The notes under the pieces are model-generated. The model was not told the origin of the DNA. It was given only the letters and a program-made list of their open reading frames with translations, and ran no database searches. The position numbers were made by a program, and so were the translations under genes. Below, one piece after another: positions 1 through 40,192 of a stretch of DNA of 40,192 nt. Source of the stretch: an uncultured Phycisphaeraceae bacterium. GTDB taxonomy: Bacteria > Planctomycetota > Phycisphaerae > Phycisphaerales > UBA1924. The stretch's first letter is position 1; each line of letters starts with the position of its first letter. Location: the NCBI GenBank assembly GCA_937899905.1, contig CALCCF010000067.1, positions 1-40,192 of the forward strand, read 5' to 3'.

Positions 1-227
1 CGCCGTCCCCCCCCAACTGTCCCCCCCCTCTGCTTGCGTTGTCTTTCCTGCCCCCCCCACCCCCCGCCCCGGGGCGTGCACGAAACGAATCCGCCACGCC
101 CGAGACACCCGCAACGAAACCCTTCGTCACTGCGTACGCTCCGGCATGCCGGCCTCGCGTTCGCCGGCGATTCGTGGAACGTGGCGGGCACCGTTCCCGC
201 CACGTGTTCTGGGAGAGGAGACGGGAT
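1..227. other. C-rich leader region, no gene seen
   Basis: No supported gene lies here. The first 66 bases contain three runs of eight C (7-14, 21-28, 51-58) plus shorter C runs. A perfect 10-bp inverted repeat (179-188 with 196-205, arm ACGTGGCGGG, 7-nt loop) sits 22 bases before the start codon of the following gene. It has no T run after it, so it looks like a leader hairpin and not a terminator. Confidence 0.5.
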
Positions 228-968
228 ATGAAGCCGTTTGTGGCGGTATCGCTGGTATGCGCGCTGTCGTTCGTGACCGTTCCAACCATGGCGTTCGCAC
301 AGGCGATCGCCGTCCCGCCCAGGGTCGGCGAGCGGCAGGAAGGCTTCGAGGACCTGCCGCGTGGCCCCCTTGACGATGGCATGTTCGCCTTCATCTTCGG
401 TCGGGACGCCACGCTCCGGGGCATGCCCTTCGGCGGCGGGATCTTCGTCTCGGGCGGCTGGATCTTCCGATGCCTCGTCGAGCCACACGAGGGCCGGCAG
501 TTTGTGGGCAGCACCATCGGGAGCAACGTGATCATTACCTTCGAAGACCAACCCGCAACCTTCTTCGGCGGCTACTTCGTCAGCAACGGGGACGCCAGCG
601 GCACGAACGGAACGGCCATGTTCTTCCGCGAAGATCAAACCCTGATCGATGAACAGCCGCTCAACCTCGCCCCCGACTGCGAGTGGACGTGGAACGGCTG
701 GGCGTTCGTCGAACCGGTGAGCCTCGTGGTGTTCACCAGCGGAACGCCCGATGGCGATTTCCTCCAGGTCGACAACCTGCAGCTAACGCAAGGCCAGAGC
801 TGCCGCGCCGACATCGACGATGACGGCGAGCTGACCATCTTCGACTTCCTGGAGTTCCAGAACCTGTTCGCGCTCGGCGATCTCGACGCCGACTTCGACG
901 GCGACGGGGTGCTCACGCTTTTCGATTTCCTCGAGTTCCAGAATGATTTCGACGCCGGCTGCCCGTAA
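228..968 (+). CDS. Secreted protein with GC-type dockerin-like tail
   Basis: A 246-residue exported protein. The ATG at 228 is chosen because GAGAGGAG lies 7 to 14 bases before it and the protein then opens with a classical signal peptide (MKPFVAVSLVC..., cleavage near AFA-QA about residue 24). The open frame extends further upstream but without a signal peptide. The middle part resembles a beta-sandwich that I cannot assign to a family. The C-terminal 60 residues carry two calcium-loop-like repeats (DIDDDGELTIFDFLEFQ and DFDGDGVLTLFDFLEFQ), preceded by a Cys (QSC) and closed by AGCP. This is the GC-type dockerin-like tail shared with five other proteins in the window, presumably used for surface anchoring or sorting. 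The extra Pro after the terminal Cys is slightly unusual. Confidence 0.8.
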   Translation: MKPFVAVSLVCALSFVTVPTMAFAQAIAVPPRVGERQEGFEDLPRGPLDDGMFAFIFGRDATLRGMPFGGGIFVSGGWIFRCLVEPHEGRQFVGSTIGSNVIITFEDQPATFFGGYFVSNGDASGTNGTAMFFREDQTLIDEQPLNLAPDCEWTWNGWAFVEPVSLVVFTSGTPDGDFLQVDNLQLTQGQSCRADIDDDGELTIFDFLEFQNLFALGDLDADFDGDGVLTLFDFLEFQNDFDAGCP

Positions 969-1001
969 GCGTGCGAGGGTGGCGAACACGACCCTACTCG
1001 G

Positions 1002-1535
1002 CTAGCGCTTGGAGAAGATCGCACAACACAACGATGCGAATGTCGACCAGGTTCCAAGCAGGAAGAACACGCCCCCGACGGCCGTGAGGAGATATGTCGC
1101 CGGGTTGATGACGCCCGATGTCTCGTCGAGCAGCACCGCTCGCTCGGGGTACCGCAGATCGACGAAGACGTAGAACGGCTCGCGCTTTGATACATCCTCG
1201 ACCACGCCCTCAGCCCATCGCTTGCCTGTTGGCCATTTGGTCTTGCCGAAACCCAGGCGCGTGCTGTGGTAGTCGACCCCATCGATCACGTACGTGAAGT
1301 CAACCTCCACGTGATAGACCGTAGTGTTGTTCACGTTGCTCGACCGCACTTCGATCGAGTTGAGCGATGCTGGCGTCTCCTGCAGCTGAGCCCGCCTGCC
1401 TTCGAGAGCGGGCAGGTAGTCAACGCTGATCACGTACGCGAGCACCCCCGCACCCATGATCATCATCACGAACATCACCGCATTAGCCATCCAGCCCGGT
1501 GACGTGGTCGACCCCCGCCAGGTCTTTCGCATCAT
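1002..1535 (-). CDS. DUF3592-type membrane protein
   Basis: A 177-residue membrane protein. One hydrophobic helix lies near residues 17-39 and another near 146-172, with about 100 polar residues between them. The middle part (YHVEVDFTYVIDGVDYHS, later YPERAVLL) has the pattern of the DUF3592 extracytoplasmic domain, in which a YxVxGxxY strand precedes a conserved YxPxxPxxAxL segment. Function is unknown in the family. It is convergent with the GC-dockerin gene at 228-968 and divergent from the secreted protein at 1630. No strong ribosome binding site precedes the start, and the second codon is also ATG, so the exact start is uncertain by one codon. Confidence 0.7.
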   Translation of the reverse strand: MMRKTWRGSTTSPGWMANAVMFVMMIMGAGVLAYVISVDYLPALEGRRAQLQETPASLNSIEVRSSNVNNTTVYHVEVDFTYVIDGVDYHSTRLGFGKTKWPTGKRWAEGVVEDVSKREPFYVFVDLRYPERAVLLDETSGVINPATYLLTAVGGVFFLLGTWSTFASLCCAIFSKR

Positions 1536-1561
1536 TGATGGCCCCCAAAGCCTGTGACCGA

Positions 1562-1582
1562 GCCAACCAACATTAGGTTGGC
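1562..1582. promoter_or_regulatory. 7-bp inverted repeat between divergent genes
   Basis: GCCAACC and GGTTGGC form a perfect 7-bp dyad with a 7-nt AT-rich centre. It lies between the divergent starts at 1535 and 1630, where an operator would be expected. No regulator is identifiable, so this is only a positional suggestion. Confidence 0.25.
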
Positions 1583-1629
1583 CGCATGCCGTGCGACATC
1601 CCTACGGTTGATTCGACCGGAGGCCGCCG

Positions 1630-2703
1630 ATGCATGCGATCCTGAGACTGCTCCTGCCCGCGTTGCTCCTGTGCACGGCTAGCTACGCGTCCGCCCAGCC
1701 CCAGCAACGATTGCGGGCGATCGACGTCACCGTCCACGTGCGGGACCACGAGGGCAACCCGGTGCCAGACATCCCCGTGACCGCGTCCACGCGCATGTGG
1801 AGCAACATGTTCGAAGGCATGTGGCACGACGTGACCGACGCGCAGGGCAACGCGACGCTGCGCATCGACGTCTTGCGGCACGAGACGTACATCCGAGTCC
1901 AGGCCGCGAGCTACGAGCCCTACGACACGACGAACTGGTCGGAGTTCGAGGCCCTGCACGCGCGGTGGGCCGTGCCGCTGGCCACGCCCATCCACATCCG
2001 CGACCAGGCCCCCACGTACCACCGCACGATCACGCTGCACCCCAAGGCGGCCATCGAGGCGCGCATCACCAACGACGATGGCACGCCCGCCCGACGTATC
2101 CATCTGAGCTCGGCCAGCATCTTCGCCTTCACGAACCAGGACAAGCCCGTCGACAGCTTCCGCTTCGACGGCCTCATCCGCGGCCAGCACAACGTCCTCG
2201 TCGGCTTTGGCTGCTTTCGTGAGAACCCCCGCCCGTTCATCATCGAGCTTGACGAGACCCAGAGCGACGCCGATGTCGTTGAAGTCGCCGCGACCGTTCC
2301 GCCGTATACCGAGACGACGGCCGTGCTCGATCTGCGGCTCGATCGCCACAAGGACATGATCTACGAGCGCACGGATGGCAACCAGTACGTGACGCTGATC
2401 TCTCCCGATGGCGCCCTCGCGTACTGCATCCCCCGCGAGTACGACCAACGCTTCGAGATCTTGGCCGCCGACGGCAGCGGCAAGCCCGTGTACACGCTGC
2501 CAACCGTCGAGCCCGGCCGCTACTTCATCGCCCCCGGCCAGCTCGACTACCCGCCCGCGATGAAGCTCTACCAGCACATCCGCGCCGGCAACGACCCCAC
2601 CGGTTCCATCACCGAGATTACCGCGATGGAGGACCGGACCATCGAAGCCCTGCTCGACCTGGAGAAGCTCGAGGAAGACATCATCGACCTGCTTGGGTTG
2701 TAG
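1630..2703 (+). CDS. Secreted protein with an Ig-like or carboxypeptidase-regulatory-like domain
   Basis: A 357-residue exported protein. GGAGG lies 8 to 12 bases before the ATG. The signal peptide is MHAILRLLLPALLLC... with cleavage near ASA-QP (about residue 22). Residues 30-110 read like a carboxypeptidase-regulatory or Ig-like fold: DHEGNPVPDIPVTAST followed by VTDAQGNATLRI is the usual 'extension with added and transmitted value' pattern. A second similar stretch begins near residue 137 (IEARITNDDGTPARRI). No catalytic motif is visible and there is no GC-dockerin tail. The last 20 residues are acidic and helical. The substrate or partner is unknown; a periplasmic or surface structural role is an inference. 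Confidence 0.65.
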   Translation: MHAILRLLLPALLLCTASYASAQPQQRLRAIDVTVHVRDHEGNPVPDIPVTASTRMWSNMFEGMWHDVTDAQGNATLRIDVLRHETYIRVQAASYEPYDTTNWSEFEALHARWAVPLATPIHIRDQAPTYHRTITLHPKAAIEARITNDDGTPARRIHLSSASIFAFTNQDKPVDSFRFDGLIRGQHNVLVGFGCFRENPRPFIIELDETQSDADVVEVAATVPPYTETTAVLDLRLDRHKDMIYERTDGNQYVTLISPDGALAYCIPREYDQRFEILAADGSGKPVYTLPTVEPGRYFIAPGQLDYPPAMKLYQHIRAGNDPTGSITEITAMEDRTIEALLDLEKLEEDIIDLLGL

Positions 2704-2801
2704 CGCCCGTCGCGGTTCGGCTACCACAACGCCCAGCCATTGGTTGAGCGGTGCAGGAAACGAAGCACGCCCGACGCGGACCGCGCTGGTACACTCCAGC
2801 A

Positions 2802-3605
2802 ATGCAAGCATCGCCACATGCCCACTTCGAGACCGCCATGGCAACCGAGGTCGGTCGGCTCCCCGTCGAGGTCCGGGACGTCGCGGGCGAGTTCTGCTCG
2901 AACGGGAAGCGGTTACGCCCGCTCCTGGTCCAGGCGTTCGCGCTCTCGCACGGCGCGACGAGTGACGCGTGGCTCGCCTTCGGCGTTGCCCTCGAGCTCC
3001 TGCACAAGGCCAGCCTGATCCAGGACGATCTGCCCATCATGGACGACGACGAGATGCGCAGCGGCCATCCAGCGGTGCATGCCACGTCTTCCCCCGCCCA
3101 CGCGCTGCTCGCCTCGGACGCGATGATCGGGCACGCTTTCCGCTTAGGTGCCGAGTCCGCGCACCCCGCGGAAGCCGTAACACTTATGAGCGATGCGCTG
3201 GCCGCGCTGTGCGGCGGGCAGCTGAAGGACCTGCACCTGGCAGGCAAAAACACCACCGCCGATTGGACACAGATCGCCGACGAAAAGACGGGCGCACTGT
3301 TCGCGCTGGCCGCCCGGCTCGGCGTGCTCGCCGCGGGTCGCCTCGACGACGAATCACACCAGAACGCCCAGAAGTTCGGCGTATCGCTCGGTCGCCTCTA
3401 CCAGCTGTTCGACGACATCGCCGACGGCGAGAGCAGCGCCCCGATGGCGGCCCTGAACGAGCACCGCGATGCGATCCTGGCGCACGTCCAGCGCACGCCA
3501 CAGCCCGCGGCGCTGCGGCGATACGTCGAGCAGCTCCAGAAGCTCACAGAAAAAGTGCTGAGCGGCAGCGACCCCGCGCCTCCCCCATCACCACCGACTG
3601 GGTGA
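2802..3605 (+). CDS. crtE: Polyprenyl diphosphate synthase, probable GGPP synthase
   Basis: A 267-residue trans-isoprenyl diphosphate synthase. GKRLRP (35-40) binds substrate diphosphate. The first Asp-rich motif is DDLPIMD (75-81, the DDxxxxD form of bacterial short-chain enzymes), followed by GGQLKDL (138-144), and the second Asp-rich motif is DDIAD (204-208). The residues before the first motif read KASLIQ. Ala in the fifth position upstream matches CrtE-type GGPP synthases, whereas FPP synthases usually have Tyr there, so GGPP is the likely product. At 267 residues the protein is a little shorter than usual (about 290). The ATG at 2802 has no clear Shine-Dalgarno but TGGTACACT, an extended -10-like sequence, ends six bases before it. 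A GTG at 2751 in the same frame is an alternative. The product would feed crtB downstream. The product chain length is inference. Confidence 0.85.
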   Translation: MQASPHAHFETAMATEVGRLPVEVRDVAGEFCSNGKRLRPLLVQAFALSHGATSDAWLAFGVALELLHKASLIQDDLPIMDDDEMRSGHPAVHATSSPAHALLASDAMIGHAFRLGAESAHPAEAVTLMSDALAALCGGQLKDLHLAGKNTTADWTQIADEKTGALFALAARLGVLAAGRLDDESHQNAQKFGVSLGRLYQLFDDIADGESSAPMAALNEHRDAILAHVQRTPQPAALRRYVEQLQKLTEKVLSGSDPAPPPSPPTG

Positions 3606-4107
3606 TCGCCGCACACGTCGCGCCAACGCACGATCTCGGGAACATTCAGGGCAAGAAATGCCTTCAAGTCCACGGCTTTGGGAAAAGTGCCCAGCCGATT
3701 GCGATACCGATAGCGTGCAAACCGTGACTCAAGAACAGTTCAGTTGAGAACGCACGGTTCACATCCGCATCCGTAAATGACAACACAGTGTTGGGGAACA
3801 TGGTTGTATAGAACCACGACTATGCCCTAGATCCCCTATCAAAGCACGCGGTGATCCCTCGTAAGGTGATCCGCATCCGCAGTGCGCGGTCTTCGCAATT
3901 GCGCAACTCGAGCCAGCCGTAAGCGCAGGAGGGAATACCGCAAAATCTGCGGGAGAGCCCTCCGCAGCGTTGTGGTGTGCGTTTGCACGGTCGGTAGTAG
4001 AGGTATGCTGGCAATGTCAGTCAGGATCCAACTGTTTTTCGTAGTTGGTCCATGGCCACGCGGCATTACGCGACTCTGCTTCGTTTCCTCATAGGCACTC
4101 CACCGAC
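3606..4107. other. 502-bp gap between crtE and the rhodopsin locus
   Basis: No convincing gene on either strand; the short open frames lack ribosome sites and have no family features. Notable items are a perfect 13-bp palindrome at 3781-3793 and a 6-bp GC hairpin at 3947-3967 (CTGCGG and CCGCAG, 9-nt loop) with no T run. The gap is lower in GC and less codon-like than its flanks, and should hold the promoter for the membrane protein/rhodopsin unit. I could not pick a convincing -35/-10 pair. Confidence 0.4.
3781..3793. promoter_or_regulatory. Perfect palindrome, candidate operator
   Basis: CAACAC-A-GTGTTG is a perfect 6+1+6 dyad about 315 bases upstream of the small membrane protein and 830 bases upstream of the rhodopsin start. 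Its length and symmetry are typical of a binding site for a dimeric regulator, but nothing ties it to a specific factor. Confidence 0.25.
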
Positions 4108-4551
4108 ATGACCGGACAACGCCACATCCTCGGATCAGCCCTCGACGTCTTCGCGGCTGTTCTTGGAGCGGGCGTGTGCGTGATCTGGCTGCTCGTGTTC
4201 CAGGATCGCTTCGTCGATGGTGCAACCTGGAGCGGCCTGAACCCCAACGGTGGCGGCCCGGGCTTCCTGCTCATCCTCTCGGCTGGTTGTCTCGGCTTCT
4301 TCATCCGCTCGAAGACCGCAAAGTCGATGGCCGCGCTGCCGGCGATCCTCCACTCGGCAGTCTTCGCGGCGGTGTGCGGCGTGTGCTTCATGCTCATCGC
4401 CCCGATGGCCGTGACACTGCCCTCAGACATGATCGTTTCAATGGCGTCGGCTGTCACCGGCGCCTTTTTTGTACCCCGAGTCGTGTCGTCTGTACTCAAC
4501 GAAAGTTGGAGTCATGCCCAAGCCGCGAGTGCATACGACGGCGCGGAGTAG
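4108..4551 (+). CDS. Small four-helix membrane protein upstream of rhodopsin
   Basis: A 147-residue integral membrane protein that I do not recognise. Hydrophobic segments lie at about 9-31, 49-67, 79-102 and 107-128. The loop between the first two is rich in Gly and Asn (GLNPNGGGPG) and the tail is polar. The ATG at 4108 is preferred; upstream in-frame starts are non-ATG and lack a hydrophobic start. No good Shine-Dalgarno is seen. It lies 69 bases before the rhodopsin gene on the same strand, so the two may share a transcript. A role in rhodopsin assembly or in ion or energy handling is possible but purely contextual. Confidence 0.6.
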   Translation: MTGQRHILGSALDVFAAVLGAGVCVIWLLVFQDRFVDGATWSGLNPNGGGPGFLLILSAGCLGFFIRSKTAKSMAALPAILHSAVFAAVCGVCFMLIAPMAVTLPSDMIVSMASAVTGAFFVPRVVSSVLNESWSHAQAASAYDGAE

Positions 4552-4620
4552 TTGTTCGCTTCGTAGTTCCTTATTGAAAGGCGGGCCGGAACCACTCCGA
4601 ACCCGAGGAAGGAGCACCCA

Positions 4621-5427
4621 GTGCCGGATCTGAGTTCATTCGAGTTCAATGTGGTGTACAACCTATTGTCGCTGACCGTCGCGACGATGGGTGCCGCCAC
4701 GCTGTTTTTCTTCTTTGCCCCAAGGGTCAATAGGAAGTACAAGGCCGCCATGGTCGTCACGGGACTCGTGACGGCGATCGCCTGTTACCACTACTTCCAG
4801 ATCCGCATCTCGTTCGGCGACGCGTTCGCCCTGAACGAGGCGGGCACCTACGCCGCCACCGGCAAGCCGTTCAACGACTTCTACCGGTACGCCGACTGGC
4901 TGCTGACCGTGCCGCTGCTCATGGTCGAGCTCATCGCCGTCATGGCGCTGACCAAGGCCGAGACGGCCAAGTACCTGCGCATCCTGATTCCCGCCGTTCT
5001 CATCATGATCGTCCTGGGCTACCCGGGAGAGAACGCCATCGCGACCGGCGGCAGCGCCGCCGCGATCTGGGGCTGGTTCGTCGCCAGCATGATCCCCTTC
5101 TGCATCGTTCTCGCCGTGCTGTTCACGCAGCTCAGCGCCGCGATCGAGAAGCAGCCTGCTGAGGCCCGCGGATTGATCAACTTCGCCCGCATTGTGGTCC
5201 TCGTGACCTGGGCGTTCTACCCGCTCGCCTACGTCATCGGTGCCCTCGGCTCCGGCGGTGAGTCCGGCATGAGCACCACCGCGGTAGTCGGCCTCCAGGT
5301 TGGCTACACCATCGCAGACATCACGGCCAAGGCCGGCTTCGGTGTCGTGATCTACCTGATCGCTCGCAAGAAGAGCGAGATCGAGGGCCTCGACGAGGAC
5401 GTCAAGGCCGTCCCGGCTGCCGCCTAA
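4621..5427 (+). CDS. Proton-pumping type microbial rhodopsin (proteorhodopsin/xanthorhodopsin-like)
   Basis: A 268-residue seven-helix retinal protein. The GTG at 4621 follows GAGGAAGGAG with a normal gap. Helix C reads RYADWLLTVPLLMVE: Asp92 (proton acceptor), Thr96 and Glu103 (proton donor) give the DTE motif of outward proton pumps. His57 in YHYF matches the His that pairs with the acceptor in proteorhodopsins. Helix G holds Asp233 and the Schiff-base Lys237 in ADITAKAGFG. Leu100 at the tuning position predicts green absorption. Overall wording (LGYPGE, IPF, LFTQL, LQVGYTIAD) is closest to xanthorhodopsin from memory. At the position of the xanthorhodopsin antenna-binding Gly an ungapped alignment gives Phe153, so a carotenoid antenna seems unlikely. 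Acidic and basic residues end the C-terminus. The retinal genes follow directly. Function as a light-driven proton pump in the inner membrane is strongly supported by motif but not tested. Confidence 0.95.
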   Translation: MPDLSSFEFNVVYNLLSLTVATMGAATLFFFFAPRVNRKYKAAMVVTGLVTAIACYHYFQIRISFGDAFALNEAGTYAATGKPFNDFYRYADWLLTVPLLMVELIAVMALTKAETAKYLRILIPAVLIMIVLGYPGENAIATGGSAAAIWGWFVASMIPFCIVLAVLFTQLSAAIEKQPAEARGLINFARIVVLVTWAFYPLAYVIGALGSGGESGMSTTAVVGLQVGYTIADITAKAGFGVVIYLIARKKSEIEGLDEDVKAVPAAA

Positions 5428-5444
5428 GGCTCCGCAGTCTCCTG

Positions 5445-5474
5445 CGACTCCGTCGACTACCGTCGTCGGAGTCG
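5445..5474 (+). promoter_or_regulatory. Long hairpin between rhodopsin and crtI
   Basis: An 8-bp stem (CGACTCCG with CGGAGTCG), one T-T mismatch, a further 4-bp stem (CGAC with GTCG) and a TACC loop. It begins 17 bases after the rhodopsin stop and is followed by ATTTCC and then the crtI GTG at 5481. The only Shine-Dalgarno-like bases for crtI (CGGAG, 5467-5471) are in the 3' arm. It could act as a partial terminator, an mRNA 3'-end stabiliser for the opsin message, or a gate on crtI translation. Confidence 0.6.
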
Positions 5475-5480
5475 ATTTCC

Positions 5481-7064
5481 GTGCAGTACGCAACGATCCA
5501 ATCCGACCCGCAGCATGTGGCAGGCGCCACGACGACCCCGAACCGTCCTGGCGTGAGCGGTTCGGGTCGCCAAACGGCCGTCGTCATCGGCGCCGGCTTC
5601 GCGGGCATCGCCTCGGCGCTCCGCCTGGCCGCCGCGGGCTGTAAGGTGATGCTCGTCGCCCGGCTGCCCGAGATCGGCGGCCGAGCCCGCACCTTCGAGC
5701 GTGACGGCTTCACCTTCGACGCCGGCCCCACCGTCATCACCGCCCCGTACCTCCTCGACGAGCTCTTCCAGCTCTTCGGCGAATCGATGCACGACCACGT
5801 CGATCTCCGACCGGTCTGGCCCTGGTATCGCGTGCAATGGGAAGACGGCCAGCACTTCGACTACGGCGGCGATCCCGACACCATGTGCCAGCAGATCGCG
5901 CGGTTCAACCGCGACGATCAGGACGGCTATCGCCGGATGCTGGCGAAGGCCGAAGAGATCTACCGCATCGGCTACGAGGGCCTGGGAGACCAGCCCTTCG
6001 ACAAGGCCGGCTCGATGGTGCGGGCCGTGCCCGACATGATCCGCCTGGGCGCCCAGCGCTCGATGTACTCGTTCGTCGCCTCGCACATCAAGAACGAACG
6101 CCTACGCCAGGTCTTCACCTTCCAGCCGCTGCTGGTTGGCGGCAACCCGTTCACGACCTCCTGCATCTACGGCCTCATCCAGCCGCTCGAGCAGAAGTTC
6201 GGCGTCCACTACGCCATGGGCGGCACCACCGCAATCGTCAGGGCCCTCGAAGGGCTGCTCGTCCGCGCCGGTGTCGAGCTGGTGCTCGGCGATGCCGTCT
6301 CTCGGATCGAAACGCGATCCAACCAGATCGCCTCGGTCCACCTCGAGTCCGGCCGACAAGTCAAGGGCGAGCTGTTCCTGTCCGCCGGCGATCCCGTGAC
6401 GCTCTACACCAAGCTGCTTCCGCCGTCCGGTCGGCACATGCGCACCCGGCTGCGTGCCAAGTCGATGAAGCTCTCGATGGGCCTCTTCGTTTCGTACTTC
6501 GGGACCTCGACCGAGTACCCCGACCTCGCGCACCACACGATCCTGCTGAGCGATCGCTACAAGTCGCTGCTCAAGGACATCTTCGACCGCGGCACCGTTC
6601 CCGAGGACCCGAGCCTCTACGTCCACGCCCCGACACGCTCCGACCCCTCGATGGCGCCGCCCGGGCACGAGTGCTTCTACGCCCTGGCGCCCGTCCCAAA
6701 CCTCAAGCTCTACGACGACTGGCAGTCCCGAGCCGATCGGTACCACGACCTCGTGCTCGAACGCATCGAGAACCATCTCGCGCCCGGGCTCCGACAGAAC
6801 CTCGTGACCAAGTTCGCCGTGACTCCCAAGTACTTCGAGACCGAGCTGGAGTCTCCAGCCGGTGCGGGCTTCAGCGTGCAGCCCGTGCTCTCACAGTCGG
6901 CCTACTTCCGCTTCCACAACCGCTGCCCGCACTATCGCAACATGTACCTCGCGGGCGCGGGCACGCACCCCGGGGCAGGCATCCCCGGAACGCTCTGCAC
7001 CGCCAAGACCGCGATGCGGTGCATGGTCCGCGACAACGCCGTGCCCGCGAAGGCCCTGGGATGA
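5481..7064 (+). CDS. crtI: Phytoene desaturase (phytoene to lycopene)
   Basis: A 527-residue FAD-dependent carotenoid desaturase of the CrtI type, which removes hydrogens from phytoene to make lycopene at the membrane. The dinucleotide-binding motif VVIGAGFAG covers residues 34-42, followed by EIGGRA (64-69) and FDAGPTVIT (79-87). The C-terminal CrtI signature YLAGAGTHPGAGIPG is at 489-503. The GTG at 5481 gives an N-terminal extension of about 30 residues before the FAD fold; an in-frame GTG at 5553 would start closer to the conserved region but has no ribosome site. The real start may therefore be either one. First gene of a tightly packed run with crtB, crtY and blh. Length is normal for the family (490-520). 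Confidence 0.95.
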   Translation: MQYATIQSDPQHVAGATTTPNRPGVSGSGRQTAVVIGAGFAGIASALRLAAAGCKVMLVARLPEIGGRARTFERDGFTFDAGPTVITAPYLLDELFQLFGESMHDHVDLRPVWPWYRVQWEDGQHFDYGGDPDTMCQQIARFNRDDQDGYRRMLAKAEEIYRIGYEGLGDQPFDKAGSMVRAVPDMIRLGAQRSMYSFVASHIKNERLRQVFTFQPLLVGGNPFTTSCIYGLIQPLEQKFGVHYAMGGTTAIVRALEGLLVRAGVELVLGDAVSRIETRSNQIASVHLESGRQVKGELFLSAGDPVTLYTKLLPPSGRHMRTRLRAKSMKLSMGLFVSYFGTSTEYPDLAHHTILLSDRYKSLLKDIFDRGTVPEDPSLYVHAPTRSDPSMAPPGHECFYALAPVPNLKLYDDWQSRADRYHDLVLERIENHLAPGLRQNLVTKFAVTPKYFETELESPAGAGFSVQPVLSQSAYFRFHNRCPHYRNMYLAGAGTHPGAGIPGTLCTAKTAMRCMVRDNAVPAKALG

Positions 7065-8026
7065 AGGGGACGAACACCATGAACCACCCCAGCCCCACCG
7101 AGCAGGTCTACGGGAGCGTCGACCCAATCGAGGTGCTGCGCCGCTGCGGCCGCACGTTCTACAGCGCCTCGCTCGTGCTCCCACGCGGCGTACGCCAAGA
7201 CCTGGCGCTGCTGTACGCCCTCTGTCGCGCCATCGCCGACAGCGCCGAAGCGGTAGCCCATGGCGGACCCCACGAGCCCGAGCAGCTCCTCAGCGAAATC
7301 GCCTCGGGCCTCCGCGGAGCGCACTCAAGGTCGCCCGTCGTGAACGCGTTCAGGTCGCTCGCCGACAAGTACGACATCCCCCTCGTGCTCCCGCAGCAGT
7401 TGATCGAGGGCGTCCGCTGCGACCTCGGCACCGTGCGCATCCAAACCGAGGACGAGCTGCTGCGGTATGCCTACCGCGTCGCTTCGACCGTCGGCCTCAT
7501 GATGTGCCGAATCCTGGGCGTGGATCCGCAAGGCGACTCGTTCGCGGTCGACCTGGGCATCGCGATGCAGCTGACGAACATCGCCAGAGACGTCGCCGAA
7601 GACGCGCTGACCGATCGCGTGTACGTCCCGGCCGATTGGGTGGATGCCGATCGGGTCATCTCGACTGTGCGAGACACGCGAGCCGGCGCGTATTCCGCGG
7701 ACGTCGGCCTCGCGGTACAGAAGCTCCTCGAAACCGCGGATACCTATTACGAGAGCGCCGAGCTCGGCATGCACTTCCTCCCGATCGCGGTCCGCGGCGG
7801 CATCCGCTCCGCGGCATGGAACTACCGCGCCATTGGTGGTGCTGTGCAACGCGATCACGAACGGGCCTTACGGCAGCGATCGAGGACCACGGGCACGGGC
7901 AAGGCCTTCCGCACCGTGGCCGCGCTCTGGGCATCGTCCCTCGAATCGCTCCCGCTGGGACCATCCGACGTCCACGACGAGTCCCTCCACGGCGCCGTGC
8001 GTGCGCTGCGGGTCGCCTCGACATGA
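7061..8026 (+). CDS. crtB: Phytoene synthase with an altered first Asp motif
   Basis: A 321-residue squalene/phytoene synthase family enzyme that condenses two GGPP to phytoene. The second Asp motif is intact: QLTNIARDVAED (170-181) with VYVP downstream. The first motif, normally CRxxDDxxD, reads CRAIADSAE here (55-63). The first Asp is Ala and the last is Glu, so Mg-diphosphate binding on this side would rest on Asp60 and Glu63. The ATG at 7061 overlaps the crtI stop as ATGA, with GAAGG seven bases before it. The ATG at 7079 has its own AGGGGA and is an equally good start. The gene lies between crtI and crtY, which strongly supports a phytoene synthase role despite the altered motif. Confidence 0.88.
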   Translation: MKGTNTMNHPSPTEQVYGSVDPIEVLRRCGRTFYSASLVLPRGVRQDLALLYALCRAIADSAEAVAHGGPHEPEQLLSEIASGLRGAHSRSPVVNAFRSLADKYDIPLVLPQQLIEGVRCDLGTVRIQTEDELLRYAYRVASTVGLMMCRILGVDPQGDSFAVDLGIAMQLTNIARDVAEDALTDRVYVPADWVDADRVISTVRDTRAGAYSADVGLAVQKLLETADTYYESAELGMHFLPIAVRGGIRSAAWNYRAIGGAVQRDHERALRQRSRTTGTGKAFRTVAALWASSLESLPLGPSDVHDESLHGAVRALRVAST

Positions 8027-9201
8027 ACCGGCTCCAGCCCGGCAGCCGAGTCGCCATCGCGGGCGGCGGGTGCGCGGGCTGCGCCCTCGCGTGCGAGATC
8101 CTGGCTCGATGCCCGGGTGTACACGTGACCGTCTTTGAGCCGTCATCAAGCCTGACATCGGACCGGACCTGGTGCTTCTGGGATGTGCGGCCCCACCGCT
8201 TCGCCGACGCGATCCACAAGCGCTGGGATCGAGTGCTGGTCCGATCGGCCGACACCGAGGTCGAGGTGGACGCCTCGTCGTACCCCTACTCGTGCATACG
8301 GGCGGAAGACTTCTTCCGAGCAGCCCGGGAGCAGATGTCGTCCGAGTCTTGCTCGATCCGCCTTGGCACATCGGTCGAGGAGATCAACGATCGAGAGGAC
8401 CACGTCGACGTGTTGCTCCGTTCGGGGGCCAGTGACTCCACCGAGCGATTCACGCACGTCTTCGACGGGCGCCCGCCCGCTCGATCCGCCCAGCGGTCCA
8501 GCGAACCGATGCTCCTGCAACACTTCGGTGGCATCGAGATCGTCAGCTCCACGACCCCAGTCGATCCCAGCGTCGCGACGCTCATGGACTTCAGCGTGTC
8601 GCAGCAGCACGGCGCACACTTCATGTACGTCCTGCCGTTCCAGTCCGATCGCGTGCTCGTTGAATCGACGTACCTGACCACGGGTATCTCAGAGGACATC
8701 GACTACGAGTCGAGTGCCACCGCGTACGCCAGCGATGTATTGGGCATCGACCCCTCGCGCGTGGTCTATCGCGAATCGGGCGTCCTGCCCATGACCCTTC
8801 GTCCGCTCGGCCCTCGTTCAACACCACGCGTCTGGTCGATCGGCACTCGCGCGGGTGTCGGCCGGGCGAGCAGTGGCTACGCGTTCGACGCCATCCAGCA
8901 CGACTCGGCTCGGCTGGTCGATGCCCTGCTTCGGGGCCAACCGCGACCGCGCCCGCCGCGCTCGTCAATCCTGAGCATGCTCGACCGCGTCCTGCTGTCC
9001 CTGTTGGACACGCACAATGCCGCCGCGCCCGACTTGTTCGCAAGGCTGTTCCAGAGCGCAGAGACCGACAAGCTCGTCAGATTCCTCGGCGATGTTCCGC
9101 GACCGCTGGACTACCTCGCCGTAATGTGGGCTATGCCCAAGGCCCAGGTCATCCGCCACGTCCTCACGAACCCGTCGGCCTGGCCGCGACCCATCGGATG
9201 A
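8023..9201 (+). CDS. crtY: Lycopene beta-cyclase, CrtY type
   Basis: A 392-residue flavoprotein cyclase that converts lycopene to beta-carotene. The N-terminal dinucleotide motif is VAIAGGGCAGCALA (10-23). CrtY family signatures follow in order: RTWCFW (48-53), a LLQHFGGIEI segment matching the QxFxGxxV motif, LMDFSVSQ, the FMYVLPF...VLVEST block, GVLPMT and a GVGRASSGYAF block near the end of the flavin fold. The start ATG overlaps the crtB stop by four bases (ATGA), so translation is probably coupled. The size is typical for proteobacterial and Bacteroidetes CrtY (about 380-400). With blh directly downstream, beta-carotene is most likely an intermediate toward retinal. Confidence 0.93.
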   Translation: MNRLQPGSRVAIAGGGCAGCALACEILARCPGVHVTVFEPSSSLTSDRTWCFWDVRPHRFADAIHKRWDRVLVRSADTEVEVDASSYPYSCIRAEDFFRAAREQMSSESCSIRLGTSVEEINDREDHVDVLLRSGASDSTERFTHVFDGRPPARSAQRSSEPMLLQHFGGIEIVSSTTPVDPSVATLMDFSVSQQHGAHFMYVLPFQSDRVLVESTYLTTGISEDIDYESSATAYASDVLGIDPSRVVYRESGVLPMTLRPLGPRSTPRVWSIGTRAGVGRASSGYAFDAIQHDSARLVDALLRGQPRPRPPRSSILSMLDRVLLSLLDTHNAAAPDLFARLFQSAETDKLVRFLGDVPRPLDYLAVMWAMPKAQVIRHVLTNPSAWPRPIG

Positions 9202-10169
9202 ACGCCCAACCCGCAGCACCGGCTCCGACCAACACCGGCTCCGTCCTCGCCGGCTACACATGGTCGATCAGCGTTGCAACGGTCCTCGCGGGGGCTCTCG
9301 TCCTCACGCTTGGCGCTCCATCCCCGCTTGCGTCGGCGATCATCATGGTGACCGCGGTCGCGCTGATCGGGCTCCCACACGGCGCGTACGACCTCGAGGT
9401 CGCACGGCGCCTCTTCGCAGGGCGCCTCGGGAAAGCGTGGTGGCTGCTCTTCGGCGGCGCGTATCTCGCGTTGGCTGCCCTTGGCCTCGGGCTCTGGCTC
9501 GCACTTCCCTGGGTCGCACTCACCATGCTCCTCGTTGGCGGCGCGATTCACTGGGGGCTCGATGACCTTGAGTGCGACAACCTTGGACGACCACGCAGGA
9601 CGTGGCTCGCCCTCAGCCGTGGCGCGATCCCCGTCGCCAGCCCGATGGCGTTCCACGCCGAGACGGTCTCGACGATCTTCGCCGCCATCCTCGGAGCCGA
9701 AGCGGTCGACGCGTCGCACGTGCAGATCGCCGGTTTCGCGTGGCTGCTCGCCGCCTGTCCCGGCATCGTCGCGTCCGTACTCTGGGCGCGAAGCCACTCG
9801 ACCGCGTCGAGGCTCCGTGTGCTCGTCGAACCCATCGTGCTGCTCGGCTGGTTCTTCGTCGCTCCGCCGATACTCGCCTTCACGCTGTACTTCTGCTTCT
9901 GGCACTCGGTGCGCCACTCGCTCCGCTCGGCCATGGCTGCCTCGCCCAACACCTCCGTGGGTTCGGCGATCCTCGAGTACCTCAAGGCCTCGGCCTTGCC
10001 GACCGTGCTCACGTGGGTTCTCGCACTCGCGGCCGTTCTTGCCTGGTCCGGCTTTGGCGATGCTGTCCAGGTAAGCTGGAGCATCGTGTTCATCGGCCTG
10101 TTCGCGCTCACCATCCCGCATGTCACTCTGGAGTGGTTCGAGGCTCGGGAGCACTCCACCCCGACATGA
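9198..10169 (+). CDS. blh: Beta-carotene 15,15'-dioxygenase (retinal-forming), Brp/Blh family
   Basis: A 323-residue, strongly hydrophobic membrane enzyme that cleaves beta-carotene to two retinal molecules. The conserved iron-binding His set of the Blh family is visible: PHG at 60-62 (GLPHGAYDL), His118 in AIHWGLDD, the HSVRH pair at 236-240, and His308 in TIPHVTLE. Seven or eight hydrophobic stretches separate them. The start ATG overlaps the crtY stop by four bases. This is the last gene of the run, and it is the step that turns a carotenoid operon into a chromophore supply for the rhodopsin at 4621. No obvious terminator follows in the 142 bases before the next gene. Confidence 0.94.
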   Translation: MNAQPAAPAPTNTGSVLAGYTWSISVATVLAGALVLTLGAPSPLASAIIMVTAVALIGLPHGAYDLEVARRLFAGRLGKAWWLLFGGAYLALAALGLGLWLALPWVALTMLLVGGAIHWGLDDLECDNLGRPRRTWLALSRGAIPVASPMAFHAETVSTIFAAILGAEAVDASHVQIAGFAWLLAACPGIVASVLWARSHSTASRLRVLVEPIVLLGWFFVAPPILAFTLYFCFWHSVRHSLRSAMAASPNTSVGSAILEYLKASALPTVLTWVLALAAVLAWSGFGDAVQVSWSIVFIGLFALTIPHVTLEWFEAREHSTPT

Positions 10170-10311
10170 GATCATCCGATCACACTACGGCGCGAACGGC
10201 GGAAACCCCGCAATCCCGCGTCGGTAACCCGCATCACTGAGCCGCGCGATCCACGAATCCCCATCGATCCGGTTCACTCGGGGGTTGCGACTGGTTCGAT
10301 AGAGGGCTGAG

Positions 10312-11289
10312 ATGAGCCCGTACACCCAACGAGCCCGAAGCCTCGTCCTGGACCCGCTGGTCCGGCCGCTGTCGGGCACGTACGACCTGCTCTACTCGCT
10401 GCGGAACCTGCGTCGGCTCGAGATCTTGGTGATGATCGCCGCGTGCGCGAGTTTTCTCATCAACATCGCCCTCATCTTCGCAGCCCGTCGCTTCGCCGAC
10501 ATGGACCTGCCCGTCCTACGGATTGTCAATACAAACTACTTCAGCGCCATCTACACGCCCTTCAGCTTCATCCTCTTCTACGAGGTGCTGATGCTCGTGG
10601 TGGCGCTGCCGCGTTCGCTCTCGGTCGCCATCGCTAAGCAGTACGAGATCATCTCGCTCATCGTGGTGCGTGGCGTCTTCAAGGACATCGGCGAGCTCGA
10701 AGCCGCCGAGCAGGTGGCCGACCAGGTCAAGGACGTGCTGATCCTTGCTGCCGATATGGTTGCCGCGCTCGCCATGTTCGCGTTGGTTGCCGTCTTCTAC
10801 CGCCTGCGCACTCGAAGCCCGCTGAGGCTCGATCCAAACGTGGTCGAATCGTTTGTCTCGTTCAAGAAGGCCGTCGCCGTTGCTCTCAGCGTGATCTTCG
10901 TGATCATCGCGAGCGTGAGCCTCGCGGGCTGGCTGTACAGCGTGGTCGAGAGCTCGGCCGCCGGCCGGGTGAAGGGCCTGGATACCGACCTGATCTTCTT
11001 TCCCACGTTCTTCGAGATCCTGATCTTCAGCGACGTACTAATCCTGATCGTCTCGTTCTCCATCACCGACGGGTACAAGTACGTGTTCCGCAACGCGGGC
11101 TTCGTCATCTCAACGATCCTTCTACGCATCTCGCTGACCTCGCCGAAGCCCTACGACCTGCTTGCCGCCCTGAGCGCGATGTGCTTTGGGATCGCGGTCC
11201 TGGCGATCTTCAATACATACGCCAAGCTTGGAGTCGACCCCGGTGAGAATGTCGAGCCAGCAGGCTCCGACGAACGCGTGGGAACGTAG
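10312..11289 (+). CDS. Polytopic membrane protein of unknown function
   Basis: A 325-residue membrane protein. Hydrophobic segments lie near 37-57, 78-99, 143-163, 187-207, 229-250, 262-273 and 284-302, and Arg/Lys-rich loops suggest the N-terminus is cytoplasmic. A helical amphipathic part (EAAEQVADQVK, 130-140) links the second and third segments. GAGGG precedes the ATG at normal distance. I recognise no family. It lies 142 bases after blh on the same strand, so read-through from the retinal operon is possible, but nothing in the sequence ties it to light use. Confidence 0.7.
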   Translation: MSPYTQRARSLVLDPLVRPLSGTYDLLYSLRNLRRLEILVMIAACASFLINIALIFAARRFADMDLPVLRIVNTNYFSAIYTPFSFILFYEVLMLVVALPRSLSVAIAKQYEIISLIVVRGVFKDIGELEAAEQVADQVKDVLILAADMVAALAMFALVAVFYRLRTRSPLRLDPNVVESFVSFKKAVAVALSVIFVIIASVSLAGWLYSVVESSAAGRVKGLDTDLIFFPTFFEILIFSDVLILIVSFSITDGYKYVFRNAGFVISTILLRISLTSPKPYDLLAALSAMCFGIAVLAIFNTYAKLGVDPGENVEPAGSDERVGT

Positions 11290-11338
11290 CGAGCTCCCAC
11301 CGCGCGACGATCACAGCGAATCCAAACATGCGGACTCG

Positions 11339-11797
11339 ATGCCTCCTATAGGTCTGCTCTACCCCGAGGTGGGCCGAGAGTCGACTCTGCCCACCTACCC
11401 TCCAATTGTGCTCGAACCAGTGATGCAGTACAACCACTGCCCTGCCTGCCGATACGAGCTGGGCTTTACAGAGCAGGACCGCTGCCCCGAGTGCGGCCGC
11501 GTCCCGCGCGAGGTCGTGGCCGAGCGTGAAGAACGCCGCGAGCGCACCCTCGCACGCACGAGGCTCTTCGCCCTGATCGCGGTCGCCCTCGGCCTGGCCG
11601 CGTTGCTGGTGTTCATCGAGGTCGAGGAGAGGCGCGAGCTGCAGCGACAGCAACAGTTGCCGAAGATCTACATGTTGAGCAGCCCCGAGATCCGGTACAC
11701 GCCCGCAATCGAGCCTCAACGCGATCGCCTGCAGCAGCGAATGCAAGAGCACATCGATGATGGAAGCGTGCTGACAACGCCTCCGCCAAGCAGATGA
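11339..11797 (+). CDS. Zinc-ribbon protein with one membrane helix
   Basis: A 152-residue protein with a Cys4 zinc ribbon (CPACRYELG...RCPECG, residues about 33-53), an Arg/Glu-rich linker, one transmembrane helix (LFALIAVALGLAALLVFIEV) and a charged helical tail. Such 'CPxCxYxL...RCPECG' proteins are common and uncharacterised in Phycisphaerae. The start is uncertain: in-frame ATGs occur at 11249 (overlapping the previous gene), 11339 and 11423, and none has a strong ribosome site. The 11423 start would put the zinc ribbon at the very N-terminus, which is common in the group. No function can be assigned. Confidence 0.6.
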   Translation: MPPIGLLYPEVGRESTLPTYPPIVLEPVMQYNHCPACRYELGFTEQDRCPECGRVPREVVAEREERRERTLARTRLFALIAVALGLAALLVFIEVEERRELQRQQQLPKIYMLSSPEIRYTPAIEPQRDRLQQRMQEHIDDGSVLTTPPPSR

Positions 11798-11821
11798 GTG
11801 CGAGAACCGTCACGGGTATCC

Positions 11822-11873
11822 GGATTCGTTTCGTGCACGGCCCAACCCCCCGGGCGAGAGTAGAAACGAATCC
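11822..11873. repeat. 10-bp inverted repeat in convergent intergenic gap
   Basis: GGATTCGTTT (11822-11831) and AAACGAATCC (11864-11873) are perfect reverse complements with a 32-nt GC-rich loop. They sit between the convergent ends at 11797 and 11894. A two-way transcription end is plausible, but no T run follows on either strand. Confidence 0.4.
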
Positions 11874-11893
11874 CCAGAACGCTCCCCCACTCC

Positions 11894-12181
11894 CTAGAGC
11901 CTGTTCCGCCCGAGATAGAACCACGCACTCGTGGCCAGGAGCAGCCCCGAGCCGGGGTCGATGACGAAGGCCAGCCACCACCACCCACATAGCCCGTTAT
12001 GGGGCCAAAGGCAGAGAGCGAGAGCGCCGAACACGCCGCCGAACAACGGAACAAGCGATCCGGTCCGCTCTGGACGTACGCAGTGTTCGATGATGAGCCA
12101 CCAACCCGGCACGATCGCCATCAGCGAAAGCACCGCACAGACCAGCGACACCACGGTCAAGAGAATGATCATCGCGAGCAC
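11894..12181 (-). CDS. Small three-helix membrane protein
   Basis: A 95-residue hydrophobic protein with helices at about 1-26, 42-60 and 66-88, and short Arg-containing loops. It starts with GTG (12181) or the ATG three codons later. I recognise no family; the double-Trp and WPHNG loops are reminiscent of small uncharacterised planctomycete membrane proteins. It is transcribed in the same direction as sat, but the sat terminator at 12248-12278 lies between them, so it likely has its own promoter. Confidence 0.5.
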   Translation of the reverse strand: MLAMIILLTVVSLVCAVLSLMAIVPGWWLIIEHCVRPERTGSLVPLFGGVFGALALCLWPHNGLCGWWWLAFVIDPGSGLLLATSAWFYLGRNRL

Positions 12182-12247
12182 CCGTGATCGAACAATCCCG
12201 TGACGCTTCGTACATCATCCGCACGGGTTCCAACGCGATGCATCATG

Positions 12248-12278
12248 AAAACAAAAGCCCGGACTCTCGCCCGGGCTT
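12248..12278 (-). terminator. Rho-independent terminator of sat
   Basis: Read on the minus strand: AAGCCCGG, an 8-nt loop, CCGGGCTT and then TTGTTTT. The stem begins 24 bases after the sat stop codon. An 8-bp perfect GC stem plus a T-rich tail is a standard terminator. Confidence 0.85.
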
Positions 12279-12302
12279 CGTTCATTCAAACTTTCACAAG
12301 CC

Positions 12303-13514
12303 TCAGCTCGTCGCCCACTTGATCAGCACGTCGGCAACCTCCGAGCGCGTGAACTCGCCGGGGGGACGCTCGCCCTTGGCCAGCATCTCGCGGACCTTGG
12401 TGCCGCTGAGGAACACCTGGTCGCCGTCGATCTTGGGGAACGTCTTGCCGCTGACCATGCCCTGGGCCTTGTGGCTCCATGCGGCGTGCTCAAACTTCAG
12501 CGGCGTGATCTTCAGGTCGCCCTCGGCGCCCGTCGTCACCTCGTCGACGAGCGTCTGCGCGTCGTACGTGCCGTAGTAGCTGCCCACGCCGGCGTGATCG
12601 CGGCCGACGATGAAGTGCGAGCAGCCGTAGTTCTGGCGGACGATCGCGTGCAGGATGGCCTCACGCGGGCCGGCGTACCGCATGGCGGCGGGCATGACCG
12701 TCACCATCGTGCGCTCGGTGTTGAAGTAGTTGTCGACCAGCACCTCGTAGCAGTCCATGCGCACGTCGGCGGGGATATCGCCGGGCTTGGTCTCACCCAC
12801 CAGCGGGTGGATGAGCAGGCCGTCGGTGATCTCCTGGGCACACTTGCACAGGTACTCGTGAGCACGGTGGATGGGGTTGCGCGTCTGGAACGCGCTGACC
12901 GTGCTCCAGCCCTTGGCCGCAAACGCCTCGCGCGTCTGCGCCGGGGTCAGCCGCTTGTCCAGGAACGCCTCGGGGCCATCGGGATCGACGCACACCGTGA
13001 CGACCTCGATCGGGCCGGCCAGGCACGTGTCACCCTCGGCCTTCACGGCCTCGGCGCCGGGGTGCTGCCCATCGTCGTCACCCGCGCTGTTGAAGAAGAT
13101 GGTCGACTCGGCGTCGCGATCGTGCGCGAAGACCTCCTCGACGGTCATGACGGCCTGCAACTGGCCATTGGGCGCGTACAGCGCCACGCGGCTGCCTTGC
13201 GCCGGGGCCGAAGCGCCATCAACGCTCAGCGTGATCGGGATGGGCCAGCGGCTGCCGTTCGAGAGACGCATGTCCTCGATGACGCCCTTGACGTCGGCCG
13301 AGCCCATGAAGCCCGTGAGCGGGCTGAACGCTCCCGTGCCGATCATCTCGACGTCGCACGACTGCTTCAGCGAGAGGTCGATGCGGGGCAGGCCCGCGGC
13401 CTCGGCGATCAGCTCGTCGCGGCGGGCGCCGGTGGCCACCTGGTCCACCAGGGTGCCGCCGTGCGGCTCGATTAGGCCCTTGGTTGCGGTCGGTTCTGCC
13501 GTCATCGTCGCCAT
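12303..13514 (-). CDS. sat: Sulfate adenylyltransferase (ATP sulfurylase)
   Basis: A 403-residue ATP sulfurylase that makes adenosine 5'-phosphosulfate from ATP and sulfate. The catalytic motif QTRNPIHRAH is at 210-219 and GRDHAG at 304-309, matching the single-subunit Sat type and not the CysD/CysN heterodimer. The N-terminal PUA-like domain (residues about 10-165) precedes it. The ATG at 13514 is chosen because AGGAGG lies five bases before it; the open frame runs 39 codons further upstream without a ribosome site. No kinase domain is fused, but cysC lies 1.5 kb away on the other strand. Assimilation, or PAPS for sulfated surface sugars, are both possible uses. Confidence 0.95.
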   Translation of the reverse strand: MATMTAEPTATKGLIEPHGGTLVDQVATGARRDELIAEAAGLPRIDLSLKQSCDVEMIGTGAFSPLTGFMGSADVKGVIEDMRLSNGSRWPIPITLSVDGASAPAQGSRVALYAPNGQLQAVMTVEEVFAHDRDAESTIFFNSAGDDDGQHPGAEAVKAEGDTCLAGPIEVVTVCVDPDGPEAFLDKRLTPAQTREAFAAKGWSTVSAFQTRNPIHRAHEYLCKCAQEITDGLLIHPLVGETKPGDIPADVRMDCYEVLVDNYFNTERTMVTVMPAAMRYAGPREAILHAIVRQNYGCSHFIVGRDHAGVGSYYGTYDAQTLVDEVTTGAEGDLKITPLKFEHAAWSHKAQGMVSGKTFPKIDGDQVFLSGTKVREMLAKGERPPGEFTRSEVADVLIKWATS

Positions 13515-13595
13515 CGCATCCTCCTCTACCCGGGGCCGCCACCGAAGACGCTCGGGGGGCTCAGCCGGGGGAAGCGAGATGTTATGGACAAACTC

Positions 13596-13614
13596 GATTG
13601 GGGGCAACCCAATC
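13596..13614 (-). terminator. Weak hairpin between the glycosyltransferase and sat
   Basis: GATTGGG and CCCAATC form a 7-bp perfect stem with a 5-nt loop, 54 bases after the glycosyltransferase stop on the minus strand. The tail (GAGTTTG) is a poor T run, so termination here would be partial at best. Confidence 0.3.
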
Positions 13615-13667
13615 AGGGGTTTCAGCGGCATTCCCAGGGGCTTTTGGGCCGGTTTCGACGCCCAAAC

Positions 13668-14870
13668 TCACCGATTCTGAGCGCACGCGAAGGCGTACCG
13701 GATCGCCGCCTCGTGCCCGTCGACCATGTTCGCGATCGTGTACCGCTCCAGCATCAACGCCCGCCCGGTCTCGCCCATGTATTGGGCCCGCGCCGGGTCA
13801 TCCAGCAGTTCTGCCAGCGCGTCGGCCAGCGAGCCCGGCTCGCCCAGGTCGACCAGCTGCGCCGTCTTGCCGTGCGTGAGCGCTCGCGCCTCGGGCCCAT
13901 GCGTGGACATGTCGCGGCTCGTCACGACCGGCACGCCGTACCCCAGCGCGTGCAGCGCGCTCAGCCCCATGAAGTTCGGATAGCAGAACGCCGTCGCCGA
14001 AAGGAACCACGGCGCCAGCGCCTCCTCGCCATAGATCGCCCCGGGCATGACCACCCGATCGGCGATGCCCCACTTGCGGGCCAGGTCGCGCAGGTGCTCG
14101 CGCTGCTCGCCGTCGCCGACGATCGCCAAGACCAAGTCGGGATGGCTCTCGCTGAGCCGAGACGCCGCGTGCACCAACAGGTCCAGCCGGTTGCGAGGAT
14201 CGAAGCGCGACACGAACAGCACCACCGGCCCACGATCGAGACCATGCTCGGCCTGGAACGCCGCCAGCCGATCCGGCTCACCCAGCCACGCGTCACGCGC
14301 CTCCTGGATCGGTGACTGGTCCAGGCAGTTCAGCGCCACGAACACACGCTCGGGGTCGAAGCCCTCGTCGATCATGCGCTCCCGCGCCTCGTGGTGGTAC
14401 AGCACCACCGCGTCGGCCTGAGATGCGATCCAGTTGCGGATGCGTCGCGTGATCGGCCGCTCGCTCACCGAGTACCCATGCCCCCACACGACGACGCCCA
14501 CACCTCGCCGCTTCGCACGACGGATCGCCGGCAGCAGGCTGGGCACGTTCGCGTTGAACTCCAGCACCGCCACGTCGGATCGAGCCGGATCCACCGCTTC
14601 GAGCTGTGCCGGCACCCAGCGGACGGGCTTCGGGCGCCCCAGCAAACGCCGCTCGGCCATGGTTGACGCAGAGAAGCCCTGAGCCTCGACGTTCGGCACC
14701 TTGGCAGCGTCACTGAACAGCACCTCGACCTCAAGGCCAGGCCGAGCCGCCAACTCCGCGAACACCGGCACGCGATACGCCGGCAGCGCGGGCTGCTGGA
14801 TGCAGACCCGGATGGTCGAGGCCGACGGTGCGGCTTGGTCAGGCCTGGATTGGTGCGGAGAGTCACCCAT
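13668..14870 (-). CDS. Glycosyltransferase family 4 (GT-B fold)
   Basis: A 400-residue glycosyltransferase. The N-terminal half has the Rossmann-like acceptor domain ([18 protein letters not shown] at the start, VVVWGHGYS near 125). The C-terminal half begins with the classic donor-domain strand [18 protein letters not shown], then [11 protein letters not shown] and [17 protein letters not shown], and the [15 protein letters not shown] segment, which sits where GT4 enzymes carry the E-x7-E sugar-nucleotide motif. Here the usual first Glu is not obvious ([13 protein letters not shown] in place of EGFGLxxLEAMA), so catalysis may differ. The N-terminal 18 residues are Ser/Pro/Gln-rich and may be untranslated. 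The gene sits between sat and cysC, which hints at the making of a sulfated polysaccharide; this is inference. Confidence 0.85.
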
Positions 14871-14974
14871 GCACGCACAGCCTATCGGTTCACCCGGCCC
14901 GAGCCGTCTACGATGTAGTTCAGGGCGGGAGGCGCGTTCGCCAAACTCCGCCCAATAACCAAACAGGAGGCGGA

Positions 14975-15601
14975 ATGAGCGCGACCGATCAGGTGAAGGC
15001 GACGAACATCCACTGGCACGAGGGCGATCTCAGCCGCGACGAGCGCTGGGGCGCACTCAAGGCCTCGGGCGCCACGGTCTGGTTCACCGGCCTCAGCGGC
15101 TCGGGCAAGAGCACCATCGCCAGCGCGGTCGAGCAGGTGCTCGTCAACAAGGGCGTGAACGCCTACCGCCTCGACGGCGACAACGTCCGCCACGGCCTCA
15201 ACAAGAACCTGGGCTTCTCCGCCGAAGACCGCGCCGAGAACATCCGCCGCATCGGCGAGGTCGCCAAGCTCTTCGCCGACGCCGGCGTCCTGAGCCTGAC
15301 CAGCTTCATCAGCCCCTACAAGAGCGACCGCGACCTGTGCCGCACCATGCACGACGAGTCGGGCCTGACCTTCATCGAGGTCTTCGTCGACACCCCGCTC
15401 GAAGAGTGCGAGAAGCGCGACCCCAAGGGCCTCTACAAGAAGGCCCGCGCGGGCGAGATCAAGGGCTTCACCGGCATCGACGACCCCTACGAGGCCCCCG
15501 AAAAGGCCGAGCTCATCCTCAAGACCGAAGGCCGCTCGATCGACGAGTGCGTGCAGGAGGTGCTCAGCTTCCTGGACAGCAAGGGCCTGACCAAGCCGTG
15601 A
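14975..15601 (+). CDS. cysC: Adenylylsulfate kinase
   Basis: A 208-residue APS kinase that phosphorylates APS to PAPS. The P-loop is GLSGSGKST (39-47), followed by [17 protein letters not shown], which carries the APS-binding Asp, Arg and Asn residues, and by the lid region [28 protein letters not shown] near residue 155-172 is the conserved C-terminal part. CAGGAGG sits four bases before the ATG at 14975. The gene is divergent from the glycosyltransferase, with a shared 104-bp promoter region. Together with sat it gives a complete sulfate activation route to PAPS. Confidence 0.96.
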
Positions 15602-15625
15602 TGAACACCTGATTCCTCGAATCGG

Positions 15626-17278
15626 TCACGAGCCCGAACGTTCATTCTGCAGCAACGCAACCACTCGCCGCGCGGCCACAAGCCGCTCGCGTGAGTGTCT
15701 TTTCATCTGCTCGGCGTAGTCGGGCGGCTCGAAGTTCTTGGAATCCTCTACACCCAACTCTCGGACAATCTCCATGTAGGAGTCTCTGAGCACGTTGCTG
15801 ACCTCTTCGGGCCCTTGTCGATCCTGGGCTTCGCAGGCGGCGAGCGTTTCCTTCGCATACTCCAGCGCAGTGTGCCCGGCTCGGTCCACGAGCTCTGTGT
15901 CCGCTCCGGCCCTCAGCAACAGGTCCGTACAGGCAGGATTCCCATCCTGAGCCGCGAACATGAGCGCCGTCTGCCCGTCCTTGTCCGTGGCGTTGGGCGT
16001 CGCACCGAGATCGAGAAGCAGGCTGACCGCAGTTGCGTTGCCACCGTCGCCACCCGCTGCTTCGTGCAGCGGCTGCTGCCCGAAGTCGTCTGTCGCATCC
16101 ACGGCAACACCAGCATCGCACACCGATCGGATGATCCGCTCGATCTCCGAGTTGTGTGTCTCGGCAGTCTCCCTGTTCTCGTCTGGGCAATTGTCGAGAT
16201 CCCAGTCTGTGCTCCAGCCGGCAGCGTGCAGGAGCGTCGAGCCCTCGGCATCCCTCACATCGACCCGGGCTCCCAACTCCAGGAGGATGTCGACCGCCTC
16301 GGCTTCGACGCCGAACACGGCCGAATAGAGCCTGCTGGGACTGGCCTTGTCATTCTTTTCGAGGTCCGCACCCGCACGAACCAGCATCTTTGCGATCGCT
16401 CGGCGCTCATCGATCGGGGTGCGCCTCACACGTGAAGGCGAGTCCCCAAACACGATGCTGTGCAGCGGATCATGACCAAGGCCGTCCGCTGCGCTGACAT
16501 CGACTCCATAATCGAGGAGTACCCCGGCGACCGCACGCGAACCAGCAATGGCGAGTGGACTCGAACCGAAGCAATCCGTGGCATTGACGTCCGCGCCAGC
16601 CGAGACGAGCACGCGGACGCACTCGGCCGATCCCGAGCGGGCTGCACAAAATAGTGGGATGTCCGTCGTCATCGCGAGACCCGGGGCATCCGACTCCTTC
16701 GTCGCATCCCCGTCGCGAAGCAACTTGAGCCGCCCCATCACACGAAGCTGATTCGCCGACGGAGGCGGTGATGCGTCGAGTCCACGATCCAGCAGGAGTC
16801 GCACACGCGGCGCATTGCCGGCATTGCATGCCTCGAGCAGCAGCGTGCCTCCGTTGTTCGCCGACTCATTGGGATCAAGCCCCACGTCCAGCAGATAGCG
16901 CAGCCGTTCGTATTCGTTGTCATCGAGGTCAGGTCGCTCGAACATCCACTGCCGCCCATCACCCGCGGCGTAGAACGCCGCCGTCACCCCAGCCCGAGAT
17001 GTTGCGTGGATGTCGGCGCCGTGTTCGACCAACCAGCGGAGCGTATCCGCGTCGGCTCCGTCGGCTGATCCGGCCGCGATCATCAGCGGTGTCAGGGCAT
17101 ACAGAAAAGCGCCATGATCATGCTCCGTATCCGCACGTTCATCGATATCCGCCCCATCGGCCATGAGTTCAGCGAGCATGTAGAGATCGCCGAGACGCGC
17201 CGCGCGATGGATAGGTGGCTCTAGCGGACGGCTCCAACCAAGCCTAGGTGTCCATCGATCGTCGGCGTTCGCTGTCAT
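15626..17278 (-). CDS. Ankyrin-repeat protein
   Basis: A 550-residue protein made largely of ankyrin repeats. Typical units read like GxTxLMFAAQDGNPACTDLLLRAGAD, with variants at GQQPLHEAAGG, GSTLLHAAG, TPLMIAAGS and PIHRAARLGDLYMLAELMADGADIDE. About ten to twelve repeats can be counted, some separated by 20 to 40 extra residues. The C-terminal 70 residues are helical and charged. There is no signal peptide, so it is probably cytoplasmic and binds other proteins; the partner is unknown. The ATG at 17278 is chosen because it lies 20 bases after the gltX stop and follows GGAATGAG; the frame stays open further upstream into gltX. Likely co-transcribed with gltX. Confidence 0.85.
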   Translation of the reverse strand: MTANADDRWTPRLGWSRPLEPPIHRAARLGDLYMLAELMADGADIDERADTEHDHGAFLYALTPLMIAAGSADGADADTLRWLVEHGADIHATSRAGVTAAFYAAGDGRQWMFERPDLDDNEYERLRYLLDVGLDPNESANNGGTLLLEACNAGNAPRVRLLLDRGLDASPPPSANQLRVMGRLKLLRDGDATKESDAPGLAMTTDIPLFCAARSGSAECVRVLVSAGADVNATDCFGSSPLAIAGSRAVAGVLLDYGVDVSAADGLGHDPLHSIVFGDSPSRVRRTPIDERRAIAKMLVRAGADLEKNDKASPSRLYSAVFGVEAEAVDILLELGARVDVRDAEGSTLLHAAGWSTDWDLDNCPDENRETAETHNSEIERIIRSVCDAGVAVDATDDFGQQPLHEAAGGDGGNATAVSLLLDLGATPNATDKDGQTALMFAAQDGNPACTDLLLRAGADTELVDRAGHTALEYAKETLAACEAQDRQGPEEVSNVLRDSYMEIVRELGVEDSKNFEPPDYAEQMKRHSRERLVAARRVVALLQNERSGS

Positions 17279-17298
17279 CTCATTCCACGCCTGCCTAC

Positions 17299-18993
17299 CT
17301 AGCTCCCCACGCTGTGGGCGTGCAGGCATCGCTCGATGCGTCCGAGCATCCCCGCCTTGCCGACGAGTTCGAGCGTCTGCCCCAGCCCCGGGCTCACCGT
17401 GCCACCCGTCGCCGCTACGCGCAGCGGCTGGGCGGCCTTGCCCATGCCCAGTCCATTCGCCTCACACCAATCCTTGATCGCCGCCTCGATCGCCTCGGCC
17501 CCAAACGGCTCGACGCCCTCGAGCACCGGCGCCAACGCGCGCAACGCGTTGAGCCCCTCGCTATCGTTCTTGAGCAGCACCTTCTTCACGGCCTTCTCGT
17601 CGAACGCAACCTCGTCGACGAGCGCGAATCGCACAACGCCCGCCGCCTCTCGAAGGATGCGGGTCCGAGGTCGCGCAGCGGCCGCCGCCCCGTCAAATCG
17701 ATCGCCGAACGCGGCAAGCGTGTCGGGGTCGTATCGCTCGAGCCAGGCGCGCCACACGCCCGCGAAGTCGCCATCCGTCATCCGATTCTGGATCTCGTCG
17801 GCATTGAACGCCATGAGCTTCTCGCGATCGAACTTGCTCGCGCTCTTGCCGATGCGCGGCAGGTCGAACTTCTCGGCGAGGTACGCCATCGAGAACCGCT
17901 CACGATCGGTCCCGTCCTCGTTCTTCTCGCCGGGGTTCCAGCCCAGGAGCGCGAGGTAGTTGCACAGCACGTGCGGCAGATACCCGCTCCGCCGGAAGTC
18001 CTCAACATCGATCTCGGGCGGCTCAAAACCAATCGCCGAGGCGAGCGACATCAGCTCGCCCGTGGGCAGCTGGCTCCGCTTGTCCTTCAGCCACGACGCG
18101 AACGCCGCCTCGCCCACCGTGCCCTCGGGCGCGCTCTCGATCTTCTCGGCCTTGCACTGCGCCCGGACCGCCTTGTCCTTGTCCCGCTTGCTCATCTTCG
18201 AGTTGTCCGGGTTGAAGATCAGCGGCAGGTGCGCGTACGTCGGCGTGCGATACCCCAGCGCCTGCTGCAGCGCCACGTGCCTGGGCGTGTTCTGCAGGTG
18301 CTCCTGCCCACGCAGCACGTGCGTCACCCCCATCGCCTCGTCATCGACGACCACCGCGAAGTGGTACGTAGGAAACCCGTCGGCCTTGCGGATCACGAAG
18401 TCGTCGAGCTCTCCGGCTGCGAATCGCACCTCGCCCAACACCGCGTCGCCCACGACCACGTCGTGGTCCGGGGCCTTGAACCGGACCACGTGCGGCTCCC
18501 CCGCCATCATCCGGCTCATGCGCTCCTCTTCGGGGATCTCGAGCGCCGCTCGGTCGTAGCGGTAGGTCTCGTTCGCGTCCTGGGCTGCTTGGCGCTTGGC
18601 GTTGAGCTCGTCGGCAGTCTCAAACGCCGGGTACGCACGCCCCGACTCGATCAGCGTGGCGAGCGCCATGTTGTACCCGTCGATCCGCTTGGCCTGGAAG
18701 AACGGGCCAACACCACGCGGATCCCCGCCCAGCTCGGCGTGCTGCGGGCCCTCGTCCCACTCGATGCCAAGCCAGGCGAGGTCGCCCAGGATGCCCACGA
18801 CCGCTGCTTCGCTCGAACGTTTCTGATCGGTATCCTCGACGCGGAGCACGAAGCTGCCGCCGCGCCCCTTGGCGAACGCCCAACAGAACAACGCGGTCCG
18901 CGCTCCCCCCACGTGCAGGTGGCCCGTGGGCGAGGGTGCGAACCGCGTGAACAGGTGCCCATCAGTGGGCGTCGAACCGGCATCGTCGTTCAT
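17299..18993 (-). CDS. gltX: Glutamyl-tRNA synthetase with an insertion
   Basis: A 564-residue class I synthetase that charges tRNA-Glu. The HIGH-type motif FAPSPTGHLHVGG is at 18-30 and the KMSKS-type motif KMSKR at 266-270. GluRS signatures FVLRVEDTD (48-56), GFPTYHFAVVVDD (206-218) and HVLRGQEHLQNTP (225-237) are all present. In most bacteria about 15 residues separate KMSKR from the GYLPxxLxNYLALLGW segment; here about 66 do (271-336), a charged insertion. The protein is therefore some 70 residues longer than usual. The C-terminal anticodon-binding domain is normal in position. The ankyrin gene follows closely on the same strand. Confidence 0.96.
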   Translation of the reverse strand: MNDDAGSTPTDGHLFTRFAPSPTGHLHVGGARTALFCWAFAKGRGGSFVLRVEDTDQKRSSEAAVVGILGDLAWLGIEWDEGPQHAELGGDPRGVGPFFQAKRIDGYNMALATLIESGRAYPAFETADELNAKRQAAQDANETYRYDRAALEIPEEERMSRMMAGEPHVVRFKAPDHDVVVGDAVLGEVRFAAGELDDFVIRKADGFPTYHFAVVVDDEAMGVTHVLRGQEHLQNTPRHVALQQALGYRTPTYAHLPLIFNPDNSKMSKRDKDKAVRAQCKAEKIESAPEGTVGEAAFASWLKDKRSQLPTGELMSLASAIGFEPPEIDVEDFRRSGYLPHVLCNYLALLGWNPGEKNEDGTDRERFSMAYLAEKFDLPRIGKSASKFDREKLMAFNADEIQNRMTDGDFAGVWRAWLERYDPDTLAAFGDRFDGAAAAARPRTRILREAAGVVRFALVDEVAFDEKAVKKVLLKNDSEGLNALRALAPVLEGVEPFGAEAIEAAIKDWCEANGLGMGKAAQPLRVAATGGTVSPGLGQTLELVGKAGMLGRIERCLHAHSVGS

Positions 18994-19028
18994 GATCGGC
19001 GATGCTAGCGAGGCAATACGAGGCTCGT

Positions 19029-20345
19029 TCAGCAGCCCGCGCTGAACAGATTCTGAAACTCGAGAAAATCGAAGAGATCCAAGGACCCGTCCCCCGTGAG
19101 ATCGGCTTTCGGGTCGCCGTCATCGAACGCGGTTTGGAACGCGAGGAAGTCGAAGATCGTCAACGCGCCATCGCCATCAAGATCTGCCGGACAGACCGGT
19201 TCAAGACCGACCGCCGCCTGAGCATTGACCAATCCGTGCCCGAAGTCGAAATCGAACCCCGGCTCCCCCAGATCGATCGCGGTATCGATCAGCCGCTGGC
19301 GGACCTCGTCGTTGATCCGGCCGTTGCCATTGGAGTCTTCGATGCCCGCCCCGATAATCAGGGCCGCCACGCCCGCCACGTGCGGGCTGGCCATCGATGT
19401 CCCACTGAAGACGTCAAAGGTGGTATCCGAGGCCCCGGAGGTCGAGAGAATGTCAACGCCTGGCGCGACAAGCTCGAGCCCGGCGCCGCCCTGCGAGAAG
19501 CGGGCCTTCTGATCGAATTCGTCGGTCGCGCCAACCGCCATCACGCTGCCGTACTTCGCCGGCGATTCGAGCGGCCGGCCGAACAGGTTGCCCGAAGCCG
19601 CGATGTGGATGATGCCCGCATCGAACGTGTTGTCGTACGCCTGCTCCATGAGTGGGATGTCACCAAAGAACAGGATGCTGTTGTTCGTGACCTGGATGCC
19701 GTTGTCCGCCGCGTACTGCAATGCACCGATGACAGCCGACGCCACGGGAATCGTCGTCCCAACCTTGAGTGCATGGAGCTCGGCGTTGGGCGCCACACCG
19801 ATGATGTCTGAACCATTGGCTACCGCGACGATCGTGCCGCTTACGTGGGTGCCGTGGCCAATCGGATCGGACGTATCGGGGATGCCCTCCTCGAAGTTGA
19901 AGCCGAACACATAGTTGTCAGCGAGCTCCACGTGTGTTGCGCGTGCCCCCGAGTCAAGCACGCCCACCGCAACCCCACCGCCACGCTGGCCGCCGATGTG
20001 TACCGGCTCGCAGTTGATGCGGCGGATACCCCAGACCTGGTCATATTCGGAGGCCCACACACCTGGAGCGTTCGGGCCGACGCCCACCACGCGGCCGTTC
20101 GTCGCAGCCAGTCCGTCCGCGACGTCCACCGGCATGGTCGCGTGCATCCCGGGAACAACTGTCCAAACTTCATGTACCACACCGCCCAGCGACTCGATCA
20201 TCGCGACATCGGCCGCTGTCGGTTGCGACGCGAACTCGATCAGCACCTCGGCCGGCACTACGAGTTCGTCATTCGCCATGGCCCCGCCGACGGTGCCGAG
20301 AAGAGATGCGATAGGCATGGCTGCGCGACGGAAACTGGGAGGCAT
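19029..20345 (-). CDS. Subtilisin-like S8 serine protease with GC-type dockerin tail
   Basis: A 438-residue exported protease. An N-terminal signal segment (about 1-24, cleavage near AMA-ND) is followed by an inhibitor I9-like propeptide (VLIEFASQPTAADVAMIESLGG). The catalytic triad is Asp131 (VGVLDSG), His164 (HGTHVSG) and Ser317 (GTSMASPHVAG), with oxyanion Asn253 (AASGN). The C-terminal tail has Cys385, two DLDGDG/DLTGDG calcium-loop-like repeats and terminal AGC. It is a tandem paralogue of the next gene (same length and architecture). Expected to act in the periplasm or at the cell surface; the substrate is unknown. The ATG at 20345 is followed by Arg residues typical of a signal peptide. 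Confidence 0.92.
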   Translation of the reverse strand: MPPSFRRAAMPIASLLGTVGGAMANDELVVPAEVLIEFASQPTAADVAMIESLGGVVHEVWTVVPGMHATMPVDVADGLAATNGRVVGVGPNAPGVWASEYDQVWGIRRINCEPVHIGGQRGGGVAVGVLDSGARATHVELADNYVFGFNFEEGIPDTSDPIGHGTHVSGTIVAVANGSDIIGVAPNAELHALKVGTTIPVASAVIGALQYAADNGIQVTNNSILFFGDIPLMEQAYDNTFDAGIIHIAASGNLFGRPLESPAKYGSVMAVGATDEFDQKARFSQGGAGLELVAPGVDILSTSGASDTTFDVFSGTSMASPHVAGVAALIIGAGIEDSNGNGRINDEVRQRLIDTAIDLGEPGFDFDFGHGLVNAQAAVGLEPVCPADLDGDGALTIFDFLAFQTAFDDGDPKADLTGDGSLDLFDFLEFQNLFSAGC

Positions 20346-20674
20346 GTTGACTTCCTTATCAAATGAGTCCGGCTGCTGACATTAGTGACAGTCGGGCCAT
20401 GGAATCGCAGTAGGTTGACCGCCCGGGGCCAATCCGGCTGTGACGAAGCTCAATGAGTGCTTCGATGATCTCTCGGAGAATTCGCTCCTGATCACGATCC
20501 AGATGCCGATCGCTTCCACGATTGCGGCCAGTTCTAGCAGAACCAATGCTCTACCGAATGCGAGAGCCGTTGCATCCAAAAAGAAAACCGGCCCGTCGGC
20601 CCTCGACACTCGAGGACGGAAACGAGCCGCAAACGCGATCTTTGAGGAGCCGCCAACTCTCCGGCGGCAGGTGT
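20346..20674. other. 329-bp gap between the two proteases
   Basis: No supported gene; a 99-codon frame on the minus strand overlaps the upstream protease and has no ribosome site or family features. The gap contains a probable terminator (20578-20615) for the protease at 20675-21991. It must also hold the promoter of the protease that starts at 20345. Confidence 0.45.
20578..20615 (-). terminator. Probable terminator of the upstream S8 protease
   Basis: On the minus strand CCTCGA, a GTG loop and TCGAGG form a 6-bp stem; a short GGCC-rich second hairpin follows, then TTTTCTTTTT. It lies about 60 to 95 bases after the protease stop codon. Confidence 0.5.
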
Positions 20675-21991
20675 TCAGCAACCCGCGACGAACAGGTTCT
20701 GGAACTCGAGGAAGTCGAAGATGTCCAGCACGCCATCGCCAGTCAGGTCGGCAGCCAGATCACCGGCGCCGAACGCGGTCTGGAACGCCAGGAAGTCAAA
20801 GATCGTCAGCTCACCATCGCCGTCGAAATCGGCCGTGCACGAAGGCTCGAGCCCGAGTGCTGCCTCGGCGTTCACTAGGCCGTGACCGAAGCTGGTGTCA
20901 AAGCCCGGGCTACCCAGATCGATCGCCGTATCGATCATCCGCTGGCGGACCTCATCGTTGACGCGGCCGTTGCCGTTCGTGTCCTCAATCCCCGCCGCGA
21001 TCACCAATGCCGCCACGCCGGCCGCATGCGGGCTAGCCATCGACGTGCCGCTGAAGAAGTCGTACGACCGATCCGAGTTGCTGGTGGTCGAATACACATC
21101 AACGCCCGGCGCGACCAGCTCGAGGTCTGGACCACCCTGCGAGAAGCTAGCACGGCGATCACGATCATCGGTCGCACCAACGGCGATCACGCTGTCGTAC
21201 CGAGCCGGGATGCCGACCGATCCGCCGCCGCCGTTGCCCGACGCGGCGAAGTGGATGATGCCCGCATCCCACGTGTTGTCGTACGCCTGCTGCAATAGGG
21301 ACGAGCTGCCCAGCGAGAAGCTGCTGTTCGTGACCTGGATACCATTGTCCAGCGACCACTGCAGCGCGTTGATCGTGCCCGAGGATGTCGGGAAGAACGT
21401 GCCGATCTTCAGCATGTACAGATCTGCCTCGGGCGCGACGCCGATGATGTCATCACCGTTCGCAACCGCGGCAACAGTGCCGCTCACGTGCGTGCCGTGG
21501 CTGAATGGATCGCTGAAGTCCGAGCTTCCGGTCTCGAAGTCGAAGCCGAACACGAAGTTGTCGAAGATGTCCTCGTGCGTGTGGCGAAGACCGGAGTCCA
21601 TCACACCGACGGCCACGCCCGTTCCGCGCTGGCCGGCCGCGTGAGTCGGCTCGCAGTTGATACGCCGCACGCCCCACACCTGGTCATACTCGGTGGTCCA
21701 CTGGCCGCGAAGGTTGGGCTCAACGCCGACAACGCGGCCGTTAATCGCGGCGAGCTGCGCATCCATGCCATCGGGCAGGCTCGCATGCATCCCCGGCACC
21801 ACCGTCCAGACCTGGTGCACCTCCCCTCCCAGGGCCTCGATCATGGCCACGTCGGCGGGCGTGGGGTTCGTCTGGAACTCGATCAGCACGTCATCCATCG
21901 GCGAGATGCCCTCATTGCCCAGGGCGACGCCCGTAGCAAGACCGGAGACCGCGATCAGAGCCGCACCGGCGGAAAGCTGCTTCAAGACCAT
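20675..21991 (-). CDS. Subtilisin-like S8 serine protease with GC-type dockerin tail (paralogue)
   Basis: A 438-residue exported protease, paralogous along its whole length to the gene at 19029-20345. Signal peptide at about 1-25 (cleavage near ALG-NE), I9-like propeptide (VLIEFQTNPTPADVAMIEALGG), triad Asp132 (VGVMDSG), His165 (HGTHVSG) and Ser317 (GTSMASPHAAG), oxyanion Asn253. The tail has SC-TADFDGDGELTIFDFLAFQ, then DLTGDGVLDIFDFLEFQ and terminal AGC. The insert around residues 253-262 is glycine-rich (GNGGGGSVG) where the paralogue has GNLFGRPLE, so the two may differ in substrate choice. A local tandem duplication is the simplest origin. It is divergent from the EF-G-like gene. Confidence 0.92.
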   Translation of the reverse strand: MVLKQLSAGAALIAVSGLATGVALGNEGISPMDDVLIEFQTNPTPADVAMIEALGGEVHQVWTVVPGMHASLPDGMDAQLAAINGRVVGVEPNLRGQWTTEYDQVWGVRRINCEPTHAAGQRGTGVAVGVMDSGLRHTHEDIFDNFVFGFDFETGSSDFSDPFSHGTHVSGTVAAVANGDDIIGVAPEADLYMLKIGTFFPTSSGTINALQWSLDNGIQVTNSSFSLGSSSLLQQAYDNTWDAGIIHFAASGNGGGGSVGIPARYDSVIAVGATDDRDRRASFSQGGPDLELVAPGVDVYSTTSNSDRSYDFFSGTSMASPHAAGVAALVIAAGIEDTNGNGRVNDEVRQRMIDTAIDLGSPGFDTSFGHGLVNAEAALGLEPSCTADFDGDGELTIFDFLAFQTAFGAGDLAADLTGDGVLDIFDFLEFQNLFVAGC

Positions 21992-22322
21992 ATCAAACTC
22001 CTAACACAAGGCAGTGTGTCTGGTGAATCGTCCCCACCGAGCCGCGATCACGCCGACCGCTCCCGGCTTGCACAATACCACGGCATGAATCGATGGCCCG
22101 TGCCGCGACCCCCGCAAGGGATACTCAATAGGCGTTTCGCCGTTACACATCCCCCAGATGCCGACAGCGCGACACCGATTCGCAATCGGTTAACGGCTCA
22201 CGGGCGTCCCCTGTATGATGGGACGTGGCCGCTCGTTGGCAGCCCTCTTGGCTGGGCCACGAAAACACGCAATCCGGTGACCTTCCCGAGCGGTCTCGGC
22301 TTTCTCGATGGAGGAGCACCCT
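21992..22322. other. 331-bp divergent promoter region
   Basis: No gene seen. It lies between the minus-strand protease and the plus-strand EF-G-like gene and should serve both. It contains a 7-bp hairpin (ACCGATT-CGC-AATCGGT, 22174-22190) that ends at the proposed -35 for the EF-G-like gene. Confidence 0.45.
22190..22219 (+). promoter_or_regulatory. Candidate promoter of the EF-G-like gene
   Basis: TTAACG, an 18-base spacer and TATGAT fit a housekeeping sigma factor promoter. Transcription would start near 22226, giving a leader of about 95 bases. The 7-bp dyad at 22174-22190 abuts the -35. Confidence 0.45.
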
Positions 22323-24392
22323 ATGGCTGTACGCAATCCCTCTAACCTTCGCAACCTCCTCTTCGCTGGCCACGCCGGTGCCGGCAAGACGCTTCTCGCC
22401 GAGCGGCTCCTCAACGAATCGGGCGCTTCGTCACGCATGGGCTCGATCGAAGACGGCAACACCGTGTGCGATTGGTCCGAGGACGCAAAGAAGCACGGCC
22501 ACAGCCTCGCGAGCAGCCTCGCGCACTACGAGCGCAATGGCAACCTCGTCAACCTGATCGACACCCCCGGCCTCTCCGACTTCTTCGGTCAAGCCATTGC
22601 GGCGCTACCGGCAGCGGGCATGGTCGCGGTCGTCATCGACGCGACAAAGGGCATCGAGACGAATACGCGCCGCATCATGGCGACGGCCGATCAGCGTCGC
22701 CTGCCCCGCATGATCGTCATCAACAAGATCGACGACACCCAAGCCGACCTCGAGGCGCTCGTCGACAAGATCCGCGAGGACTTCGGCAACATCTGCGTTC
22801 CCGTGAACCTTCCGAACGCCGACCGCGATGGTGTGATCGATGTCATCGGTGAAAACACGAGCGGCGACCCCCTGTTCAACGATGTCGAAACCGCGCATAC
22901 GCAGATCGTCGAGCAGGTCGTCGAGGTTCAAGATGACCTGATGACGCAGTACCTCGAGGGTGGCGCGGCCTCGCTCGACCGGGGAGCTGTTCACAACGCA
23001 TTCGAGCAAGCCCTGCGGGAGGCCCATCTCGTGCCGATCTGCTTCGTCAGCGCGAAGACCGGCGCCGGTGCTTCAGCCATGCTCGACCTGATCGAGTCCC
23101 AATGTCCGAGCCCGCTCGAAACCAACCCCCGGACGTTCGAGAAGCTCGACGACGACGGTGCCCTGGTCGAGTCTTTCGAAGCCGAGCCCGATGCCAGTGG
23201 CCCGCTGCTCGCACACCTCTTCAAGGTCTCAAGCGACCCATTCGTCGGCAAGCTCGGCATCATGAAGATCCATCGCGGCACGCTCAAGCCCAAGGACGAG
23301 GTCTACATCGGCGACGGCCGCAAGCCCGTCCGCGTGAACACGCTGTTCCGCCTCCAGGGCAAGGACCACGTTGACGTCACCGAGGCCGGGCCGGGCGACA
23401 TCGTCGCCGTCAGCAAGATCGACGAGATCGGATTCAACCTTGTCATCCACGCCCACGCGAACGAACACCTCCGCCTCAAGCCGCTGCCGCTACCCAAGCC
23501 CATGTACGGCCTGGCCGTCGAGCTCGTGAACCACAAAGATGAGTCGAAGTTCGGCCCTGCGATCGCCAAGCTGCAAGCCGAAGACCCGTGCTTTATCATG
23601 GATCGCGTCGCGGCAACCAAGGAGACGGTGCTGCGCGGCCTGGGCGAGATGCACCTGCGCATCATCCTCGAACGCATGAAGGATCAGTACGGCATCGAGG
23701 TCAACACGCACCAGCCCAAGATCGCGTACAAGGAAACCGTCACCGCCAACGCGGAAGGCCACCACCGCCACAAGAAGCAGTCCGGTGGTTCCGGCGAGTT
23801 CGGCGAGGTCTACCTCCGCGTTGCACCTCTGAATGCTGAGGAAGCCGACGGCGAAACCTTCGAGTTCGTCAACGCAACCGTCGGCGGATCGATCCCCCGC
23901 CAGTTCATGCCAGCCATCGAGAAGGGCATCCGCCAGGCTTTGAACGAGGGCGCGATCGCCGGCTACCCGATGGAGGGCGTGAAGGTCGAGGTCTATGACG
24001 GCAAGTACCACGCCGTCGACTCCAAGGAAGTCGCGTTCATCAAGGCCGGCAAGCGGGCATTTATTGAGGCCTGCCGCAACGCCAAGCCCGCCCTGCTCGA
24101 GCCCTTCGTCGAGGTCGAGGTTACCGCGCCTTCCGATTACATGGGTGACATCACCGGAGACCTCTCAACCAAGCGCGGCCGCGTGCAGGACTCGATGGTC
24201 GAGGGTGCCGTGTGCACCGTGCGGGCAGTCGCGCCGCTCGGCATGCTCCAGAATTACGCCAATGAGCTCAAGAGCATGACCCACGGCGCGGGCAGCTACG
24301 TCATGGACTACAGCCACGACGAGCGCACGCCGCCGAATGTGCAGGCCGAAGTCGTCGCGGCGTACGACCCGCATGGAGACGACGATTCATAA
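22323..24392 (+). CDS. EF-G-like translational GTPase (paralogue of elongation factor G)
   Basis: A 689-residue member of the EF-G family with all the usual domains: GTPase domain (P-loop GHAGAGKT 16-23, DTPG 80-83, NKID 134-137, SAK near 247), beta-barrel domain II, and domains III-V (MHLRIILERMK; GYPMEGVKVEVYDG; APSDYMGDITGDLSTKRG near the end). Canonical EF-G has DTPGHVDF; here it is DTPGLSDF, so the catalytic switch II His is Leu84. This marks the protein as the EF-G-like (EF-G II) branch and suggests slow or altered GTP hydrolysis. The segment HRHKKQSGGSGEFGEV is the conserved start of domain IV. GGAGG lies eight bases before the ATG at 22323. The exact role of this branch is not settled. 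Confidence 0.88.
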   Translation: MAVRNPSNLRNLLFAGHAGAGKTLLAERLLNESGASSRMGSIEDGNTVCDWSEDAKKHGHSLASSLAHYERNGNLVNLIDTPGLSDFFGQAIAALPAAGMVAVVIDATKGIETNTRRIMATADQRRLPRMIVINKIDDTQADLEALVDKIREDFGNICVPVNLPNADRDGVIDVIGENTSGDPLFNDVETAHTQIVEQVVEVQDDLMTQYLEGGAASLDRGAVHNAFEQALREAHLVPICFVSAKTGAGASAMLDLIESQCPSPLETNPRTFEKLDDDGALVESFEAEPDASGPLLAHLFKVSSDPFVGKLGIMKIHRGTLKPKDEVYIGDGRKPVRVNTLFRLQGKDHVDVTEAGPGDIVAVSKIDEIGFNLVIHAHANEHLRLKPLPLPKPMYGLAVELVNHKDESKFGPAIAKLQAEDPCFIMDRVAATKETVLRGLGEMHLRIILERMKDQYGIEVNTHQPKIAYKETVTANAEGHHRHKKQSGGSGEFGEVYLRVAPLNAEEADGETFEFVNATVGGSIPRQFMPAIEKGIRQALNEGAIAGYPMEGVKVEVYDGKYHAVDSKEVAFIKAGKRAFIEACRNAKPALLEPFVEVEVTAPSDYMGDITGDLSTKRGRVQDSMVEGAVCTVRAVAPLGMLQNYANELKSMTHGAGSYVMDYSHDERTPPNVQAEVVAAYDPHGDDDS

Positions 24393-24500
24393 GTCTCTTA
24401 GCCTAACTCGGGCTGCACCAGCACGCTCTTCAGGCCGTCCCAGAGCCCGACAGACTTCTGGGATCGCCATCGAGTGCTCAGGATGCATCACTGAACCGCA

Positions 24501-25172
24501 CTAGCTCTCGGGACCTTGCGGTACGCTGTCCGTGCGCGGGAGAATTGTGCGACGCGATGCACCATCATCCTCCGGAATCACAAGCTCGACAACGACAGGA
24601 TCCGGCTTTCCCTTAGCAGGATCGAGAGGTGGCCGCTGGAATTGTACAAGGAGGATCGTCGACCACGCGATCATGATTGCGACCGGGAGTGTGTACCACG
24701 CCGGAACGTTCTTGAGAATCCATACGTTCTGCCGGAATCCGATCACATCGGGTTCTTGTTGCTGCGATTTGTCTCGATTGTCATGCCACCATTTGGTCAT
24801 GCTCTCGATGGATGAATGTGCGGCGACCAATACAGGCAGCATCAAGAGTGCGAAGATCGAGCCACCAAAGCAGATCACGACGGCCAGCGACTCGTCCTTT
24901 TCCCAAGCAAACGCAAGCCCGGCAAACAAAAAACTCTCGACGGCAAGCAACCACGTCACACGGTGATCCATGAGTTGGTTCTCGTGCTGGATCATGCCCC
25001 GGATGATCGTGGCATGCTCGCTTCCTGCCTGAGTCCCCTTTCGAGGCTCAGCAAAACTCGGCAATGGGCACTTCTTGCGACGCGCTATTCTGTATACAAC
25101 AGCGCACGCCAAGGTAAGTATCGGCACCGAGAACGCGATTAATACCTGAAACGTCAGACTCCAGTCTCCCAT
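24501..25172 (-). CDS. Polytopic membrane protein, unknown
   Basis: A 223-residue protein with hydrophobic segments near 8-27, 73-90, 95-118 and 150-172, and a charged central loop containing WWHDNRDKSQQQ. The C-terminal 50 residues are Pro- and acid-rich. I recognise no family. The ATG at 25172 has GGAG five to eight bases upstream; the frame begins four codons earlier with GTG (25184). Its GC content and third-base use are lower than the neighbours, which may point to a more recent arrival or weak selection on codon use. It is convergent with the EF-G-like gene and separated from it by about 108 bases that hold a 7-bp hairpin (TCCCAGA with TCTGGGA) without a T run. Confidence 0.6.
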   Translation of the reverse strand: MGDWSLTFQVLIAFSVPILTLACAVVYRIARRKKCPLPSFAEPRKGTQAGSEHATIIRGMIQHENQLMDHRVTWLLAVESFLFAGLAFAWEKDESLAVVICFGGSIFALLMLPVLVAAHSSIESMTKWWHDNRDKSQQQEPDVIGFRQNVWILKNVPAWYTLPVAIMIAWSTILLVQFQRPPLDPAKGKPDPVVVELVIPEDDGASRRTILPRTDSVPQGPES

Positions 25173-25461
25173 TACGAACTCCACTCCAGCACCCTGCGCT
25201 GCCTACACCGATTTTCAAAACGAGCAGAGCCTTGCCACTGACTACCCAAGAGATTTGAGGCGATGGCACAGGTGATTATCGATTCAGAGTCGGTTCATGC
25301 CGCAGAGGCAACGGCAAGTACAAGCCATGTCGCACCTGGGCGAAACTCCCAACACAAGGCTATTCCAAGAACGCAACGAGCACATTCAAGCGAGAAATGC
25401 CGGCCTGCATCTGTACGCTGCCTATGGCGAACGCACCTCAGGTCCGGTCTTGAGAGATGAG

Positions 25462-25808
25462 TGGAGCCGGGGGGAATCGAACCCCCGTGCCGGATCGGCA
25501 GCCATGGCGCCTCTACGCGTGTAGTCGACGGTTTGATCTCGGCCTGTGCACGGGCGCCGACACCCTTGCCTTCGGCCCAGCCACCGGTGAACCTCCTCGC
25601 CTGCGCGCCCGGGAGCACCGCGCACCGACCAGCCCGATGTCGTCGTCCCCTCCCCCATCGGGCGTCAGGGAGGGGACGGGCTACGTCAAGCAGCCAGAGC
25701 GTACTGCGGTTCGGCAGTTGTTGATTTTGTGTGCCGGTTACGAGAAGAGCACACCTCTCGACGCGCCACACCATGCCTCACACGTCCGGTCGAATCCATA
25801 TCGGCCCC
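25462..25808 (-). ncRNA. ssrA: tmRNA (transfer-messenger RNA)
   Basis: A 347-nt one-piece tmRNA. The 5' end starts GGGGCCGATATGGATTCGAC, the classic tmRNA opening, and its first seven bases pair with CGGCTCC at the 3' end (one G-U pair) to form the acceptor stem. The T arm is GGGGG-TTCGATT-CCCCC. CCA is not encoded (the genome reads CTC after the discriminator A). The tag frame at 25715-25686 reads AEPQYALAA followed by TGA; the ALAA end is the usual protease signal. A longer in-frame reading without stops exists upstream, but the GCC at 25715 is the likely resume codon by analogy with the nine-residue planctomycete tags. It rescues stalled ribosomes and marks the nascent chains for breakdown. 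Confidence 0.95.
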
Positions 25809-25950
25809 AGATTGTCAATGCCGAGCGCAATGCCCGGCCGGCGCCCGGGGTCACCCGAGCCGTACATAGTACGCGTCGCTGCAGCCATCACGCGAGGCGG
25901 CAACGAACTCGCATCGTCATCCCGGCGTGACATCTCCATACACTGGCAGC

Positions 25951-26685
25951 ATGCCAGCCACAAACCCGAGCCAATTACGAATCGCCGCGATCATCTGCGC
26001 CGCTGGTTCGGGTATCCGCTTTGGCAGCGACCACGGCAGCAAGCTCGACGCCGATCTCCACGGCGAACCCGTGCTCTACCGTGCGACCCGGGCATTGTCA
26101 TCAAGGCCGGAGGTTGTGACGACGACCGTGGCGGGCCCCGCCGATGCCGAAGCCCTGGCCGAGTTCCGCCGTCGACACGAAGCGCAGCTCGATATACTTG
26201 GGGCGGTAACCTGTGCAGGCGGACCGACCGAGCGATATGAAACCGTCCAAGCCGCGCTGAGGTTCACGCTAGAGCACTATGAACGCCCCGATGCAGTGCT
26301 CATTCACGATGCGGCGCGGCCTTGCACCTCGGATGCCGTGGTCTCCGCTGTGATCAATGGTCTGGGGAATCACGCGGCGGTAGTGCCAGCGGTGCCCGTT
26401 GCCGACACGCTCAAGCGCGCGGAAGCCGGCTCAGATCCCCGAGCCGTGGTCGAGACTGTCGATCGCCGAGGGCTCTTCTCGTGCCAGACACCCCAGGGCT
26501 TTCGCACCGACCTACTCGAGCGGGCCTACATGCAATCGAACCTTGTCAGCACGGACGACGCGCAGCTCTTCGAGCGCCTCGGCGAGCCAGTGGTTCTCGT
26601 GGCAGGCGATCCTCGGAACCTCAAGATCACCCGGCCGCACGACCTCGACATCGCCAGAGCCGTCTGGCCCACGCTGTCCGCGTAG
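25951..26685 (+). CDS. ispD: 2-C-methyl-D-erythritol 4-phosphate cytidylyltransferase
   Basis: A 244-residue nucleotidyltransferase of the MEP isoprenoid pathway, making CDP-methylerythritol from MEP and CTP. The N-terminal CTP loop is AAIICAAGSGIRFG, with the catalytic Lys in SKLDADL; IspD then shows VLIHDAARPCTS, VVPAVPVADTLKR, QTPQGFRTDLL and a final GDPRNLKITRPHDL. The usual PKQ of the loop reads SKLD here, a mild variation. The start may be this ATG or the GTG at 25927; neither has a clear ribosome site. It is convergent with lexA, ten bases apart. The pathway supplies the C5 units that crtE and the carotenoid genes use. Confidence 0.93.
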   Translation: MPATNPSQLRIAAIICAAGSGIRFGSDHGSKLDADLHGEPVLYRATRALSSRPEVVTTTVAGPADAEALAEFRRRHEAQLDILGAVTCAGGPTERYETVQAALRFTLEHYERPDAVLIHDAARPCTSDAVVSAVINGLGNHAAVVPAVPVADTLKRAEAGSDPRAVVETVDRRGLFSCQTPQGFRTDLLERAYMQSNLVSTDDAQLFERLGEPVVLVAGDPRNLKITRPHDLDIARAVWPTLSA

Positions 26686-26695
26686 GAGAGCGCGA

Positions 26696-27310
26696 CTAGT
26701 ACCGGCGAATCACGCCACGCACGACGCCCTGCACCTCGCAGTGCTTCACGCGGATGGGCTCGAAGTCGGGGTTCGCGGGCTGCAGCCGAATGTGGTCCGA
26801 CTCGCGAAAGAACGTCTTCAGGGTCGTCGCGCCGTCAGGCAACAGCGCCACAACGCGATCGCCGTTGTGCGCCGTCGGGCTGCGCTCGATGAGGACATAA
26901 TCGCCATCGAGGATGCCCTCGTCTCGCATCGAATCGCCGTCGACCTTCAGCGCGAACATCGAGCGTCCGCCATCATCGGAGTTGCCGACGAGCTGCTGAA
27001 GGTCGATCTCGTCGGTATCGGCAACCTTCTCGATCGGGTAGCCCGCGGCGATCTTGCCAACCAGCGGGTACCTGAAGGGTCGCGACTCATCGGGAACCGA
27101 GACGCCCTCAGCGATCGACAAAGAGCGTGCCCTGTTCGGCTCGCGTACCAACGCGCCCTTCTTGATGAGGGCTTCGACGTGCTCGAACACGGTTACCTTG
27201 CTGACGCCGATCTCGTCGGCGAGTTCCTGCATCGTTGGCGAAAAGCCTCGGCGGATCCGCCAATCGCGGATGAGCCGGAGGATGCGAAGCTGCTTGGGCG
27301 TCAGATTCAT
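26696..27310 (-). CDS. lexA: LexA SOS repressor
   Basis: A 204-residue LexA. The N-terminal winged helix (residues 1-65, with SPTMQELADEIGVSKVTVFEHVEALIKKG) binds DNA. The self-cleavage site is Ala89-Gly90 (VGKIAAGYPIE) and the catalytic pair is Ser127 (DGDSMRDEGILDGD) and Lys165 (TTLKTFF). The recognition helix reads SKVTVFEHV, not the usual E. coli-type sequence, so the operator is expected to differ from the enterobacterial box. The ATG at 27310 has GAGGAA seven to ten bases upstream; the open frame continues far upstream with an amino-acid mix unlike coding. A strong promoter lies 580 bases upstream (27893-27921), which implies a long leader or a co-transcribed upstream gene. Confidence 0.95.
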   Translation of the reverse strand: MNLTPKQLRILRLIRDWRIRRGFSPTMQELADEIGVSKVTVFEHVEALIKKGALVREPNRARSLSIAEGVSVPDESRPFRYPLVGKIAAGYPIEKVADTDEIDLQQLVGNSDDGGRSMFALKVDGDSMRDEGILDGDYVLIERSPTAHNGDRVVALLPDGATTLKTFFRESDHIRLQPANPDFEPIRVKHCEVQGVVRGVIRRY

Positions 27311-27869
27311 GGTTGGGTTCCTCGTCTGCACGCGGGATGGAATCGCGCAACGCGCCCGTTGGGGGCCCGCAGAGCGACGCCATCGCCAGCGATCGGTGGA
27401 CCACGACCACGCTCGGCGTGTCCGTAGCCCGTGTGTGTTCGGTCCTCTCCACGCCGGCAACTGGCTTTGCGGCCTGTCCGGCTCCCTGGATACCGCGCTC
27501 TGGATGGAGCGTGGCGGTCTGTGCCCCTCCTGGGGCAACGCTATTTGCGATCTGATTCGACCGAGTCGTCGCGAGACACCAGATTGACAATCGCCGGAGC
27601 CGAAGCGCGCCGAGAGCCAAGCCGGTAAGCTCCACCAGAGTCTCCCTCCAATCCTGGTACGGTGCTGTCGGGTCGAATGAGGCGACTTCGTCGGATGCCT
27701 CGGCCATCCCGATGGCTGCCAGAAAATCACCACCCGGACCGAGGACCGCGACTGCCGGAAACCCGCGATCTTGGATCGCAGGTACGCGTGCTTTGCTCGG
27801 ATACTCGGTATTCGTGTGGGAGGCGATCATGGTGGTGTCATCGGTAAGAGGCCGATGGTTGTTCGACAT
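27108..27869 (-). CDS. Doubtful ORF in the lexA leader
   Basis: A 253-codon frame opens 24 bases after the -10 element at 27893-27898 and covers the whole lexA leader before overlapping lexA by 203 bases in another frame. The first 80 codons (SKARVPAIQDRGFPAVAVLG and onward) have coding-like codon use, but the later part becomes low-complexity and Arg/His/Pro-rich like a shadow frame. No ribosome site precedes the ATG at 27869, so it would be near-leaderless. It could be a real short SOS gene, a gene with a frameshift, or chance. No family recognised. Confidence 0.3.
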   Translation of the reverse strand: MSNNHRPLTDDTTMIASHTNTEYPSKARVPAIQDRGFPAVAVLGPGGDFLAAIGMAEASDEVASFDPTAPYQDWRETLVELTGLALGALRLRRLSIWCLATTRSNQIANSVAPGGAQTATLHPERGIQGAGQAAKPVAGVERTEHTRATDTPSVVVVHRSLAMASLCGPPTGALRDSIPRADEEPNHESDAQAASHPPAHPRLADPPRLFANDAGTRRRDRRQQGNRVRARRSPHQEGRVGTRAEQGTLFVDR

Positions 27870-27888
27870 TTTTTCGGATGTTTGTTCG
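27859..27888. promoter_or_regulatory. Direct repeats TTGTTCG at the lexA promoter start point, candidate LexA site
   Basis: TTGTTCG occurs at 27859-27865 and 27882-27888, 23 bases apart. A TTTC lies between them, so the spacing reads GTTC-N7-TTTC-N8-GTTC. The repeats cover the predicted start of transcription of the lexA-ward promoter. This recalls the GTTC-N7-GTTC direct repeat of alphaproteobacterial LexA. Autoregulation is inferred. Confidence 0.35.
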
Positions 27889-27892
27889 GAAG

Positions 27893-27921
27893 ACTATAGC
27901 AGAGCATTTTCCTGATATCAA
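27893..27921 (-). promoter_or_regulatory. Sigma-70-type promoter reading toward lexA
   Basis: On the minus strand TTGATA (27921-27916), exactly 17 bases, then TATAGT (27898-27893). This is the best consensus promoter in the window. Transcription would begin near 27886 and run through the doubtful ORF into lexA. Confidence 0.7.
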
Positions 27922-27967
27922 ACGAGCCTCTCCGGTGGAGTCGGGGCTTGCAATCAAGATTCACACG

Positions 27968-29146
27968 CTATCGGGCTCGAACTAGCCGCATCCCTTCCCG
28001 CCGGATCCTGCGGCGGATCTCCAGCAGCGTCACCGTCGCTCGAACCTGCTCTGGGGGCAACGAGAGCCGCTCGCAGAGCTGATCGAGCGTCAACGCCTCC
28101 CCGAGTGCATCGAGCACCTTCTGCTCGGTGCTGTTCGGCATCCGATCGCCATCGGTTCCATCGGTTTTACGGTGGTCAACCCCAACAGGATCGAGAGATG
28201 GCTCGGTGTGGACCCGTCGCTCGGCCAGTGATGAGAGAGAAGACAAGGCTTCCTCAACATCACCTGGGCTCGCAACGAGGGTTGCTCCGTCGCGGATGAG
28301 CGCGTGGCAACCCCGGCTCGTAGCAACGTCGACTCGACCGGGGATGGCCAGGACTTCTCGTCCCAGTTCTCCGGCAACTCGTGCCGTGATCAAGGCACCG
28401 CTCTTCTCGCCCGCCTCAATCACGACCACGCCTCGCGAGAGCCCCGCGATGATCCGATTGCGGGCGGGGAAGTTCTTGGCCTCCGGCCGGCAATGCATGG
28501 GCAGCTCGCTGATCACCGCGCCGCCGCTGCCGACAATCTGATCGAAGAGGTCGGCGTTCTCGGCCGGGTAGCAGTGGTCGAGGCCGCACCCAAGCACCGC
28601 GACGGTCCTGCCGGCGGATCGGAGCGCCGCATGATGGGCGGCCGTGTCGATTCCGCGAGCGCCCCCGGAGACGATCGACCAGCCGGCTTGGGCGAGCACG
28701 CCCGCAAATCTCCCGGCCTGATCGATGCCATACGCGGTGCACTTACGCGCTCCGACCAAACCGACGCCCTCGAGGGCCAGCGCATCGATGGAACCTCGGA
28801 CGTAGAGCAGAGCCGGCGCGTGTTCGTCCCCCGAGAGCTGCGGCGGGAAGTCGGGATCATCAAACGGCAGGAGCGTCACCCCCGAATCGAGCGTGTGCTC
28901 GAGCCGATGGTCGACCTCGTTCCTGGCCTTCGCGAGTCCGCGAGAGAGGGTCTGAGCCAGGCGGCTGCCGATCGATGGCACGCCCTCCAGCTGCGCGATC
29001 GAAGCGTCGAGGGCCGCGTCCGGTCCGCCCATGATCGAGACGAGGCGCCGTATCCGCCTCGGGCCAAGCTCGGGGACAAGCGTGAGCGCGAGGACCGCGC
29101 GTGCCGATGGTCTGACGAGTGCTTGGGAAAGCTCGGGCGATGCCAT
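27968..29146 (-). CDS. dprA: DNA-processing protein A (DprA/Smf)
   Basis: A 392-residue DprA, which binds incoming single-stranded DNA and loads RecA during natural transformation. A helix-hairpin-like N-terminal part (LVPELGPRRIRRLVSIMGG) is followed by the Rossmann-like DprA domain: VGARKCTAYG, VSGGARGIDTAAHHAAL, VLGCGLDHCYPAEN, ISELPMHCRPEAKNFPARNRIIAGLSRGVVVIEA, all family signatures. The C-terminal winged helix (EQKVLDALGEALTLDQLCERLSL) is intact. Start at the ATG 29146 by similarity of the first residues; the frame is open further upstream. Divergent from the SpoIID-like gene with 142 bases between. Confidence 0.94.
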   Translation of the reverse strand: MASPELSQALVRPSARAVLALTLVPELGPRRIRRLVSIMGGPDAALDASIAQLEGVPSIGSRLAQTLSRGLAKARNEVDHRLEHTLDSGVTLLPFDDPDFPPQLSGDEHAPALLYVRGSIDALALEGVGLVGARKCTAYGIDQAGRFAGVLAQAGWSIVSGGARGIDTAAHHAALRSAGRTVAVLGCGLDHCYPAENADLFDQIVGSGGAVISELPMHCRPEAKNFPARNRIIAGLSRGVVVIEAGEKSGALITARVAGELGREVLAIPGRVDVATSRGCHALIRDGATLVASPGDVEEALSSLSSLAERRVHTEPSLDPVGVDHRKTDGTDGDRMPNSTEQKVLDALGEALTLDQLCERLSLPPEQVRATVTLLEIRRRIRREGMRLVRAR

Positions 29147-29288
29147 CCTCGGACCCCCTCCCGCTCCGATGGTAGCCCAGGCAATTCGGGCCCGGACAGG
29201 CCCCTCACACGGCTTTGCGGCCGGTAGGGCACTACGCTTTCGAAGTCGGGGGCGATCCCCGGCGCCGACCTTTCGGCGGGGAGCACGG

Positions 29289-30707
29289 ATGTTCCGGCCC
29301 GGGAAGACCAACCTCAAGAAGATGGCACGGGGCGCGACCGCGCTCGCGGGGAGCCACTTCGAGCACCCCGGCTCCCACACCATGGCCGTCCTTCTTGCGC
29401 TCGGGCTGATCGTCAGCCTGGTCGTCGCGAGTTGCCAGCTGCCAAACCGCACGCGCTCGATGATCGGCCCATCGCCGAGCACGTGGGAAGCCTCGGGCGT
29501 GTGGATGGGTGCCGAGCCCGAGATCCGCGTGCGCATCGCCAAGCCGACGAAGGAATTGGTGGTCGGGGGACCACGGCTCGTGCTCGCACGCGAGGCGTCG
29601 GGCCGCGTCCGAATCTTCCGTACGCCGGTGCTGATCGGCGCATCGGCGGGCAGCGTGGTCCTCACCGAAACCGGTGGCGAGCCGGTAACGATTGCCGGTC
29701 ACGTGGAACTGGAATCCGGTGATCCTCGACCATCGACGCGGCCGCGGCCGGGCACCCTGGAGGCCTACGCCGATGCGCCGACCATCGCGGTCCAGGGCGT
29801 CGAGTATGCGGGCGCAGTGCGCATCACCACGGAAGCCGACGGCGTGCAGGCGATCAACTACATCGATCTCGAGCCGTACGTCGCCGCGGTCGCCTCGCGC
29901 GAGCTGTATCCCTCGTGGTCGCTCGCCGCATACGAGGCGCAGACCATCGCGGCGCGGTCGTATGCGCTCCAGTCGATGTCGCTGCCGAAATTCCGCGATC
30001 GAGCGTGGGACGTCGAATCGAGCACCGTCGACCAGGCCTACCCCGGCCACACGAACCACCAGCGCTCGATCCAGGCGGTCATCAACACGCGCGGCCGAGT
30101 GGTGGCGTACCGAGGCAAGATACTGCGGACGTACTACAGCAGCACGAGCGGCGGACGGAGCGGCTCGGCCGCCGACACGTGGCCAACGGGGCCGGGCTTT
30201 GAGTACAACCTCCTCGCTCCGATCCAAGCCCACAACGTCATCCACGCGAGCGAGGCGTCGCGCTTCCACCGCTGGGAGGTGGTGCGCACGACGGACGATG
30301 TGACCAAGCGGCTCCGGGCCTGGGGCGAGCGGGCGGGCCACTCGCTCAAGAACGCTCGTGCGGTCACCAACATCTCGGTGCACCGGCTCAATCGTGCCGA
30401 TCGGCCCTCGACGTATCGTGTCGGTGAGCGCAACGGCGTGTCGCACACGCTCAGCGCCGAGCAGCTGCGCATCGCCCTCAATCAGGATGTGCAGGGCCTT
30501 CCCGACGCGACCGGTGACCGCCGCGTACGAAGCGGTGACTTCGAGGTCACCGCCGCGGGCACGCGGCTGGTGATCCGCGGCCGCGGCTTCGGCCACGGCG
30601 TGGGCATGTGCCAGTTCAGCGCCCAGGCCCTTTCCAAGCGAGGCTGGACCGCCGACGACATCCTGAAGAATTTCTATCCCGGGGCGTCGATCGAGCTGGC
30701 GTACTAG
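29289..30707 (+). CDS. SpoIID/LytB-domain protein
   Basis: A 472-residue envelope protein with a SpoIID (stage II sporulation D) domain, a family that includes peptidoglycan glycan-strand cleaving enzymes. Family signatures appear in order: a VAAVASRELYPSW segment, AQTIAARSYALQS, YYSSTSGG, and near the end GRGFGHGVGMCQFSAQAL with YPGASIE. A hydrophobic stretch of about 18 residues near 32-49 ends in VVASC, which reads like a lipobox, so the protein may be a lipoprotein; no basic n-region directly precedes it but the 31 residues upstream are Lys/Arg-rich. The ATG at 29289 has GGGGAG upstream. Related proteins occur widely in non-sporulating bacteria. Confidence 0.88.
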   Translation: MFRPGKTNLKKMARGATALAGSHFEHPGSHTMAVLLALGLIVSLVVASCQLPNRTRSMIGPSPSTWEASGVWMGAEPEIRVRIAKPTKELVVGGPRLVLAREASGRVRIFRTPVLIGASAGSVVLTETGGEPVTIAGHVELESGDPRPSTRPRPGTLEAYADAPTIAVQGVEYAGAVRITTEADGVQAINYIDLEPYVAAVASRELYPSWSLAAYEAQTIAARSYALQSMSLPKFRDRAWDVESSTVDQAYPGHTNHQRSIQAVINTRGRVVAYRGKILRTYYSSTSGGRSGSAADTWPTGPGFEYNLLAPIQAHNVIHASEASRFHRWEVVRTTDDVTKRLRAWGERAGHSLKNARAVTNISVHRLNRADRPSTYRVGERNGVSHTLSAEQLRIALNQDVQGLPDATGDRRVRSGDFEVTAAGTRLVIRGRGFGHGVGMCQFSAQALSKRGWTADDILKNFYPGASIELAY

Positions 30708-30763
30708 TTCGTTCGGTGCGCCCACTCTTGCAACCCCGACCGCGCCCGCGCACAATAACCAGT

Positions 30764-32155
30764 ATGAACACAACCACTCGATGCAAGCCGCTTGCGTGTT
30801 TGGCCCTGTGCCTCGGGGCGACCGCGGTGTTGGCCGACGACCCGTGTCCCATCCAAAGGCTGACGTCCGACACGATCTACTCGGCGTCGGACTTCGGACG
30901 AGTGATGAAGATCGATTCTGGCCGGCTGATCATCTCTGAGATAGGTGCGACCACGGCTTGCCCGGGTGGCGGCGACCCGTTCGGCTGCAAGGGAGGCGCC
31001 ATCCACTCGTACACGCTTGTAGACGGCATGTGGAGTAACCGCCAGTTTATTTTCCCTCCAGACATCGGGTTCAACCAGGGCTTTGGCAACTTCGATGTCG
31101 AGGGCGATCGGTTGGTTTCGACACGTGGCAACCGAGATCTTGACCCGCGCCTGGGCTCGCTCTTTGTCTACGAGTTCGATGATGCATCGGCGCAGTGGGT
31201 CCTGGTGGCCGAGGAGCCGGCACCCGACTGGCCGACACGACCAACCACAGGCTTCGGCGTCGACATCGCGTTGCGTGGCGACTCTGTTATGATCGGTCGG
31301 GGCGAGCACGTATTGCTCTACCAAGAATTCGCCGAGGGATGGCAGCACGTGCAGACCATCACCGCGCCAGACACCACCGACTTTGTCCAGTTCGGCTATC
31401 GCTTGGCGCTCACGGACGACTGGGCCATCATCGCGGCGCTGGATGACCGCACCCGTGGCTACGAGCATGGCGCGTTGTACGTGTATCGACGAGACGCTCA
31501 GGGGATGCTGGAGTTTCACGAGAAGGTGCTGCCGCCCTACGACCCCGGCGCGTTCGGTCCGTCCTTGTCGCTCGACGGAACAACGCTCGCCGTATACGGT
31601 GGTGGTCCCGATCCGGCTGCCTCAGTATTTGTGTACGAGCTCACCGCCGCCGGCCTGGAGCTTCGGCAAGACGTCACGGTACGCGGGGGCGAGCCTGGCT
31701 TAGGGTTCGGATTCGCAATCAGCGTACGCGGCGACACGATGGTGTGCGGATCCGGGAGCACCTCGCAACCAGATCGCGTCGGCTACGTGTTCCGACGCCG
31801 AGCCGACGGTCTCTGGCGGCAGGTCGGCCTTCTCGACACCCGTCCGGCCACGCCCACCTTCCCCAGCCGCTACACCGCTTGGTCAACGGCCACCGATGGC
31901 CGCTACGCCGTGCTGAGCGCCACAGACGAATTCGTAAACTTCGGCATATACGGCGCCGCGTACAGCTTCGACCTCGACTGCGCGATCTGCGAGGCCGACC
32001 TGGACTTCGACGGACGATTGACCCTGTTCGACTTCCTGGCCTTCGGCAACGCCTTCGACACCGCCGACCCCATCGCCGACCTCGACGGCGACGGCGCGTT
32101 CACGCTGTTCGACTTCCTGGCCTTCCAGGACGCGTTCGATGCGGGGTGTGGGTAG
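30764..32155 (+). CDS. Secreted beta-propeller-like protein with GC-type dockerin tail
   Basis: A 463-residue exported protein. Signal peptide at about 1-24 (cleavage near VLA-DD). The body has several repeated blades of the FG-GAP/integrin-alpha-like pattern, e.g. FGVDIALRGDSVMIGRGE, FGYRLALTDDWAIIAALDD, FGPSLSLDGTTLAVYGGG and FGFAISVRGDTMVCGSG, each of about 50-60 residues: a beta-propeller is the likely fold. The C-terminal tail has CEADLDFDGRLTLFDFLAF and DLDGDGAFTLFDFLAFQ repeats and ends AGCG. The first repeat has FGNAF where FQNAF is normal. Surface-exposed binding role is inferred. The start ATG has no strong ribosome site but the signal peptide supports it. Confidence 0.85.
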   Translation: MNTTTRCKPLACLALCLGATAVLADDPCPIQRLTSDTIYSASDFGRVMKIDSGRLIISEIGATTACPGGGDPFGCKGGAIHSYTLVDGMWSNRQFIFPPDIGFNQGFGNFDVEGDRLVSTRGNRDLDPRLGSLFVYEFDDASAQWVLVAEEPAPDWPTRPTTGFGVDIALRGDSVMIGRGEHVLLYQEFAEGWQHVQTITAPDTTDFVQFGYRLALTDDWAIIAALDDRTRGYEHGALYVYRRDAQGMLEFHEKVLPPYDPGAFGPSLSLDGTTLAVYGGGPDPAASVFVYELTAAGLELRQDVTVRGGEPGLGFGFAISVRGDTMVCGSGSTSQPDRVGYVFRRRADGLWRQVGLLDTRPATPTFPSRYTAWSTATDGRYAVLSATDEFVNFGIYGAAYSFDLDCAICEADLDFDGRLTLFDFLAFGNAFDTADPIADLDGDGAFTLFDFLAFQDAFDAGCG

Positions 32156-32156
32156 A

Positions 32157-32279
32157 GGGAAGAGACGCAGAGATCGAGAGACGAAGAGACGAGGTGAAGA
32201 GCGGGCCGAGACGCGTAAAAGTCCGGTAGCGCTCTTGCCACTTCGTCTCTCCGTCTCTTCGTGACTCTGTCTCTTCCCC
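32157..32279. repeat. Long imperfect inverted repeat, purine/pyrimidine arms
   Basis: The left arm (32157-32203) is almost all G and A with GAGACG words; the right arm (32230-32279) is its imperfect reverse complement, rich in CTCTTCGTC words. The 26-base loop is GC-rich. It would fold into a stem of about 45 bp with a few mismatches. It follows the end of the propeller gene and may stop transcription or be a small non-autonomous repeat. Confidence 0.65.
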
Positions 32280-32340
32280 AACCCCCGTCCGATCACGAAA
32301 CCGCCCTCACGGCCCGGCACGGCCGATGCGCGCCGCGCAG

Positions 32341-32550
32341 CGCTCTGTGGCGAGCGAAACACGCTCCGTTGCGCGGCCGCAATGCTTCGTTGCGGATGAT
32401 GCGCCCGCCGCTGCGGACGGCACACAAGGCATTGCCGGCGAGACACGCTCTCCGGCGAACGACACCAACGACGTCGCGGACGCCACGCGCTCGACTGCGG
32501 GCCCTGCACGCCACCCTTTGGGCCCTCAACGCACCGTCACGAGGCCACTT
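32341..32550. repeat. Degenerate 21-bp minisatellite
   Basis: About eight to ten units of 21 bases, rough consensus CGCTCCGTTGCGGACGACACA. The first unit starts at 32341 and the last clear ones end near 32508-32550. Units differ at many positions but share CGCTC at the start and GCGGA in the middle. In every frame the period gives a seven-residue repeat, e.g. RSVASET, RSVARPQ and RSPANDT on the plus strand. Confidence 0.55.
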
Positions 32551-32624
32551 GGGCCCGGCCCGGCGGACGCCGGCGTTCGCGCAAGACGTTGCCGGGCCGT
32601 GAACGGGGCCGTGGACGGCCGTGG

Positions 32625-34925
32625 TCAGGCCGTCGCGAGATCGAACCGGTCCAGCTCCATCACCTTCGTCCACGCCGCGATGAAGTCGCGCACCATGCGC
32701 TCGTGGCCGTCGTCCGCGGCGTAGACCTCGGCGACGTTGCGGAGCGCGGCGTTGGAGCCGAAGATCAGGTCACAGCGGGTCGCCGTGTACTTGGTCTCGC
32801 CCGTCTGGCGGTCCTTGATGAAGAAGCCCTGCTCGCCCGGGTCGGCGGGCACCCACTCGTAGTCCATGCTGCACAGCGTGGTGAAGAAGTCGTTGCTCAG
32901 GACGCCCGGTCGATCGGTGAAGACGCCGTGCTTGGAGTGGTCGAAGTTCTGGTCGAGCACACGGAGGCCGCCGACCAGGACCGTCCACTCGGGGGCGCTC
33001 AGCGTCATGAGGTGGGCCTTGTCGAGGAACAGACGCTCGAACGGCACATCGATCTGCACGCCCATGTTCACGTAGTTGCGGAAGCCGTCGGCGACCGGCT
33101 GGAGCCAGTCGAAGCTCTCGGCGTCGGTGTGCTCTGCTGAGCAATCGGTGCGGCCGGGCGTGAACGGCACGGTCGCGTCGACGCCCGCGTCCTTGGCGGC
33201 CTTCTCGACGGCGGCAGATCCACCGAGCACGATCAGGTCCGCGAGCGAGACCTTCCTGTTGCCCGACTGCGCTCCGTTGAACTGCGCCTGGATACCACGG
33301 AGCGTGTCCAGCGTGGCCGCGAGCTCTTCGGGTCGGTTCACGGCCCAACCGCTCTGCGGATCGAGCGCGACACGGGCACCGTTCGCGCCGCCGCGCTTGT
33401 CCGAGTCGCGATAGCTCGAGGCCGCCGCCCATGCCGCCGAGACCAGCGCGGGCACGCTCGTACCGCTGGCCAGGATCTTGGTCTTCAGGTTGGCGATGTC
33501 GTTGCTGTCAATCAGCTCGTGATCTACAGCGGGAATCGGGTCCTGCCAGATCAAATCCTCGGCGGGAACCTCGGGGCCGAGGTATCGGCTCTTGGGCCCC
33601 ATGTCGCGGTGGGTCAGCTTGAACCACGCGCGGGCGAAGCAGTCGGAGAAGTAATCGAAGTCCTCAAGGAACTTCTGGCAGATCGCGTTGTACGAGGGAT
33701 CGACCTTGAGGGCGAGGTCGGTCGCGAGCATCATCAGCTCGTTCTGCTGGCCCTCGACGTGCGCATCGGGAGTCTTCGGCGCGTCGGCGCTCACGGGCTT
33801 GTACTGGATGCCACCTGCGGGGCTGTTGGTCAGGTCCCACTCGTACTTGAATAGGTTCTCGAGATACGCGTTGTCCCACTTGGTCGGCTCGGGCGTCCAA
33901 GCTCCTTCGATGCCGCTGGTCATCGCGTACTGCGCATAGCCCGTGCCCTCGGTGTTCTGCCAGCCCATGCCCATGGCGCTGATGGGCGCACCCTCGGGCG
34001 CGGGACCGACCTTCTCGCCCGGCACGGCGCCGTGGCTCTTGCCGAAGGCGTGGCCGCCGGCGATGAGCGCGACGGTTTCTTCGTCATTCATCGCCATGCG
34101 GGCGAACGTCTCGCGGATGTCACCCGCCGCCGTGTACGGATCGCCGTCGCGATTTGGGCCCTCGGGGTGCACGTAGATCAGGCCCTGGAAGCTCGCGCCG
34201 AGCGGCGCTTCGAGGTCGTAGTCGGCGTCGCCGGGCTTGCCGGTCCATCGCTTGGTGCGAGTCACCATCTCGCCGGGGTGGTCACCGCCTTGGGTCGCGG
34301 CACCGGCGAATTCGCTGACGCCCTGGCCGTTCCAGAACTCGCTGCCGAAATAGATGCCGCGATCGGGCTCCCAGGTGTCGATGCGGCCGCCGCCGAAGCC
34401 GAACGTCTTGAAGCCCATGATCTCCAGAGCCACGTTGCCGGTAAGGATCATCAGATCGCCCCAGCTCAGGGCCGCGCCGTACTTCTGCTTGATGGGCCAC
34501 ATGAGGCGGCGGGACTTATCGATGTTGCCGTTGTCGTCCCAGGAGTTGGTCGGGGCGAAGCGCTGCATGCCCGTGCCCGCGCCGCCGCGCCCGTCGGCAA
34601 TGCGGTACGTGCCCGCCGCGTGCCACGCCATGCGGACCATCTGCGGCCCGTAGTTGCCGTAGTCCGCCGGCCACCACGACTTGCTGTCCGTGAGCATTTT
34701 GGCGATGTCGGCCTTGAGCTCGTTGTAGTCCAAGCCCTTGAAGGCCTTCTCGTAGTCGACGTCGCGGAGCGGGTTGGACATCGGCGGGTTCTGGTGCAGC
34801 AGTTCGACGGGCAAGCGGTTGGGCCACCAGTCGCTGATCTGTGGCGCCGAACCAAGCGCACCGCCCACTCGGGCTCCACGGAACGGGCATTGGGCGGCAG
34901 GCTTCGGGGCGTCGATCGTGCTCAT
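32625..34925 (-). CDS. katG: Catalase-peroxidase
   Basis: A 766-residue bifunctional heme enzyme that breaks down hydrogen peroxide. The distal site is Arg98, Trp101 and His102 ([14 protein letters not shown]). The family-specific crosslink Trp101-Tyr251-Met277 is possible: Tyr251 is in [10 protein letters not shown] and Met277 in [11 protein letters not shown]. The proximal His292 is in [11 protein letters not shown]. The second, catalytically silent peroxidase domain follows from about residue 450. The first 50 residues contain [12 protein letters not shown] and resemble the normal KatG N-terminal extension. AAGGAAGG lies before the ATG at 34925, and a PerR-type operator lies at 34950-34966. 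Confidence 0.97.
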
Positions 34926-34949
34926 GTGGGTCCTTCCTTGTGGCAGTGA

Positions 34950-34966
34950 TTTAGAATGATTCTAAA
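34950..34966. promoter_or_regulatory. PerR-type operator upstream of katG
   Basis: TTTAGAAT-G-ATTCTAAA is a perfect 8+1+8 palindrome. Its core TTAGAATGATTCTAA fits the 7-1-7 Per box of Fur-family peroxide regulators. It lies 25 bases before the katG start, where it would block transcription until peroxide oxidises the regulator. The regulator gene itself is not in this window. Confidence 0.75.
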
Positions 34967-35058
34967 GCAGCCGCAGGATACCCCGCCGCACCCGGTAAGG
35001 GCAAGCATGCGGGAGGCGATATTTTCGGACGAGTCGCGTGCCTGCAAGGACCGGCCGG

Positions 35059-36450
35059 TCAGTCGACCCAGCGGACGACGGCCTGCTTCTTCTTGCCGCG
35101 CTTGAGCACGGTCAGGCGATCGTGGAGCAGGTCGGCGGCCGTCACGGGCTCGGCACCATCTCGCTGGTGGCCGTTGACGCGAACGGCACCCGCAGCCAGA
35201 AACTCGCGGGCCTCGCGCTTGCTGCTAGCGAGACCCGCCGCGATGACGAGATCGAGCAGGGGCACACCGGCCTGCAGGTCGGCTCTCGGGCGGTCGATGC
35301 TCGGTGCATCGGCGACAGCCGCCTCGAGCGCATCCAGTGGGAGCGACGCGAGATCTCCGGAAAAGAGCGCGCGTGCGGCATCGATCGCGCCCCTGCACTC
35401 GCCCTCACCGTGCAAGATCGACGTCGCCTGCTCAGCAAGCGTCTTCTGCGCGAGGCGCTGGCCGGGCTGCGCGTCATGTCGACGCATCAGGTCCGCGATG
35501 GTCGCCTCATCGAGGAGCGTGAAGGTCTTGAGGAACCGGCCCACGTCGGCGTCGGCCGTGTTGAGCCAGAACTGGTAGTAGTCGTACGGGCTCGTCCGGG
35601 CGGCGGTCAACCAGACCGCGCCGGCCTCACTCTTGCCGAACTTACCACCGTCGGCCTTGGTGACAAGCGGCGCCGTAAAGCCGAACGCGGCCGAGCGGCG
35701 CTCGAGCTCCTCGCGCACCGCCGCATCGCCGGCTTCCGTCGTTAGCCATGCCGGGCGCTGTCGCTTCATGGGAAGCTCGAGGTGCAGGCGTCGGATGAGG
35801 TCGATGCCCGAGACGATGTTGCCCCATTGATCGCTGCCGCCGCACTGCACGGTGACCTTGTTCACCAGATGCAGCTGCGCAAAGTCCAGGGCCTGGAGGA
35901 TCATGTAGCTGAACTCAGTGAAGCTGATGCCCTGCTCTCGGCTGTGCAGCCGGTCGCGCACCGAGTCGCGCTGCATCATCTGATTGACGCTGAAGTGCTT
36001 GCCAACGTCGCGCAGCGCGTCGAGGAAGCTGATCTTGCTCAGCCAATCGAGATTGTTCAGGATGGTCGGCTCGCCCACGCAGGCACCCTGGAAGACGCCG
36101 CCGAAGATCGGACGCTGGGCGTTGACATTGGCCTCGATCTGCTCGCGTCGGATGAGGCTCCGCTCGGCGCTCTTGCCCGAAGGGTCCCCGATGAGCCCGG
36201 TGCCACCGCCCATCACGACGACCGGCTCGTGGCCCGCCCGGGCGACGTGTACCAGCGTCATGATCGGGACCAGGTTGCCAATGGTCAGCGAGTCGGCGGT
36301 CGGGTCGAAGCCGCAGTAGATCCGCCGGCGGCCACCGGCGAGATGCTCGGCCAGCCCAGCCTCATCGGTGCACTGGTGGAGCAAACCACGCCAGCGGAGT
36401 TCGTCGAGCAGGTCGATCCTTGATGCGATTTTGGCGGACGACTGAGACAT
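35059..36450 (-). CDS. tyrS: Tyrosyl-tRNA synthetase
   Basis: A 463-residue class I synthetase that charges tRNA-Tyr. The HIGH-like site is FDPTADSLTIGNL (48-60) and the KMSKS-like site KFGKS (270-274). VQCGGSDQWGNI (201-212), the Tyr-binding QxSDQ region, is intact. The C-terminal S4 domain (ASSKREAREFLAAGAVRVNG) is present. A stretch of about 26 extra residues (228-256, MKRQRPAWLTTEAGDAAVRE...) separates the GIDLIRR and GFTAPLVTKADG segments, making the protein longer than the usual 420. The ATG at 36450 has no ribosome site; TACAAT lies eight bases before it, as in a leaderless message. It lies 27 bases after the H-X9-DG gene stop on the same strand. Confidence 0.95.
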   Translation of the reverse strand: MSQSSAKIASRIDLLDELRWRGLLHQCTDEAGLAEHLAGGRRRIYCGFDPTADSLTIGNLVPIMTLVHVARAGHEPVVVMGGGTGLIGDPSGKSAERSLIRREQIEANVNAQRPIFGGVFQGACVGEPTILNNLDWLSKISFLDALRDVGKHFSVNQMMQRDSVRDRLHSREQGISFTEFSYMILQALDFAQLHLVNKVTVQCGGSDQWGNIVSGIDLIRRLHLELPMKRQRPAWLTTEAGDAAVREELERRSAAFGFTAPLVTKADGGKFGKSEAGAVWLTAARTSPYDYYQFWLNTADADVGRFLKTFTLLDEATIADLMRRHDAQPGQRLAQKTLAEQATSILHGEGECRGAIDAARALFSGDLASLPLDALEAAVADAPSIDRPRADLQAGVPLLDLVIAAGLASSKREAREFLAAGAVRVNGHQRDGAEPVTAADLLHDRLTVLKRGKKKQAVVRWVD

Positions 36451-36477
36451 AAGCCCAGATTGTATCGGATCCGCTGA

Positions 36478-37347
36478 TCAGCGTGGCTCGGGCACCCAAT
36501 CCTCGCTGGTCGCCTGGTCGGCCCACCGCCGCATATCCCGCAGATCGTCCCAGCCCAGGATCTCGGCGTGCCCGTCGAGCATGGCGGTGACGGCCTTGTT
36601 GCCGTGGCGCAGGCTGACAAAGCCGCTGTTCACGCCGGGCGCTTCGGCATCCGGGTCGTAGCTCTCCTGCCATCCGACGCCGAAGGTTGGAGGCTCGACG
36701 CGGAAGAAGCCCTCGGGATCTGGCAGCTCGGCCAGCGTCAGCGACCCCCGAAACCGTGCTGAAGCAAAGGCGATCACCTCGGTAGGCCGATTCGCCTGGT
36801 CGTCCCGTTCGAGGAAGACCTTGCCGAAGATGCGTTGGCTGGTGGTGTCGCCCAGGTGGTTCACGCTGCCGCCGACGTAGGCCACGTTCATACCCAAGCT
36901 TGGGAAGAGGCTGACCGTGTAGACAAAGTCGGCATATCGCTCTTGCAGGGCGGCCAACGCCTTGTCGTCGCCATAGAGGCCACGGAAGTTGTAATCGAAG
37001 TACGGCGCCAGCCGCCAGGGGTACCGCTGGGCGGTGAGCGGGTCATCGATCGCGTCGCCCTGGCCGTCCAATGGGGCACTGCGGCCGCTGACCTCTCGGC
37101 GATCGGGCATGCCCGGCAGATATCGGCCGCCGTTGTCCTGCGCGTAAAGCTGGAGGGCGATCATGGTCTGCTGGGCCGCAGCGAGCTCGCGCGTCGCCTT
37201 CGCGACTCCCCGGGCAGCGCCCAGGCTGGGAAGCAGGATCGAAATCAGCACCGCGATGATCGCGATCACCACGAGCAATTCGATGAGCGTGAAGCCCGCG
37301 GTTGCTGGGCAGGGTCGCGTGCGATTGTCGGTCCGGCGATCGTCCAT
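36478..37347 (-). CDS. Prepilin-like H-X9-DG protein
   Basis: A 289-residue protein with a type IV pilin/type II secretion pseudopilin N-terminus: Gly18-Phe19 cleavage site (AGFTLIELLVVIAIIAVLIS) and Glu23 at +5, then one membrane helix. The C-terminal H-X9-DG motif is present at HGNKAVTAMLDG, a signature of a large planctomycete family of pilin-like proteins (DUF1559-related). The middle is a globular region with Tyr/Phe-rich patches. The ATG at 37347 has GGAGG six bases upstream; the frame extends 12 codons further. Such proteins are numerous in planctomycetes and thought to be secreted or pilus-associated; the role is unknown. Divergent from the next gene. Confidence 0.9.
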   Translation of the reverse strand: MDDRRTDNRTRPCPATAGFTLIELLVVIAIIAVLISILLPSLGAARGVAKATRELAAAQQTMIALQLYAQDNGGRYLPGMPDRREVSGRSAPLDGQGDAIDDPLTAQRYPWRLAPYFDYNFRGLYGDDKALAALQERYADFVYTVSLFPSLGMNVAYVGGSVNHLGDTTSQRIFGKVFLERDDQANRPTEVIAFASARFRGSLTLAELPDPEGFFRVEPPTFGVGWQESYDPDAEAPGVNSGFVSLRHGNKAVTAMLDGHAEILGWDDLRDMRRWADQATSEDWVPEPR

Positions 37348-37396
37348 GTCGGCCTCCGAAGGTCGGTCCGGGATTCCTGTCAAACCAGAACCATTC

Positions 37397-37426
37397 TTGA
37401 CTCACAAGGCACTGCGGGCCAATACT
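37397..37426 (+). promoter_or_regulatory. Candidate promoter of the GC-dockerin protein at 37496
   Basis: TTGACT, an 18-base spacer and AATACT. Start of transcription would be near 37433. A 6-bp hairpin (CCCAGA with TCTGGG, 37460-37478) lies in the leader just before the ribosome site GAGAGGAG. Confidence 0.4.
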
Positions 37427-37495
37427 ACGCAACTGAGACTCAATCGCAACTAGTTATCGCCCAGACTTTGACTCTGGGTTGAGAGGAGATGTCCG

Positions 37496-38518
37496 ATGAA
37501 CCGAGCGATCTTGCCCGCCGCCGCCGTGCTCGCCGTCACGTGTGGTGCTCTCGCCCAGTCCGGCCCGATCAGCCTGAGCTTCGACGAGCCGGTTCTCGAT
37601 CGTTGGATGTACCCGTTCAGCGGAACGCCCGGCACGCGTGTCAATGCGAGCACGTTTGGCGCGCTCGGGATCGACGGTTTCGATGATCGCGACGCACAGT
37701 TCATCGTGGGCTTCGATACTGCCGGAGACATCCCTGCAGGCCAGGGTGCAGGCGCATATCGCGTGGTTTCGGCGCGCGTAACCGCGGTCATCGACAACAA
37801 CCTGCAGTTCGTCTATGACGACACGCAAGATCCGGTCGAGAGCTTCTTCGACACCGCCGACCCGGAGTACGTCGAAGATGCGACGCCCGGTCGCCCGCTG
37901 GAGATCTACGCCACCGGTTACCGCAGCGGCTTCACCATCCTGTCGTGGCAAGAGACGACCTTCTTTGGCGGCCCTCCGGTAATCCCGCCGGCCCAGGGCA
38001 ACCGCACCGCGTACGCCGCGTTGTACAACGACGTAGACGACGTGGTCGACCTGTCGAACAACGTGGCCGAGCGGACCGAGGTCACCCCGCTTGCCATCGG
38101 CCAGACCGATGGCGTCGCCGCGGGTGAGCTGGTGCCGGCCGAGACGGTGTTCACATTCGACATCAACACGTGCGCGACCGGTGCTTCGGCGTTCTTCGAT
38201 GCCTCGTTCGATGCCGGCCGAGTGAACCTGACCATCACCAGCCTGCATAGCGCCCTTATGGGCTCGACCGAGTTCCCCAGCTTCTTCACCAAGGAGAACG
38301 CCATCAGCCCGATCCTGGGCTACGCACCGCAGCTGGAGATCACGGTCATCGCCGTCGGCGACGCCGACCTGACCGGTGATGGCTCGCTGGACCTCTTCGA
38401 CTTCCTGGCCTTCCAGAACGCCTTCGATGCGGGTGAGCCGCTGGCCGACTTCGACGGCAACTGCCGCCTGGATATCTTCGACTTCCTGGAGTTCCAGAAC
38501 GCCTTCGACGGCGGCTGA
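37496..38518 (+). CDS. Secreted protein with a cysteine-free GC-type dockerin-like tail
   Basis: A 340-residue exported protein. GAGAGGAG precedes the ATG and the signal peptide ends near ALA-QS (about residue 21). The body is a beta-rich domain of about 260 residues that I cannot assign; pieces such as FSGTPGTRVNASTFGALG resemble exported planctomycete proteins with 'DNRLG-like' folds. The tail has the two repeats (DLTGDGSLDLFDFLAFQ and DFDGNCRLDIFDFLEFQ), but it ends DGG, not AGC, and the residue before the first repeat is Gly (AVGDADL), not Cys. Both family Cys residues are thus missing, while a Cys lies inside the second loop (GNC). The second loop is also altered (DGNCR in place of DGDGx), which may weaken calcium binding. 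Confidence 0.85.
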   Translation: MNRAILPAAAVLAVTCGALAQSGPISLSFDEPVLDRWMYPFSGTPGTRVNASTFGALGIDGFDDRDAQFIVGFDTAGDIPAGQGAGAYRVVSARVTAVIDNNLQFVYDDTQDPVESFFDTADPEYVEDATPGRPLEIYATGYRSGFTILSWQETTFFGGPPVIPPAQGNRTAYAALYNDVDDVVDLSNNVAERTEVTPLAIGQTDGVAAGELVPAETVFTFDINTCATGASAFFDASFDAGRVNLTITSLHSALMGSTEFPSFFTKENAISPILGYAPQLEITVIAVGDADLTGDGSLDLFDFLAFQNAFDAGEPLADFDGNCRLDIFDFLEFQNAFDGG

Positions 38519-38570
38519 TTCTGGCCGAGATCGATCCCGCTACCATCTCCTCGACCCAAGGGAGACCCAA

Positions 38571-39239
38571 ATGACCGCTACAGATACCACGGCCACCGGC
38601 TTCGGCGCCGCGCTCAAGGACAGCACCTGGGACCTGCACGAGCAGGCCGAGAACGGCGACCTCCAGAAACGCCTGGTGAAGGGCGAGCTCGGCAAGCACG
38701 AGTACGCCGCCCACCTCGGCCAGCTCTACCTCGTGCACAAGACGCTCGAGGCCTAGCTCGACGAGGCGTGCCACACGTGCCCGCACGTGAAGGCGCTCAA
38801 CGCCGACGACCTGCGGCACGTGCCCAATCTCGAGGCCGACCTGACCCACTTGGGCACGCAGCCCGAGGGCGTTGAGCCCGTTGCCGCGACGAGCAGCTTC
38901 ACCAGCTGGATCGAGGACACCGCCAAGACCGATCCCACGGCCCTCATCGGCGTGCAGTACGTGCTCGAGGGCTCGACCAACGGCAACGGCTACATCGCCA
39001 AGAAGGTCGGGCCCTCGCTCGGCCTCGAAGAGGATGGCCTGCGGTACCTCGTCAGCTACGGGCCGAACCAGCGCGAGACGTGGAAGCGGTTCAAGGGCCG
39101 CCTCGATGCGCTGCCCATGGACGACGACGCCAAGCAGCGCGTCATCGCGGCCGCGCGACGCACGTTCGCGGGCGTGCGAGACATCAACCGCGACCTGCTG
39201 GACGTGATCTCGGGCAACACGAAGCCGGCGAACGCCTAG
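38571..39239 (+). pseudogene. Heme oxygenase interrupted by an in-frame TAG
   Basis: Reads as one 222-codon gene with a TAG at 38754-38756. The first 61 codons carry the heme-binding part (DLHEQAENGDLQKRLVKG, with the proximal His, then EYAAHLGQLYLVHKTLEA). The frame resumes without shift as LDEACHTCPHV... and continues to 39239, including YVLEGSTNGNGYIAKKV and YGPNQRETWKRFKG, both typical of bacterial BphO/HemO-type enzymes that open heme to biliverdin. The downstream 161 codons show no other stop and keep normal high-GC codon use, so the break is recent or is a sequence error. AAGGGAG lies before the ATG at 38571. A GTG at 38787 could start the second half, but that piece lacks the heme-ligand His. 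Confidence 0.85.
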
Positions 39240-39265
39240 CCGTCGCCTTGTAAACGAAGCACTCC

Positions 39266-39306
39266 AACCCTGCGAGCCCAAGATGGGTTCGCAGGGTTGT
39301 TTGTTT
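39266..39306 (+). terminator. Strong rho-independent terminator
   Basis: AACCCTGCGAGCCCA (39266-39280), a 3-nt loop and TGGGTTCGCAGGGTT (39284-39298) pair over 15 bp with one G-U. A T-rich tail (GTTTGTTT) follows. It ends the heme oxygenase transcript and lies just before the convergent end of the next gene. Confidence 0.9.
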
Positions 39307-39327
39307 ACCTGCAGCGAGAGGCGTGTA

Positions 39328-40192
39328 TTAGCAGCCGGCGTCGAACGCGTTCTGGAACGCCAGGAAGTCGAACAGCGTCAGTTCGCCATCGCCGTCGAAG
39401 TCGGCGGCCGGGTCGCCGGTGGCGAATAGGTTCTGGAACACCAAGAAGTCGAAGATCGAGAGATCGCCGTCACCGTCGAGGTCGGCCAGGCAGCCGCCGG
39501 TGACGCTCGCCGTCAGCCGGACGATGGCCTCGGCTCGATCGGGGTCGTTGTTCAGGATCCGAAGCTCGAGATCAAGGTCGCCGGCGGCCGTCGGCGTCAG
39601 CGTGATGGGCACAAACTCGGTGGGCGAGCCTGCGGGTACGACGAACTCACCGGCCGGCGCCTCGAACGGCGCGGGCGCGTCGATCTCGAATCGCAGCGGC
39701 TGGATGCCATCGGCCGTCCATAGGGCCGTGCTGCCGAGGTTACCCACGGGCAGGTTCAGAACAACCTCCTCGCCGACCTCGACATCGCCGAAGTTCAGCG
39801 AGGCAAGCGTGCCGATCTTTGCGGGAACGAGGAGGTCAACGAACACCGGCAGGTGGCCCAGCGTGCCGCCGGGCGCGTCCTTGAGCGCTTCGGCGATCGT
39901 CGGCCCCACCATCAGATTACTGGTTCGTAGCGGATCATCGAATGATCGGCCGTCGTTGCCCCACGTTCTGTAGCTGTGGTTCGGGTCGTCGAACGTCGAG
40001 CGTGAGAAGGAACGGGACACGTCGCCCACGTACTCGAACCCGTCGCCATCGAAGAGGTCGTCGTTGACCAGGATGAGGTCGAAGCGGTCGTCCATCGATG
40101 TCACCGGGTCCTGCGTGTGCAGGAAGCGGAACAGCGAGCTGTCGTTCCACGACCCCGGGCTGGCGATGGGATCGAAGAAGCGCCCATCGTTG
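39328..40192 (-). CDS. Secreted endonuclease/phosphatase-like protein with choice-of-anchor and GC-type dockerin domains (partial)
   Basis: The 3' part of a large secreted gene; the start lies beyond the window edge at 40192. The visible N-terminal portion (QDPVTSMDDRFDLILVND, then GHLPVFVDLLV) matches the end of an endonuclease/exonuclease/phosphatase fold, where RFDxILV and a DHxPVxV-like motif occur. The usual SDH reads LGH here, so the catalytic residues may be altered. A choice-of-anchor D-like beta domain follows (IGTLASLNFGDVEVGEE...ITLTPTAAGDLD). The tail has Cys (GGC), repeats DLDGDGDLSIFDFLVFQ and DFDGDGELTLFDFLAFQ, and terminal AGC. It is convergent with the heme oxygenase gene. 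Confidence 0.8.
   Translation of the reverse strand, partial: NDGRFFDPIASPGSWNDSSLFRFLHTQDPVTSMDDRFDLILVNDDLFDGDGFEYVGDVSRSFSRSTFDDPNHSYRTWGNDGRSFDDPLRTSNLMVGPTIAEALKDAPGGTLGHLPVFVDLLVPAKIGTLASLNFGDVEVGEEVVLNLPVGNLGSTALWTADGIQPLRFEIDAPAPFEAPAGEFVVPAGSPTEFVPITLTPTAAGDLDLELRILNNDPDRAEAIVRLTASVTGGCLADLDGDGDLSIFDFLVFQNLFATGDPAADFDGDGELTLFDFLAFQNAFDAGC

Follow-up and report, generated by a model that had tools for sequence, protein, structure and literature searches.

An opsin gene of the xanthorhodopsin clade with a linked retinal pathway and two unnamed membrane-protein genes in a Phycisphaerales bacterium

Does a single locus equip a planctomycete for light-driven proton pumping, and how did this locus come to lie where it does? 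The DNA analysed here, referred to as the window, is a stretch of 40,192 nucleotides from a metagenome-assembled genome (MAG). It is likely, in our judgement, that it carries a chromosomal photoheterotrophy module of a Phycisphaerales bacterium, made up of a retinal pathway and a probable green-light proton pump lacking an antenna, and that this module was gained or exchanged horizontally. In the mechanism that we infer, the genes would be expressed and CrtE, CrtB, CrtI and CrtY would act in turn to give beta-carotene, which Blh would cleave to retinal. Retinal would bind Lys237 of an opsin of the xanthorhodopsin (XR) clade, and the opsin would most likely pump protons outward with green light, by analogy at Asp92, Glu103 and Leu100. 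Following proteorhodopsin (PR), we take Asp92 to be the counterion and acceptor, Glu103 the donor and Leu100 the green/blue tuning site.

The module occupies one strand in the order crtE-hyp1-XR-crtI-crtB-crtY-blh-hyp2. The crtE gene (2802-3605, plus strand, as are all genes of the module) encodes a polyprenyl (GGPP) synthase-like protein (PF00348, 1.1e-37) with both Asp-rich motifs, DDxxxxD at residue 75 and DDxxD at residue 204, and 77.9% amino acid identity to that of the congener G013; because every NCBIfam match is below its cut-off, the product's chain length is presumed. About 500 bp separate crtE from hyp1 (4108-4551), which encodes an unnamed hydrophobic protein of 147 amino acids directly upstream of the opsin, and crtE may be transcribed separately from hyp1 onward. 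The opsin gene (4621-5427; PF01036, 1.7e-36) is followed by crtI (5481-7064), a member of the phytoene desaturase family (TIGR02734, 556.5 bits, cut-off 238.1), crtB (7061-8026, with a possible alternative start at 7079), a phytoene synthase (PF00494, 1.9e-57), crtY (8023-9201), a lycopene cyclase (PF05834, 1.5e-54; under the TIGR01790 cut-off), and blh (9126-10169), a beta-carotene 15,15'-dioxygenase (PF15461, 7e-51; TIGR03753, 182.5 bits, cut-off 95.25). Nucleotide-binding motifs are present in CrtI and CrtY. The unnamed membrane protein Hyp2, 325 amino acids in length (10312-11289), is associated with rhodopsin. The sequence-only reading had described an opsin followed by crtI, crtB, crtY and blh, with crtE upstream, and this arrangement holds, all six genes lying on the plus strand between 2802 and 10169. 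It had also called the set from prenyl diphosphates to retinal complete. The linked genes for all five retinal-pathway enzymes are indeed present at one locus, but the word needs qualifying because the first motif of CrtB is altered. Between the window and G013, dN/dS is 0.07-0.25 for each of the eight genes, including hyp1 and hyp2, so all eight are real genes under purifying selection. The two unnamed genes, absent from the list of the sequence-only reading, belong to the module.

The opsin is a member of the XR clade, as judged from its sequence, its place in the tree, the Schiff-base Lys, the DTE motif and a His near the counterion. Its key residues are D92, T96, E103, K237, H57 and L100, which bears out the earlier assignment to the proton-pump motif type. 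The best match in the PDB is xanthorhodopsin (3DDL, 3.1e-62; 47.9% identity), proteorhodopsins following at about 1e-20. For an AlphaFold2 model (pLDDT 86.7), VIA-align gave Z scores of 32.1 against 6NWD and 31.9 against 7YTB. Xanthorhodopsin, Gloeobacter rhodopsin (GR, 6NWD) and Kin4B8 (7YTB) share with the window opsin the DTE motif, His57, the Schiff-base Lys, 47-49% identity and the same fold (Z 29-32). A phylogeny of the rhodopsin had been proposed as a check. In our tree of 42 chosen rows, PR rows are separated at 100/99 from the XR/GR side, which includes the window opsin, and the opsins of the window, G013 and the family-mate G221 group as a single clade (100/100), with the XRs of Planctomycetia as its sister (94/83). 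As the non-planctomycete rows are few (five PDB chains and L093), this sister placement may shift with wider sampling. Duplicates and partial opsins (L001, L020, L022, L025-L029, L107) were left out of alignment and tree, and the L005 and L006 opsins were trimmed at the first stop.

The assignment of the host to Phycisphaerales was confirmed. G221, "Phycisphaerales bacterium isolate IP29b_bin.111" (JANQNW010000010.1), carries the module as well, and its opsin is 77% identical to that of the window. The GC-type dockerin tail is found at 39-968 (NF041540), and the right flank, with genes for sulfate adenylyltransferase (SAT), a glycosyltransferase, APS kinase and GltX, is syntenic in the genus members G032 and G003.

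The remark that such loci are little described in this class proved too strong. A 2019 report describes a rhodopsin in a freshwater Phycisphaerae MAG (PMC6461901), PF01036 matches occur in 23 of 397 sampled genomes of the class, and XR relatives were found in a further 64 named loci, only one of which does not have a planctomycete title. All six genes lie in one locus in 34 of these 64, and clusters of the order XR-blh-crtY-crtE-crtI-crtB recur across Planctomycetota. The module is thus not the first of its kind, and related planctomycetes commonly have such sets. New, besides the chromosomal interval with its varying occupants and the probable change in the antenna pocket described below, are its gene order, unlike that of the recurrent cluster and common to the window and G013, and the presence of hyp1 and hyp2 with it. 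Being nameless, these two genes cannot be searched for in the literature, so we do not claim that they are absent from print. The clusters of Planctomycetia (e.g. Rubripirellula obstinata CECT 8602, NZ_LWSK01000083.1) encode an XR-clade opsin about 50-55% identical to the window's and the same retinal pathway enzymes, and many of the genomes have hyp2; their blh and crtY products, in contrast, are just about 22-34% identical to those of the window, and hyp1 was not detected in them. Among the 397 genomes, opsins more than 50% identical to the window's are found only in the window's own genome (G000), G013, G221 and G296; the remaining rhodopsins of the class, often adjoining blh, are 23-33% identical.

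The position of the module points to its mobility. On the right, the rhodopsin-carrying interval is anchored by the SAT gene (12303-13631, minus strand; PF01747, 2.7e-90), which is present in all six genomes of the genus and family that were searched. In G003 nothing occupies the interval beside it; in G013 the interval contains this module and in G032 a different rhodopsin with blh. The window shares the right side of the interval. Because the same site in one genus is either empty or occupied by this module or by another rhodopsin with blh, horizontal gain or exchange of the module is suggested. The occupant in G032 is flanked by a duplicated gene end, a repeat of the SAT 3' end seen in G032 only, and no long direct repeat links the left and right sides of the XR module in the window or G013. 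The rhodopsin of G258 is not beside SAT, and G046 gave no rhodopsin match. A genus that offers an empty site, a module site and an alternative pump allows gain, loss and exchange to be compared between close relatives, and rhodopsin photoheterotrophy would be a movable trait in Phycisphaerales. When the window is compared with G221, crtY (40% identity), blh (43%) and crtE (36%) diverge faster than XR (77%) and crtI (69%), and xenology of single genes was considered.

What are the two unnamed genes doing in such a module? Hyp1 has no match in Pfam or NCBIfam at 0.001, shows about four membrane stretches by hydropathy and was found in 3 of 100 genomes of the family, the three that carry this opsin (G000, G013 and G221). 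Hyp2, likewise outside all Pfam and NCBIfam families, is the sole recurrent family with a homologue in the window once the crt genes, the opsin and the neighbour clusters judged to be shadow frames of crt genes are set aside. A common planctomycete gene lying nearby by chance is argued against by its presence in just 6 of the 397 class genomes. All six are rhodopsin-positive (hypergeometric 1.9e-8, or 1.1e-4 minus the window's family, genomes being treated as independent), and no more than 8 kb separate hyp2 from the opsin in 15 of the 64 named loci (in one of them hyp2 is only a remnant), its side and orientation varying among them. These two observations speak against an association that reflects shared habitat and co-transfer only, with a function of hyp2 unrelated to rhodopsin. 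We nevertheless give this explanation an even chance, as hyp2 is missing from 17 of 23 rhodopsin-positive class genomes and from 29 of 50 XR-positive named genomes, is separated from the opsin by 32 kb in G221, does not share a contig with it in G182, G068 and G529, and has a distant relative in G625, which gave no rhodopsin match. The genome of the cultured Rubripirellula obstinata yielded no hyp2. More tentatively, hyp2 could be the founding member of a new planctomycete family of membrane proteins dedicated to partnering rhodopsins of different types (e.g. by delivering retinal or carotenoid, assembling the opsin or coupling the light-driven gradient), with pumps swapped as cassettes at one interval in this genus. 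It is an unnamed, strongly conserved family, and a sampled planctomycete that has it almost always has a rhodopsin. The AlphaFold2 model of Hyp2 (14 rows, pLDDT 57.9) was too weak, so no fold was assigned; Foldseek of the model gave no PDB match at E up to 0.001, and the single match from a profile search against PDB sequences was at E 1.7. From the hyp2 rows (A3), duplicates were left out along with L045 (31 amino acids) and L056 and L099, whose frames are broken.

The motifs named above for CrtE, CrtI and CrtY are present, but the catalytic motifs of the module are not all intact: in CrtB the first Asp-rich motif reads ADSAE in the window and DDSAD in G013. DDxxD is present in 12 of the 15 relatives shown, including G013; L031 and L069 have DN, and L037 is gapped at the motif. 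Phytoene synthesis may thus be impaired in the window's strain, or the letters may be assembly errors of the MAG. If the former, the module might be decaying, with phytoene formation stopped and the opsin idle or dependent on retinal or carotenoid from outside. The patchy distribution within genus and family fits this view, as does the finding that this CrtB is the only non-Hpn phytoene synthase found in the genome: the other two PF00494 matches are a pair on contig C16, adjoining a partial CrtI-family match, and this trio is read as the putative hopanoid/squalene enzymes HpnC/D/E. Two further CrtI-family genes lie on C18 and C94. Decay is nonetheless unlikely, since no frame is interrupted, the comparison with G013 shows purifying selection on all of them (crtB dN/dS 0.143), and the second CrtB motif, DVAED, is intact.

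Whether the pump carries a carotenoid antenna turns on helix E, where, according to one report, a Gly defines the carotenoid pocket (PMC13093654). MAFFT puts Gly151 of the window opsin on this glycine (Gly156 of 3DDL), a column that holds Gly in 61 of the 64 other named loci, and so speaks against a loss of the antenna. Counted without gaps from the conserved helix-E IPF, Trp152 falls on Trp155 and Phe153 on Gly156 (3DDL numbering). The ungapped reading calls for a single extra residue, located in the loop that precedes helix E, whereas that of MAFFT needs a two-residue insertion inside the helix (146-175 in the model). The model shows an unbroken helix E, which favours the Phe153 reading. The PF04116 hydroxylase, the one family used in the search for xanthophyll enzymes, has zero matches in the window's genome, and 2 of 14 controls were positive. 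An antenna-bearing opsin like Salinibacter XR and Kin4B8, fed with a carotenoid that this pathway supplies, would suit the XR-clade membership and the MAFFT column, but the insertion inside helix E that it entails and the lack of a PF04116 match make it quite improbable. Where xanthorhodopsin, Gloeobacter rhodopsin and Kin4B8 have the pocket glycine, the window opsin thus probably has Phe153, and it probably works without a carotenoid antenna.

The opsin of the window (4621-5427, plus strand) is of the xanthorhodopsin (XR) type. Its nearest solved structure is xanthorhodopsin itself (3DDL, 3.1e-62), proteorhodopsins following at about 1e-20, and it carries D92, T96, E103, K237, H57 and L100. 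An AlphaFold2 model built from a 31-row alignment (pLDDT 86.7) superposes on Gloeobacter rhodopsin (6NWD) with Z 32.1, on Kin4B8 (7YTB) with Z 31.9 and on 3DDL with Z 29.2; since other rhodopsins likewise score Z 28-30, the assignment is not given by fold alone. In the phylogeny that the sequence-only reading had called for (42 rows, few of them non-planctomycete), the opsin forms one clade (100/100) with those of G013, of the same genus, and G221, of the same family, and the Planctomycetia XRs are its sister group (94/83). The planctomycete host that had been claimed was borne out, within the Phycisphaerales, by G221, whose contig C6 matches JANQNW010000010.1 ('Phycisphaerales bacterium isolate IP29b_bin.111') in length and opsin position. 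The opsin of G296 is nested in Pirellulaceae XRs (97/93), though that genome is assigned to the window's class, a placement in the tree that suggests transfer. The gene order of G296 (L027/L068, CP030884.1) is also that of Planctomycetia in a genome of the window's class, which poses a question of transfer or of taxonomy.

Binding of an antenna by XR-type opsins depends on Gly156 in 3DDL and Gly153 in Kin4B8, according to an excerpt of a recent report (PMC13093654). Around this position the window, G013 and G221 read IWGWFVASMIPF. MAFFT pairs Gly151 of the window with Gly156 of 3DDL, at the cost of two residues opened within helix E. Counting back from the common IPF instead equates Trp152 with Trp155 and Phe153 with Gly156, leaving one extra residue in the preceding loop; helix E of the model is unbroken (146-175). 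We favour the pairing by IPF, in which Phe153 would occupy the antenna-glycine position, so that the window opsin would carry no antenna. The column holds Gly in 61 of 64 other XR loci and Phe in three (L031, L079, L081). A search of the window genome for PF04116, presumably the family of CrtZ, gave no match, two of 14 controls responding.

All six genes proposed for the retinal module were found, in the place and on the strand claimed, in a genome of 3.63 Mb and 113 contigs (completeness 95.07%, contamination 0.31%) with a single match to the rhodopsin family PF01036; the window makes up its contig C67 in full. The order is crtE (2802-3605), a 502-bp gap, hyp1 (4108-4551, 147 aa), the opsin, crtI (5481-7064), crtB (7061-8026), crtY (8023-9201), blh (9126-10169) and hyp2 (10312-11289). 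The frames of crtB and crtY overlap, as do those of crtY and blh and, given a crtB start at 7061, of crtI and crtB. Gene order is the same in G013, and all eight genes are under purifying selection between the two (locus L025), dN/dS by a simple Nei-Gojobori count ranging from 0.074 (crtI) to 0.246 (hyp2). G221 has hyp1-XR-crtI-crtB-crtY-blh-crtE. Unlike these arrangements, and the window's in particular, all 34 named loci with six genes read XR-blh-crtY-crtE-crtI-crtB.

The module had been called complete, and its six genes are indeed there, but the first Asp-rich motif of CrtB is altered to ADSAE, where G013 has DDSAD; the second, DVAED, is intact. Among 15 relatives compared, DDxxD is kept in 12, G013 included, DN stands in L031 and L069, and L037 is gapped there. 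Further PF00494 matches in the genome form a pair on contig C16, beside a partial CrtI-family match; we read these as HpnC/D/E of the squalene route, and the module's crtB is therefore the only candidate phytoene synthase. To judge from the motif, either the phytoene-synthase step would be weakened in this strain or the assembled genome holds wrong letters. Two other CrtI-family genes above cut-off lie outside the module (C18:6084-7577, C94:11231-12766) and perhaps belong to another carotenoid route.

As to the claim that such a locus is little described in this class, rhodopsins are already known there, although thinly described. PF01036 matched 23 of 397 class genomes (22 above cut-off), and in four of the 23 (the window's genome, G013, G221, G296) the opsin is >50% identical to the window's. 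Excerpts of published reports mention five rhodopsins of the green-light type from MAGs of freshwater planctomycetes, one of these in Phycisphaerae (PMC6461901), planctomycete rhodopsin sequences from Lake Baikal (PMC8071047), proteo- or xanthorhodopsin operons in 32 MAGs of a 2026 mat study (PMC13043013) and the absence of rhodopsin from three deep-sea and three surface isolates (PMC11588811). Among the open-licence papers searched, no paper on a Phycisphaerae XR module was found by title or abstract start. A single profile search of genome contigs, built on an alignment of four rows, found 65 named loci, that of G221 (L030) and 64 others, all titled planctomycete except L093 (an Acidobacteria MAG); blh lies within 60 of the 64 and all six genes within 34. 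The XR of L093 is 58.8% identical to the window's, in the order XR-blh-crtY as in Planctomycetia. Further rhodopsins of planctomycetes show NDQ in the motif columns, which we take to be the sodium-pump type (L019, L021, L113; the first two adjoin crtY and blh). The same columns read DTK in L012 and L112 and N-D-S in L024 (from G149, a genome with two rhodopsins). The system itself is of an ordinary kind, but it is a distinct variant that has two associated genes without a name and sits at an informative insertion site.

Hyp2 is a 325-aa membrane protein with about 6-7 hydrophobic stretches, for which neither Pfam, searched up to E 10, nor NCBIfam gave a match. Identity between the window and Planctomycetia is about 40%, with long invariant motifs. 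Six of the 397 class genomes carry it (the window's, G013, G221, G182, G068, G296), all within the 23 rhodopsin-positive ones (hypergeometric 1.9e-8; 1.1e-4 without the window's family, relatedness ignored). In a phylum sample sharing three genomes with the class sample (the window's, G013, G182), hyp2 occurs in 5 of 392, four of these being among the 18 of 392 that are rhodopsin-positive; the fifth, G625, has a weak partial match and no rhodopsin match. A search of 50 XR-positive named genomes found hyp2 in 21, 18 near full length (three with one in-frame stop) and three as fragments; with 13 in-locus copies and G221, and L094 left out, the count is 35 of 64. In 15 of the 64 named loci no more than 8 kb separates it from the opsin; it stands on either side and in either orientation, and L045 holds a short remnant. 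On their contigs in G765 and G775 it adjoins crtB. When 67 loci were clustered blind, hyp2 (16 loci) was the commonest family apart from the opsin, the crt genes and their shadow frames. What speaks against a close partnership with rhodopsin is that hyp2 is missing from 17 of the 23 rhodopsin-positive class genomes. Two hyp2-bearing genomes have other rhodopsin types, DTE proteorhodopsin-like in G182 and NDQ in G068, whose hyp2 copy contains two in-frame TGA. Hyp1 was found in three of 100 family genomes (60 of them outside the rhodopsin sample), namely the window's, G013 and G221, adjoining the opsin each time. An HTH-protein family occupied 11 loci of the clustering and is not in the window's cluster list there; its regulator-like protein (HTH_17 just under cut-off) lies beside planctomycete XR clusters at L039:6912-7826 and 10 more loci.

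The module stands beside the sulfate adenylyltransferase gene (SAT; 12303-13631, minus strand). In G003, a genome of the same genus with no rhodopsin match, a 356-aa ORF and then a gene for an AAA protein precede SAT at locus L137, after which come a glycosyltransferase, APS kinase and GltX. In G013 the module, crtE to hyp2, sits between the AAA gene and SAT, and homology to the empty site stops at L137 position 8113 and restarts at 8206. The interval of G032, also of this genus, lacks the AAA gene and holds a rhodopsin and blh on the minus strand; this rhodopsin is 32% identical to the window's, with 4hyj and green proteorhodopsins as closest PDB matches. The 3'-terminal 224 bp of SAT stand on both sides of the pair as direct repeats (L028 8111-8334 and 10969-11192, 96.9% identical), a pattern that single-crossover integration or local duplication would leave. 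The two insertions lie in the same interval at different bases. From two occupants and one empty site, we read the SAT interval as one that may take up alternative light pumps. The window shares the right side of the interval with its relatives; its left 2.75 kb differ, and the AAA homologue is on a separate contig, close to that contig's end (C65:1640-2737). The rhodopsin of G258 is located elsewhere, and G046 gave no rhodopsin match.

Elsewhere in the window, the GC-type dockerin tail noticed earlier was recognised by NF041540. A tmRNA lies at 25461-25808 on the minus strand; the host assignment here was made without it. Two adjoining paralogous proteins, protease-like by eye (19029-20345, 20675-21991), end in a repeat-like C-terminal tail that is the same as in 39-968.
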